Shown here one piece after another: positions 1-64,000 of a stretch of 64,000 bases of DNA; position 1 is the first letter of the stretch, and the number at the start of each line of letters is the position of its first letter. Location of the stretch: NCBI RefSeq assembly GCF_963924675.1, contig NC_089219.1:151982288-152046287 (forward strand), given 5' to 3'. The stretch is from Phocoena phocoena. Taxonomy: Eukaryota > Chordata > Mammalia > Artiodactyla > Phocoenidae. The notes under the pieces are model-generated. The model saw only the letters and a list, made by a program, of their open reading frames with translations. It searched no databases and was not told the DNA's origin. A program made the position numbers and the translations under genes.

Positions 1-778
1 ATCTTGCAGTGAAGACCCTGTCACTCCCGTCACTCCCTGGTAGAGAGTGGGAGGATAGCCAGGCACTTCAGGTCAAAGACCTCAGCTCCCCCGGGTATAC
101 CCTCTGCCCTTAGAAACAAGGACCCAGCACTGCCAGTGAGCAGTTGGCTTTCAGATACACCTCGGGAGCCAGGTTGCAGCCCCTAGCCCAGCTTTGAACG
201 GCTTCACTTGACCCTCCTTTCCTCTGATGTGTAGGTCCTGGTTCCTTCTCCCAGCCCCCACTGTCGTCACAGTGAACAGAAAACTCCGCACGTTCTCATC
301 TTTCCCAAAGGATCCCTGGGAGGCACAGTCACTGGCCTGGCAAGGGGGAGGGGAATGTAGGGGGTGTTTTTGTGTACGTTTTGCTGTTTTTAAGAAAGCA
401 GGCATTGGATGGGAAGTAGGGTGGGGACGGAAGACGATCTCTGAACCCTGGGACCAGAGACTGTGAGGGTGGTGAGGGGGGACTGATGGTCACAGCTACC
501 TGCTGGACTTGTTTTAGTTGTGAATTCCTTCCCCAGATCAAATGTGCTGTGCCTACTGATTCCTCCCCAGATACTTTTCCTGTACTTGTGGGAATGCTTT
601 GTCGATAGTACCCTTGATATACCCCACCTCCTGCAGCAAAGGAAGTGTATGCATTGACAGTTACCGATCACAAGGAAACCCATGGCTCTCTCTCCCTTCT
701 TCCTAATCAGGCTAGGATTCCTAGTGCCCTTTCAGCCCCTTAGCTTTGGGGTCTAAGTGTTAAACCTTGATTAATCTC
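1..778. other. Repeat-poor non-coding DNA
   Basis: I see no exon with convincing splice sites, no known RNA gene and no recognisable repeat. Short open frames on both strands overlap each other and lack family motifs, as expected by chance in GC-rich DNA. Confidence 0.5.
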
Positions 779-900
779 CTGGAACACTGAAATGAGGAAA
801 TGAAGGCCCAGAGAGGCACAGTCACTTGCCTAGGGTGACACAGCATGCCGGCGTCAGAGCCAGGAATAGAACCCAGGCCACCTAAGCCCCCATTAAGATC
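779..900 (-). repeat. MIR SINE fragment
   Basis: The stretch 'gaggcacagtcacttgcc' followed by 'agagccaggaatagaaccc' matches the reverse strand of the MIR core and tRNA-like part. It is old and diverged, and no target-site duplication is visible. Confidence 0.75.
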
Positions 901-1940
901 CCGGTCTTTCTCTGGGTTTGTCACGGGAGGGATCCAGAGACAGCTGCGGTGGATAGATCTAGAAATATAGTAGTTGTGTCTTGGCTCTGTCTATATATAT
1001 CCCGGAGATTGCTCTCTGCTCTCTATATATACTCCAGGAGAGTGGGTGTGTGGATGGTGCTAGAAAGCGGGTATTTAAATAACCAGTCTACCTACCCATG
1101 CTGACTCAAGCTGGGCTTCCTGCCCACCCAGCTGGCCATTGGAAACGCATTGCACCTATTACAGTCATTAGCTGGATTACCAGGACACTGCGAGGGGGAG
1201 GGAGGGGAGGATCCTGACAGGACCCACTCCACTGTGGGCACTGTGCTTGGTGAGGGCCTACCAGCTGGGCCCTCTGCTCTGCCTGGAGAAACATGAAGGA
1301 AGTTTGTCCAAAGGAGCCAGGTTGGCCAGGCCTGTGGAGAGAGCCACCAGCCGGGCCCTGCCAAGTTCCTCAAAGACAATGGAAACACTTTGCAGGCGTG
1401 CCTAGCATCTGGGGCATTGGACATTCTATGCAATCTCTATTGTAGGAGGGGCTGGGCCCGGGATATGGCTCATGCTTCCTTATTCCAAACCCCTTCCCCT
1501 CGGCATCTGGGCTGTCCCTGGTGTTCTTCCCAGAGAGACAAGTGATCAGACCAGGCCCAGGATGCAGGCATGACCTCAATGCAGTGTGCTTGCTTTTGTC
1601 CCGGCTGCCCTGCTGCAGCTGACTTGAATGTATTTCTGCTCCCTCCAGGGCAGGCCCAGGGGCAGAGAAGTGAGCTGGAGGCATCTGTGGATGGCTGAGG
1701 CCAAGGAGACCTCAGTGAGTGTTTGGAGAAAGGGATACTTTCACAGATTGAGAGCTGGTCTTCTGAAGCCCCCTCCCATGCCACAGATACCAGAGGGGCC
1801 CCTGCTGCCTGTGATGAGGGTCGTGTCAGCCAGAGGTGGGGGACAACATGCCCAGCTGGGGTAAATCCAGCCTCAGCCCCTACCTCAGACTGACTTTTGT
1901 GCCAGGGAAGAAAGCATACCCTTACCCTTACATTCTTACC
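901..1940. other. Repeat-poor GC-rich non-coding DNA
   Basis: Two 'ctctatatat' stretches near 990-1030 are the only notable local pattern. A 158-residue open frame lies on the minus strand (1470-1946), but it has no recognisable domain and overlaps other chance frames, so it is not called as a gene. Confidence 0.45.
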
Positions 1941-1944
1941 TCCC

Positions 1945-2003
1945 AAGCCCTTTGCCCAGCATAGGTGCTCAATAAAATAGCCTGTTGGCTGAAAGAACTC
2001 TGT
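1945..2003 (+). repeat. L2/MIR-type 3' end fragment
   Basis: 'cataggtgctcaataaa' is the usual 3' terminal motif of L2 LINEs and MIRs. It supplies an AATAAA, but there is no upstream exon to suggest that this is a used poly(A) site. Confidence 0.5.
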
Positions 2004-5000
2004 GCTATCTGTTCTCTACTGAGGAGGATGGGGATTTGTATTGCCCGGAGTGGTTAAAGGAAGTGCCTTATGTTCCCTATAGATTGCCCTAAGGGTTTCA
2101 GACAAATTGGGGCCGTTAGGGAAGGGAGGAATCTGAGACTCAGTTCCAGGTGTCAGGGTAGAGGCTGTGCTGGATGAGGGACTTCCTTCAAGGTCCCCAA
2201 AGTCCCACACTTGGATTATCGGACTGTGTGATCTAAAGGATCCAGTGGGAAACCCCCCACCTCTAACCTGTGCAAGGTGACACAAGACAGAGCTTATTTT
2301 GAGCTGGCTTGCTTCCTGTTCCCAAGCATAGGTGTGTGGTGACGAGGGGAGGCAGAGGGGCGGGAGGGGGACAAAGGTAGCTGCAGCCGGGGCCTTCTCT
2401 TCTCTACCCTGGACTCACCCAGGCTCCAATTTGAGGAATGACATCAACTCCACCGACCGGGAAACACTGAGGTTTCAAAGAGGCCTTTGTTTGGTGGCGC
2501 GCCCCATCCGCCAGCGGTGTGAGAGGTCTAGCGGGGCCTGGGCAGCCTCAGGAGGGCTCCAGGATGTTAACCCCAGCTTGCTTCTCTCTCCTGCCTTTCT
2601 CCTGCCCCCTCTTCCTCCTCTGCCTTTCCCTGCAGATCTTCTCTGGTGAGCAGCCCCCAGCCTGGCCCAGGGCATGCCCCAGTTCACTTTCGCTTGCTTC
2701 TGTGGCCTCCACGGTTTCTGCAAGATGAAGAGGAAGAAGGAGGAAGTTCACAGAGAGCGGGAAACGGCGGTGTGAGCGGAGCCAGGGCCCCTTCTTCAGC
2801 CCCCAGCAGGTCCTAGGCCTGAGGCGCCTGCTTCTGTCTGAGGCTTGGAGCAGGAAGTTTCCATCTGGCCAGGGCTCTTCTCAGGCGACCCGACCACCTG
2901 ACCCCGTCTAACCTGTGAGCATCAGCCTCCTGTGTGCCCTGGCCTCCTCCTGCCCCTGGGTTTCCAATCCTGAGACCTCCCAGAAGAGAGGCCCCAGTCA
3001 CACCAGGGGAAGCCCAGGACCTGCCGTGTGCCTTCCAGAGACTGAGAAGCCCCAGGGAGGCCCCAGGAACGGAGCTTCTTTCTGTCCTGAGGTCCCGAGG
3101 GCTCTGGGACTCTGCTCAGGGTAACCACTCCCATGAGGGACATGCTGCCTTGGGCCAGGGGAGCTGTTGCTAAATGGGAAACTGGCTGCTCTGCCAGAGA
3201 AACTCCCAGCAGCCTTGACCATGGGAGAGGCCTCAGGCAGGTAGACGTGTGAGACAGACCTGCTCCAAGCCCAGGATGGAGTCTCTCCTGGGATGCCAGG
3301 ACCTGAGGCGGGAGCCTCCACAGAGCCCAGAGCCGAGTCCACAGGAATGTGGTCAGGAGATGAGTCCTTTACCGTCTGTCCCCTCCCAGCGTCCCTTTGG
3401 GCCAGGCCTGAGGGAGGCCACCTGGCTGTGAGTAGCGTGGCTGTGCAGGGCCGGTGAGAGGCCAGGCAAACGCCTGTCCTCACCTTGCCCCAGCTCACGG
3501 CAGGCTCTGTGTCTCCCTCTGCACTGCTCTCTCCCACACTCCAGAAAGCAGCCTTCCCTCCAGCCTGGCCTCTCTGCCCACTCATCTCCACTATGTCTCC
3601 TCAGCAGCAGCTTAGATGTGGGCGGCCTCCTTCCCAGGCCCTGACTCCCCTCCTCAGGGACTGCCTTCCGGGACCAGACCGGGTGATCCCTTTCCTGGAC
3701 TAAACTGAGCCCTCCCTTTGTTCTCCCATCTCCTGCCTCACTCACCTGCCCCTTCCTTCTCTTCTCAGAAGCCCTAGAGGAGGAAATGCTGACATGTGGT
3801 GCCTTTAGGGGACACTCTGGGAGGAGGGGGCCCTCTAAGACCTTCCTTGACTTGTCCCCTAATCTCCTTACCTCCAGCAACCTTCAGGGTCAGAATCTGT
3901 CTCCACCCGCAGCCTATTTCCAGGAGGTAGGAAGCAAACAAAAAACCATCTCCTTCCTTCGCTTCCTTCCTTGCCTCCCATTTTGATGAAACTCGGCCTT
4001 CTGTCACTGTGCCTGGACCTCTCAGGTGCTAGAGGGTCACGCAGCAATGCCAGTGGCAGAGACACTTTAGGCAGATTCTGTAGCTTTAGCAAGTCTGCCC
4101 TCTACTTCATCACAGGAACAATTCAGCCCAGGAACAAAGTCACAGCCCCTCTGGCATCCAGGGACAGAATAACCTTTCTGAAACATAACAAGTGACCTGG
4201 GTAGAGGAGGTCAGGGCCCTAGGACAGGAAGGGCTGTGTACCCGTCTCCTTGGAATGTGGACCTCTCTGGGTAGTTAGGGAGGACAGGACACCTCCTCCA
4301 CTGTTTCATGCAGAAGCCTCTGCCTGTCTCCCTCAAGCCCCACACGCAGGGGCATTTCCTGGGCTTTTGGCGGATTTGGTGGTATGCAGGTCCTCTTTGC
4401 AAAGCTAGAGCACAGCTTAAGATTTCTCTCCTCCCATCCTCCAACCCCCTCCTTTGCCCTTACTGCCCAGCCCCAACCTTCTGCAATCTGTTATTTCCTT
4501 TTATATCCAAAGAATTATAAACAGAAGTCCTTCCCTCGAGGAAGGAGCAGTAAAGGCCAGTGGGGTCACAAGGGACAGAAGAAAAACCCCCTGGTTCTTC
4601 AGCCTCTTGGACAGCAGAGGCCTCAGTGAGGCAAAGAGATGGGCAGAAACGCTTTCAAGGGTTCCTTGATGGGCGGGAGAGCCCACCTGGAGGCCAGGTA
4701 CGTCTCTAGCAGTTGCCTGCGAGGCTGCAGCCCCAGCGAAGTCACTCCTGTGGTGGAGGATGAAATTGTATCCCTGGAGACAGAGGTGTTGGGTGTTCTG
4801 TCCTGACCACATGGGCTCACCTGGAGGAAAGGTCAGGAGAGTGGGAAACATAGGCGGGAGGGGTGGCAAACGAGAGCTTTCCCCTGTGCTCTCAGGCTTG
4901 GCAGGGATTTCAGCTGCAGGGGTTTGGCAGTGAGCCAGCTCAGAGAGCTGCTTCCCCCAGGGGAACTCCATTGGCTCCTGAGGGATACTGGATATCTTGA

Positions 5001-5880
5001 GCCCCTGCTGTGGGAACATGGAGAGGTCCCAAGGTCAAGGCCCAGCTGTATCTGCAGACAGCTGCCCTTGGCCTCCAAGCTGTGGCCCCTTTTTCATCCG
5101 GGGCTAAGGTTGAGGCCAACACTGCGGCTGAGTAGGAGGCGGCAGCAGCTTCTAGCCAACTCACCCCACAATCTATCGTCCCTCAGTTTCCTTCTCAGGG
5201 AAATGGGGACTTGGCCCCTCTCAGCATCTCGAAGGGGAGCCCAGGGGAGAAGTTTAACCCAAAAAGGCAGAAACAGCCCCCGCATCCACAGACCACGTGC
5301 CCCAAGCACCTGACTTGTAGCCCAGGCTGTTCTTCCTCCCGTTCCTTTTAGGGGCTGGGGGGGGGTCTGGCTGCCTTGTTTCCTGCCCTGAGTCTCATGC
5401 CTTCCCAGAGGTCAGGTTGGACTGTTTTGTCCTCCCTGTTTCTAATTTCCTCCACTCCAATGTTCTCTCCCAGACCCTGCCTTGAGGTGGGGACGAAGAG
5501 CTCCAGGGGTGAGGCAGGTGGCAACGTGAGTAGACGATTCCGAGGAGGGGTCGGGCCTCCCGGTCTTGCTGCGTGGCACTGAGTCCTCCTCGCAGACAGG
5601 TGAGACGGCTTAGCTTTCCCATCTATAAAAGGGAGAAGCCCGCCGGCTCATTTCCCCTCTAGTTATGTGGGCTGTTGTGTGGCGGGATAAAGAGACGTGA
5701 AGGGTGCTTGAGGCTCTTATGACTTGAGTGTTGTCTGGGACCCTGGCCGGAGGGATCCCGAGGAACTTCTTGTCTCAGGTCTTTTTTTATTAGAATGTCA
5801 TTTCCTTCTCCATTCCCAGAGAAGGGCTTTTTGCATGTAGCATATGGGTCAATGGGAATATATAGGAAGATTGTTATTTT
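2004..5880. other. GC-rich, largely repeat-free upstream DNA
   Basis: The sequence is long, GC-rich and repeat-poor. Open frames are plentiful (one of 197 residues on the minus strand at 2998-3591, one of 129 on the plus strand at 4924-5313), but they are proline/serine-rich, overlap one another and match no family I know. In human, the lncRNA BLACAT1 lies upstream of LEMD1. I cannot recognise it here, and the distance suggests it would lie further upstream. Confidence 0.45.
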
Positions 5881-5885
5881 TGGGA

Positions 5886-5902
5886 AAAAAAAAAAAAAAA
5901 AA
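5886..5902 (+). repeat. Poly(A) tract
   Basis: A run of about 17 A with no recognisable retroposon body directly upstream. It could be a slippage-grown A tract or the tail of a degraded element. Confidence 0.7.
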
Positions 5903-5934
5903 CAGCAATAATTTAACTAACCGAACTATGCACA

Positions 5935-6120
5935 AAGTAACACAGTGGGATGAAAAGAGCATTGAGCCGGGAACCAGCTCTCCTGGGTTCTAGCCCTGCT
6001 TCGTCACTGATGGCGTAACCTTAGGCTAATTATATCCTATTTCTGGGATTCAATTTCCTCAACTATAAAGAAGGGACTGCACTAATGTCCTCTAAGTCCC
6101 CTCCAGAGTCCAGGGCTCTG
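5935..6120 (+). repeat. MIR-family SINE
   Basis: 'ctcctgggttctagccctgc' and 'tttcctcaactataaag' are the tRNA-like B-box region and core of a MIR/MIR3 copy in sense orientation. It is old and carries no TSD. Confidence 0.7.
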
Positions 6121-6449
6121 TGGGTCTGGGAAGTTGAACCTCAGTGGGGCTCAAGGCTATGGAACCAGAGGGGTTGCAGGTTTCCTGTGCCCCAGCTGGT
6201 GTGCTTTGTGCATGCAGCAAATGTGCGGGGAGGGTGGATGGGAGTGATATGGTAGATCCAGGAAAGGGTGGGAGGAGTGAGAAGGAAAGCCAAGGCACCC
6301 AGAGCCTCTCCTGCTAGACTCCTACCCAGCACTCCCTGCTCAGGGAACCAGGATGCCCTGAAGTTCTGTCTCTCCTTCTTGTAGCCAGGACTCCAATTCC
6401 AGGCCCTGTTGGGGCCGTGCCAAGTGCCACTTTTGTGCACGGTCTCTCT

Positions 6450-6451
<2 letters not shown>

Positions 6452-6486
<35 letters not shown>
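6452..6486. repeat. (CA)n microsatellite
   Basis: About 17 uninterrupted CA units. Length is probably variable between individuals. The valine/cysteine-rich open frames read across it are artefacts. Confidence 0.97.
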
Positions 6487-6488
<2 letters not shown>

Positions 6489-6489
6489 T

Positions 6490-9410
6490 GCAGATGGAAC
6501 TCAAGGACCCGCTCCCTGCCCCAGTTTATGTAACCCTTTTGCACAGCTGCTGGTGAGCCCATCTCCAAGCTGACTGACCCACCCCACCTTATTACCTTGC
6601 CTTCTGCAAGGGGAAGTGCCTCAGGCTGCAATCTGCTGTCTACAGACTGAATGTGCATTTTGCCCAGTGGTCTGGGATGTGCCGGGGGTGGGATGGGCTG
6701 ATGACCGTCTTTGCATAGAGAGCTGCAGCCCCCAGTCTCCCAGAGCTCCCCCATGGCTGACTCCTGACCTCGGCAACCTGCATCCTCTCTCCCAGCCCCT
6801 ATAAAAGGTGGCGACAAGACCCATTTCCTCCCTACCTCACAGGAAGGCATACATTGCAAGGGTACATTGGATCAGATGTGCCCAGGTGTGGCTTGAACTT
6901 TTGGAGACACAAGCGTCTTCCACAACCATGAAGATGCAATGGCACCAGAGAAGAAAATCTCAGGCTGCTGTGTTGGGTGGGCTCCTTGCATGCTGGACCA
7001 GAAAACGTGGTGTTCACCCTGAAGGTGGCTGCTGTGTCCAGCTGGTGATGGGGCTGACACCACGAGAACCAAGAGCCAGAAGCTGCTCCCAAAGAGTGAA
7101 TGCTCCATCCCCGGACACAAAAGCAAGAGCAAGAGATAGCTGTCCCGGCCATAACCCTGTTCCCAATACAAACTGCTCCCTAAGGCCAAGTTGTGAACAA
7201 TGGAGGAACATGGGAGTTAATCCTCTATCCCTCAGGCCATACTCCCAAGTCAGTGCGCCCTATGCTGGGCTGTTGTGGCCAGTCCTATCTGGGATCAGAA
7301 CCACAGACCATGAAGACTAAACAGTGACCTTGGCTGTTCACAGGGGAGCCCAGGATGTCAGGACCATGCACCAGGAGGGTGAAGTCTGGGGGGTACCCTG
7401 GACATCCCTGGATGAACGTGTTATACTGAGGAAGAAATTCTAAAACCCAGGAGCCCCAAGACTTGGGAGCCCAGGCTCTGGCAGAAGCCTCAGGCTTTGG
7501 AGTTTAAGGGTTTCCTAGTGGGTTACTGGTCTGTCTCCTTCCCCTTGGGCAGTCTTCCGCTCTCCCTCAGCTTATTCCTGTGTTCCATCGGAGAGGCGGG
7601 AGGAAGGCTGAAGGGGAAGATGGCAGGACCCAGAGATCCTCAGGACTCTCCCAGCCTCCGTTGCCATGGCAACACTGCTATTTTTATCCCATTGTTCATG
7701 TTGCTCAAAGGTCTGACTTTCTCTGTTCCGGAGAGGCCAGGCTGGCTTCTGCCCTCATCCTTCAATGCAGTACCTTCTCCCAGAGGCCTGAGAGGGGAAA
7801 AGAGTAACGCAGGAGACAGGAACCCGCTGGGTCACCCCTCAACCAGGGGAACTGTCTGACAGCGGTTTGCCTCTGCACTTTTGAGCCTTTGGTTTTCTAG
7901 TGGCTTAGGTGCTCAGTTTTATGTTTTTAAGGAGATCAAAACTCCCCATCGTCTTCCTGATAGTCTGCTCCAGAGAAAAAAGGAAGAGCTGCTGCTTGCA
8001 ATGAGTTTTTCCCACAAAGCTATGACACTGGGGCTGCTGCCCTTCTTGGGAAAACCAGAGCTGGTTCTGAAGAATGTCCTGTTGGTAGAAGCCAACCCCT
8101 GGCCCCTTGAAGGGGGCTAGAGAGCTAAGTTTGGTTTATTGGTAATCAGATATACTTAACATCACTAAGGAACCTAAACCGGTACCTCCCTTTCCTTTGC
8201 CCCTCCACCAAAGAACTGGGGCAACTGGGCTTCCTTCATGCCTTTGTCCAGTTTTTATGCCCAAAGCCGGTTAGCATACATTCTCCAGGCCGGAGAGCAG
8301 ACTCATGAGTTTCTCTCCTTCCCTCCCCCCACCCCCCAACAGCTGTTTCTTTCCAGAGGCTTGAGGTCTTAAATTTTGATGATGCTGTTGAAGCAGGGTT
8401 TAATGAAAGGATTTCTTAGCCTCCCTCCCTGGCCCAGCCTCTGGTCCTCTCCCTATGCACCACCCACCTCAGTGGCAAGGTACCCCTGAGAGCCAATGGT
8501 GCTAACCTTCCCCACCTATATGCTTTGATGGTCAGTGAGATTTGAGCCCAACAGCTGGGGTGGGTGGGTTCGGAGGGAGCATTTCATGCATGTCCTGAAG
8601 ACCATGACCCTGGAGACAGGTCCAGGTCTTCACCCAGTAAAGTACAATCATATTGTGTCAGGCTCCTGCATTCAGGTGAACTGACTCCTGGATGGCTAAT
8701 TTTTCTAGGGGGGCTGGGACCCAGTCGCCAAGCCTCTAACTGGTTTCATTTTGGCCCAAGATGCATGGTTTCCGAAATCTATGCACCTGGAGTAAGCGCT
8801 TTTCTGGTTGCCTCTGAAAAGCATGCTGGCAAATGCTGCTCTGTTAATTGCTGTAACAAACAGACTTTATTATATCCCTCTGCGGTAAATGAATTATGTT
8901 GTCAGAGTAGATGGGGCATCTACCCTAGTGTTTCTTTTGCACTGTGATACACGGCAGCAGCAGAAGCTAAACATTTATTTCCACCAACTCTGTTGTGGAG
9001 AAGGGAGACTGGGAGGGAGCAGAGTGTGAACATAAAGTGAGGTGATGGGGCCTAGGAGGTGGCTTCAGGAGATACGCTGAGCCCCTGGGGCTGTGAGCCT
9101 CACTTGTGCTATCTAGAAACTGGGGGAAGGCTGGCCTCCTGCCTCTTAGCACCTCAGAGAAATAGTGGGATAAAGCTGGCTGGAGGAGATGAAGTGGAGA
9201 ACAGGGAAGGTGGTTTAGGACTACAATATAATCACACAGATATAAAGATGCTTTTATTTTTTACAGGAGAATAAAGACCTTTAGTTGTACTTCTCAAGGC
9301 TAGTGATGTAACAAATGGGAATTTTCAGACTTAAAGGAGAGACAGATGCTGTAAGACGGCATAATATTAGGAACAAGAATGATTATATCATACAGTACGT
9401 GAATTATATA
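6490..9410. other. Repeat-poor non-coding DNA
   Basis: I find no known repeat or convincing exon. A 170-residue plus-strand frame (6808-7320) and a 120-residue frame (7497-7859) show no domain, splice context or codon pattern that I can support. Confidence 0.45.
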
Positions 9411-9415
9411 TCAAT

Positions 9416-9793
9416 AAAACTATCTTTTTAAAATTTTTTTTACATCTTTATTGGAGTATAATTGCTTTACAATGGTGTGTTAGTTTCTGCTTTATAACAA
9501 AGTGAATCAGCTATACATATACATATGTTCCCATATGTCTTCCCTCTTGCATCTCCCTCCCTCCCACCCTCCCTATTCCACCCCTCCAGGCGGTCACAAA
9601 GCACTAAGCTGATCTCCCTATGCTATGCGGCTGCTTCCCACTAGCTATCTACCTTACGTTTGTTAGTGTGTACATGTCCATGACTCTCTCTCGCCCTGTC
9701 ACAGCTCACCCTTCCCCCTCCCCACATCCTCAAGTCCGTTCTCCAGTAGGTCTGTGTCTTTATTCCTGTCTTACCCCTAAAAACTATCTTTTA
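9416..9793 (-). mobile_element. 5'-truncated young L1 (3' UTR) with TSD
   Basis: The T-run at 9434 starts an antisense L1 3' end. It continues through 'tttattggagtataattgc' and 'ctatacatatacatatg', which are typical of cetartiodactyl L1 3' UTRs. Near-identical copies of 'aaaactatctttt' flank it (left about 9416-9429, right 9780-9793), which is the hallmark of target-primed reverse transcription. About 350 bp of element remain and no ORF2 is left. Confidence 0.85.
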
Positions 9794-10204
9794 AAAGAAT
9801 TATTATATCATAACTCCACTTTGACTGGAGGGCCAGCAGCTCCAAATTATCACTGAAGCAGGAGGCTCTGAGGGGGCCAGAGAGCTAGAGCCATCAGGTT
9901 TAACCCCAGAGCCAGCATCCTGTAAGGCATGGAGTAGCTGGGGCAGGATGAGGCTGAAGTGTCACATGCTGCCCCATAGTTTACAGGGTAGATTGACTGC
10001 TCCTGGGAGGGGCTGCCCCTTCTCCCGGAGCAGCCACCACAGTGCTAGTACGTAAACACTCAATAGTGGTCGCTGATGGTCTGGGACAAATAAGTGCCCC
10101 ACACCTTTCAGTCTCCAGGAGTCAGCTGGGGTGCCTGCCCCTGGCCCTTCTGCTGTCAGTATCCCAGTCCTTACCCCTTGTGTGGGGAAATGTGTGCTGT
10201 GCAC
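9794..10204. other. Repeat-poor non-coding DNA
   Basis: No gene or repeat recognised. Confidence 0.4.
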
Positions 10205-10480
10205 TCCTGTCAATTCAATCCGTCCCATCAATATTGAGTCCTGACTGTGCAGAGCCCTCTGGGAAGAGCTGTAGGAGAAACACAGGGAAATCAGACATTG
10301 CCCTGCCCCTTGAGGAACTCACGATTTAATAAAAAGCAACACGCAAAGGCTTGAAGGATGTGACATGCAAGATGTAGAGTACAAGCAAAGTGTCTGGAGA
10401 GTGGGGAGGGATCAGGGAAGGTTTCACAGTGAGGTGGAATTTGAGCTGAGACTTGAAGGATGGAGCAGAAGGAATGTTCA
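10205..10480 (+). repeat. Ancient interspersed repeat (family uncertain)
   Basis: 'ccccttgaggaactcacg' and, further on, 'aatttgagctgagacttgaa' are phrases of an old dispersed mammalian repeat. A second copy occurs near 49880-50310. I suspect a CR1/L3-type LINE but am not sure of the family. Confidence 0.5.
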
Positions 10481-11290
10481 AAGCACAGATCCCAGGACCC
10501 CTCTCTCCACTTTGCTAACCTCTACGACATTTGCCCTTGGTTGTATGCACATGCAAAGCCAGCAGTCACCTTGCAAACAGGTGCTATACGTAGCCTCTCC
10601 TGTCACAGGTGGGCCCTATTGCTCCCAAATTCCTTTCCTCTCCAGGAGTCTGACATTTCAGTAGTGCTTCCTTTCTTTTACTTCAGGATTTGATTCCCTG
10701 GGGCTTGTCATCCAGGAGGATGGTGAACACTGGGCAGTTATCAGGCATTTGCCCCACAGCATCAAAGAATACATTGGATTCCCTCCCGGAGCAGGTTTCA
10801 TTAGGATGGGAGAAAAGCATGGGAGTATCAGTGGGCATCTGGCCCCAGGGCGGCATGGGTTGGTGGGGGGAGAGGGCACCTGGTGGGGAAAAGGGGGCAA
10901 AGAAAGGGGTAGCTGGGAGCTCTGACAATGAACTTCCCCTACTTCACAGCTCTGCCTGGCCAGGCTATGCAGTCTATGCCTACTTAAGCTCCTTCACTCG
11001 CTAGACCTCCTCCCTCCTTTTCCCTTCCTCCTCTTTTCTTTCTCCAAGTACCTTTTCTCCTACCCTCTTTCAAAAGGATGTCCCATCATGTCCCAGCACA
11101 CTGCCTGGGTCCAGACTGGGGAGAGAGGCATGGGCTGGCTGTCCTAAAGATGCTGTGTTTCTGTCCTGGATCTGCCCCAGCTAAGATGCTTGTTAGTGGC
11201 CAGAAAGACGTGTGACTTCGTCTGTCTAAACTCTGGTTTCCCTCCTTATAGAATGGGTGGATCTCTGCCTCCACCTTCCTTCCTCTCAAC
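10481..11290. other. Repeat-poor non-coding DNA
   Basis: Pyrimidine-rich tracts near 11005-11070 are the only pattern seen. No gene recognised. Confidence 0.4.
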
Positions 11291-11294
11291 TGGC

Positions 11295-11515
11295 TATGGT
11301 GGGGAAGAGCACAGGACATGGGTTCTGATCTCAATTCTCTTCGCTAGCTATGGCAGCCTAGAGAACTCAATCTCCCCAAACCTCTGTTTTCCATATGTAA
11401 AATACAGATAATAATGCTCGCCCCATGTTTTTTGAGGATCAAATAAGACAGCATGTGCTAAAATGCTTACTTAGTGCCTGGCACAAAGCAGGAGTTCAAT
11501 GAGTTAAGTGAAGGG
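11295..11515 (+). repeat. MIR SINE
   Basis: It runs from 'catgggttctgatctcaa' through 'agataataatgctcgcc' to 'gtgcctggcacaaagcagg', in the order of a nearly complete sense MIR. Confidence 0.85.
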
Positions 11516-11639
11516 GTTAGTTGAAAGCATTAAAAGTGGCAGGAGATTTTGCGTATCTCACATATCGTACTGACTCTAGCACAGTGGTGTGGTGTGGTGA
11601 AAGTCAGCAAGGGTTCCTCTAACTTCTGATTCTCCCCGT

Positions 11640-12075
11640 CCCCCCAGGGCTGAGCGGTCTAGGACGAGTCACTTCCCTGGCCACGTTTTGGGGAGCATCC
11701 TGCAGGCGGCGCTCTCCCATCATTTCCGCCTCAACAGAGTTGGGGCTGCCGTAGGGAACGAGGGGTGAGGGGAAGTGTGAAGGAAAAACAGCCCCACGCA
11801 TCGCTCACATATTTACATCTGAACTGTCAAAATAGTTATTTTAAGTTGAGTTCCGTCTGCTGCGGGTTTAAAATCAAGCAGGGCGGGGGCGGGGGCGCCC
11901 TGCTGGGGAGCGGGGGCGGCGGGCGCGGCGGGCCTAGTGCGCTCGCGCAGAGCGGCTCGGGGTGCTGGGGCTCCCTGGAGATGCTTGTACATGAGGCGGT
12001 GCGTGCGTGGGTGCAGCCTCTTCCTTTCGCCACTTTGCACCGAGCTTTGGTAGGCGCGGAAACCCAAATCTGCCA
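11640..12075. promoter_or_regulatory. CpG island, candidate LEMD1 promoter
   Basis: This is the only CpG-dense stretch in the window. Tandem GC boxes ('gggcgggggcgggggcg') lie at about 11881-11900, followed by a CG-rich core to about 11960. It lies about 10.2 kb upstream of the LEMD1 start codon and about 35 kb upstream of the stop. My recollection is that human LEMD1 spans about 40 kb from transcription start to end, so this is a sensible position for its first non-coding exon. A possible splice donor 'ctttg/gtaggc' occurs at 12049/12050. Direction and use are inference; it could instead drive an unannotated lncRNA. Confidence 0.6.
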
Positions 12076-13735
12076 TTTCTGCCTCTCCGGAGCTGATGGG
12101 AAGGCTCCCCCAGTCTCAAGGGAAACCGCACATCCTATCGTAGCCAAGATGGAGATCTGTCCTGTTCTTACGGTTCAGTGGGAAGGAGATTCCACGGCTT
12201 TGCTTGTCCACCCTCCCCAGTCCCTGATAACCTCAGCCTGGAAGTTCTTCTCCCTAGCCTACCATCAGCTCTCCTAGCTACACCTTGGGCCCATTCCAAC
12301 TCTAAAGCAAGACCTCACGGGCTCCGGATCTCGGTATCATTTTGAGGACCAGTTCCCCCATCCACACACAGCCATCCATACCAGAGCCCTTCCCAGGAAG
12401 GAAGGGGCTGGGGCATTCATCAGGACTGGTCAACGTTTGGGTGGGCCTGAAGCTAAGCCCCCCTGGGTCTGCAAGCAGTGGAGAGAATGACTTAGCCTTA
12501 AATGTCAGGGAAGGCAAGAATTCATTTTTCTCTGCAAAGTGAAGGGCCTGTGGGTTTGACGCTTGTGATGCTTCTTTCTGGCTCTCGCTCGCTCTCTCAG
12601 GGGCAGTGGGATTTGAGACAGACGCTGGCTGGCTCTGCTGCCATCAGTATGTGTCCCAGCCCTGTCCAATGTCTGCTCTGTAATGAGTACTGTTTCGGAA
12701 TGTCACCTCTGTTAATGGGGAAGCGGCACCTGCACACAGCCGGAGCCACCGCTCTGTCTTCATCAGGCAAGCCGCAGCCTGGCGGCCGGCTGCCCTCGCT
12801 GGGTGACAGATGACGGGATGAGGAGTGAGAACAGCGGCCTCCTGCTGTCCAGGATTCGTTCCCAGACAATGACCCCGAATGCCCGTCCCTGCCGGCCCCC
12901 TCCCCCAAGAGACAGCTGGGAAAAATGCCCTTCTAGGGCAAGGTGCGGCAAGGATAGATAATAGCTAAAAATCAGGCAAAAGAGAGTGGAGGAGTCATTT
13001 CCAGAAACGGACACCTGCCCTAGCCCCTGTGGTCTCCTGTCCAGATTGCATTTTAGGGTCTTCCCCTCCCCCACCCAGCTGTCTTCGCAGGCCACTTTTT
13101 ATGTCCCTTCTAGTAAATCCATGCACCATGCAAAGTCACAGGGTGTGGGTGTAACACTGTTCTAATTCCAGACTTCCCTCTAGGCAGACCTGTATATTGC
13201 CTCCCAGCAAAATCCTGCTCCCTTTAAGCCTCAGCCCTAATATCGTCCTGAGACAGGGGACATTGAAATGAGCCAAGCCTCAAAATGGCATGAGACACTG
13301 ACATGGCTTCAGAGGACCCCTGCTATTGTGATAAAAACATCACCACGGATACCGTATTTCCCTGGGTGGGCTCAGTGCTCCCCCTTCCCCTGCGGCTGTG
13401 TTATATCATCGCTGTGGCGTCTCCTTTACTGGCCAAGCAAGTTAAGCTGGGCTCATAAGCGTCCTTCTGTACTTGTCTGTGTGTTGGAGGGGAAGGTGGG
13501 TTGGTCCTGCTTTGGAGGGTGAGGGGTGGAGGTCATGGTCATTCAGAATTGCCCGAGGAACTGTCTCATCCAAAAGTTACACAGCTAGTTGGTTTCTTGA
13601 CTGGGGCTGGTGGTAGAAGTGGCTTCACTTTGCCAGGCCCTCATTTTGAAAGGCTGTGAGGGGGCCACCTGGGGGTCTGGGCCCTTCCCATTACTCCTTT
13701 TCCCTGACTCAGTGAACAGCACCCTTGACCACCTA
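12076..13735. other. Repeat-poor DNA downstream of the CpG island
   Basis: No repeats recognised. The part around 12560-12960 keeps scattered CpGs and looks unlike neutral intron sequence, so it may be regulatory. No coding exon is supported. Confidence 0.4.
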
Positions 13736-13739
13736 GATA

Positions 13740-14655
13740 TTCGAGCCAGAAATCATCCTTCAATTCAAGCCAGAGAGTCATCTTGACACCCCCCTCACTC
13801 TCCACCCCACATTCGATCCATCACCACATCCTGTTGGCTCTCCCTCCTAAATCTCCCTCAAATCTACTTGCTTCCATCTCCACGGCTACCACCTTAGTCC
13901 AAGCTGTCATCCCTTCTCACCTTGCCCTCCGGTCTCATCTCTACCACCCTCTCACTGATGCTGCTCGAGCCACCCTGACTTTCTTGCTGTTCCAGGTACA
14001 GATGACCCTCCCTGACCACCCATTCTAAAAATTAGACCCCTCCCTCCCAAGTCCTTCTCTGTCCCATGTCAGTCTCATTATCACACTCTGAAATTCTCTT
14101 GTTCACTTCATTTGCTTGTCTGTGTGCTTTCCCCTTAAGAGGCATAAGCTCTAGCAGGGCAGGAACCCCTTCTGCTTTATTTACCCTTAAATCCACAGCA
14201 CCAAGAACTGTGCCAGGCACATGGTAGGACTCAGGAAATATTCGTTGAAGGAATGAATGAGTAAATGAATGAATGGGTTGCCACAACCTAATGGTACCCT
14301 GTCCCTGCGCCACTCCTGTCATTCTCTCCATCGCATCTAGAGGCATCTTCCTCAAACAGATGTCCTCATGCCACTCCCCGGCTCAGGGCCTTTGGTGACA
14401 GGCAAAATGTTGGCAACTGTTGAAGCAGAGTGAAGGGTATGTGTGGATTTCATTATACTTTCACTCTACTTGCTTGTAATTTATTTCTGCTGGAAACCGT
14501 TTAAAATAAATTGAATTTGAAAACTATGGAAGCAAAAACACATCATAAAACCTTCAGTGGCTTCCACTGTCCTCAGGGTAAAGCCTTGGAGGTCCTTCTT
14601 CTCGTGCCCTTCACTCACCAGCCCCTGAGTCTTCCAGCCTCACCCTTTGCCGGTT
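13740..14655 (+). repeat. L2 LINE 3' part, in fragments
   Basis: Pyrimidine-rich L2 phrases run to the L2 3' end 'gtgccaggcacatggtagg' near 14211-14229. A second L2 body follows ('cctcatgccactccccggc', then 'cttcagtggcttccactg'), separated by AT-rich sequence at about 14440-14540. The 'gaatgaatgagtaaatgaat' stretch is a small tail repeat. Confidence 0.75.
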
Positions 14656-14726
14656 TGCTTTGCCGGTTTGCTTTGCCCCATTGCTTTGCACACTGAGAGG
14701 ATCCCCGTGAAACATCCACACTTCTT

Positions 14727-14843
14727 TTTTTTTTGGCCATGCCCCGCGGCATGTGGGATCCTTGTTCCCCGACCAGGGATCAAACCCGCGCCCCCTGCAG
14801 TGGAAGCGCGGAGTCTTAACCACTGGGCCGCCAAGGAAGTCCC
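14727..14843 (-). mobile_element. Short CHR-type tRNA-derived SINE with TSD
   Basis: An antisense copy beginning with a T-run and 'ggccatgccccgcggcatgt', ending '...ccaaggaagtccc'. It is flanked by perfect copies of 'catccacacttctt' (14713-14726 and 14844-14857). It is a minimal form with only the tRNA-like part. Confidence 0.92.
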
Positions 14844-14879
14844 CATCCACACTTCTTAGCACCAGGAACAGTTAGAATT

Positions 14880-15510
14880 CTCCGGAGCAGTAGTTTTGTT
14901 TTCATTTATGAGTAGAGAATTGTAGATTTGTGTGCATGTGGCTGCTGGAAAGCTGGGTCAGCTTGGAGCTCCTCCTGCAAGGACAGTAAATGTACACTTA
15001 GGCCATTGGAGTTTCCATCCCTCTTAGCCTCGTTCTTGGCTCCATTTTATGCTCCTGCTTGTTCTTTCTTCTTCTGCTTCTACCTTGATTATCTTTCTGT
15101 GCCTGTCTTCAAACCCTTGCTGGCACAGACTCTCCTTTAAGCTATGGGAATTCACTTCTCCTGGGTTTTAAGGGCAGAAATGGATGTCCCACCATGCCCT
15201 CTCCATCTTGGTTTGTCATCTTTTATTAAATTTGACTATTCTTTTGTGGGTTGTTCTCTTCCTGCAGTGTGAGCCCATTCCCTCCAGTGCATTCTCTGTC
15301 TCTCACATGTCCTTAGAGGAAAAGCAGATCCCTGACTGGTCTTTATAGGAGGACAAGCTATATACTTTCAGCTTCCCCTAGTTCACAGGGAAAGGTAGGC
15401 TATGATACTAAATAAGGTTGAGAGATGCCCTATCACACCTGTGTCCCCTCCCCACCAAGAACCCTGGGATAGGACACTGGCGCCCCGGCAGAATAATGGG
15501 GTTTTACTCA
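14880..15510. other. Non-coding DNA with possible L2 scraps
   Basis: The pyrimidine-rich part near 15010-15140 could be degraded L2. Otherwise nothing is recognised. Confidence 0.35.
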
Positions 15511-15514
15511 CAGC

Positions 15515-15745
15515 CCGCACTTTTGAGGCCTTACTATGGGCACTACTGAAAATAGCGTATAAAGCACTTGAGGTGCATTAACTCAGTCCTCAGTCATTCT
15601 ATGAAGAGTACACTATTATTATATTTCCATTTCACAGATGTGAAAGCCAAGGCCCAGGGTAACAGAGCTTATAGTAAGTGGCAGGTCCAGGATAGGGACA
15701 GAGGCAGTCTGGCCCCAGAGTCTGCACTGAACCACTCTGCATTTG
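15515..15745 (-). repeat. MIR SINE
   Basis: Reads as an antisense MIR: 'ataaagcacttgaggtgcat', then 'ccatttcacagatgtgaa', then 'cagtctggccccagagtct'. Confidence 0.85.
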
Positions 15746-15869
15746 CCTCTGAGGTCCTCTGGAGGGTCCTGAGCTCCTCGTTGAGACTCTGGCAGTCCGC
15801 AGCCTCCCTGAATTCCTTCTACTACTGCTTATTATCATTCCATGGGGAGACTAGGGTGAAGGACCCCCG

Positions 15870-16500
15870 CGTCTCGCTCCCTACTGGCCTCTCTTCCCCT
15901 GCAGTGCATCTTGCCCTGCACTGTCAGATTAGTCTTTCTGATGGCCCTGCTGTCATCACTGAGCACCCTGTCAGAGGCCTCTAGGGGCAACCCATCATTG
16001 GCATCAGAGGGCCCCAGAATGGGAGGATCCTGGAGGCATAAGGGACCTGGGGCCCTACACCCTGGTAGGAAATCCTAGGCCTCATCTGGGCCAAGCGTGT
16101 CCATCCACTCATGTAAAGCGAATCCTTTGCTGAAGCTAGACTGCTCTCATCCCCATCACTACTCCAGGTCTTTGTTCATGATGTGTCTGTCCTTGCCTGT
16201 AATGCCCATCCTCCTACTTCTGCGTATCCAGACTTTACTTGTTCGGTATGTGCCACTCCGAGTTCCACCTCCTCCAGGAAGCTCTCCCTGAACACCTCCC
16301 ACCCCTAACCAGGGGTGATTTTTTTTCTCTGCTTCTGAACTTCTACAGCGTTTATGGGTACTGTGTTGGTATCTGATTATGAACTTTGACTTCTTACCTT
16401 TTATCTTACGTGTTTTTTGTTTGTTTCTCCATTTAGAACGTAATCCCTTTGAGAACAAAAACCACATTTTAGATGTCTTTCTATTGTCCACAGATTATCC
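15870..16500 (+). repeat. L2 LINE fragments
   Basis: 'ctgtcagattagtctttctg' (15922-15941) and 'ccaggaagctctccctgaac' (16273-16292) are conserved L2 3' region phrases in sense order. The 3' part continues through 'ctttgagaacaaaaaccac'. Confidence 0.75.
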
Positions 16501-17100
16501 AAAGTTTCTCCCACTTGGGTTATGCAAATAAATCTCCCTGTACAGGACCCATAGGATACCAGAAAGGGAGCCCTCAAGATAAGAATTTGTCAGCATCTAA
16601 GGGTTGGTTTGTCTTCATAACAGGACTAGAAGATAGATCCATTTTGGTTTTAAGAAGAAGCACAGAGAACAGGGTAGATGGGTAGCTTCGTAACTTTGAG
16701 TAGCAGTGAAATTCTGCCTTTTAAGGCAATCCTCGTAGGAGCCCAATATGTAAAGCTGGCACGGGTGGAGTAGTTCTGGCTGCCCTGGAGTGGGGCTGTC
16801 CTGTGCCCCCCCACCCCTCCATGGCAGGCTAGAGGAAATCTTGGGGCTGGAGTATCATGGCTTGAAAACCACTAGGGAAGATGATGTCTTATTGTACTTC
16901 ACATAAGCAGCATTTACTAATTTGGGTGCTGAAAGAAGAAACTGTGTGCACTCGATCTTATTGAAAGCATATTTGCTGTTGTGTTTATAAAATGGCAATT
17001 AAGCGACTTTCTTCTCTTTGTTTCACACAAATCTGGTTTTGTTTTTTTTCCATTAACCTTCTTCATGCCTTAGTCTCTTGAGAAGATGCTTCTGCCAGAG
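16501..17100. other. Repeat-free intronic DNA, possible conserved element
   Basis: The block at about 16920-17060 (including 'aaaatggcaattaagcgac') has the AT-rich, repeat-free look of a conserved non-coding element. I cannot test conservation here. Confidence 0.35.
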
Positions 17101-17104
17101 CCCT

Positions 17105-17250
17105 CACTGCATTTGATTAAACAATCCGTTCACTCCTCTGTTGTCCCCATTAACCAGGCGGCTCCTTGAAAGCAGACACTCTGCTCTATCCAACTGCTCA
17201 TCTTCAGTCTTAGCAGGGTGCCGGGTGTGTAGTAGGTGCTCAGTCACCGA
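17105..17250 (+). repeat. L2 LINE 3' end
   Basis: 'ggctccttgaaagcagaca' followed by 'tgtagtaggtgctcagtca' is the terminal portion of L2. Confidence 0.75.
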
Positions 17251-17439
17251 ACTCCCAAGGGATCTGACTCTCTAGTTACACAGCCACCTCCCAATGAGCC
17301 AGGCCCAGCTTGTGGCCCCCGTGGAAGATCCACGTGGGATCTTAGTGTGGCGTGGCTTTCTCCTGCTGCTCAGCCTGAGACTGTGGAGCTGAGCCATGCT
17401 ACCCTCCCCTCCCCTGCTCCCCTCTTCCCCTGCCCGACT

Positions 17440-17650
17440 GTCACGGGCTCTGAGAATATTAGTTAATTTTAATATTAGCCTAAGAAAGATTAATTAGGAA
17501 GGCAAATTTGCTCTTAAAAGTGTAATTAATTCCAAAGCCAAAGAGAAGAGAGCTATGGATTATCTGCAGTGCTGCTGCCTTAAAGTAGTGTGGAGAATCA
17601 AGGGCTGACTAAATGAGCACAGAATAATTTTTTAAGTGTCAGTGCTATGT
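17440..17650. promoter_or_regulatory. Candidate conserved enhancer rich in TAATTA cores
   Basis: A compact repeat-free block with several homeodomain-like cores ('ttagttaattttaat', 'gattaattagga', 'gtaattaattcc') between ordinary repeats. The motifs are directly visible. Any enhancer function is inference. Confidence 0.3.
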
Positions 17651-17754
17651 CGACTAAACTCCAGGTAGTTCCTTGTGAAGTGGGCTCATGGCTGAGACAA
17701 AAGATTTAGACTGAGGTGGTGCCTGGGCGAGTGAGACAAAGAGGAAACCTCCAA

Positions 17755-18425
17755 TCAGACATCCTGTCTGGGCTGTTCCAGCTCCTAAATCATTCACGAA
17801 TCATGTGTCTTCCTCTCTTGTCCTCCCACAGACTGGCCTGGTCCAGGTCTGAGTCAACTCTTTTCTGGACTATTGCAATAACTCCCCCAAGTAGCCTCCA
17901 GACTCTGCCCTACCAACTCATTCTCCACTCAGAATCAAACTGAAATTGTATCAAATGCATGAACACATCGTCCTCTACCTAGTGTCAAACATAAATTTGG
18001 TCATGCCATGTGCCACTTACAAACTTCCAAATGTGCCTAGAGGTGATTAAGTCCTTAGCCTGGCCCACAGAACTCTTCATAAAGTGGCCAGACCTGTCCA
18101 CCTGGTTGACTTCCCTCTCGATCACCACATCCTAGAATGACTGTCCCCAGCCCCCTTGTTACAGGGCAAACTACTGTTCATTCTAGAAGTCTAAGCCCAA
18201 ATGAAACTTTCAACCCTTAGAACCCTCCAATTCTGGGTTCCTGGAGCACTACAGCTTATTTTCTTGTAGTTATTTGCTTTCTTTTCTCTTTAAGGAAATG
18301 AGCTCCTTAAAAGAAGGACTGTAGCTTTTGTGTCTTTGTATTCTCTTCTTTCTCCCCTAATTTAGGCCAAGCATAAAGTCTGTCCCATAGGAGATGATCA
18401 ATAAATATTTGTTGAAATAAATTGG
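17755..18425 (+). repeat. L2 LINE, long 3' copy
   Basis: 'ctggactattgcaataactc' and 'gtcccataggagatgatcaa' followed by 'taaatatttgttgaa' frame a roughly 650-bp sense L2 3' segment. Confidence 0.85.
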
Positions 18426-18429
18426 TCAG

Positions 18430-19800
18430 TTGATGGTTTCAACAATGATGCCAACTGGATTAGCTCACTGAAACTCAAACTTCCTTCTTTCTCCCCCAGT
18501 CAATAGTAAGTCCAGCTTGAAATATCTGGGGAAATGCCTCAGTTCTCCATTTCCTTGTACCTGTCCAGCTGAGGTTCAGAGGTCCCGGTGGATTCGGGAG
18601 GAAAGTTGCAGGAGGCTCTGCAAGCGATGCAGACTTCAGCCTGACAGCTGCTGGTCTTTGCTTTAGTTGATTTCCCCATTTGCAAATGGTTATTCGCAAT
18701 TGAAACTGCAAATCTACTATCTGCTCCCCTATGTAAATTGCATTTACATTTAAATTGTTCATTCTTCCAAAGGATGGGGTTAGTAAATAACAGCAGATTA
18801 AACTTGAGGAGAGGAAATTGTGCCCCATGTCAAACTTGAGACTGAAGTGACATCTGGCTTTTACTATTTCCGTTATTTCAGTTTAATAACAGCATGTGGC
18901 ATTAAGGGAAAAGAAACTGGATCTACATTTTAATGAAAGGAGGAAGCTCTCAGGGTTTAGATACCTTATCATGTTGAATACCTAGTCAATTGGCAATTAA
19001 AACTTGTTTCCCTGGAGAAATGGAATAAAACATCTTTGCAGCCGTGGAGAGGATAAAACAAAAAACAAGCTAATGACCAGGACTTCACAGATAAAACCAA
19101 GGGAAACGGGTGCTATAAACATCAAAACCAAGTATTTCAGGACACTGCAGAGTACAGGAATTCTTAAACAGAATAACACTGAGAATAGAATCATGGATAT
19201 GCCAGTGGGATCCTCAAGAGAATAACTTCAGATAGAATGGTTTGCAAACAATAGGGGGCTCAACCCAATCAGATCGTCTGATTGAATCCTTTGTCAGCCT
19301 AGCTTGGTTTTAAACCCCACAGCCCTGACCAAGAAAATATTTTAGAAATGCCAGTTTCATCCCAATAGTCTGTTTAAATGGAAGCAGTCCCACCTGCCGG
19401 CTGCTTTTTTGTTGAAAGCAGTTCTGGGAAATGTGGATAAAACGCTTGTGCATCCTAATAACCCAAGCCTATCATTTGTTTGCTTTGATTGAAACAAATG
19501 TGGCAATTTTCAAAGTCTTTGTTTGGTAAATCCAGTGTTCAGATGTTGGCAAATGTTCGCGTTGCATGTTTGTTTGGAAACTGATGCTCTATTCAGAAGC
19601 TCTAGAGCCATAGCCCTTGGAACCACAGCCTGGGATCACCCAATGAGCCTCCCTGACTGTGCATGCAAAGATGGTCAGTCCTTTCCCAGTATCTGGAAAG
19701 TGTTGAAATGATAGACTCCCATGGGCAAGGGTAAATGGGATGGAGCCTCCCAAGAAACAGACTGGATGTAGAATTTTTCTGAGGGTAGGGCTCATGAAAA
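18430..19800. other. Repeat-poor intronic/upstream DNA
   Basis: No recognisable repeat or exon. The minus-strand frame of 117 residues at 18475-18828 has no supporting features. Confidence 0.4.
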
Positions 19801-19804
19801 ATTA

Positions 19805-20045
19805 GAACAACGGAAAACATCTATATAGTACTTACTATGTGCCAAGCACTTTATGTGTATTATAACTCAGTGAATCCACATAACAGCCCTGTGAGATAGG
19901 TACAGTTTTCATCCCCATTACAGACGAAGTAAAGGAGACACAGTGAGGTTAGTAACTTACCCCACCCAATGTCACCCAGCCGGTAAGAGACAGAGCTGGG
20001 ATTTGACTCTAGCCAGGCTGGCTCCACTGTCCCCTTAACCCCTTC
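19805..20045 (-). repeat. MIR SINE, near complete
   Basis: 'tacttactatgtgccaagca', 'ctgtgagataggtacag' and 'gtcacccagccggtaagaga' follow the order of the reverse-strand MIR consensus. Confidence 0.9.
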
Positions 20046-20049
20046 CCGT

Positions 20050-22232
20050 GATTTCCTCCTATCTCTGGTATTTAATGAAAGCATTGTGTTTTCACAAAGT
20101 TATATTGTCTTGCATAATTGTTTTTAAAGTCTTAGCAGTCTCTTTTGAAATACCCAAGCTAATTGTCTGAGGGATTTTCCTTAAACAAAATAAAGCAACA
20201 ATAACAGAAACTAGCCTCTGCAATATGGATAATAATATCTGTGCTGGAGGTCTTAAGGAGTGTGCAGAGGATGAAATGAGAAGATACGAGAGTGCTTTGA
20301 AAAGGCCAAAGCCATCAAAATTCTGCGACATATTATTATTTATCTATAGTCTATACTGATTCTTATTCCTACATGAGCAGTTCCTTAACAAGTTAATATG
20401 GGTTTCTGCCACTTTCTTTTGTCCCCTAGAGTAATATGGCCAAATTACCCAACTGCTACTGTAAGTCTTTTGATAATGGCCTAGTCACTTGAGTCTGTTT
20501 GATTTCTCCTTTATCTTCCCAGTTTCTTGGCACCATTTGGTTTGGTAGCAGCTCCTTCTTACTCCCTGTGCATAATGATAACTTCTCTGTGTCTCTTGAC
20601 ATTTTACCATGGCAGTCTGCCTGTGAAGTCGACCAGTGCCTCCTTCTGTTTGAACTCAGGTTAAATTAATCATCTGACTTTCACATCAGTCTGTTGCCAT
20701 GGGGCTTCTGATGTCACACTGTCGGTATTATGATTACCATAATACCTAACAGGCAAAAAGGGATTGGTTGTTAGTGGAAACCCTTGGGTGAAACTCACAC
20801 TGTTTTAGTAACCAACCCAACTGCATAGACTTTAGACAACCATGTAAATGGGTAAATGGATTAATCATTCAGTTGCATTCCATTTGAATATTTTTCTTCC
20901 ATATGTGTGTTCCCTTTAAGCAATCGTCTAGTGTCACTTGAAACTGATGAGGGCTCTTTTGGAGGTTATTTTTGGGAAGGTGGTGAAACAACAGACAGCT
21001 GTTCTTGGGAACAAGTGTCATAGGATCTGCCCAAGCTAGCTCCCAGTTAAAAAAAAAGTCTGAGGTGCATTGTCCTTTTCCTTCATAACGTTAGGTTGTT
21101 TACTAGTGGCCTGAAAGTGTCAGTTCAGCTTCCTAAACACATAGGAAAGAAGGAAACTTACATTTACTAAGAACCTACTGTGTGCCAGAATGTGACTCTG
21201 GTCAAAGTATAGCTTTAAGGTGGAGAACTGGTAAGCTAGGTGTTCTTGAACAACCCTGTTATACACGACAATTCGCAGCTCTTTCCAGCTTGTATACAAT
21301 GTTCTTCCTAATCGGACATTGACTGACCACCAATAAAGGCCAAGTCAGCACTTAAAATTGGTCCAGATCCTCCTATGCTGAGTAATTGTCCTGCAGTCAT
21401 TTTCACTGCAGTATTAAAAGACTGGAAACATAATAGAAACGAGGTACAATAAATAAACTGAATTAAAAGGTTTGTTAAAAGGTTTGACAAATGCGTCTGT
21501 CTTTTTTAGGATCTTGTTAAGTAGGTGGAGGGGTCACTTTTAGGGGATAAAGGGATCAACGGAATAAAACTGAACTTGAGGCTGTGCAGATTTGGAAAGC
21601 CATATCAAGACTTGCCTAAATCTATATAAATCAATTTGTGTGCCAGAGAATGAAGAGCTGACTTTTTTCAAATGCCAATTCAGCAATTACAAAGTCTGCT
21701 GGTGGTTAATTAAAAACTACCATCTCATTATGTTCAGAGTTAAATTACAAGTGTGAAAAGACTACTGTTTGCAATAACTGAATGCTCTGTACTCTCTGTG
21801 CTCTCATCATAAAGGAGGGCAGGGATAAATAACTTTTATTTAACTCACTGAAAAATCTCTCTCAGCTCTTTCATGTTTAATTAACTTCTTCCCAGAGCTT
21901 GGGTCTTAACATAGAGTTCCTAAGCAGTAATGGAAATATTTGTTCATTTTGTGCAGAAGACTTTTCTTCCATTAGTTGAGTAGAAAAGTTAGAAATAATT
22001 GAACCCCAAAGACGCTGGGAAAAATGACACCCATCCAAAGATTTTCATTGAGGCCACTAAATCCAGAAGAGATTTATGACAGAAAAATGGCAGGAAATGG
22101 TGATTTTTGCTTTACTGCTTGTGTGCCTCCAAGATTGGGGAGCTGGGGTCGTAAACACTTCTGTGGACTGGTCAAGTTTTAGTTCTCATTTGTAAGTCTG
22201 TCTTAAGGAAGTTAATGTTTTGCTATTTCAAG
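20050..22232. other. Mostly repeat-free intron upstream of LEMD1 coding exon 1
   Basis: Apart from a probable MIR scrap near 20215-20310, I see no repeats. The block 21600-21910 is AT-rich with 'ggtggttaattaaaaacta' and 'tgtttaattaacttctt' and may be a conserved non-coding element. Confidence 0.4.
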
Positions 22233-22352
22233 GATTCCACTGTCAGAAAAGAGACCAAACTTTTATCACCATGGTGGATGTGAAGTGTCTGAGTGACGAT
22301 GAATTATAGAACGAACTTGACAAGTTTGGATTTTCACCTGGCCCAATACTAC
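22233..22352 (+). pseudogene. LEMD1: LEMD1 coding exon 1 with premature TAG
   Basis: The probable acceptor is 'tgctatttcaag' ending at 22232. The ATG at 22271 sits in a strong context, 'atcaccatgg'. The frame reads MVDVKCLSDDEL, then TAG at 22307-22309, then NELDKFGFSPGPIL, and ends in phase 1 at the donor 'c/gtatgt' (22352/22353). Human LEMD1 has glutamine (CAG) at residue 13 as I remember it, so a single C-to-T change explains the stop. There is no later in-frame ATG in this exon. The next is in exon 2 (22995-22997), which would omit the LEM domain. Confidence 0.92.
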
Positions 22353-22923
22353 GTATGTATGTATGCAGCAAGTATTAGAGGGTACTCAATGATTACCTGT
22401 AAGCTACCTCCAAAGATTGAGAATTATTTACAGTGGAAGGAACCCATGCAATAAAAACCATTAAAATAGAAATAGGAAAAAAATTTTAAACCCAGCTCTT
22501 ACTCACACATTAGTAAATTTGGTGCCAAAGAGGAAGGATTGATTTTTTACAGTAGTGAAACACCAGTTACTCTTGATTATATCACCCTGGGCTCTTTTTG
22601 CATTTCTAGTATGTGCGCTGTGTTAACTGGTTATGTACTTACTGTCCATATTTCCCGCACATAGGATGTACAACTTCGTCCATCTTGTTCCCCGCTGTAC
22701 CCGATGCCTGACTCCGTGGCCAATCCACAGAGGCCCCACCTTAAGTGATGGTGGAAGGAAAGGAGTGAGTTGAGTAGTTGTGGGGTCTACCTTATTGTAA
22801 AAGCCATAATTAGCCAATAATGTAAGATACAAGAATAAGGACCTGAACTGTGAAATATTTTGAATCCAGTGAGATCACATACACAAACAGAGCAACTTAA
22901 CTGCTCTCCACATTCCTCCTCAG

Positions 22924-23046
22924 CTTCCACCAGAAAAGTGAAGGAAAAGAAGTTAGTGCAATTGTTGGTCTCAACTCCCTGTGCATCACCGGAGATGAAC
23001 GGACCCAGAGAGCTGGACAGAGCTCAGGACTATGATGACAGTGAAG
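22924..23046 (+). pseudogene. LEMD1: LEMD1 exon 2 (LEM domain second half and linker)
   Basis: The acceptor is 'cattcctcctcag' and the donor is 'gaag/gtaccg'. Joined in phase 1 to exon 1, it reads PSTRKVKEKKLVQLLVS followed by TPCASPEMNGPRELDRAQ and an acidic end YDDSE. The STRK, EKKLVQLL and MNGPREL blocks identify LEMD1 strongly. At the usual 'K-L-Y-E-K-K' of LEM domains this copy has K-V-K-E-K-K, losing the conserved Leu-Tyr pair, which fits relaxed constraint. The intron between exons 1 and 2 is only 571 bp. Confidence 0.93.
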
Positions 23047-23463
23047 GTACCGTCAGAAGCTGTACTGTAGATAGCAGCTGTGCGCTTACTCATACCTTGT
23101 CCGGCATGATTTATGCAGCTTTAAATGGTAGGCAGGGTCACCTGTGAAATATCCCTACGGGCTCTTTGCACACAGAGCCTGGAAAATAGGCCCTTGGGCT
23201 GCAAAAGGAATCTGTTAACTCCATGTCTACATTCATGCCGGTGCCTCAGTGGGGTAGACCGTCAGGGGAAGGACTGGTCATTCTGCACGTTCTCTTACTA
23301 AACAGAGCCAACTCTGTGTTTGATTTCTAAAACCGGAAGTTCCTACAGGTGATTTCCAGGTCTCTTTTGAGGTCTCAACCTCTGCTTTGCCTCAATCAAT
23401 AAATTTGACAATTATTTTCTTCAGATTAAACGATTGCACATCCATTAAGAAATATGAACTAGG

Positions 23464-23828
23464 GACTTCCCTGGTGGTGCAGTGGTTAAGAATCCGCCTG
23501 CCAATGCAGGGGACACGGGTTTGAGCCCTGGTCCGGGAAGATCCCACGTGCCGCGGAGCAACTAAGCCTGTGCGCCACAACAAATGAGCCTGCGCTCTAG
23601 AGCCCGCGAGCCGCAACTACTGAGCCCACGTACCACAACTACTGAAGCCTGCGCGCCTAAAGCCCGTGCTCCACAACAAGAGAAGCCACCGCACTGAGTA
23701 GCCCGCGCACTGCAACGAAGAGCAGCCCCCGCTCGCCGCAACTAGGGAAAGCTCGCACACAGCAACAAAGACCCAACACAGCTAAAAATAAAATATAAAT
23801 AAATTTTTTAAAAAAATTTTTAAAAAAT
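23464..23828 (+). mobile_element. Long CHR-type SINE with perfect TSD
   Basis: A sense copy from 'gacttccctggtggtgcagt' to an A-rich tail, about 365 bp, with the internal 'cacaactactgaag' repeats of the long form. The 15-bp TSD 'gaaatatgaactagg' is perfect (23449-23463 and 23829-23843). Confidence 0.95.
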
Positions 23829-24079
23829 GAAATATGAACTAGGTTGCACCTCCCCAAACTCCTCCTGTGCCTACTGCCTTCCAGATTTAATGGGGGCTGA
23901 CCACAGCTGGTCTCTTCCAAGTCCCAGGGAGGGCGGGAGTGGTGAACTCTGGGATCCGTGGGTTTCCCTTTAAGTGGCCCCTGCCCCAGGTGCACCGTTC
24001 TCCTGCAGGGGTGTCCAGTTTGGGCTCTTAGGGGTGGGCTTGAAGATTCCCACAATGCATTCTGAGGCTCTTTCATCCA

Positions 24080-24415
24080 ATAAATATTTATTAGGAGTCC
24101 TATGTGAGCCACAGTAAAATAACAGAAACTATCACTTATTGAAAGCCATCAGTGCATTTCTGGCCTAACAGGCATTATCTCATTTAACCTTCACGATACT
24201 TAGCTGAAGTTCAGACAGGCCAGGTGACTTCCATTAGAATGTGCCATGAAGAGTAAGGCCCGTCTGTCTTCATTACCACCACGTGTCCAGGTCCTAGAAC
24301 AGTACTAGGCACATAGCAGGAATTCGCATATATTGAATATACTGTGACAGAACTGAGATTTGAACCTGGGTCTGGCTGTCATAGTTGTGCTCTTTCTACC
24401 ACATACTCTACACTT
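24080..24415 (-). repeat. MIR (antisense) interrupted by L2 3' end
   Basis: 'cattatctcatttaacc' and 'gaacctgggtctggctgtc' belong to an antisense MIR. Between them, 'gtactaggcacatagcagg' (24301-24319) looks like the 3' end of an L2 or second MIR. Confidence 0.6.
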
Positions 24416-25491
24416 TCTCATAATTTCTATTATGAGGATGAACAGATGACATTTTTGTCCATGTCTGGACAAAAAATGGCGGTTTCATATAGTTCAAACT
24501 AAGAGCTCAACAAACAATGTAAGTGCCTGGGGCCCTCTGAAAAGTCCCCTGTATCGCCTGGTATTGGTGGTGGCGCAGGCACGGAGCTTTCCCCGAGAGT
24601 CTGGCATGGCCTCATTTGGAAATGGCAGCAGAGTTTGGGGACAGATCCCACTGGCCCCTGAGCAGAACAGTTAGCATGGGGGTACCTCAAGGCAAGTGGC
24701 GACCCCAGACCCTTTCTGGATGTGGGATGCCTTCAAAGTCTTGACCCAGACCTGGGGCTGCCTCTGTTCCCTGCCAAAGATACGAGCTGAGGGGACTAGA
24801 CCAGCCCTCTGATGAAAAGCAGTGTCAGACTAGAAGATTCCAGAGAGGAAGGCTTGTACACTCAACTGCTCACGACTGCCCAGGACTGCAGGTCAGACCT
24901 GCACAAGCAAGCTGTTGTGGTCTCAAGCCATCCTGGTTCCCAGCATGTAGCCCTCCAAAGAGGTGCATTTATGCGAGGGCTAGGAGAAAGCTGGTCCTTC
25001 GGTTTGCTTTAGACTGTCTACCTGATGCTAGCCAACTGCGGGCAGTCAGGTCAGAGGGGGAAGCTCTGGTTCAGTCCTACTCTTGTAATGCTATTCTGCA
25101 ACGTCAATGGCTGGTGGTTAATACAAACAGAAAACCTGCTTGTCAAGGTCAGGTCTAAATTGGATGTTTGAATCTGCTAGTTGAGGACCCTCAATAAGAC
25201 CCTAGTGCCATTAGAATGGAGGGGTTGTCATGGAACTCATGGGATCTTGTGGAATTCAGCCTTGGGCATTTCACAGAGACATCCAGGCCTGGAGTGGGGT
25301 TGTGGTGGAGGGGCAGGGCAGTTCCAGACCTGAGGCTGAGCATTAGGTCATCCAAACAATGGGTGGATTCGAGTTTTCTCATTTTCACTCATTGTTTTTT
25401 CACTAGGTGGACATAGCGTTAATGATCTCACCTCTTTTCAAACTTCCCAAATATCTGTGACATGGAGAACTCATTTAAAATCCCCTGCATT

Positions 25492-25833
25492 TAGGGCTTC
25501 TCTGGTGGCGCAGTGGTTGGGAATCCGCCTGCCAATGCAGGAGACATGGGTTCGAGTCCTGGTCCGGGAGGATCCCACATGCTGCGGAGCAGCTAGGTCC
25601 GTGCGCCACAAGTGCTGAGCCTGCGCTCCAGAGCCCACGTGCCACAACTACTGAGCACGCGTGCCATAATAACTGAAGCCCACGTGCCTAGAGCCCGTGC
25701 TCTGCAACAGGAGAAGCCACCGCAATGAGAGGCCTGTGCACCGCAAGGAACAGTGACCCCCTGCTCGCCGCAACCGGAGAAAGCCTATGCACAGCAAAGA
25801 GGATCCAATGCAGCAAAAAATAAATTAATTAAT
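25492..25833 (+). mobile_element. Long CHR-type SINE with perfect TSD
   Basis: A sense copy starting 'agggcttctctggtggcgca' with the long-form body and tail 'aaaaaataaattaatt'. The perfect 15-bp TSD is 'aaaatcccctgcatt' (25477-25491 and 25834-25848). Confidence 0.95.
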
Positions 25834-26815
25834 AAAATCCCCTGCATTAAAACCTCTGCTGAATGTCCAACAGCACACAACTGCTCCAAGTTTATCAAAA
25901 TGCTTCTTCACAGACTGAAGCCGAGGGTTGATTAACAACCTTTTCTGCTCCTGGCGGTTCCCCTGATTTTAAAGCCTTTTTGCACAGGTTTGGCCTTCCC
26001 TCCCCTGGATGCTTCTTGGGATACAGAAGAAATCCTCCTTCCCTGTCTTGACAATCAGGGATGCATGAGGCTTACAGCTGTTTTGAAGGGGCAATGACTA
26101 GACTAAAAACGCGCCCAGATGAGCAGCCAGCTCAGGCTCTGCAATGTATTTCTCTCAGAGGCGTACAAATGTGACAGCCTCCCTGGTAGAAGCCCTCCCT
26201 GTGCTCCCAGGGGAAGGCCTGTGTGTTCCACAAAGGCCACTGCAGAAATGCTCTTTTCCCTCAGAAAGGCAAAGTGAATTTTCTTCCCCTCACAAAAATC
26301 TTTTGCCCTACAGTTGAGAGAATTCACTCCTACCATTGGTGTGTATTCCCTTTGCTAGCTCATATGTTCTCATGGTCTATTTTCCTTTTGTTTCCCATGA
26401 TCCAGAGCTTAATGCCACTATCATTTCAAAAGGAAATATCATATTCTCATCAGAAAAAAACAAGGGACCCAAAAAAGTATGTACAATTCTAATGCATGAA
26501 TACTTTTACACATATATTAAATGTAGAAAATAGCACTTTTCATGTGTATTAAGAAGGGAAACAGTCACTACATTCTGTTACAATGGTAAAATCCTAGTTT
26601 AAAACAGCTCATTTTAATGAAGGTTTCTGTTTTCTGAAACTATCTCCACGTTCTGGCATAGGACCCAGAGTCACAGGGTCCTCCTGCGCCATCTCCTCAC
26701 CCTGAGATAGCCACCCTCTCTCCCCTCCAGCTGTTGTCCCCTCTCTCTCCTTTTGCTGCCCGTGGTCTCGTATAGACCCACAGTGAGCATGGAATAACTA
26801 TGAGTTCCTGTTCCC

Positions 26816-26854
<39 letters not shown>
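26816..26854. repeat. (CT)n microsatellite
   Basis: About 19 uninterrupted CT units. The Arg/Glu-rich minus-strand frame across it is an artefact. Confidence 0.97.
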
Positions 26855-26856
<2 letters not shown>

Positions 26857-27594
26857 GGACACTGCGGTCATTGAAGCACAAGGCCAGGTGTGTGAGAGTA
26901 ACAGGTTCGGGTAAGCCCAGCTGGCTTAGGGATCCTGCCCTTCCACTTGTTAGTTGTGCGACCTTAACAGATCTAAGCCTCCCCTAGTGCAGCGCTTAAT
27001 AGCAGCGCCCGCTTGCAGGGTGGCTGGGAAGGGAAAGGCCGGTAACGCTCTTAGCCCTGGACCTGGCACATCATTAGCTCACATAATGAACTCCAGGTCA
27101 TCAACTCTAGGGACCCTTTCTCAGTCTTCTGACCACTGTCCCTCCTTATTTAGAGACACCTGCTTTCTTCGATTTGGGCAGCTCTGTGCTCTCTTGGTTC
27201 TTGGTTCTACCCTCTTCCTGTTCTGTGCTGAGTCTTTGTCTTTTGGCCCCTAAAGAAGCTTGTGCCTGAGGTCTGTCTTCAGCCCTCTTCCCTTCCGCTC
27301 TGCATCGTTTCCCTTGCTCTCTCCTCACTTCCCGCCTCTATGTCGTGACTCCACATAGAACCTCCACACAGGACACCCCTCCTAGGCTTAGGCCTGCATA
27401 TCCAGTTGCTTTCTGTCCTGGAGAACTCCTGCCTTCTCCTTCTCGTCCCCTCCTGCTTTCCCTCCTTCCCGCATTCACCCAACAAATGTTTGTCATCATG
27501 AACATTTCAAAGATTAGATATATGTATTTATACTTCCCCCTGTGGTTATACTCCAGCACCTCACGTTCCGGGTATCCAGGATCAAGCTCATTTT

Positions 27595-28250
27595 CACTCA
27601 CCCCAACCTGCATTTGTGACCTCTGTTTATCCTGATGGCTTTACTGCCTTCCCACTGTCCAGGCTCAAAGCCTCCTAGTTGTCTTGGGATGCCACGCCCC
27701 TCAGCTCCTTAGGTATAAACAATCGCCAAGTCCCATGGATTAGAATTATGAGTTTTAAAAAAATTATCCCCCTTTCTCTTCCCACTGCTGCTATCTTAGC
27801 TTGCATTCAGCTACTTAAAAACAATTGCAAAATCCTCCTAACTGGCCTCTTCCTCCAACTTTTCCCAATTCAGGTCCAAATCTATCAGCAGAGATTAAAT
27901 CACATTATTAATTTGCCTGGAGACTTTACAACAAGAGGCAAACTTACTATGCACCATGAGGAGACACCAATGTCTCCGGTAACTTTATCTCCCTCATTGT
28001 CGGATCCAAACCATAATTACTTGTTTCTGCACCTCTCACACTTTCTTCCCACGTGCCTTTGCCTCAACTGTTCTTTATGGCTGGAATTCCTTTCATTTTC
28101 CCACCCCCTCCCCATTTTTCTTCCTGTTAAAATACTGTGATCATTTAAGGAATGTCTCAAAGGCCATTCCTGTGCATCCATTTACAGTTGCCTTTTATTC
28201 CCTTCATTGGCTGTCACGGGCTCTTGCACATAGTAGGGTCCCAAAGCTCA
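27595..28250 (+). repeat. L2 LINE 3' region
   Basis: 'atcctcctaactggcctctt' and 'cccacgtgcctttgcctcaa' are characteristic L2 phrases in sense order. A 153-residue frame reads through part of this copy and is not a gene. Confidence 0.8.
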
Positions 28251-30204
28251 CCTCATCAAACACTCTAGTGACAAATAGGTTAAGTTTACCAATGTGATCT
28301 AGTATTTAAACTACCTGCTGAGTTTAAATACCAAATGAAAAGGAGCCCCCAAGTAAACACTCCTGCAGTACGCTCTAGCTTTAACTTCCCGTTTAAACAT
28401 AATTCAAATTAGATGAAGGAATTCAGATATCTTATACATTTTCTAAAAGGTTTTTTAAAATCTTCTAAATGGCTCATTAAAGGAATCCTTTCCATTCATT
28501 AAACCTCGTTTCCACAGAAAACCCTTTTGTATAGTTCCTGCAAAGACATTTACAGGAGAAACAGCAGCCTGAGTATTTAAAAATGCATCAGGTGGGACCA
28601 GTGCCCTTCAGTCTTTGCTTTACATAAACCCGAAATAAAACCACATCAATATTTTGAATTGGCAATAGAATTTAATAGAAAGTTTGTGATGGCCATAAAA
28701 TGTTTTGATCTGAAGGATTTACATAAGCCATTTTGATTCTCAGAAGGGCCCCAGGACATCTGTTCAACTTTAAATCTGAAAGTAAATGTAAATAAGCACT
28801 TAAATTTCCATGTAAAAGGTGGTAGAACATGTGTTTATTGAGACACTTGTCGAACACCATAGACTTTAATTACTTAAAAGCAGTGGTCTGTACCTAACAG
28901 TCCTCTAAGTACCTGCAAAGGTAGTATTTGCATTTCTTCGAAACACCAATGAACACACATTTTCCTTTCATTTTAGTAGGTTTCTAGTGGAATACAAACC
29001 ACATTGAGATTTGGATTATGTCGATTTCTGGACACTTTTTCATACTCTGTGTGTTTTATCAAGTCACATATATGGCCCATTTGATTTGGTGATTAAGACC
29101 ACCAGAAAGCCAGGTCATTATTTTTTTTAATTGTTTTTTTTTTTTCATCAGGTAGACTCTAGACACAGCTTATGTTTCCACTGATGGAGGAGGGAGTTAA
29201 GCCAATGTGTATAACTCAGGCTCTAAGTCCCCTTCCCCCAAAGAGGAAAAAAATAGGGTTTGGGGGCAGTAGGGAGGCAAAATAATCTACAACATCGAGA
29301 TTGCACAAAGTGGGGTTTAAGTAGGGTGACCATATAATTTATCATCCCAAAGGGGATGCTTTTGAGAATGAAAGGGGAGACTAACCAGAAGGGACTCTGG
29401 AATAACAGAAGTGAAACAGTACTGAACTGGGGAAACAGGGCATATTGTCACCCCGGGTTTGGGAGTGGTTCCAAAGGGTGAAGTGTTTGGACGTGCATGC
29501 TGGTTGCGGAGGACTGATGCAGGCAGCACCCAGAGGGCAGCTGACCCGGGCAGGTGTGTGCTCCTGGCCCCATCTGGGTGTTTCCTTATTCTCTCCCAGA
29601 CAGAGCATGCTGTTTCCTGCCAGAATCTCTGTTCATTCTGTTCTCCCATCCTGGAATGCCTTCTTCTCATCTTGCCACCTGTCCTATACTACATTCCACT
29701 AGGAGTTTCTCAAAATGGATTCTGTGGGTCTGGTTCTAGGAATCTGCCTTTTCAATCAACCCCTACTTCCACCCTCTGCCCAGGAGCTTTTGCTCTAGGC
29801 TGTAAACTTTTGAGGGTGAAAACCTATGTCTGAATCCTCTGTTTAATTCAACATATCGGGGGAGAGGGAGTTACTCAGTCCCTGTTGGCCAAACTGAAAG
29901 GAAACTTTACCCTACACTGATGTTGAAGAGCTCGCTTTCTGACTTCCTAGTCTGTGGCATCTCCTGGACATACCTTGATGTATTCTCTTGAGAGACAATG
30001 CTTAGGTCATCACAAATTGATGACCATCCAGGGAATGGTTGTAGCAGAGCTTCCACTCCTGGATCTCAGCCTGTGAGTTAACAACTATTTATTGTGTACA
30101 GGGTATCGTGCTAGACCTTCTTCAGGAAGAAAATAGGAGCAAAAGGAGCCGTAGTTTCTGTCCTGAAGAAATTTAAATAGAGCTCTGGAAACAAAGAATA
30201 CGTG

Positions 30205-30440
30205 TACCAAAAATATGGACTCTAGAGTCTGACTGCCTGGGTTCAAATCCCAGTTCTGCCACTAACTTTGACAAGACACTTGGCCTCTCTGTGTCTTAGT
30301 TTCGTCATCTATAAATATGGATAATAATAGTCTCAACTTCATAGGGTGTTGTGAGGATTCAGTAGAAATATGTAAAATAGAGTAGTGATGACATATAATA
30401 AGAGTTATATAAGTGCAATAAGTATTATTCTATCATTAAT
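30205..30440 (+). repeat. MIR SINE
   Basis: 'gtctgactgcctgggttcaa' through 'gggtgttgtgaggattcag' is a well preserved sense MIR. Confidence 0.92.
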
Positions 30441-30749
30441 ATTATTATTATATAAAAAGCATGATCTTTAATTATCTGCAATACAAAGCAATATAATTAG
30501 TGAAAAATAATATAATGGAAACCGAATCTTTAGTATTGAACTCCCGAGTACCATAGAATGTGATTTACAGGTGCCCACAGATATGTTTATATAGTTAAAT
30601 ATACAGACATAACTAAAGATTGTTCTCTGTGAGAGCCGTGTGTTGAATGAGGGAGACCAAGCATTTAAAAAAAGTCATGTGTGCCCTCCCAGTATATAGG
30701 ATTCCGTCTTCTCAATCTTAGGTTTAAATCCTTCCCGTGCCCCTTTAAA

Positions 30750-32000
30750 CATTTTTTTGAACAATTTATTTTGAGATAAGTTCAAACTTAGGGAAAGTTG
30801 CCAGAATAAGTTCAAACTTAGGGAAAGTTGCCAGAATAGTACATAGAATTCCCATAGCCCAGATAATCTAATTTTTACCTTTTACCACACTTTTTTTTAA
30901 TTGAACTATAGTTGATTTACAATGTTGTGTTAGTTTCAGGTGTACAGCACAGTGATTCAGTTATACATACATATATATATATATATATTCTTTTTCAGCT
31001 TCTTTTCCCTTATAGGTTATTACAAAATATTGAGTATCGTTCCCTGTGCTATACAGTAGGTCCTTAGTGTGTGTGTGTGTGTGTGTGCATGCAGGTACCT
31101 TACCATTATGTCTTTCTGAACCACTGAGAGCAAACTGTAGACATGAAGCCCCTCCGCCTTCCAGCATGTATTCTGCTACCCCCAAAGGATACTTTCCCAC
31201 ATAACCACCGTATAACACTCCAAATAATGAAATTTACATTGATTCAATGCTAACATCCAATATTCAGACCCCATTCAGATTTCATCAACTGTTCCAATAA
31301 TATCTTTTGCTTTCTGGTCCAAGGCCAGTCCAGGAACATGTGTTGCCTTTAGTTGTCAGGTCTTTTCAGCCTCCTTCAGTCTGGAACAACAGTGCCTCAG
31401 TCTTTCCCTGTCAAATGCCCTTGACTGTTTTAAAGAGCATAGGTCTTTCATTCTGCAGGTGATTTCTCTGATTTTTCTTTTGACTATTCATAGAGGCCAT
31501 GTATCCAGGCAGGAATTCTTCAGAAATTATGCTGTGCTCTTCTAATTCTGTTTCACTGCTGGTAATGCCAGCCTTAATCACCTGGAAAAGTTGGTGTCTC
31601 TCAGATTCCTCCATAAAGCCATCATTTTCCCCTTTGGAACTGAACAGTATTTTGTGGGGAGATATTCTGAAATGACACCTCATCAAACCTTATCCATTAG
31701 CCCAGTACCCGTAAGTGACTGCCTAATTCAACTTCCATCATCATCATGGCCCATTGGAAGTTTCTATTTCTATTATTTCTTATAAATTTATTAGTTGGTA
31801 TTCTATTGTGAGGAAGACTTTCCCTTCACCCTCATTTATTTATTTATTTGTTGGTTGATTGGTTGGTTGGTTTGTCCATATGTCCATTCATTCATTCATT
31901 CATTCATACTAGTATGAGTTCATTGACTCTTCACTTCAGTGGCTGTATCTGTTGATATGATTATTTATCCTAATGCTCAATTTGTCCCAGATTTGGCTAG
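30750..32000 (-). repeat. Antisense L1M remnant with nested younger L1
   Basis: 'tcagatttcatcaactgttc' and 'ttttgtggggagatattctg' are L1M phrases on the reverse strand. A younger antisense L1 3' end interrupts it at about 30890-31075 ('gatttacaatgttgtgttag' to 'gtgctatacagtaggtcc'), followed by a (GT)n tract at 31067-31086. The left part also holds a 30-bp tandem duplication at 30776-30835. Confidence 0.75.
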
Positions 32001-32002
32001 TG

Positions 32003-32116
32003 GGAACCCTGGCAGTCCAGTGGTGAAGACTCCACGCTTCCACTGAAGGGGGCGTGGGTTCAATCCCTGGTCAGGGAACTAAGATGCCACATGCCATGCG
32101 GCAAAGAAAAAAAAGA
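32003..32116 (+). mobile_element. Short CHR-type SINE, diverged
   Basis: 'ggcagtccagtggtgaagac' to 'ccatgcggcaaagaaaaaaa' is a minimal sense copy with several differences from the young forms. It has no clear TSD and so is an older insertion. Confidence 0.8.
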
Positions 32117-32399
32117 TGGATACTGTGTCCTTTTGACATGTCCTCATCATTCCTTGAGCATTTCCTTAGTTTCTGGCCCAACAAGATGTTTCAGACCCAT
32201 CTTGTGCTTTTTCTGCCACAGGAAAACTGGTTCCTTTTACTGCAGGATATCAATTCAGAAACCAAGATCTAGGCCTTCAGTGAGCTCCTGGTTGCTGGAG
32301 AGTTGTTGCTTCTAGGCCCTCTCAGTGGACAGAGCTAGAAAATAAATGTTTGTATATATGTACACATACACACATGCATCTATCACTATTTTTATATAT

Positions 32400-32990
32400 C
32401 TCTCTCTATGTATTTTTAAACCATGAGTCCCTATTGACCTCCAATTACAACCCAGCACTGCAGTGTTCTTTCTAACCTTTCCCCTTTCTGTGTTTGTAAG
32501 TCACTTCTCTGATAGTGAGAAGCCTGCCTTCCATTAGCCTCAATATGTTTACATTTTTGCTCAATTTTCTAATTTTCTCAGTGTAACTAATCTCACAATC
32601 ATAGCAGCCTGCTCCTCCTCTGCATGGTCCCCATCATCACTTCCGTGACCCCTGGACATGTCAGCACCTCTATGTGGCCCTCCCCTTACCGTCCTCCTTG
32701 GACACAGGGCGCACTAAAGCCTCCATGCGGTCCCCTCCCCTACTGCTCTTGTTCTTCAACCACCAGGCACCCCAAAGTCCCCTCCATATCCATAGCTCCC
32801 TACCCCATTTCATTGTCCTCCAGGCATGCTGACACTCTGAGTCCCTGTCCCCTCTGCCACGCTTCCAGTGCAGGACACACTGACATTCCAGGGAAGGAAA
32901 AGGAAGAGAAAGAAAGCTTCATGTCTCTTTTTCGTTTCCAGTTCTGAGGTCTGTTTCATTGTCTTTGTGTCAGGACTTTAATAGGATTTT
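32400..32990 (-). repeat. Antisense L1M remnant (probable)
   Basis: 'cctccaattacaacccagca' and 'gataatataccttgtgggc' flank a diverged stretch that reads like further L1M. The 107-residue open frame inside it is proline/serine-rich and not supported as coding. Confidence 0.4.
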
Positions 32991-33478
32991 TACTCTCTGT
33001 GTCTCAGTTGCTATTGTTGCTGATAATATACCTTGTGGGCCTATAATTATCATGTGCAGGGCCTACCTCAAGTGCTGCAATCAGAAGGCCCAGTGTACCA
33101 AGGGAATATACTACCATTAAGACTACCATTAAGTGTGTGGTTTGAGTCGCATGTCAAGATTTTAGGAGACCTGATCAGGTTAAACATCTCTACAACAGTT
33201 TCTTAATTAATTGAAAAGCATCCTTATTCCCAATAGTAGTTATATATTACAGTTGGATCAAAGTGAAGAGTAAATTACATATTCTATAACTACTTAATAA
33301 GCCCTTTGTTCTTACCTATGACATGTGCTAATGGGAGCTAAATGCCATCCTTACAAGGAATGTAATTTAACATGCTTCTTGTAAAAATACTGACCTCCTG
33401 GTAGATATGCTTAAATATGCCTGATGATCAATATACCTTTATCTTATTGATTACATGCTGATTCTTTCTGTGTAGTAG

Positions 33479-33561
33479 AACCCAGTTTTGAAATACAAGA
33501 GCAGCAGGAAGAGACAGTGAAACCAAATTCTGATTACAATGATTCTAAGATGATAATAAAG
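33479..33561 (+). pseudogene. LEMD1: LEMD1 exon 3 (linker) with NAGNAG acceptor
   Basis: The acceptor 'tttctgtgtagtag' offers two AGs three bases apart, so the exon may start at 33476 or 33479. Both keep the frame. It reads (E)PSFEIQEQQEETVKPNSDY then NDSKMIIK and ends exactly at a codon before the donor 'aaag/gtaaac'. The sequence is acidic and unstructured and much less conserved than exon 2. I assign it from phase, canonical sites and position, and from the NDSK..K end resembling the remembered human linker. No stop occurs in this frame. Confidence 0.8.
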
Positions 33562-33914
33562 GTAAACTTATTTATTTTCATAAAACTGAATTATGAGCAG
33601 TGGTGGTCTTTTTCTGTAGGAAAAATATGAATTTGTTTAGGAAACGCAGCTTTCCTTTCCCTTTCATCTAAGAGTATAACAATTACTGACTTTAGCTAAT
33701 TTATAATTTGCATTATGAGTATAGATATATGTATCCATTTTAGGGAGAGGAATTTCCTGTTGTACCTCTCACATGAGGACCCCTGAGTTATTTTAATCTC
33801 TTGGGACTTGTTAGGGCTTTGTGAGCACCAGGCACTATTCATCGCAATTCATGAGTCCAGGCATGATTTACTATAGATAATTATTGATTATGGAATTTAC
33901 TATCCGAAAGGCTT

Positions 33915-34055
33915 CTTGGAGGAGGCTATATGGTTCATCTTATAGATGAGGAAACAAGCAGAGAGGGCATATGACTTGTCCAAAGCACAGAGAGTTAGAA
34001 GAAAAATTGGAATCGAATTCTAGTCTCCCAGTTTCCATTCTATTGCCCTTTCCAG
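33915..34055 (-). repeat. MIR SINE fragment
   Basis: 'ttatagatgaggaaacaag' and the following 'ggaatcgaattctagtc' match antisense MIR. Confidence 0.75.
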
Positions 34056-34762
34056 TATATCAAGCTGCCAGAGGGGTGGAAAAACAACCAGGCACCTGAG
34101 TAGTGAAACAGCTCCCCCCAGTGTCCCTTTTTTTTATATCGCAGAAGGACTCCAGAACATCTGTTCACCCATGGAAGCAAAGGCTTTCTTTCTGATGATT
34201 GCTTTGCAAAGAAAGTCCTTGCGAGGCACTCGTTGGTGACTTCCATTCACACCTTAAAGCGTGCTACAGAAATCATGAGAGTTAAAACGGGCTGACACAT
34301 ATGCATATGAGTACCTGGAATTCTCCCAAGTGGACAAAAAAAAATCTCAAACCTGAAAAACTTTTTTTGACATTTTATTATAACATATCTTACTCATCCA
34401 AAAATTTATAAAGAATCACATAATGAGTAGAGTCCCACTCCAGAGATTTTTAAAAAAATCATTGCTAATTCAGTTGAAGACCCCAATGTATCCCTCCCGG
34501 ATCATATTCCCTTCCTTCCTTTCCCGCAAGGTAACCACTGATCTCAATTTTCTAGTTTTCATTCTTTTCCTTTTCTTTACAGTATCCACAGACTTTAGTT
34601 TCTCATGATTTTGGACTTTATTTAAATTATAACGTAATGTAAGTATTCTGTAACTTTCCTTTATCATTCAGTATTATGTTGTGAGCTTCATCCCATATTT
34701 GTAGCTCTAGTTCATTTTTACTGCTATACACTTATTATGAAAATATATCTATCCATTCTTTT

Positions 34763-34976
34763 TTTTTTTTTTTTTTTTTTTTCTGCGTTATGCGGGCCTC
34801 TCAATGTTGTGGCCTCTCCCGTTGCGGAGCACAGGCTCCGGACGTGCAGGCTCAGCGGCCATGGCTCACGGGCCTAGCCGCTCCGCGGCATGTGGGATCT
34901 TCCCGGACCGGGGCACGAACCCGTGTCCCCTTCATTGGCAGGCGGACTCTCAACCACTGCGCCACCAGGGAAGCCC
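34763..34976 (-). mobile_element. Medium CHR-type SINE in L1M
   Basis: An antisense copy: T-run, 'cgttatgcgggcctctcaat', then '...gccaccagggaagccc'. The flanks share 'tatccattcttt' (left from about 34750, right from 34977), marking the insertion into the L1M sequence. Confidence 0.95.
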
Positions 34977-35708
34977 TATCCATTCTTTATTTATTGGACA
35001 TCTGGATCATTTCCAAGTTTTTCTAATACAAGCAATGCTGCTACAAACATTGTGACAAATGCTCCATCGTGTAAATGTACAAGAAATCTTCTGATTGAAT
35101 GAATGATCTAAGAGTGGAACTGCTCCACTAGTAGTAGAATCAAAGGATATATCTCTCTTCAACTTAACACAGCATGCTAAATTGCTCTGAAAAGAAGCTG
35201 CAGCATTTTATGTTCCTAAGAGCTCCATTGTTCTAAATCTTCTTCAAAATTTAGTATTGCCAGATTTCATTTTTGTCAATGTAGTGGTTGGAGGATGGTA
35301 GTTCATTATGATTATAATTTGTATTTTTCTTATTATTAATAAGTTGAGCATCTTTTCACATGTTTGTTGGTCATTTGTGTTTTCTCATCTGCGAAATGCC
35401 TGTTCATTTCTCTTGCCCATTTTTCTATTGTTTACCCTTTTCTTGTTAATTTATAAGAGCTCTATATATTTTGGATACTAATCCTTTGTTAGTCATTAAG
35501 TATAGAACATATCTTCTAGTAGCTTGGGAATTTTTTTTTTTTTTGAGAAAAAGATTTTTTTTGCAGTAGTCTTAGGTTCATAGCAAAATGGAGAGGAAGG
35601 TACAGAGATTTCCCATATAACCCCTGCCCCCCACACATGCAGAGTCTCTCCCATTACTAACAACCCCCACCAGTGGGCTTATCTTTTCACTCTTTTCTTG
35701 GTGACTTT

Positions 35709-35768
35709 TTTTTTTTTTTTTGCACTGAGAGCCCAGAATCCTAACCACTAGGCAACCAGGGAACTCCC
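35709..35768 (-). mobile_element. Truncated CHR-type SINE
   Basis: A T-run followed by 'gagagcccagaatcctaacc' and 'ccagggaactccccc'. Only about 60 bp of the tRNA-like head remain. Confidence 0.75.
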
Positions 35769-37180
35769 CCTTGGTGTCTTTTTTTTTTTAATATAATTTA
35801 AAAAAATGATTTCAAACTTACAGAAAAATTGCAACAAAATGTTCCTGTGTGGCCTTAACCTAGGTTTACCAAGTCTTAACTTTTTACCACATTTTTTTGG
35901 TAATTTTATCTATTATTTATTTCTCAAACTAAATTGTAGACATCATGACCTTTTACTCCCTCCCAAAACTTTAGTATGTATTTCCTTAGACTAAAGACAT
36001 AAGGACATTCACAGTACAATGACAGGAATCAGAAAAAATTTTAATTGAGATTAAATTCACATAACATAAAATTTACTATTTTAAAATGAACACTTTAGTG
36101 GCATTTAAGACATTCATAATGCTGTGAAACTACTACCTCTATCTAGTTTCAAAAATTTTCATCACCCCAAAATAAAATTCAGTACCCATTAAGCAGTTAT
36201 TCCCCAATTCCCTTCTGGCAATTACTAATCTACTTTCTATTTCAATGAATTTACTTTTGGATTTTTCATTTGAATGGAATCATTCAGTATGTGATGTTTT
36301 ATGACTGACTTCTTTCACTTGGCTTAAGGTTTTCAAGGTTCATCCATGTTGCAGCATGTATCTGTATCTTTTTATGACTAACAGTTCATTGTATGGATAT
36401 ACCACAATTTACTATTCATTCATTCATTGATGGACATGTGGATTCTTTCCACCTCTTGGATATTGAGAATAGTGCTACCTTGAGCATTCACATACAAATA
36501 TTTGAGTACGTGTTTTCAGTTCTTTTGGATATATATCTAGGAGTGGAATTGCTAGGTCTTATGGTAATTCTATGTTTAACTATTTTAGTAATGGCTAGTT
36601 GTTTTCCACAGTGGCTGCAGCATTTTACATTCCTACTACCTATATATGAGGATTCTAATTTCTCATATCCTTGCCAACACTTCTTATTCCACTCCAACTT
36701 TCTTTTTAAAAGCCAGCCTGGTAGGTGTAAAGTAGTATCTCATTGTGGTTTTACTTTGCATTTCCTTAATGATTAATGATATTGAACATCTTTTCACGTG
36801 CTTATTCCCCTTTTGTGTATCTTCTTTGCAGAAACATCTATTCAAGCCATATGCCTATATTTTAACAAGTTAGTTTGTCTTTTTGTTGTTGAGTTGTAAG
36901 AGTTCTTTATATATTCTGAATACTAGACTGTTATCAGATATATGATTTACCAATATATTTTTTCCCATTCTGTATGTTGCCATTCTTGATGATGTCCTTT
37001 GAGATCACAAAAGTTTTCAGAAGTTTGTCTATGACAAGTCTTGGCATAGATTTCTTTAGGTTTATCCTGTTTGGAATTCATTCAGCTTCTTGAATCTGTA
37101 GATTACTGCTTTTTGCCAAATTTGGAACGTTGTGAGCCATTATTTCTCCAAATACCTTTTGTTGTTGTTGTTGTTGTTTG

Positions 37181-37386
37181 TTCGGTTTTTTTTTTGCGGT
37201 ACACGGGCCTCTCACTGTTGTGGCCTCTCCCGTTGCGGAGCACAGGCTCCGGACACGCAGGCTCAGCGGCCATGGCTCACGGGCGCAGCCACTCCACGGC
37301 ATGTGGGATCTTCCCGGACCGGGGCACGAACCCGTGTCCCCTGCATCGGCAGGCGGACTCTCAACCACTGCGCCACCAGGGAAGCC
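37181..37386 (-). mobile_element. Medium CHR-type SINE with perfect TSD
   Basis: An antisense copy 'tgcggtacacgggcctctca' to 'ccaccagggaagcc'. The perfect 15-bp TSD 'ctccaaatacctttt' lies at 37146-37160 and 37387-37401. A (GTT)n tract at 37161-37178 sits at the tail end of the element. Confidence 0.95.
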
Positions 37387-38629
37387 CTCCAAATACCTTT
37401 TTTAGCCTGACCATCTTCGTCTGCTTTAGGAACTCTGATTACATACATTAGATCTTCTAATCCCTTAAGACTCTGAGACTCTGTTTTTGTTTTGTTTTTA
37501 GTCTATTTTCTCTCTCTTGTTTGGTTTGGATGATTTATATACGTCTATCTCCAAGGACATTGATTCTTTCCTCTGTTTTCTACATTCTACTGTCAAACCC
37601 ATCTAAATAAAATTTTTATTTTGGTTGTTGAATTTTTTTCAATTCTAACATTTACATTTGTTTTTTCTGTATATATTGTACTATCTGCAGAGAATTAATA
37701 TTTTTCATTTGTTTCAAACACGTCTCATATTGTTCCTTGAAACATTTTATGGTGGTTGCTCTAAAATCCTGGTCAGATGATTTTAATATTTTTGTCATCG
37801 TGGTGTTGGCATCTGTTATTGTTTTTTCTCACTTGAGTTATGAGACTCCAGATCTTACTTAAATCTTTTGCTTCAGCTGACCTCCTCATACTCCACACTG
37901 GTGGGGAAGAGGGGTGCCAACTCTTTGCTCTCACGTGGGGGTAGAAGTCCAGTTCCCCCACTGGGCCTCCACGGATGCCCTGGTGTGTGTATGTGTGCCT
38001 TATTATTGCTGGGCTGCTGCAGGGGCTCCCACGTGGCCTCCCCTGACATCACCCAGCTGGGGAGGGGGCTTCTGACACATGGAAGTGGAAATCCAAGTTT
38101 CCCATGTGCCTTTATGTTGGGGGTGGAGTGTGCCATTTGGCTGAAGTAGAGCAGTTACTGTCTTGCTAGTCTGTTTTCTGTCAAAAAAGTTTTCTGTCTT
38201 GCTAGGCTGTTCATTTTCCCTTTCTTTGTCCGTTGGCTTTTGGGGGGGCTTTTCTGTCTGAACCCATTGATGTTTCCAGGTTACGGCTTCTCCAGCACCC
38301 AGTCCAGGATTTGTGAGGTAAAAAGAAAGCTCAGAGCACTCACCACATGTCATCCCTCGGGTCCCAAGGTCCCTAGCCCATCTGCTTCTCTCCATCTTTC
38401 AGAGTCTTTTTATGTTTGCTTTGTATATAACATCCAGGTTTTTGGCTGTACTTAGCAAAAGAAACTGGGAGAAGCACATCTAAGCCATCTTGTTCCCAAA
38501 ACCATTTTTGAGCAGTCTGTCATTTCTCTTCTTATCTGCAGTGTTAAATCTTGTCATATATCAAATTTCTATACATACATGGGTGTTTTAAAACGTACCT
38601 AGGATTTGTTTTAATCAAGTATGGTAAGG

Positions 38630-39360
38630 TGATAGACATGGAGACAACTGCCTTTGAAAGAAGAGTTTATTACCTACAGTTCCCAAGAGGAACAGGCACG
38701 TCATGCCATGCAGGGCCACATGGGGAAGTATCAGGGTCAGGCAGGAAGTAGGAGTGAAAGAAAGCATGGGCTCATGCCTTTAGTGTGATGTTTGCAGGAA
38801 GGAGTGGGTCAAGCAAGGCAAACATTTTAGGATTAGCTAGTTTGAATAATTTTAGTGGGCTCTGAGCTATAAGTGTGGTCCCTAGTTGTCCAATATCTGG
38901 CCAACTAGGAGAAATAATGGCTTGGTGTGTGAGAGTTAGGTAAGAAGGTGTTTGGGGTATGCGTTTTGGATTGTTTGGTTTGCCTATGAAAGGCTTGCTT
39001 TACTATCTCTAGGAATTAGCTAGCCCCTTTTTTTTTTTTGCAGTAGGCGGGCCTCTCACTCTTGTGGCCTCTCCCGTTGGGGAGCACAGGCTCCGGACGC
39101 GCAGGCTCAGCGGCCATGGCTTACAGGCCCAGCCGCTCCGCGGCATGTGGGATCCTCCCGGACCGGGGTACGAACCCGCGTCCCCTGCATCGGCAGGCGG
39201 ACTCTCAACCACTGCGCCACCAGGGAAGCCCTAGCTAGCCCTTTGAGAGGCAGTCTCTTAAGGATTAGCAAGGCCCCAAGATGTCAAGGCATAAAATACA
39301 GAAAATAAAAACTATGATTAATACAATGGGGTCTCTACTCTGATTAATTCATCTAGCCTG
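38630..39360. repeat. Possible old LTR-like repeat, split by a SINE
   Basis: 'aagagtttattacctacag' followed by 'gccacatggggaagtatcag' has the style of an old mammalian LTR copy, but I cannot name the family. It is interrupted by the SINE at 39030. Confidence 0.3.
39030..39231 (-). mobile_element. Medium CHR-type SINE with TSD
   Basis: An antisense copy from 'tttgcagtaggcgggcctct' to 'caccagggaagccc'. The flanking duplication is 'tagctagccc' with a T extension (left from 39017, right from 39232). It faces the sense copy at 39508. Confidence 0.93.
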
Positions 39361-39507
39361 TGCTGAGGGCAGGATGTCTTAATTCCCATAGCACCCCTTC
39401 CCCCACCTTGTCGTTGTTTTTAAATGGTGTCTTTATTTTACTTGTCCCTTTGTTCTTCCATATAAATTTTAGAATGTTTATCAAGTTCCATAAAAAATTC
39501 AGATTGG

Positions 39508-39716
39508 AGGGCTTCCCTGGTGGCGCAGTGGTTGAGAGTCTGCCTGCCGATGCCGGGGACACAGGTGCGTGCCCCGGTCCGGGAAGATCCCACATGCCGC
39601 AGAGCGGCTGGGCCCGTGAGCCATGGCCGCTGAGCCTGTGTGTCCGGAGCCTGTGCTCCGCAATGTGAGAGGCCACAACAGTGAGAGGCCCACGTACCGC
39701 AAAAAAAAAAAAAAAA
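39508..39716 (+). mobile_element. Medium CHR-type SINE inserted in L1, with TSD
   Basis: A sense copy 'gggcttccctggtggcgcag' to a long A tail. TSD 'aaattcagattgga' (left about 39494-39507, right about 39721-39734). The host is an antisense L1 ORF2 remnant that resumes after the tail. Confidence 0.95.
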
Positions 39717-39724
39717 AAAAAAAA

Positions 39725-40400
39725 TTCAGATTGGAATTGTGATTGACATTTTATTGACTTTATAAATTAATTTGGAAAGAGCTGGATTTTCATTCTGTTG
39801 AGTCTTCCTGTTCATGTTCTTTACGTTTATTGAAATTTTCTTTAATGTCCTTTAGTAAGATTTTATTATTTTCTCAGTGAAGGTCAGGTTCATCTTTTGT
39901 TAGCTTTATTAGGTAGCTTTGTTAGGTAGGCCTTTTCATTTTTGTTGCTATTGGGAATAGTATCTTTTTCAAATTATGTTTTAAATAGTTTGTTGCTAAT
40001 AAATAGAAATGCAGTTGATTTTGTATATTGATCTTCTAAAAATGAACTCTTTGCAATTACAATAATTTTTCTGTAGACTCTTTTTTGTCCAGTTTGATTA
40101 CCTTTAATTTCTTTTTGTTTTACTGTGCTGGCTAAGATCTCTTTATTACAATATTAAATCAGAGGGATAATAGTAGGAATTCTTTCCTTGGTTCTTATTC
40201 TAAAGAAAATGCTTTTAATATTTTCCCTTTGAGTATGATATGAGTATGATATTTGGTATAGGTGTTAAAGACACCTTTTATCAAGTTAAGGAAGTTCCCG
40301 TTCTATTCCTGGTTTGCTAGAGAATTTTTTTCAAAATCAGAAATGAAAATGATCACAAGGTTTTTAACCTTTCTTTTGTTAATGTGGTGCAGATTATTTT
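39725..40400 (-). repeat. Antisense L1 ORF2 remnant
   Basis: 'ttgattttgtatattgatct' and 'ggcattttcatttttgttgc'-like phrases are the reverse strand of mid-ORF2. Frames are fully disrupted, and the left part of the same copy lies before 39494. Confidence 0.75.
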
Positions 40401-41359
40401 AAAAGGCTTTAAATTAATTCAAAAACACAATGTTTTAGATGAGAGCTTTGTTAAATCAAGGTTGAGGTAAAAACAGTGAAGTAAGGGTCTGAAATTATTG
40501 TAAAATCTTTTATGAACTTAAATCATTTTAGTCAATAAAGGGATTTGGGCTAACTCAATTTTAAACTGTTCTAAATCAAAAGGTGTTTTCTGCCTGTAAT
40601 CAGGGTTGCAACTGCCAGTTTGCCAAGTCATCGGTAAAAATGTCTCGTAGTGAAATAAAGTAATTGGAAAATGTAACACATTTTAGTTAGGAGAGAATTT
40701 CATTCCCACCCCCCGGAGCTTCACTGCTCCTGACTGCCCAGAATCCAACAGTAAGAAGTCCTGGAAGAATCAGAGAAAGGAAGGGTGGGAAACCCCTGCA
40801 GCACCCCTTTGATTGCCTGTAATTGTAGGTATCAGCCTAGGACATTTCTGGCTAGGTTTGGGTCTACAGTGTAAAATATACTTCTCATGGATATGCAAAC
40901 AAACTTGTATTTCTTTATGGGCAAATATGAACGGCTTTAGTCAAGGTAGATTATTTTTCAAAAACCGAATATATTTTCGGATGAGTAATGATTTAATGAG
41001 AATACAAAATGATTATTATTCTTTCTGGCTCTAGATATCAGCCCAGTGTTTTGTAGTTAACCGTAACACAGTATGACATAATAGTTCATACACAATCCAC
41101 TTTCAGATTCAATATGATATACATAAGTAGGCCAGAATTAGCACAGAATAGTCTACCTGGAAAAATCTTATGAAAAAGCCAATTTCCCAAATATTTAAGA
41201 AGAGATCTGGCTGCAAGTATTACTTCTATAAGAAATTGATTGACGATTAGATAATTTATCAATGAACAAAAACAGTTTTTACAAATATGTTTTGATATAT
41301 TTGTAATGATAAATTTCCCCAATAGAAAGATTCCAAAACAAACCCCCAAAAACATAGAC

Positions 41360-41535
41360 GTTGAAGCCAGAATATCTGGATTTAAATTACAGCTATTCCT
41401 TTCACCAATTGTGTAATCTGGGGCAAATAATTGAGCTCCGTAAGTCTCTCTTTCCTCATCTATAACATGGTGATGATTAGCTCTTAGAGTTGTTAGAAAG
41501 ATCAACTGAATTGAGGCATGTTCAATGCCCAAGAC
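41360..41535 (+). repeat. MIR SINE, diverged
   Basis: 'gccagaatatctggatttaa' to 'agagttgttagaaagatcaa' follows the sense MIR order. Confidence 0.75.
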
Positions 41536-41604
41536 GTTAAACATTCAGGCATGGTATCTCTAACTCCTTTCTAGTAAAGCAATACCATCATCCTGCAGTA
41601 CAGC

Positions 41605-41845
41605 ATGGTATGACGGGGAGGGACCCCGAGGCTGCATAGCCTGAGTTGACTCCTGGCTCCACCAGCTCATCAGCTCTGTGACCATGGGCACACTACTTAA
41701 ACTCTCCATGCCTCAGTTTTCTCATCTGTAAGATGGTCATTATAAAAATATCTTCCTCATAGGGTGGTAGGATTAAGTGAGTTTATTTATGTAAAATGCT
41801 TTAGAGTGGGGCCTGACACCCAGGAAATGCTATTTAAGTGTTAGC
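41605..41845 (+). repeat. MIR SINE, near complete
   Basis: 'ctcagttttctcatctgtaa' and 'cctcatagggtggtaggat' are typical sense MIR core phrases. Confidence 0.92.
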
Positions 41846-41976
41846 TAGTATTGTAGTGAGACACTCATGGTTTATTGTACTGGTATACCTAGAACTATCA
41901 CATTTATAACTACAGCTGATCAGTAATAGGTGGATGGGTATAATTTTCTGACTTGAGCAAAAACAGCAGTGTTTGG

Positions 41977-42190
41977 GGCTTCCCTGGTGGCGCAGTGGTT
42001 GAGAGTCCGCCGGCCAATGCAGGGGACCCGGATTCGTGCCCCGGTCCGGGAGGATCCCACGTGCCGTGGAGCTGTTGGGCCCATGAGCCATAGCCGCTGG
42101 GCCTGCGCGTCTGGAGCCTGTGCTCCGCAATGGGAGAGTCCACAACAGTGAGAGGCCCGCTTACTGCAAAAAAACAAAAACAACCAAAAA
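41977..42190 (+). mobile_element. Medium CHR-type SINE
   Basis: A sense copy 'ggcttccctggtggcgcagt' to an A-rich tail. Flanks 'acagcagtgttt' and 'acagctgtgttt' are a TSD with one mismatch. Confidence 0.93.
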
Positions 42191-42592
42191 AAGACAGCTG
42201 TGTTTGCAGAATCTAGCTCTGAGCATGGGGAGAAAGGAACAGAAGTATTCCATTTCCCCATGGGTGCCATTTACTCTCACTAAGCCACTGCTTTAATGAA
42301 CACCAATATTTTTTAGTGCCATTGTAAATGGTGTTTATAGTGAAAATCATATTACAACAACATTAAAGGAATTGTTTAAAGATGAAAAATAAATCAGCTA
42401 CAAATATGCCACCTGATGCAAAAACTGATTTAATGTTTTCTGATTTAATTTTTTTCTCTCTAGGTTTTGTTTCTGTGCATATGCAGTATGTATTTACACA
42501 GTTGCCATCACTGTGTACATACAATTTTATACTGTTTACTGTGTTTAACATTAATCGATAACCTTTTCCCTGTTAGTCATTATAATTATTAT

Positions 42593-42955
42593 TTTTTATA
42601 TAAATTCATTTATTCATTCATTTATTTAATTTTTGGCTGCATTGGGTCTTCGCTGCTGCACGCGGGCTTTCTCTAGTTGCAGTGAGCAGGGGCTACTTTG
42701 TTGCGGGGCGCAGGCTTCTCATTGTGGTGGCTTCTCTTGTTGCAGAGCACAGGCTCTAGGCGCATGGGCTTCAGTAGTTGTCGCACACGGGCTTCAGTAG
42801 TTGTGGCTCGCGGGCTCTAGAGCGCAGGCTCAGTAGTTGTGGCACACGGGCTTAGTTGCTCTGCGGCATGTGGGATCTTCCCAGACCAGGGCTCGAACCC
42901 GTGTCCCCTGCATTGGCAGGTGGATTCTTAACCACTGCGCCACCAGGGAAGCCCC
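42593..42955 (-). mobile_element. Long CHR-type SINE with TSD
   Basis: An antisense copy from 'tttttggctgcattgggtct' to 'gccaccagggaagcccc'. TSD 'tataattattatt' (42580-42592 and 42956-42968). Confidence 0.94.
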
Positions 42956-44003
42956 TATAATTATTATTATTATTGATGGCTGCAGAGTCATGTTGATAGG
43001 CCATAATTACTCCTTTTTTGAAAATCAAAATGTCTACCTTTTACATACTGTAGGAGAACTCTAGGAATGTTAGTAAAGGCAATAAATTATAGAAGAAAAG
43101 GAAATCAAAGACCTATACCTCCTTATGGCAGGAGGAAAGAGATGGAGGGAGTATCTGATTGCCTAAGAGCTGTGAAATCCTGTAATTTGATTTTGCAACA
43201 GATTTCTACCCTAATGCTTTACTTAACGTATCTATTTTTAAATTTAAGAGAATTAAAAAGAAGTTGCATGTGACAGGTACGTGGAGGTTCATTTTACTAC
43301 TGTCTACTTTTGTGTATGTTTGACACTTTCTGTAATTAACAAGCTTTAAAGAAAAGAATGTGCTTATAAAGGATTTTTCCGACACCCTTGGAAATCATTT
43401 GAGGTGTCTTTTGGTGAGCAGATCCCCACAGCCCACGCACGTGGGAATTTTCAAAGTCTCTCTACCTCAAGAGTCTTTGCTTCCTTCTTCCAGGAAATTG
43501 ATATAGTGTATGTGCAGAGATGTCCATGCTGGGAACAGTGCTCCCTCAGATGTGGCACTCTTGTGCCTGGCACAGCTCCCACCATCTGCAGAGACCCTGC
43601 CCGGGTATCACTAAACCACCGTTGAGAACATCTTTAAGAGGGTGGGGCAGGGAGTAGAGGGGAAGGGGTGGAGGCAGTAGCTGACTCATCATTGCTGGCC
43701 TAGACTGGGAAGGGGTGACCGGTAGTAAACGGTTGTAGAGCAGGCCATGCCCTCTCTACCCCACCTTGGGCTGAGACCATCACACCTGCTGATACAACAC
43801 ACCCTGGAGGTGATTGTCCAGACTCATTAGAGTTACATGCTCTTTTGGGGTGTCCTGATGACACACTTGCTAAGACCAGGGCTCTCCTTTCTCCTGGTAA
43901 CTCTGTGACTCACGTGAATGCCCATGTGCCCCCTGTCCTGTCCTACCCTCCATCACACCCTAGTCAGTCTTTCTCAATATTGCTGTCAGAACATCTCCTT
44001 TTG

Positions 44004-44284
44004 GGACTTCCCTGGTGGTCCAGTGGTTAAGAATCCATCTTACAATGCAGGGGATGTGGGTTCAATCCCTGGTCAGGGAACTAAGATCCCACATGCTGAT
44101 GGGCAACTAAGCCCGTGTGCTGCAACTACTGAGCCCAGGCCCTCTGGAGCCCACACACCACAACTAGAGAGAACCCCTCGCACTGCAACGAAGGATCCCA
44201 CGTGCTGCAACTAAGACCCAACGCAGCCAAAAATAAATAAATAAAAATGTATTTTTAAATTACATTAAAAAAAAAAAAAGTATG
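44004..44284 (+). mobile_element. CHR-type SINE, intermediate length
   Basis: A sense copy 'ggacttccctggtggtccag' to an A tail. TSD 'tctccttttg' (43994-44003 and 44285-44294). It lacks part of the long-form repeats. Confidence 0.92.
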
Positions 44285-44699
44285 TCTCCTTTTGATTTTC
44301 CTTCTGGTTCTTGTTCTGTGCTGGTGTCGGTCAGTCCTTTCCCTGTCTGAGGCAAGTCCCATCCTGCTCCTGTATATCTGGGAGTTCTTGGTGCCTGTCT
44401 CCTTTGCCCTCAGCCTCTGGCAGTATCGTGAGGCCTCTGGCAGCACGGCAGGTGTCAGAGGCTCCTGTTGTGTTTAGGGGTCCTGAGCCCCTGGGAGGGG
44501 GGCAAATATCTACACCCAGTGGTAGATATTATGGGTTGATTAAAGAGAAATGGAAAATCAGACCATCATGTTGTACACTTTAAATTTATACAGTGACGTG
44601 TGTCAATTACTTCAATAAAACAGGGGGAAAAAGAGAAATAGAAAACAGCTCTGTGAGATCCAACAGATGGTCTGATTGGGGAGAAGGAAGTCAGTGCAG

Positions 44700-44845
44700 A
44701 ATACTTAACAAAATCCCCATGCTCAATGGTCAGCTGTTTAGGACAGGGATTGTGTGGTTGTCCCTTCAGAAATCCTCACTGCCAGCGTGGGGACTGGTAC
44801 TCAGCAGCACGGTACAAATGTTTGTTGAATGAATAAATAAAACCT
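44700..44845 (+). repeat. L2 LINE 3' end
   Basis: 'ggacagggattgtgtggttg' and 'aaatgtttgttgaatgaata' are the L2 3' terminal phrases. Confidence 0.75.
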
Positions 44846-44994
44846 CAGGTCAATAAAGTCAGGTACAGAACATGTACATGAGTGCCAAAGAAATACAGAC
44901 CAGATGAGTGATCTGAGTAGACAGAGTAATAAAGAAGACTTCTTATAGGAGGGAAATTATTTTTAGAAACTGAAGGGTAGAGAGGAGTCTAGTG

Positions 44995-45165
44995 TAGAGT
45001 TCCATTGATAATACTGTATGACCTTAGACAAGTTACTTAACCTTTCTGTGCCTCAAACATCATCTTCAAAATGGAGCAATGAGAGTGCCTACCAGATGGG
45101 GGCAGGGTGGTCTAGGAGGCTCAGTGAATTCATGGGAAACAGGACCTGGAACTTGATATATCAAC
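44995..45165 (+). repeat. MIR SINE
   Basis: 'tgaccttagacaagttactt' and 'aacctttctgtgcctcaa' are the MIR core in sense orientation. Confidence 0.88.
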
Positions 45166-45344
45166 AGCGGTCAGCAACATCATCTGATACCACATCTTTA
45201 CATTCTCAGGGGTCACCCTGGACACTGCAGACATTTGAGGATGATAAGGTCTGAATCTTAAACATGAATGGGCCGTCAAGGAAAACCAGACATATGAGGA
45301 GAAACAGCAACATGAAATTAATAACAATTATCATTATTACAATC

Positions 45345-45480
45345 ATTATGACTAATGTTTATTGAATGCTTACTATGTGCCAGGAGATGTTTTCATCACT
45401 TTGCATATATTAAATCATTTAATCTTTGCAACTCTATTTCACAGGGAGGAAACAAAGGCCTAAAGAGCTATACCTTTTCA
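45345..45480 (-). repeat. MIR SINE fragment
   Basis: 'gaatgcttactatgtgccag' and 'aaatcatttaatctttgc' match antisense MIR. Confidence 0.85.
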
Positions 45481-46046
45481 CTTTACTGAAAAAAATACCA
45501 TCATGAAAGAAATTTGGGGGAAAAGGAAAAAAGAAAAAAGCCACGATTGCCTCTCCTTCTACCCCTCGTACAGAACATTTTCACTTTCCTAAATTATTTT
45601 CTAGTCCTCTTTCGTCGCCAACTTGTTTTTTGTTTTTTTTGGCCAACTTGTTTTTTAAAATAACTTTATTCTTTATATAAGAATGGCGCAGGCTCATAAA
45701 ATAAGTTCCAAGCAATAAAAAAGTACAAATAAGAGAGCAAAAGAAAGAGTTATTTAAGAACAGAATGCTGCTGGCATCATGTGACCTTCGTCACTGGCAT
45801 GTCTATTGTGTGTGAATCACTGAACTAAAATATTACTCTGCGGAACTTGGATGTTTTTACTAATTACTGAATAAAAGAAGGCAAAGTGAAAGTCTGCGCT
45901 ATGAAGTAGTAAACAACCTGATATACCCAAAACTTATCAGTTCTCAGAGTATATGACTTTTTCTAGAAAAAAAAAGATTCTTTGTACAAGACATTGGAAA
46001 CAATAAATTCTTCTTGATATATATATATATTTTTTTGATTCATTAG

Positions 46047-46123
46047 AGACCCAAGGCTTCCATCAGTAAACCAAAAGCCCTAGAAGGCTTCTGCCTGGAT
46101 TCTAAGCGTTCTGAGGAAAGAAG
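46047..46123 (+). pseudogene. LEMD1: LEMD1 exon 4 (basic linker)
   Basis: The acceptor is 'tttttttgattcattag', preceded by a (TA)n tract, and the donor is 'agaag/gtaatg'. In phase 0 after exon 3 it reads RPKASISKPKALEGF then CLDSKRSEERR, ending in phase 2. The CLD-K-S--RR pattern matches the remembered human LEMD1 linker. There is no stop in this frame. The intron to exon 5 is 894 bp. Confidence 0.85.
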
Positions 46124-47017
46124 GTAATGCTTTTCTTAACATATGAGGAGATATTATTGTCTTATGTAACTTCGGGAAAAAAATTCATTATTCAGATCTC
46201 TGTGAAGGGTTTGAGTCTGTAAAGAACGTGTTGAGAAAGAAGAAAGATTGGTGATATCTCACAATTTCGAAGCCGAAGGGGCCTTACATACTGTCCAGTT
46301 CACCACCCATGTTTAGAGATAAGCAAACAGGCCAGAGAGACTGAGGAGGATGCCATAAATCACGGTGAGCTGAGACCATCCCAAGTTTCTTGATTTGTAG
46401 TCATTTAGAGACATTTATTCCTATTTGTGGTAAAGGGAAAAGAGAAGAAAAAACAAAAGAGCAAGTAGTTGAAATAAGCGCTCAAGACAGGACATTTTAT
46501 GGGTCAGAGAGTAAAGCCTTCTGGAAAGTTCCCTTACTTCTGAATAAACTTGGGCCGATTTCCAGGATTTGACTAGCAGATCAGAAAGTACCCCCTTGCC
46601 CCTTTAAATGCAAAATAAGCAGATTTCAAAAATAGTTCCCATCTCCACCCTGAAAGGCAGTGCTTATACCTGTGGAGAGAGAAGGAAGAGGGCCAGTGAA
46701 CTGATGCCCCCCAACAGCTTGTACCCATCCCCACTGGGGACCAGGGGATCTGTAAGTCCCTAAGCTGGCCTTGCACCAGCATTGAAAGACGTTACACAGT
46801 AGGTGATAAATGAATGCTCTGTGGGATTTTAGAGATCTCACATCCTGGTGATACCCTGTTAACATTACTCATTGAAATTAGCACAGGTTTTAAATGAGTG
46901 GCGCTCTTCCCTAAAGCCCCACCGTGGTTACTCCCTTGGGCCCAAAGGCCCACAGATTTTAAGGGGTGCTCAAGTAGCAGTTGTACACAACCCTAAGAGC
47001 CACTACTGTTTTCACAG
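46124..47017 (+). other. LEMD1 intron 4
   Basis: It holds an old repeat scrap at about 46265-46355 ('gcaaacaggccagagagact'). Nothing else is recognised. Confidence 0.6.
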
Positions 47018-47217
47018 GTGTGCTGCGAGAGCATCAAACGTCAGATTCAAAGCATGGAAATAACATCAGAGAGAACGCCTGCTGCATAGTGAACAGGAGC
47101 GCTGGGAGCAGGAACATAGAAACGTTTCCAGCAGGCTTGAAACTTGCTGTGTTTGGCATCTTCAACACTGTGATATTTGTCTACATAACTGTGGAAGGGA
47201 AGCCACTCTTTGGTTAA
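47018..47217 (+). pseudogene. LEMD1: LEMD1 last exon with +1 frameshift; membrane tail
   Basis: The acceptor is 'tactgttttcacag'. Joined in phase 2, the upstream frame reads RCAARASNVRFKAWK then TAA at 47061-47063; AARA matches the human protein. The next frame reads HGNNIRENACC... on to FPAGLKLAVFGIFNTVIFV and YITVEGKPLFG, then TAA at 47215-47217, which is the family's membrane segment and C-terminus. The switch lies near 47046-47055 and is explained by one extra base. The hydrophobic segment itself is well kept, so the shift may be fairly recent. Confidence 0.92.
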
Positions 47218-47745
47218 GTGCTCTAGAAGCAGAGTGATGAGCGCGTGCCTGAGAACTGCTCCAAGCCCTCTTGCTTCAGGAAAGAAGAGAGGCTACTCTT
47301 AATGGGGCGGGCCCAGCCCCATAGCCAGGTAGTCTTCCCTTGCACTGTGTGGCTCTCAAGGATCTGTAGCCAAGCTCAGACAGGTAGAAGCAATGAGGGA
47401 GAGAACAAGGCACTTGTGTCAAAGGGCTTGACAGTAGGAAATCCCCCGAGTCAGGTTGGCTACCATTAAAGGTACTTTCATGTTTGTGCAGACCTCTAGA
47501 AAGGAAACTGTGCCTGGAGTTTTCCTCTTTAACCATGGCAATAAGCCGTGGATCACATTTTATTCACTCGTCAAATTGTATAGTCAATTATGGGAAAGGC
47601 CACAACAGGTAATTAACAAAAAAGGGAATTGTCTGGTTTGGCAAAAACAAAGAACTAGCCAGCATCACCAGTAATGAAAGGAAAACCACTTAGAACCAGA
47701 TCACATATTTGCCGTTGAAACTTAGCAAGGTTTGAAAAAATTGAG
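47218..47745 (+). other. LEMD1 3' flank, likely former 3' UTR
   Basis: No repeat and no AATAAA is visible directly after the stop. The nearest AATAAA motifs are at 47983-47988 and 47994-47999, inside a MIR. Use of either is inference. Confidence 0.45.
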
Positions 47746-47749
47746 GCCT

Positions 47750-48005
47750 GGTGAGGGAGTGTAATGATCATGGCCCCTGGGAGCAGGTAGAGCTGAGTAG
47801 GCACCTGAGCTCCTCTGTTTATTGGCTTTGTGACCTTGGGTGAATTAGTTTCTTCTCTGAGCTTCAGTTCAACTTCTGAAAATAGGGATAAAATAGACCT
47901 CTTAGGGTGATGAAGAATTTGAAGAAATGATATGCATATAAAGTACTTAGTTTGGGCCACACCTGACTGGTAGTAAACCCTCAATAAATGCTCAATAAAT
48001 GCTTA
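47750..48005 (+). repeat. MIR SINE with doubled AATAAA end
   Basis: 'tttgtgaccttgggtgaatt' and 'ccctcaataaatgctcaata' mark a sense MIR whose 3' terminal unit is duplicated. Confidence 0.9.
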
Positions 48006-48089
48006 AGCAATGTTACACTTTGGCATAATAGTTTGGCTTCTGGGAGGAGCTAATTCTAGATACAGAGAAGTCTTAGGTACCAGGGAGTT

Positions 48090-48480
48090 GACTGTAGCAA
48101 TTTTCATGGCAGCCAAAATGTAGAACCAACCCAAATATCCAACAATAGGGGAATGCTTTAATAAGTTGGAGTATAGCCTCTTGATAGATGACTATGCAAG
48201 AATTAAAAATATTAGTTTATCATGACAGAAAATGCTTATATAAAAAATTTTATAGCAACTTTATTGAGATGTAATTTACATGCCATACAATTCACCTAAA
48301 GTGTACAATTCAATGATCTTTAGAATATTCATAGGGTTGTACAACCACCACCACGATCAATTTTAGGATATTTTCATCACACCTAAAATGCTTTTTTTTA
48401 ATGGTAAGCAAAAAAGGACAGAAATTTGTTACTACTGTATTATCGCAACCATACAAACAACACTGGAAGAAAATATGTCA
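48090..48480. repeat. Nested L1-type remnants
   Basis: An older sense L1-like stretch ('aacccaaatatccaacaata', then 'ggacagaaatttgttactac') is split by an antisense L1 3' segment at about 48240-48400 ('ttattgagatgtaatttaca', 'gtacaaccaccaccacgatc'). Confidence 0.6.
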
Positions 48481-48926
48481 AGATGTTAACAGTATTTCAA
48501 TGATGGGACTCTGATTTTCTTTTCCTTATTTCTATGTTTCCATGTTTTTAAAGATTTCTATAAGCAGGGTGTGTTAATTTGCTAATGTGAGGAAATTTTA
48601 ATTTTAACAAATTGTATACCGTATTACAGTTTGGCTGCAGGGAACGTAAAAACTCTGGGAAAACTGGCTTAAACAAACAGGGATTTATTTTTATCTCATA
48701 AAAAGAAATTTGGGGTTTAAGCATATAATAGAGTTAAAAATAACTAAATGTAATATGAGCCTGATTCAAATAAACGAACTGTAGAAAAATTATGTTCAAG
48801 AAAATTTGAAACTGACTAGATATTTGGTGATATTTAGAGACGCTGGATCTCATTGAGCATCAGCAGCTATTCTGTGACCATGAGTTAAAAAGCATAAGAG
48901 GAAGGCAAAGAGAATCACAAAGACAT
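48481..48926. other. AT-rich non-coding DNA
   Basis: No gene seen. Possibly further degraded LINE. Confidence 0.3.
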
Positions 48927-48942
48927 TGGCCTGCTATCTTTG

Positions 48943-49069
48943 TTCTGTTTTTTTGTTTTTGGCCATGCCGCGAGGCTTGTGAGATCCTAGTTCCCTGACC
49001 AGGGATTGAACCTAGGCCCTCGGCAATGAAAGCACGGAATCCCAACCACTGGGCCACCAGCGAATTCCC
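48943..49069 (-). mobile_element. Short CHR-type SINE with perfect TSD
   Basis: An antisense minimal copy 'ggccatgccgcgaggcttgt' to 'ccaccagcgaattccc'. The perfect 16-bp TSD is 'tggcctgctatctttg' (48927-48942 and 49070-49085). Confidence 0.94.
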
Positions 49070-49454
49070 TGGCCTGCTATCTTTGAACTCCTGAAATTAG
49101 TTCTGCAACTCAGGCCATTGCATTAGCATTTAAGGCAGAACTTAAGGGCTCACCACATCCCATCACCAGCTCTGTGTTACATATTTCATCCAGAGCAGTA
49201 AGAGAGGCTGGGAGAGTGGGCACGTGAGCTTTTGCAGCCTCTATTTCAGACAAAGGAGAAGAGGATTGGGCATAAGAATGGGAGAAAGCAACCTATAGTG
49301 ACAGCCACATGTTCAGTTGTTAATAAGATCAAGCATTATAAAAAATAAATAAACCTCCTAGACAGGATTCTTCAGTACTTTGAATTTTTGCCAATTAGTT
49401 CTTTTAAGTCAGAATCCTGGAATCAGTTTAAAGAGACTGCACAAGACTTCTAGT

Positions 49455-49600
49455 TAGTGCCTTACCACTCAATGTGTGGGTCCCCCAACCGGTAGTATTA
49501 GCATTTCGGACCCTACCCCAACCTACCAAGCTGGAGTCTACATTTTAACAGGATCCCAGGATTCCTATATGTATAAAAGCTTGAGAAGCACTGCTGTGGT
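49455..49600 (-). repeat. MER5-like hAT-Charlie fragment
   Basis: 'gctggagtctacattttaac' and 'aaaagcttgagaagcactgc' resemble the terminal half of a MER5-type non-autonomous DNA transposon. Confidence 0.55.
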
Positions 49601-49879
49601 CCCTGCCCATCAGATGCTTATGTAGGAGGAATCCTAGCTCAAGCCTAAGCCAGCCTGAGGACCTGGAGTCCACTTAGGAGTGTCAGGCCAGAGGACCAGT
49701 AGGGTAGGTCCATCAGGGGTCTATGCACACTGGGGACTGCTTCCCTCTTTGAGAAAAGTGTGTCTTAAAGGAAGACACTCAGGCATACAAGTTTGTTTGT
49801 AAACAGTAAATGTTTCACTATTCATCCATCCAATAATTTGTCTCCTGTATACCCTCAATAGAATGGCAAATAAAATCAA

Positions 49880-50310
49880 TATAAGATACAATCCCTGCTC
49901 TTAAAGAACTGGTAGGGTAGATGGAGGTGCCAACAGACACTGCAGTGTTAAGTGATCTTCTTGATGGTAGGACAGGGGGCCCTGGGAGCAAAAGAGGGCA
50001 ACTTTCTCAGATGTTGGGAGTGGACATGGGTGGCTTCCTAGAGCAAGTGGTATCATAGCTGAATCCAGCAGAATGAGTAGGGTTCAGTCAACAGAAGGGG
50101 GAGGAAAGTGGGTGAGGCTAAAGGTGAAGGGACTGTCTCCAGGCCAAGGGCACAGTGTTTACAGAGATTGGTATGTGAAAGAGAACAGGCGAGTTTGGAA
50201 CCACTAGGGAAAATGAAGGTGGTGGTGAGGGATAGGGCTGGAAATGAAGGCAGGGTTCAAATCATGGCAGGCCTTGGGGGCCATATTAAAGAGTCCTAAC
50301 TTAAATCCTG
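49880..50310 (+). repeat. Ancient interspersed repeat (family uncertain)
   Basis: 'gtggcttcctagagcaagtg' and 'catggcaggccttgggggcc' are phrases of the same old family as the copy at 10205-10480. It is probably an L3/CR1-type LINE. Confidence 0.5.
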
Positions 50311-51160
50311 AGGATAATGCAGAAGAGGAACTCTCCTTAGAACTAACCGTCCCTGCCTCCCTGTTTGTCTTCCACAACAGTTTTCACAACTTCCCCTGAG
50401 AGCTGGGGAGAGAGGGCTTCTAAAGAGGTACCAAACCGAAGGAGCTGGTGGCCCAGCCCCCTGAGGGACGTTGGGCGCGCAGGGCAGTTCTCTGTGTTGG
50501 GCCCTGGCAGCAACAGGAGTGGGTAGCTCAGCATCCGTGGGAGGGAGGGAGCACACTCTGACATGCTCTTCAACATGTGTGCCCTTGACAAGGGCAGCAA
50601 ATGTAGCAATGCTACAGGAGCAAAGGCAGCAGAGGGGAAGTCAGGAGATGCTCCCCGGTGTTGGTGAGCAGACATGAAGCACATTTATGGGACTCCCGGA
50701 GAGGGAAGGAAGGAGTAGCTGCAACTGCCCCGTGCAAATAGGGTTGTGGTGGGGGGGGTGAAGGCGAGCTGTTGAAACCCCTCTGCGTAGAGAACTCTAA
50801 AACTGCACTGCCATGTCTTGTGAATATTCATGATGTGACGCAAGTATTTCTTGACCCTTTCTTTAAGGCTCACCTTTCCCTGGTAATCTGGGGAAAGTGT
50901 GTATGGGGAGTGGGGCTACTGTCCTCCCAGGACCACTGTCCTCCATCTCTCAGAAGCTGCTGCCACCAAGCTGACCTCAGCAGAGGGCTGATGCAGGGAA
51001 GCTGGGTGTGTAACAGGCTTTTCTGAAATTTTAGACATAATGAGGAAACTGAAATGTGGGGAGGAAAGAACTGGGCCTACTTTGGTGCCTTTCCCAACAC
51101 ACAGTCATCTACCCACCCCCACTCCACCTTCAGCTACCCACTGATGAAGCAGAAGCCATG
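50311..51160. other. Repeat-poor intergenic DNA
   Basis: Overlapping chance frames on both strands. No exon or RNA gene recognised. Confidence 0.4.
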
Positions 51161-51175
51161 ACACTGAGATTTTCT

Positions 51176-51545
51176 TTTTTTTAAAAAAATTAATTAAGTT
51201 ATTTTATTTTTGGCTGCGTTGGGTCTTCATTGCTGCAAGCAGGTTTTCTCTTGTTGTGGCGAGCGGGGGCTAGTCTTCATTGCAGTGCACAGCCTTCTCA
51301 TTGCAGTGGCCTCTCTTGTTGTAGAGCACGGACTCTAGGCACGCGGGCTTCAGGAGTTGTGGCAGAGGGTCTCAGTAGTTGTGGCTCACAGGCTCTAGAG
51401 CACAGGCTCTGGAGCGCCGGCTCAGTAGTTGTGGCGCACAGGTTTAGTTGCTCCGCGGCATGTGGGATCTTCCCGGACTAGGGCTCAAACCCGTGTGCCC
51501 TGCGTTGGCAGGTGGATTCTTAACCACTGCGCCACCAGGGAAGCC
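51176..51545 (-). mobile_element. Long CHR-type SINE with perfect TSD
   Basis: An antisense copy from an A/T-rich tail and 'tttttggctgcgttgggtct' to 'gccaccagggaagcc'. The perfect TSD is 'ctgagattttctt' (51163-51175 and 51546-51558). Confidence 0.95.
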
Positions 51546-51689
51546 CTGAGATTTTCTTGACTTTGGGCCAAATCAAATTCCCAGGCAGGGCTCCCTCCCC
51601 CACTAGTCTCAGCAATAGGAAGGGAATTGGTATAGTGATTTATTCTCTCGTCAAGGGCAAACTCCCAACCATCAGGGTGTTTTATTTTT

Positions 51690-51800
51690 CCAGTTCTAAC
51701 TACTTGTCTGCCTTCCCTACAAATTCTGGAGCTCCTTGGGTTGGGCACTGTATCTTAATCATCTCTGAATCTCTTCTCAAAGTCTTAACTCCATCCAGAA
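51690..51800 (+). repeat. L2 LINE fragment
   Basis: 'ggagctccttgggttgggca' followed by 'ttaatcatctctgaatctc' is an L2 3' region phrase. Confidence 0.65.
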
Positions 51801-53435
51801 TGAGCCCACTTCCTTTTCAAGCCATTTCCAACCCAAATAGACATTTGAAACCACAAAACCAATAACCTAGATATCACCTCCTACTTATTCCTATGACGAG
51901 AAGTTCCTAAAATGAGCAAACTGCTGCTGCAAGGCGTCCCCATCAACCTCATTATGCGTGTTTATCCCTTAACAGTCTGTCCTTCCTGGGCATGGGTAGT
52001 GTTCATGCGGGTAAATGTCACTATTTACCTCGGGTTAAGACCTGCCACCCAGAGAGGATGTTCTCCCTCTGATTGCCAAGCAGTTAAGGGAAGTGCTGGC
52101 TGGCGAAACAGGATTCAGCTAATTGCACGTCCCGCGGGGCATTGGATTTTGTGGGCATGTGTTCTGCATATGGGGCAACGAGGCCTATTCTATCACGTGT
52201 GCTGTTGAAATCTCTACCCAGCCAAAATTCAGGCTGGCAGATGGAAGAAATTCTTAAAGGCTCTATTTCTGGTTTTCAACATTCAAAGAAACAGTGCGCT
52301 ACCACCTCTTAAAAATAATTGGTTGAGCACCAAGTTATATTCATTGCCACAGTCATAAATAAAGAAGTGCTAGACCACATTATTCACATCTAGAATATTG
52401 CTAATGATTCTTACATGCAAGAAAAAGGATTACTGATGTTTGAGAGGTTGTCTTTTTTTGCTTTTTTTTTTTTCCCTTTCCTTCTGTCCTCAAACCCCAC
52501 CCGTACCCCCCAGCCAAGAAAAGTCTTGTTGATTAAAGTGAAGAGGTTGATCTTTGAAGTAAAATTAACTTTACTCTTTCCCGAATCAAGAAATAATCTC
52601 AAGACTAAAATAAGAAAGTGCCAAACCAACTTAGCATTTGATTCTGAGGAAGATTCCCCCAAGGAACTTGGATGGCAGAAAATGAAAGGGAAGCCAATTA
52701 GCTTGTGTGAAGCCATGCTAACTTTGAACTAGCTTCGCTCCAGAAGAAATGCGCCCATTAAGAAAGTACACAAAAGTAAGCACAACTGCCGTCCAGGCTT
52801 CTTCCTGCCTGGTGCACACAGGCAGCTTCCTGTCCATTTCCTGCTGGCAAAGCAGGTGAGTGGAGAGCAGGAAAAAACATGCAGAGGTGTTGTAGCTACG
52901 CACCAAGCAGCATTGCTTTCACGGGCCCTCCGGCGTTACAGGACCATGTTCACTGAAAAATGATGACCCCCGTGAATGTTCTCGTGTGTGGGTGTAACCT
53001 AAACACAACCCCGCCTAATGAATCACTCTCTGGAGAGCCAGAAGGGGGCTATTCTAGGTACACTGCCGATGTGGATGAGGATGTGTCTCCTCATTTCCTG
53101 GCAATGGGAGAATGCTGTGACGACTCCAGTTCCTAGAGAGCCACTGTTAAAATCCTCTTTGGAGTTGAGGGATTAGCTAAAAATATGTTGAGGGGACAGG
53201 ATGAGTTTGCCTTTTGGTTCTTGTTGTTTCGACTAGGGTTTTTTGACCTCTTGTGGAAAGTGGGTTACTAATGTCCACTACTGTTCTGATTAGAGGGCAG
53301 CTCTTTTGCTTTTCACAAGACTGATGTCAAGCGAAAAAGAAGGGCAAGTTTGCAACCTGCCCGGGTAAGGATGGCTCTGCTGCCACGAAGAGCACGCCTT
53401 TCTAACTGATGGTGCTGGAGAGTTGAAGCCTAGTC
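51801..53435. other. Repeat-free intergenic DNA, possible conserved elements
   Basis: 51900-52220 and 52780-53180 keep scattered CpGs ('cgtcccgcggggcattgg', 'ggccctccggcgttacagg') and contain no repeats. They are candidate regulatory blocks 3' of LEMD1. No coding exon is supported. Confidence 0.35.
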
Positions 53436-53439
53436 TAAG

Positions 53440-53590
53440 GAGGACAACACAGGGGAAGGTGACTGACCAGGAACTCAGGGGATCCGGGTTCCAATCCCAC
53501 CTCTGCCCCCAGCTACCTGTGGACATGTACGGCTTTCCTGGGGCCTCAGTTTCCTCCCCTGTAAAATGAGCACGGGAATTCTAAGTTAGA
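53440..53590 (+). repeat. MIR SINE
   Basis: 'ccgggttccaatcccacctc' and 'cctcagtttcctcccctgta' are sense MIR phrases. Confidence 0.88.
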
Positions 53591-53935
53591 AACTACATTG
53601 ATGAACCTTAAAGACAGTGTGCTAAGTAAAATAATCCAATCACAAAAGGGCGAATGCTGCATGATTCCACTTCTGTGAGTTGCCTAGACTAACCAGATTC
53701 ACAGAGACCGAAAGCAGAATGATGGTTGCCAGTGTCTGGAGGGAGGCGGACTGGAGAGTTGTTGTTTGATGCGTACAGAGGTTCAGTTTGGGAGGATAAA
53801 AGAAGTTCCAGAGATGGATGGTGGTGATGGTTGCACAGCAGTATGGGTGTTTAGGATCACTGAGCCACACAGCTAAAAATTGTTAAAGTGGTACATTTTG
53901 TGTTATGTATATTTTGCCACAATTTAAAAGAATAA
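53591..53935 (+). repeat. L1M 3' end
   Basis: 'tgcatgattccacttctgtg', 'agaatgatggttgccagtg' and 'tatattttgccacaattta' follow the end of L1 ORF2 and its 3' UTR in sense orientation. Confidence 0.85.
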
Positions 53936-56035
53936 GAAAGAAACGAGGCAATGTTTCACAGCACTAGTGCACGATATCAGGGGTTCTCAAACTCAAACAT
54001 CCACAGGCCCAGGCAAATTGTGTAAATGGATGAGTGAGCCCCGTGACTTGCAAGATGCACATCACGCTGGAGGGGGCAGCAGCTCCCCAGCCCAGCCAAG
54101 ACTGGCCATGTAGGAATGTGGGTAGATTTTTCAAGAAGAGTGAAAATTCTGGATACTTAGGTGAAATCTCTGAATTCTTCAAATTGGCAACTAATCTAAA
54201 AAAAGTTTTTAAACCCACAAAACTGTGGGCCAGACAAATTCTATTCTGCTTGCAGGCCTCTAACTTTCTCCCTCCATGTGGATAGCCCATCTGTATCATC
54301 TGGTTTCCTTTCTTCTTTGCATCCCATTCCCCGCTTCTCCCTCAATAACACATTGTGGCCAAGACAAGCCGTATCTGGATAAGTCCCTTGACTTTCCACT
54401 GTGTGCCCATGGAAACCCAACCAGAATATGCCAGAACAGGCAGGATATACTCCACCGGTAACAGGCGTGTATGCTGGCGTCAACATTGTGGTGGTCCTAA
54501 CAGGGTCCATCAGAGATGTGGGGGGCACTTATGTACATATTCTAGCTCCAAACTCCACTAACTCTATCAGTTTTTGGTTTACTTTCCTTAATGGAGACCT
54601 AGTGAAATAGTCCCTGACTCTCCCATCACACTTGATGCCTTCCATCTCTTCATTTCTGTTTTGAAACTGATCAACTTCCTCGCTATATCTGGTGTCGATT
54701 CTCATTAGCATATTCAGAAGTCAGATGATATCATGCATATTTCTTGATTTTTGACATCTGTGGAAAATATCGATACATCCCAGTACGTGAGACCTCAGGG
54801 TAAAGGGATTTTATGTTATCAGAGTAGTAACAGCCATGTAGATGCTGGAGGTTGCCTGTACTGTGTTTCACTTATAAGCCCGATATTGCAACTTGGCAGA
54901 AGAACATAGGCAGTTTTCCGCGTTTGCTAGCAGCTTTATTTAAAGGTGGGACATTGCTTGCAAAAGTAGGCCATTTGGAGAGGTGTAGGGAATACATCGC
55001 TAATCACCTGCCAGTCTATTTCTTGCTTATACCAAAACTGGTAGCAAAAAAAAAGGAGAAATCTGGGCATTTCCTTAGGCGAGGTTTTCTACAATTAATT
55101 CTCAGTGACAGCACAGATGTCTCCCGCTTGTGAGAAGCCATCAAAAGGTTCTTTTTGATGTGATGTGCTCTCCCAAAGTGGGGAAGCAGAAGTATTGCTT
55201 AGATGAACAGATCTGCATTCTCAGCAAATCCTGCTGGTGATGGGAAGGTTGTGGCTCTGTACTCAGTGAGTCTTTCTGCCTGTCTACTCCTGTGGTCCAG
55301 CATGGCCTTATGCTCAGTGATTCCTCATTCAGCTGCAACTGTTTCCAGATAACTTCAGTTTGCCTCTTCGAGAGCGGTGGCAATTTCCTTCCTAATGGTG
55401 TGTCTTTTTGTTGACATTTATGAAGGGCTTACTATGTCCCAGGCCCTGTACTAGGAGCTGGGCTATAAGGACGATCTAGTGGGAGAAGCAGAGTCATAAA
55501 CAGAGGATTATAACTTGTCCGGAGTCTGTGTGAATGGATGCTGCTTTGGTGCTCTGCCCAGGTCGCCTTCCCTTGCCCAGTGTACCCACGCCTGCTTTGT
55601 GGGTTGGCTGCCAAAGGCTCATGGGTACCACTCTCCTCCTAAGCATTGTCCTCAGCTGATGGGGGCTGCTTCTCCTGACCAGTCAGACCCACCCAGGGTA
55701 GCCCACAGCCAAAGACTAACTGATCTGGAAAAACAAAAGGCCAGCCCTGTGGCATCAAGGTGGGGAGAAGACACCTCTGTGATGTTGTGTTCCAGAGTGC
55801 TCCACTTCCCACCCATCCACCTTGAATCAGGCCAGGGCTTGATTGTACCTGAGACCACAAGAGCTTAAGTTCCATGTGGCTCTTTCCCCTTATCCTGCTT
55901 CAGACCCTTACAGGTTTTCTGAAGAGCACTTCTGCAATAAGTTACAGGCCTCAGACTCTGCTTCTAGGAAGCCCAATCTGTGACAGGGTTATGAAGACGA
56001 TATTTTATAGGAATCTTCATGAAATGTTATACCTT
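53936..56035. other. Intergenic DNA with few repeats
   Basis: A probable DNA-transposon scrap lies at about 53975-54065 ('aggggttctcaaactcaaac'). The remainder shows no gene that I can support. A 117-residue frame at 55515-55868 lacks any motif. Confidence 0.4.
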
Positions 56036-56039
56036 TCTT

Positions 56040-57160
56040 TGCTTTTTAAGCAAAGAATCTGAGTATACAATTTTTCAGGAGAAAATATTTGTGAATCACA
56101 TATCTGATAAGGGGTTAATATCCAAAATATATAAAGAGCTAATAGAACCCAACAGCATAAAAACAAAATCAATATGACTAAAAAATAGGCAGAGGGTCTG
56201 AATAGATGTTTTTCCAAAGAAGACATACAGATGGCCAAGAAGCACATGAAAAGATGCTCAACATCACTAACCATCAGGGAAATGCAAACCAAAACCACAA
56301 CGAAATATAACTTCACACCTGTTAAAATGGCTATTATCAAAAAGACAAGCAGTAACAAGTGCTGGCAAGTATGTGGAGAAAAGGGAATCCTTGTGCACTA
56401 TTGTTGGGAATGTAAATAAGTGCAGCGACTATGGAAAACACTGTGGAGATTCCTCAAAGAATTAAAAATAGAGTTACCATATGATCCAGCAATCCACCTC
56501 TAGGTATTTATCTGAAGAAACAAAAACACTAATTTGGAAAGATACATGCACCCCTATGTTCATTGCAGCATTATTTACAATAACCAAGATATGGAAACAA
56601 CCTACATTTCCATTGGCGGATGACTGGATAAAGAAAATGTGATATATATATACAATGGAGTACTATTCAGCCGTAAAAAAGAATGAAATCTTGCCATCTG
56701 CAGCAACATGGATGGACCTAGAAGGCATTATGCTAAGTGAAATAAGTCAGACAGAGAAAGACAAATACAGTATTATCTCACTTAGATATAGAATTTTAAA
56801 AACAAAACAAAAAAACCAAGTTCATAAATATAGAGAACCGATTAGTCATTACCAGAGTTGTGTGTGTGTGGGGGGGGGGTGCATGGTGGGCAAAATGGGT
56901 GAAGAGGGTCAAAAGGTACAACTTCCTGTTATAAAATAAATGTCACGGGCATGGTGACTATAGTTAATAATACTATGTTGCATATCTGAAAGTTGTTAAG
57001 AGAGGAGTTTTTAAAAGCACTCGTCACAGGAAAAAAGATTTTTCTATAACTATATAGGAACAGGCTTACTGTGGTGGTCATTTCACAATATACACAAATA
57101 TTGATCATTGTGCTGTACATCTGAAATTAATATAGGTTAAATTATGCCTCGGTAAAATAT
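56040..57160 (+). repeat. L1 ORF2 3' end and 3' UTR, sense
   Basis: 'aggggttaatatccaaaata', 'agatgctcaacatcactaac' and 'tggagtactattcagccgta' are the classic end of L1 ORF2, followed by 3' UTR to about 57160. Stops break the reverse-transcriptase C-terminal frame, so it is dead. A G-rich run lies near 56862-56880. Confidence 0.93.
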
Positions 57161-57294
57161 ATATAAGTATAATTTTGCATATTTTGGAATGACTTCCTCT
57201 TTTGTTTCCTCAGTAAAATGAGGACATTGAATGAGACGCTCTCTCTGCGAAATCTTACGTGTCTTTGACTTTGTAACCACGAGCATCACTTTGG

Positions 57295-57495
57295 GGATGA
57301 AGTGGAAAGAGAGAGACCTGGGTTCACATTCTGACCCCACACCTTACAGCTGAGGGTCCTTGCAAGCTGCTTGGCCTTGCTGGGCCTTCCTTCATCTGCT
57401 GAATGGGAAGTGATATCTATCTCAGCATTGTTGTGAGGACTCATGAAATGATCTATGCTGGAGCACACGGTACAGCACCCAGCAATAAATCACAC
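57295..57495 (+). repeat. MIR SINE
   Basis: 'agacctgggttcacattctg' to 'cattgttgtgaggactcat' matches sense MIR. Confidence 0.88.
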
Positions 57496-58760
57496 TGTTA
57501 TTACTACTAATACTTTACTTCTCTAGTAAAATAGGGACACCTAAATAGGCCTATAAGGCAGCTTGCCCCACACTACACGGTCCCAGATTGCTGTGCTCTC
57601 TGAGTTGTTGGAATTGTCTGTTTTTCCTCTGCCCCGGGCTATCAACTATCTTGAACAATTCTTTCCTGCATTTGAATTTTCTGACTAATCCGCTAAAGAT
57701 TGGAGAAACCCTCTAACCAGACTTACTAGAATTGACTGGGTTACTATGATTATTATTATTTTATTAAATTTCTTGGCCTGTCTGACTCGTCTCGTGGTAT
57801 GTTGTAGATGGGCAGCTTTCAACTAGACTGTGACCTCTTAGAGCTCGAGGACGATGTCTTAATCATCAGTCTCTAACACCTAGTCTAGTGCCAGCAGAAC
57901 CGATAAATGGGATCTCATAAATTCAAGTGGGAATACACTCTTAATAAGGATTGAAAATAAAATGTAAGTAAAGAGGCTCAAAGTGAGGGCCTAAACCTCT
58001 GCTATGAAGTCAAGGCCATACATTTTTGATCTGGATAGTTGAGACTTCTAGGTAAAAGATTTTGAGATTGAAAAAGGTTTTATTACATAAGTGGACAATG
58101 TAAGGGGAAAGGAGAGGGTGAATTTTATCTTCCAATTAATGTTAATAGGAGGACTCAAATTCTGAATGTTAAAATTCTGCTTTTCTTTTCCACAATCCCC
58201 ATGATGGGCACAGTGTCTTAATACTATGGGTTTTGCAAACAATAGTAAAACTCAAGGGAAAAGCCACACGGTGTTTGTCCCCTGTAGCTCCTAATCATCC
58301 TCCTGTCATTCTCCTTTGATGTCTTCCTTGTCTGTTTGCCTAAATGACACAGATACTCCCGGCCTGTTTCTGGGCAGAGTCGGACGGGAGCCAGATGAGA
58401 GAGCTAGGATGCTGAGTCAGCTCTCTTTACTGCTCAGGCCATCAGGCAGGGATGGGAGGAGAGACAGCTCCTCTGAGATCAAATTCTACAAAGTGCTGCA
58501 GTGGTACATTTTGTTCACACACAATTAAACTGGTTAAACACTGCCTGACCCTGGGATTGCTGGCTGGGGGCCCGGGTTTGGTCTTCTTATCTGTCTAACA
58601 GGAGCCTACAAAGCAAGAGTCCTTCTGGGCTGCCTTTAGGCCTAGTAAGGAGGTATATTTCTTCCTTATCTTAAAGGCCCAGCAGCTTCTGTGCAAAACT
58701 CATCTGGCCATAGCTCAGTGGAAATTGGAGCATCTCCTCTCAGAATCATTACCACACAGA
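57496..58760. other. Intergenic DNA
   Basis: An L2-like scrap lies at about 57825-57910 ('gtgacctcttagagctcgag'). Otherwise no gene or repeat is recognised. Confidence 0.4.
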
Positions 58761-58764
58761 TTCC

Positions 58765-58915
58765 CCAAATCCGGTGGTCCTCAACCTGGCAGCCCATCAG
58801 AATCATCTGGGGACCTTTTAAGTGCCGTCTGGTGCCCAGGCTGTCCCCCAGACCAGCAACCTCAGAATCTCTGGGGGAGGGACACAGGCACCAGTACAGC
58901 CAAGGTTGGAAATGA
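58765..58915. repeat. MER5-type hAT-Charlie element
   Basis: 'ggtggtcctcaacctggcag' then 'aatcatctggggacctttta' and 'accagcaacctcagaatctc' are MER5 phrases, nearly full length. Confidence 0.8.
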
Positions 58916-59024
58916 ACTGCCTTGGGTGAAGACCACTGCAGAGAAGGTTAAAAGATTTCAAATGACTGAGCTCAGAGAAGAGGAAAGAGTGTGACCTTAA
59001 GATTCGTGAAGGCCCCAGTGATGT

Positions 59025-59590
59025 AGTAGAAGAAACTTCTACATGGTAACAACTCACGGGGCTTGGGCTCTGGTGCTGCCACCTACTACCTCTAGATCTT
59101 GGGAAACTAACTCTGGGCTTCCATTTTCTCACCTATAAAATGGGTTTTGTGTGGTAGATAATACACAGAAAATACCTGTACATAACAGGTATTCAAAAAG
59201 TAGCAGTTACTAGACTCACAGACTTAGAAAACAAACTTATGGTTACCAAAGGGGAAAGACGGTGGGGGGAGCATAAATTAGAAGTTTGAGATTAACATAT
59301 ACATACTACTATATATAAAATAGATAATCAACAAGGACTTACTGTATAGCATAGGGAACTCTACTCAATATTCTGTAATAACCTATATGGGAAAAGAATC
59401 TGAAAAGGAATGGATATATATATGTGTATATATATGTGTATATGTGTATATATATGTGAATCACTTTGCTGTACATTTGAAACTAACACAACATTGTAAA
59501 TCAACTATACTCCAATATAAAATAAAAATTGAATTAAGAAAATAAAAGGAGACAATAAGAGGATATATATTTTTTAAAAAGTAGTAGTTA
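59025..59590 (+). repeat. MIR interrupted by a young L1 3' end
   Basis: A sense MIR ('ccattttctcacctataaaa') runs to about 59209. A sense L1 3' UTR (59210-59575; 'gtatagcatagggaactcta', 'ttgtaaatcaactatactcc') with a (TATG)-rich tract follows. The TSD 'aaaaagtagcagtta' / 'aaaaagtagtagtta' (59195-59209 and 59576-59590) has one mismatch. Confidence 0.88.
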
Positions 59591-60295
59591 TCATTAACAC
59601 AGGCAGTGCTTCCTTAGCCAGATGAGAACCCTTTTCTTGGTTGTCTTTTCTCCACTTGCAAGCCTTTCCCCATTTAAGTTGGGAAGGAAGATTAGAAGAA
59701 ATTTAAATTGTTAAAATTGCTATTCTAGATGACTTCTTTTTTGCTATATACTTTTTTACATTATTTTCCAATCGAACTAGTTAACAACATCTTTTCATAT
59801 TTTCATAGGCAGTTATTCTTTAATGACATGACAGGTAATTAATTTTCACAGTTCATTTAAATGACAGAAAAATAAACCTACGTGGAGGCTACAGAAATTG
59901 TGGTTGGACTTTTCCTTGCTTTTCTGGTCCTGGTTATACCCTCTTTTAGTCAATCACATACCCACCAAACATACCTTCATAGCGTTCCACTCAAAGGATG
60001 TGAAGTTAGTATAAATATCGCCTGCTAAGTTTGCTGTGAAACCTTTAACCAAAATTAGTTTAACTCAGGGTGTCTTCTGGGTTTGTTGTTTTTAATTCTG
60101 AGGATTGTGTTTCAACAATCGAGAGGTATATTTCCTAATTTTGAAACGCTATATGGAATTGCACAGTTGTAACTTCCTCAGATGTATACACAGTCCCATG
60201 AAGTTTTCAGAGGACACTTTTGTATAAATTAAGATGCTAGAATTAAGCATGGTCTATAGTCACACACAAAATTTGGTACTCATCTAAACTTAGTG
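59591..60295. other. AT-rich intergenic DNA
   Basis: No recognised repeat or gene. Confidence 0.4.
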
Positions 60296-60299
60296 GCAT

Positions 60300-60560
60300 A
60301 AGTAACATTAACTAAAATCTTATTATATGCCTGGAACTATGCTAAGTATTTTACATGCATTATCTCATTTAATTCTTTCAGCAACCCTATGAAATAATAA
60401 TATAATAATAAATATATATTATATTATTATAACTATATATATATATTATTATAACAATCCTGATTTTATAGCTAAAGACATTGAGACCCAGAAAGTTGAT
60501 TTATTCAAGATCAAGTGGAGAACTGGGATACAAACCCATATCCATCTGATGCTAAAGACT
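60300..60560 (-). repeat. MIR (antisense) with AT-repeat expansion
   Basis: 'gcattatctcatttaattc' and 'tgggatacaaacccatatcc' are antisense MIR. Between them, 60393-60452 is an AT/ATA-rich near-palindromic tract. Confidence 0.82.
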
Positions 60561-60569
60561 TCACTTTAA

Positions 60570-60761
60570 AAAAAAAAAAGCATTATTGAGATATGATTAG
60601 CATACCAACAATAACAATCCAACCACTTACATACCATACAATCCAACCAGTTCAATGGCTTTTACCAGAGTGTGTAATCCTCACAACAATCAATTTTAGA
60701 ACATTCTCATCAATCCAAAAAGAAACTCTATCAATTAATGAATGGATAAAAAATGTGTGTC
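60570..60761 (-). repeat. L1M 3' end fragment
   Basis: 'gcattattgagatatgatta' and 'atcctcacaacaatcaattt' are an antisense L1M 3' segment, target of the adjacent SINE. Confidence 0.7.
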
Positions 60762-61085
60762 GGGGGCTTCCCTGGTGGCGCAGTGGTTAAGAATCCGCCT
60801 GCCAGTGCAGGGGACACAGTTGGATCCCTGGCCTGGGGAGATCCCACATGCCGCGGAGCAACTCCAGTGCACCACAACTACCGAGCCTGCGCTCTAGAGC
60901 CTGTGAGCCACAACTACTGAGCTCACGCGCCTAGAGCCCGTGCTCCGCAACGAGAGAAGCCACCACAATGAGAAGCCCACGCACTGCAACTAAGAGTAGC
61001 CCCCGCTCGCCACAACTAGAGAAAGCCCGTGCACAGCAGCGAAGACCCAATGCAGCCAAAAATTAATTAATTAATTTAATTTTTA
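60762..61085 (+). mobile_element. Long CHR-type SINE with TSD
   Basis: A sense copy 'ggggcttccctggtggcgca' to a TTAAT-rich tail. TSD 'aaaaaatgtgtgtc' (60748-60761 and about 61086-61099). Confidence 0.95.
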
Positions 61086-61099
61086 AAAAAATGTGTGTC

Positions 61100-61450
61100 A
61101 TATCCATACAACAGAATGTTATTAGGGGAAAAAAAAGAAATGAAGTTCTGATATAAAAGATTTTTTTTTTGATTCTTTTGGTCTCATATCTAAGAAACCA
61201 TTGTCTGACCATAGTTAACAATACTGTATTATACCCTTGATAGTTGGTAAAAGAGTAGATTTTAAATGTTATCCACACACACACACACAAAAGGAAAGAT
61301 AACGTGACGTGATGGAAGTCTTAACTAACCTTATTCTGGTAATTATTTTGCAATTCATACATGTATTAAATCACCTGTACACCTTAAACTTACGTATGTT
61401 ATATATCAACTATATCTCAACAAAGTTGAAAAAAAAAAGAAAGAAACCAT
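61100..61450 (+). repeat. L1 3' UTR fragments
   Basis: 'ggtaattattttgcaattca' and 'gtatgttatatatcaactat' followed by an A-run are an L1 3' terminus. A short (CA)n lies at 61274-61289. Confidence 0.7.
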
Positions 61451-61835
61451 AGCCAAGAAGATTTGTGCCTCTGCTTTCTTCTAAGAGTTTTTTTCTTTTA
61501 TTAAATTTGTTTTTTATTGAATAGTTTTAGTTCTTATATTTAGGTCCAAAGCTTTTACTCTTAGCCACTACACTTTACTGTTTTGTGTGTGAATAGACAA
61601 AAATATGTCTACAACCCATGGAGGAGGGGGTAGAAAGAATGAGACAACTGAGTAATTGGAAGGTAAAGTTAGCTCTGGATTTTAATGACCTGCATTTGTC
61701 CCACGCCAACTACGCTTATAATTAAGAATTAAGTCACTTGGTCATGTCCTGAGTATATTTTTAAATCTTGTTTACAAAAAGCACTAAACATTCCCATTTC
61801 CATGACCCTAAGTCCTCATCCCTCCCAAGACTGTG
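61451..61835. other. AT-rich intergenic DNA
   Basis: No recognised feature. Confidence 0.35.
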
Positions 61836-61839
61836 TTGA

Positions 61840-62265
61840 TAATCTTCTAAGTAGAGCAAGTTCCTCTCCTATAAAACCCATTACCCTTTATTGAAATCAG
61901 TTGCATGTTAATTTATTAGGCTATAAGACAGGGACTGTGTCTTTCCTTTTCACCGTCGTGCCCTCGGTGCCTAGCATAGTGCCTGGCACCTGTTATGGGC
62001 TCCACACATCTCTGTGGAAAGGAAGGCTGCATGGGTTCCTCATCTCTAAACGCTTCAGCTGGACCAAACCAGTTTTACAGTCTGCTGCCAAGTTAATATT
62101 CCAAACACTGCTCTGATCATTTCAGCTCTGGCTCAAAAACCTTCAAGGACTCTCCATTGCCTTCTGAGAAGCCTAGCTCCTTAGCCTGGCATTCACGCAA
62201 GGTCTGTCTCTGGCTCTACCAGTCTTCCCTTCACCTGACCTTTCAGTACTCCAAGGCATCTTTGG
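61840..62265 (+). repeat. L2 LINE fragments (out of order)
   Basis: An L2 3' end ('agacagggactgtgtctttc', 'agtgcctggcacctgttatg') is followed by more internal L2 ('ccttcaaggactctccattg'), implying two copies. Confidence 0.78.
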
Positions 62266-62269
62266 AGCT

Positions 62270-62480
62270 AGTCAGACCTAGAGTGAAATCCTGTCACTGC
62301 CACGTGTTAACTGCTTGACTAGAGCCCCAACTTGCTTAAACCCGAGAAGCCTTAGTTTTCTCACCTTTGAAATGGGAGTGCTGACACTCACTTTACAGAG
62401 GTAGTTGCAGTGGGTTACAAATAATACATTTAAGCATCTGGAATATTGCAGGGACTTAACATATGAGAGTGGTCATTTGC
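62270..62480 (+). repeat. MIR SINE
   Basis: 'gtgaaatcctgtcactgcca' to 'cttagttttctcacctttga' is sense MIR. Confidence 0.8.
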
Positions 62481-62484
62481 TTCT

Positions 62485-62595
62485 GTCATGAGATTACCAG
62501 ATTTAGCAAATAAAAATACAGGATACCCAGTTAAATCAGAATTTCAGATAAATGACAAAAATTTTCTAGAATAAGTAATCCTAAATATTCCAATT
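62485..62595. repeat. Old dispersed repeat (unnamed)
   Basis: 'aaaaatacaggatacccagt' and 'aatttcagataaatgacaaa' belong to a familiar old mammalian repeat whose family I cannot name with certainty. Confidence 0.45.
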
Positions 62596-62659
62596 TAACT
62601 GGGCTTTCTGTATCTTATCTGTCCACCCCTGATGTGTGGTTTATCAACCACACCCCAGT

Positions 62660-62990
62660 CTGCAAACGTGGATCTACTGCATCTCTGCTTGAATGCCCTC
62701 CTCTCTACTTTGCCAAAATCTGCCACCCATTTGCAGGACTGGCTCAAACACCTCCTCGCTCCAGAATTCTTCTCTGGCACCCTTAGAGAGTTATGCTTTC
62801 TTCTTCCTCTCCACTCCCAAAGTGCAAAGAGCACACTGATCATGTGTCCCTTACATGCTTCCTTCTACTCTGGACATGTATGTCCTGTGCCTTATCCCCC
62901 CTGGAGCCTGGAAGTTTCCTGAGCCCACAAACCAGACCTGGTATGCCACCTCATGCTTTACACTCAAAGGTGCCCCATAGCTATTTGTTA
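62660..62990 (+). repeat. L2 LINE fragment
   Basis: Diverged L2-like phrases ('caggactggctcaaacacct', 'gagcctggaagtttcctgag') in sense order. Confidence 0.6.
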
Positions 62991-63880
62991 AATGAAAAAA
63001 ATGAGACTCGATTGTCCTAAATCAGAGCTACTTTCTATTTTCATTTTCAGAGTAGATTTCTCCTTTTAAATCCTGGAATCTGGGTATCACTGGCATATGG
63101 GGCTTTTAAGAGACTTTACTGAAATCTTCCAATTTAGGATAAAGGGGAGGAATGTTAATCTTTTTCTTCTCTGGACAAGGAAATGAGAGTTTATGAAAAA
63201 GAAAAAAAAAAAAAGAATTGGCAAACCACTGGTTACAAAATAAAATAATTACAGCGTTAAAGGAAAACGTCTCCATGTGAAGAAAGTTCTCTTTTCTTGC
63301 GTACACAGGCAGACAGATGTATTCCAGCATCTGTCTGAGTAGGTTTGCACTGAAAAGAGGAAAAATGAAATCCCCGGGGCACTATTTGCCAAGGGATTTG
63401 CTCCCCTTCTTTGTCTGTTCTGACTAATCCCAGAGCGGCTGAGAGCTGCCCATTTTGTCTCTGGGTTCAGGCAGAAGGGAGAAATATTTTTCAGAATAGC
63501 CCATGAGATGGCTGGGCTCCCTGAGACAGGATTTGGGGAAGGACAAAGGAATCGTGTGGGTATTTTGTGAAGGGTGTCTGGATTGGGGGCCTGTCATTGG
63601 GAAGGCATCTGCTCTTGCCATTTGCAAATCTTAAGTAATCCTCTGTAGGCGGCCGCCTGGCGCTCCTTCCTGCCCACTTAGACTGTCCTTCCCTGCAGTG
63701 CCCTCTGATATCAGGCCCCCTGTTTTACTGCTCTAATTCAGTGGCTTCTTATTGGAGGTTCTGCCTGGTTAATGGCTTCTTCCCAGCTGCAGAGCTGACA
63801 TTTACTTACTTGATTTCCACCCCTCCCTGTCCTCTCTGGCCTCCTTTGTGGGCAGAGCTTAAATCAGGCAGGATTTCAGA
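62991..63880. other. Repeat-poor intergenic DNA
   Basis: No gene recognised. 'ggcggccgcc' at about 63649-63658 is the only CG-rich spot. Confidence 0.4.
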
Positions 63881-63928
63881 TCCAGCACCTTTTTTTTTTT
63901 TTTTTTTTTTTTCTTCCAGCACCTTTTT
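63881..63928. mobile_element. Poly(T) tract between duplicated targets
   Basis: 'tccagcaccttttt' occurs at 63881-63894 and again at 63915-63928, with a T-run of about 24 between. This is the shape of an L1-mediated insertion that kept only the poly(A) tail. A local tandem duplication with T expansion is the alternative. Confidence 0.6.
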
Positions 63929-64000
63929 ATACTCCAGTTTGGGCCTCCTTTTTTGGGAAGAGGAGGGTGGCTAAGTTGAGAAGAGCCTGGGAAATAGACC

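Follow-up and report, generated by a model that had tools for sequence, protein, structure and literature searches.

The window, i.e., the whole analysed stretch of 64,000 nucleotides from Phocoena phocoena, very probably contains the intron-bearing LEMD1 locus of the porpoise as a putative unitary pseudogene, in which a stop codon acquired on a stem lineage would have been followed by later decay in the porpoise line. Two disabling mutations sit in this original intron-bearing locus: an in-frame TAG at 22307 in the first coding exon, and a break of the reading frame in the last one, leading to TAA at 47061. A two-lesion LEMD1 pseudogene in porpoise is considered to be real. A preliminary description of this DNA had suggested lineage-specific loss of the gene from the TAG; the case is stronger than first proposed, since two lesions are present rather than one.

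Translation of 22271-22352 (+) yields MVDVKCLSDDEL, then the stop (TAG at 22307-22309), then NELDKFGFSPGPIL. The TAG at LEMD1 codon 13, read directly from the DNA, agrees with the preliminary description, as does the otherwise intact state of the ATG exon: the start context is ACCATGG, the donor at 22353 is C/GTATGT, and the LEM N-terminus is recognised by Pfam. With X placed at the stop, exons 1-2 match the Pfam LEM domain (PF03020) over residues 3-42 with 66.7 bits (cut-off 24), and in PDB the LAP2 and emerin LEM domains are retrieved as well (7 sequences at E≤0.1). The spliced exons have 145 matches in protein databases at E≤0.01, the best 120 of which are all named LEMD1 or LEM domain-containing protein, or are hypothetical or unnamed. 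Given the Pfam score and these 145 matches, the assignment to LEMD1 is not due to chance, and a wrong exon or wrong gene is ruled out by the same two lines of evidence. The Gln given for human codon 13 in the preliminary description is present in the human protein (P0046). It also holds that no later in-frame ATG precedes the end of the LEM domain; the next one after the TAG is located at 22995 (codon 52), past residues 3-42.

LEMD1 comprises five coding exons in the window (22271-47217, + strand; Table 1), arranged in order with matching phases and with GT/AG sites kept. The coding exons other than the first were located by tblastn using human LEMD1 as query, and their bounds were then read from the DNA. 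For the upstream exon, coordinate 20623 is the start of the match rather than a fixed 5' end; for the alternative exon, the alignment begins at 33475 and the exon start follows from phase. A retrocopy is ruled out by the presence of introns. Rfam at gathering thresholds gave no matches in the window, and no mir-135 landmark was found there. A perfect 30-base tandem duplication (30776-30838, 2.1 copies, 100 % match) lies in the intron that separates exon 3 from exon 4. Two short 22-base arrays (23600-23657 and 25631-25688) resemble the tail of cetartiodactyl SINEs, presumably of the CHR type.

Table 1. LEMD1 features in the window (positions in the window; a slash in a splice site marks the exon boundary)
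Feature	Position	Strand	Remarks
Upstream exon	20623..20659	+	VKSTSASFCLNS; phase 1; donor G/GTTAAA; resembles N-terminal extension of pig LEMD1 model
First coding exon	22233..22352	+	120 nt, phase 1 to phase 1; ATG at 22271; N-terminal half of LEM domain
Premature TAG (codon 13)	22307..22309	+	Gln in 129/140 exon-1 LEMD1 proteins among the matches listed
Coding exon 2	22924..23046	+	second half of LEM domain; CAG acceptor, AG/GTACCG donor; open frame
Coding exon 3	26406..26476	+	CAG acceptor, GTATGT donor; open frame
Alternative exon	33476..33561	+	28/29 residues identical to sperm whale model P0087
Coding exon 4	46047..46123	+	TAG acceptor, AG/GTAATG donor; open frame
Coding exon 5	47018..47217	+	frame from exon 4 ends at TAA 47061-47063; tail in other frame FPAGLKLAVFGIFNTVIFVYITVEGKPLFG, stop at 47215-47217
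Probable frameshift site	47058..47060	+	A-run one base longer than other cetacean proteins imply

The second lesion is located in exon 5, into which the frame of exon 4 continues as RCAARASNVRFKAWK before it stops at TAA 47061 (codon 133). The membrane segment is encoded at 47125-47214 in a frame other than that of exons 1-4; upstream, in exon 4, a TAG at 46081 closes this tail frame, and no ATG in the five spliced exons yields both the LEM domain and the tail. At 47058-47060 the window reads Ala-Trp-Lys-stop, whereas other cetacean proteins read Ala/Ser-Trp-Asn-Asn (RFKAWNNIREN in the full-length narwhal, baiji and white-beaked dolphin models, RFKSWNNIREN in blue whale). The break is probably a one-base insertion, i.e., an extra A. 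Compared with the LEMD1 of relatives, the tail in the wrong frame represents a lesion, not a different gene. Within the membrane segment (47125-47214), Asn is encoded (GIFNTVIF) at a position occupied by Ile in the models of narwhal, white-beaked dolphin and baiji.

Two protein searches (best 120 of 145 and best 120 of 129 matches) provided 141 distinct proteins, 140 of which contain exon 1 among the matches listed. Codon 13 in these 140 corresponds to Gln in 129 cases, to a gap in 2 and to another residue in 9 (E 1, H 2, R 4, D 1, W 1). A gap anywhere in exon 1 occurs, among the matches listed, only in the vaquita (P0001) and narwhal (P0002) models (2/140). The comparison with relatives that had been proposed earlier was made at the level of protein models and found Gln13 in seven other cetacean species (baiji, white-beaked dolphin, blue whale, orca, bottlenose dolphin, sperm whale and gray whale) as well as in hippo, pig and cow. 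The vaquita and narwhal models are without codon 13; those of the seven other species retain Gln. Cetacean-wide loss is ruled out by the same models. From these sequences, the codon-13 stop seems to be confined to Phocoenidae and Monodontidae among the species compared.

Judged from protein models, the orthologue is intact in relatives, with Gln13 and a full tail in white-beaked dolphin (Lagenorhynchus albirostris, P0004), blue whale (Balaenoptera musculus, P0005), pig and cow. Both cetacean proteins possess the LEM domain and the membrane segment and are colinear with the spliced window query (90 % identity for P0004, 89 % for P0005); both carry Gln13 and read on without interruption in the exon-5 part, in contrast to the TAG and the broken frame of the window. 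The baiji (Lipotes vexillifer) model P0003 is flagged LOW QUALITY and carries an extra LEM residue (ERKLLVQLL), which may reflect a separate lesion or a faulty assembly. The models of orca (P0061), bottlenose dolphin (P0062) and gray whale (P0090) end or diverge after exon 2 (SEGTIRSC..., SEGAVRSY...); these endings look like read-through of the exon-2 donor, which is GTACCG in the window. A 114-residue ORF with LEMD1 exon 5 from ENA (P0141; 2 contigs, the longest of 4519 bases) is by eye nearest to the blue whale model and points to stray whale-like DNA in sequence archives; a scan of viral contigs for stray cetacean DNA found none.

The best database match to the spliced exons among the matches listed is the vaquita (Phocoena sinus) model P0001 (UniProt A0A8C9CZ46), all 182 residues of which equal the window exons once the TAG codon and one exon-5 base are omitted. 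This match points to a porpoise, probably the vaquita or a near relative, since exons this short could be identical in a related phocoenid. The narwhal (Monodon monoceros) model P0002 (UniProt A0A8C6AV55) is without codon 13, shows no break in exon 5, and also lacks three exon-4 residues (SKR) present in the window (46047-46123), which may be a real deletion or another skipped stretch. Both models represent the same gene and appear intact with codon 13 absent, whereas the window has TAG; the vaquita model additionally skips one exon-5 base where the window keeps the frame break. Since UniRef/UniProt is their only source, both are presumed to be Ensembl models. For Ensembl, a 2016 description states that, in models with one internal stop, one pipeline substituted a short frameshift intron for it, and that frameshifts were bridged by introns of 1, 2, 4 or 5 bp (PMC4919035). 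If both are Ensembl models, this practice explains the vaquita protein, because the window shows the TAG, and the same hiding of a stop is the likeliest explanation of the codon missing from the narwhal model. The codon-13 lesion is probably common to porpoise and narwhal. On annotation flaws, PMC12822975 gave no direct evidence. Apart from these two, no porpoise or monodontid LEMD1 protein is present among the matches listed (best 120 of 145 and 120 of 129), where 90 % clustering and the 25 and 9 further matches could conceal such proteins.

It is unlikely that the TAG is a porpoise-only mutation and that the narwhal carries an unrelated deletion of codon 13. The narwhal is known from a protein model, and its missing exon-4 residues could be a real deletion, which would fit this explanation; against it, none of the other 138 proteins among the matches listed has a gap in exon 1, and a missing residue of exactly this kind is predicted by the handling of single stops described for Ensembl (PMC4919035).

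Function by way of another transcript, either with exon 22233-22352 skipped or with a restart at the codon-52 ATG, is very unlikely. Exon 1, being symmetric (120 nt, phase 1-1), can be skipped without loss of frame, exons 2-4 are open, and alternative isoforms are common among LEMD1 models of other mammals. However, skipping costs the N-terminal half of the LEM domain, TAA 47061 would still terminate both products ahead of the membrane segment, and the tail frame is blocked by TAG 46081. Of upstream starts, one traced from a relative, the ATG of the pig model, is GTG in the window (exon 20623-20659).

Both lesions can be single-base differences, and errors of assembly or base calling in an animal that has the Gln codon and no frameshift would produce them; the vaquita model may derive from the same assembly as the window and was not counted as independent support for either lesion. 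Such errors are nevertheless highly improbable, considering that the model of another species, narwhal, is without the same codon and that two errors within one 180-codon gene are unlikely. Read-through or editing of the TAG to give full-length protein has a practically negligible probability: the sequence past the stop is still LEM-like, but the exon-5 break would not be cured, and mammalian read-through is known for a context of the TGA-CTA type, unlike the TAG-AAC found here.

The reading of an inactivated LEMD1 implies the following course of events. A Gln codon, as the relatives suggest, would have changed to the TAG now present at codon 13, so that translation, and with it the LEM domain, would end after residue 12. 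The exon-5 break, presumably through insertion of one base, ends the frame before the tail, and a restart at the codon-52 ATG would give a product of about 81 residues that lacks both the LEM domain and the membrane anchor. Because the narwhal model is without the same codon, the gene models suggest a single origin of the TAG on the stem lineage common to Phocoenidae and Monodontidae; because that model is without the exon-5 break, the second lesion would be later, in the porpoise line. Any transcript would likely be a target of nonsense-mediated decay, since the stop lies ahead of four exon junctions, at distances of 43 to 314 nt, and germ cells would then lack a BAF-binding LEMD1. Phocoenidae are sister to Monodontidae, and crown delphinoids are dated to 19.78 million years, according to McGowen et al. 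(PMC7164366). The TAG would accordingly be younger than the crown-delphinoid split (~19.8 million years) and older than the split between porpoise and narwhal. It counts against loss that the frame has stayed open in exons 2-4 and that every splice site is GT/AG. However, a stretch of about 270 nt would be expected to gather few mutations in that time, as estimated from general rates, and the open exons are thus no evidence of function.

Besides the two lesions, the LEM domain differs at a tyrosine (TRKVY; aligning to the LAP2 Tyr) that is Lys in exon 2 of the window (22924-23046). This position holds Tyr in 123 of the 141 proteins listed, Lys in 5 and Ser in 1 (gray whale), with 12 outside the pattern used. 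The Lys carriers are all five delphinoid models among the matches listed (P0001, P0002, P0004, P0061 and P0062), and Tyr is kept in the baiji, sperm whale and blue whale models. The change hints at a constraint weakened before the stop arose. Pfam LEM scores amount to 71.3 bits in blue whale, 70.9 in sperm whale, 71.2 in pig and 70.5 in cow, compared with 65.8 in orca, 56.1 in white-beaked dolphin, 66.3 in baiji and 64.6 in orangutan; they are not diagnostic of weakened constraint, since the low-scoring baiji and orangutan proteins keep Tyr, and the scores of P0001 (55.4) and P0002 (56.4) are reduced because a residue is missing. A protein tree of 13 proteins joined Phocoena and Monodon at support 74 and showed no faster tip change in these two (0.0235 each; white-beaked dolphin 0.053, baiji 0.041, blue whale 0.059). 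One may tentatively consider a staged erosion in delphinoids, somewhat short of an even chance, in which the Tyr-to-Lys change in an ancestor shared by dolphins, porpoises and narwhal weakened BAF binding, the TAG on the stem lineage then abolished the protein, and the frameshift followed in the porpoise. If this were true, sperm nuclei in a whole whale branch would be formed with no testis LEM protein, a loss concealed by public models.

LEM domains bind BAF, and loss of LEMD1 would remove one testis link to BAF; as a guess, other LEM proteins may compensate. The preliminary description had called LEMD1 a testis-expressed nuclear-envelope gene. Its expression mainly in testis agrees with what is reported for the human gene, but the reference to the envelope is loose, as the human protein was reported in the nucleoplasm of spermatids and not at the periphery; BAF and BAF-L were likewise seen in the nucleoplasm (PMC6008938). 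The cancer/testis status of LEMD1 is reviewed elsewhere (PMC13144012). No title on a Lemd1 knockout was found among the literature matches listed, PMC3613368 offers only a methylation marker, and literature on testis gene losses in cetaceans offered no direct evidence on LEMD1.

Should the proposed loss be right, porpoises and the narwhal/beluga family would both be natural knockouts for a testis-type LEM protein and could help to show whether shaping of the sperm nucleus requires LEMD1. In addition, two public models show a broken gene as intact, which was seen for one and is presumed for the other, and this misleads surveys of gene presence. A search of the literature, with supplementary tables and subscription papers outside its reach, found no report of LEMD1 loss in cetaceans. 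The loss reveals no new kind of system. Lineage-specific gene loss leaving unitary pseudogenes is a known kind of event in cetaceans, and the LEMD1 loss looks like an ordinary event of this kind in a new instance: as in other unitary pseudogenes of cetacean lineage-specific loss, the intron-bearing locus itself is inactivated while the gene is intact in relatives.
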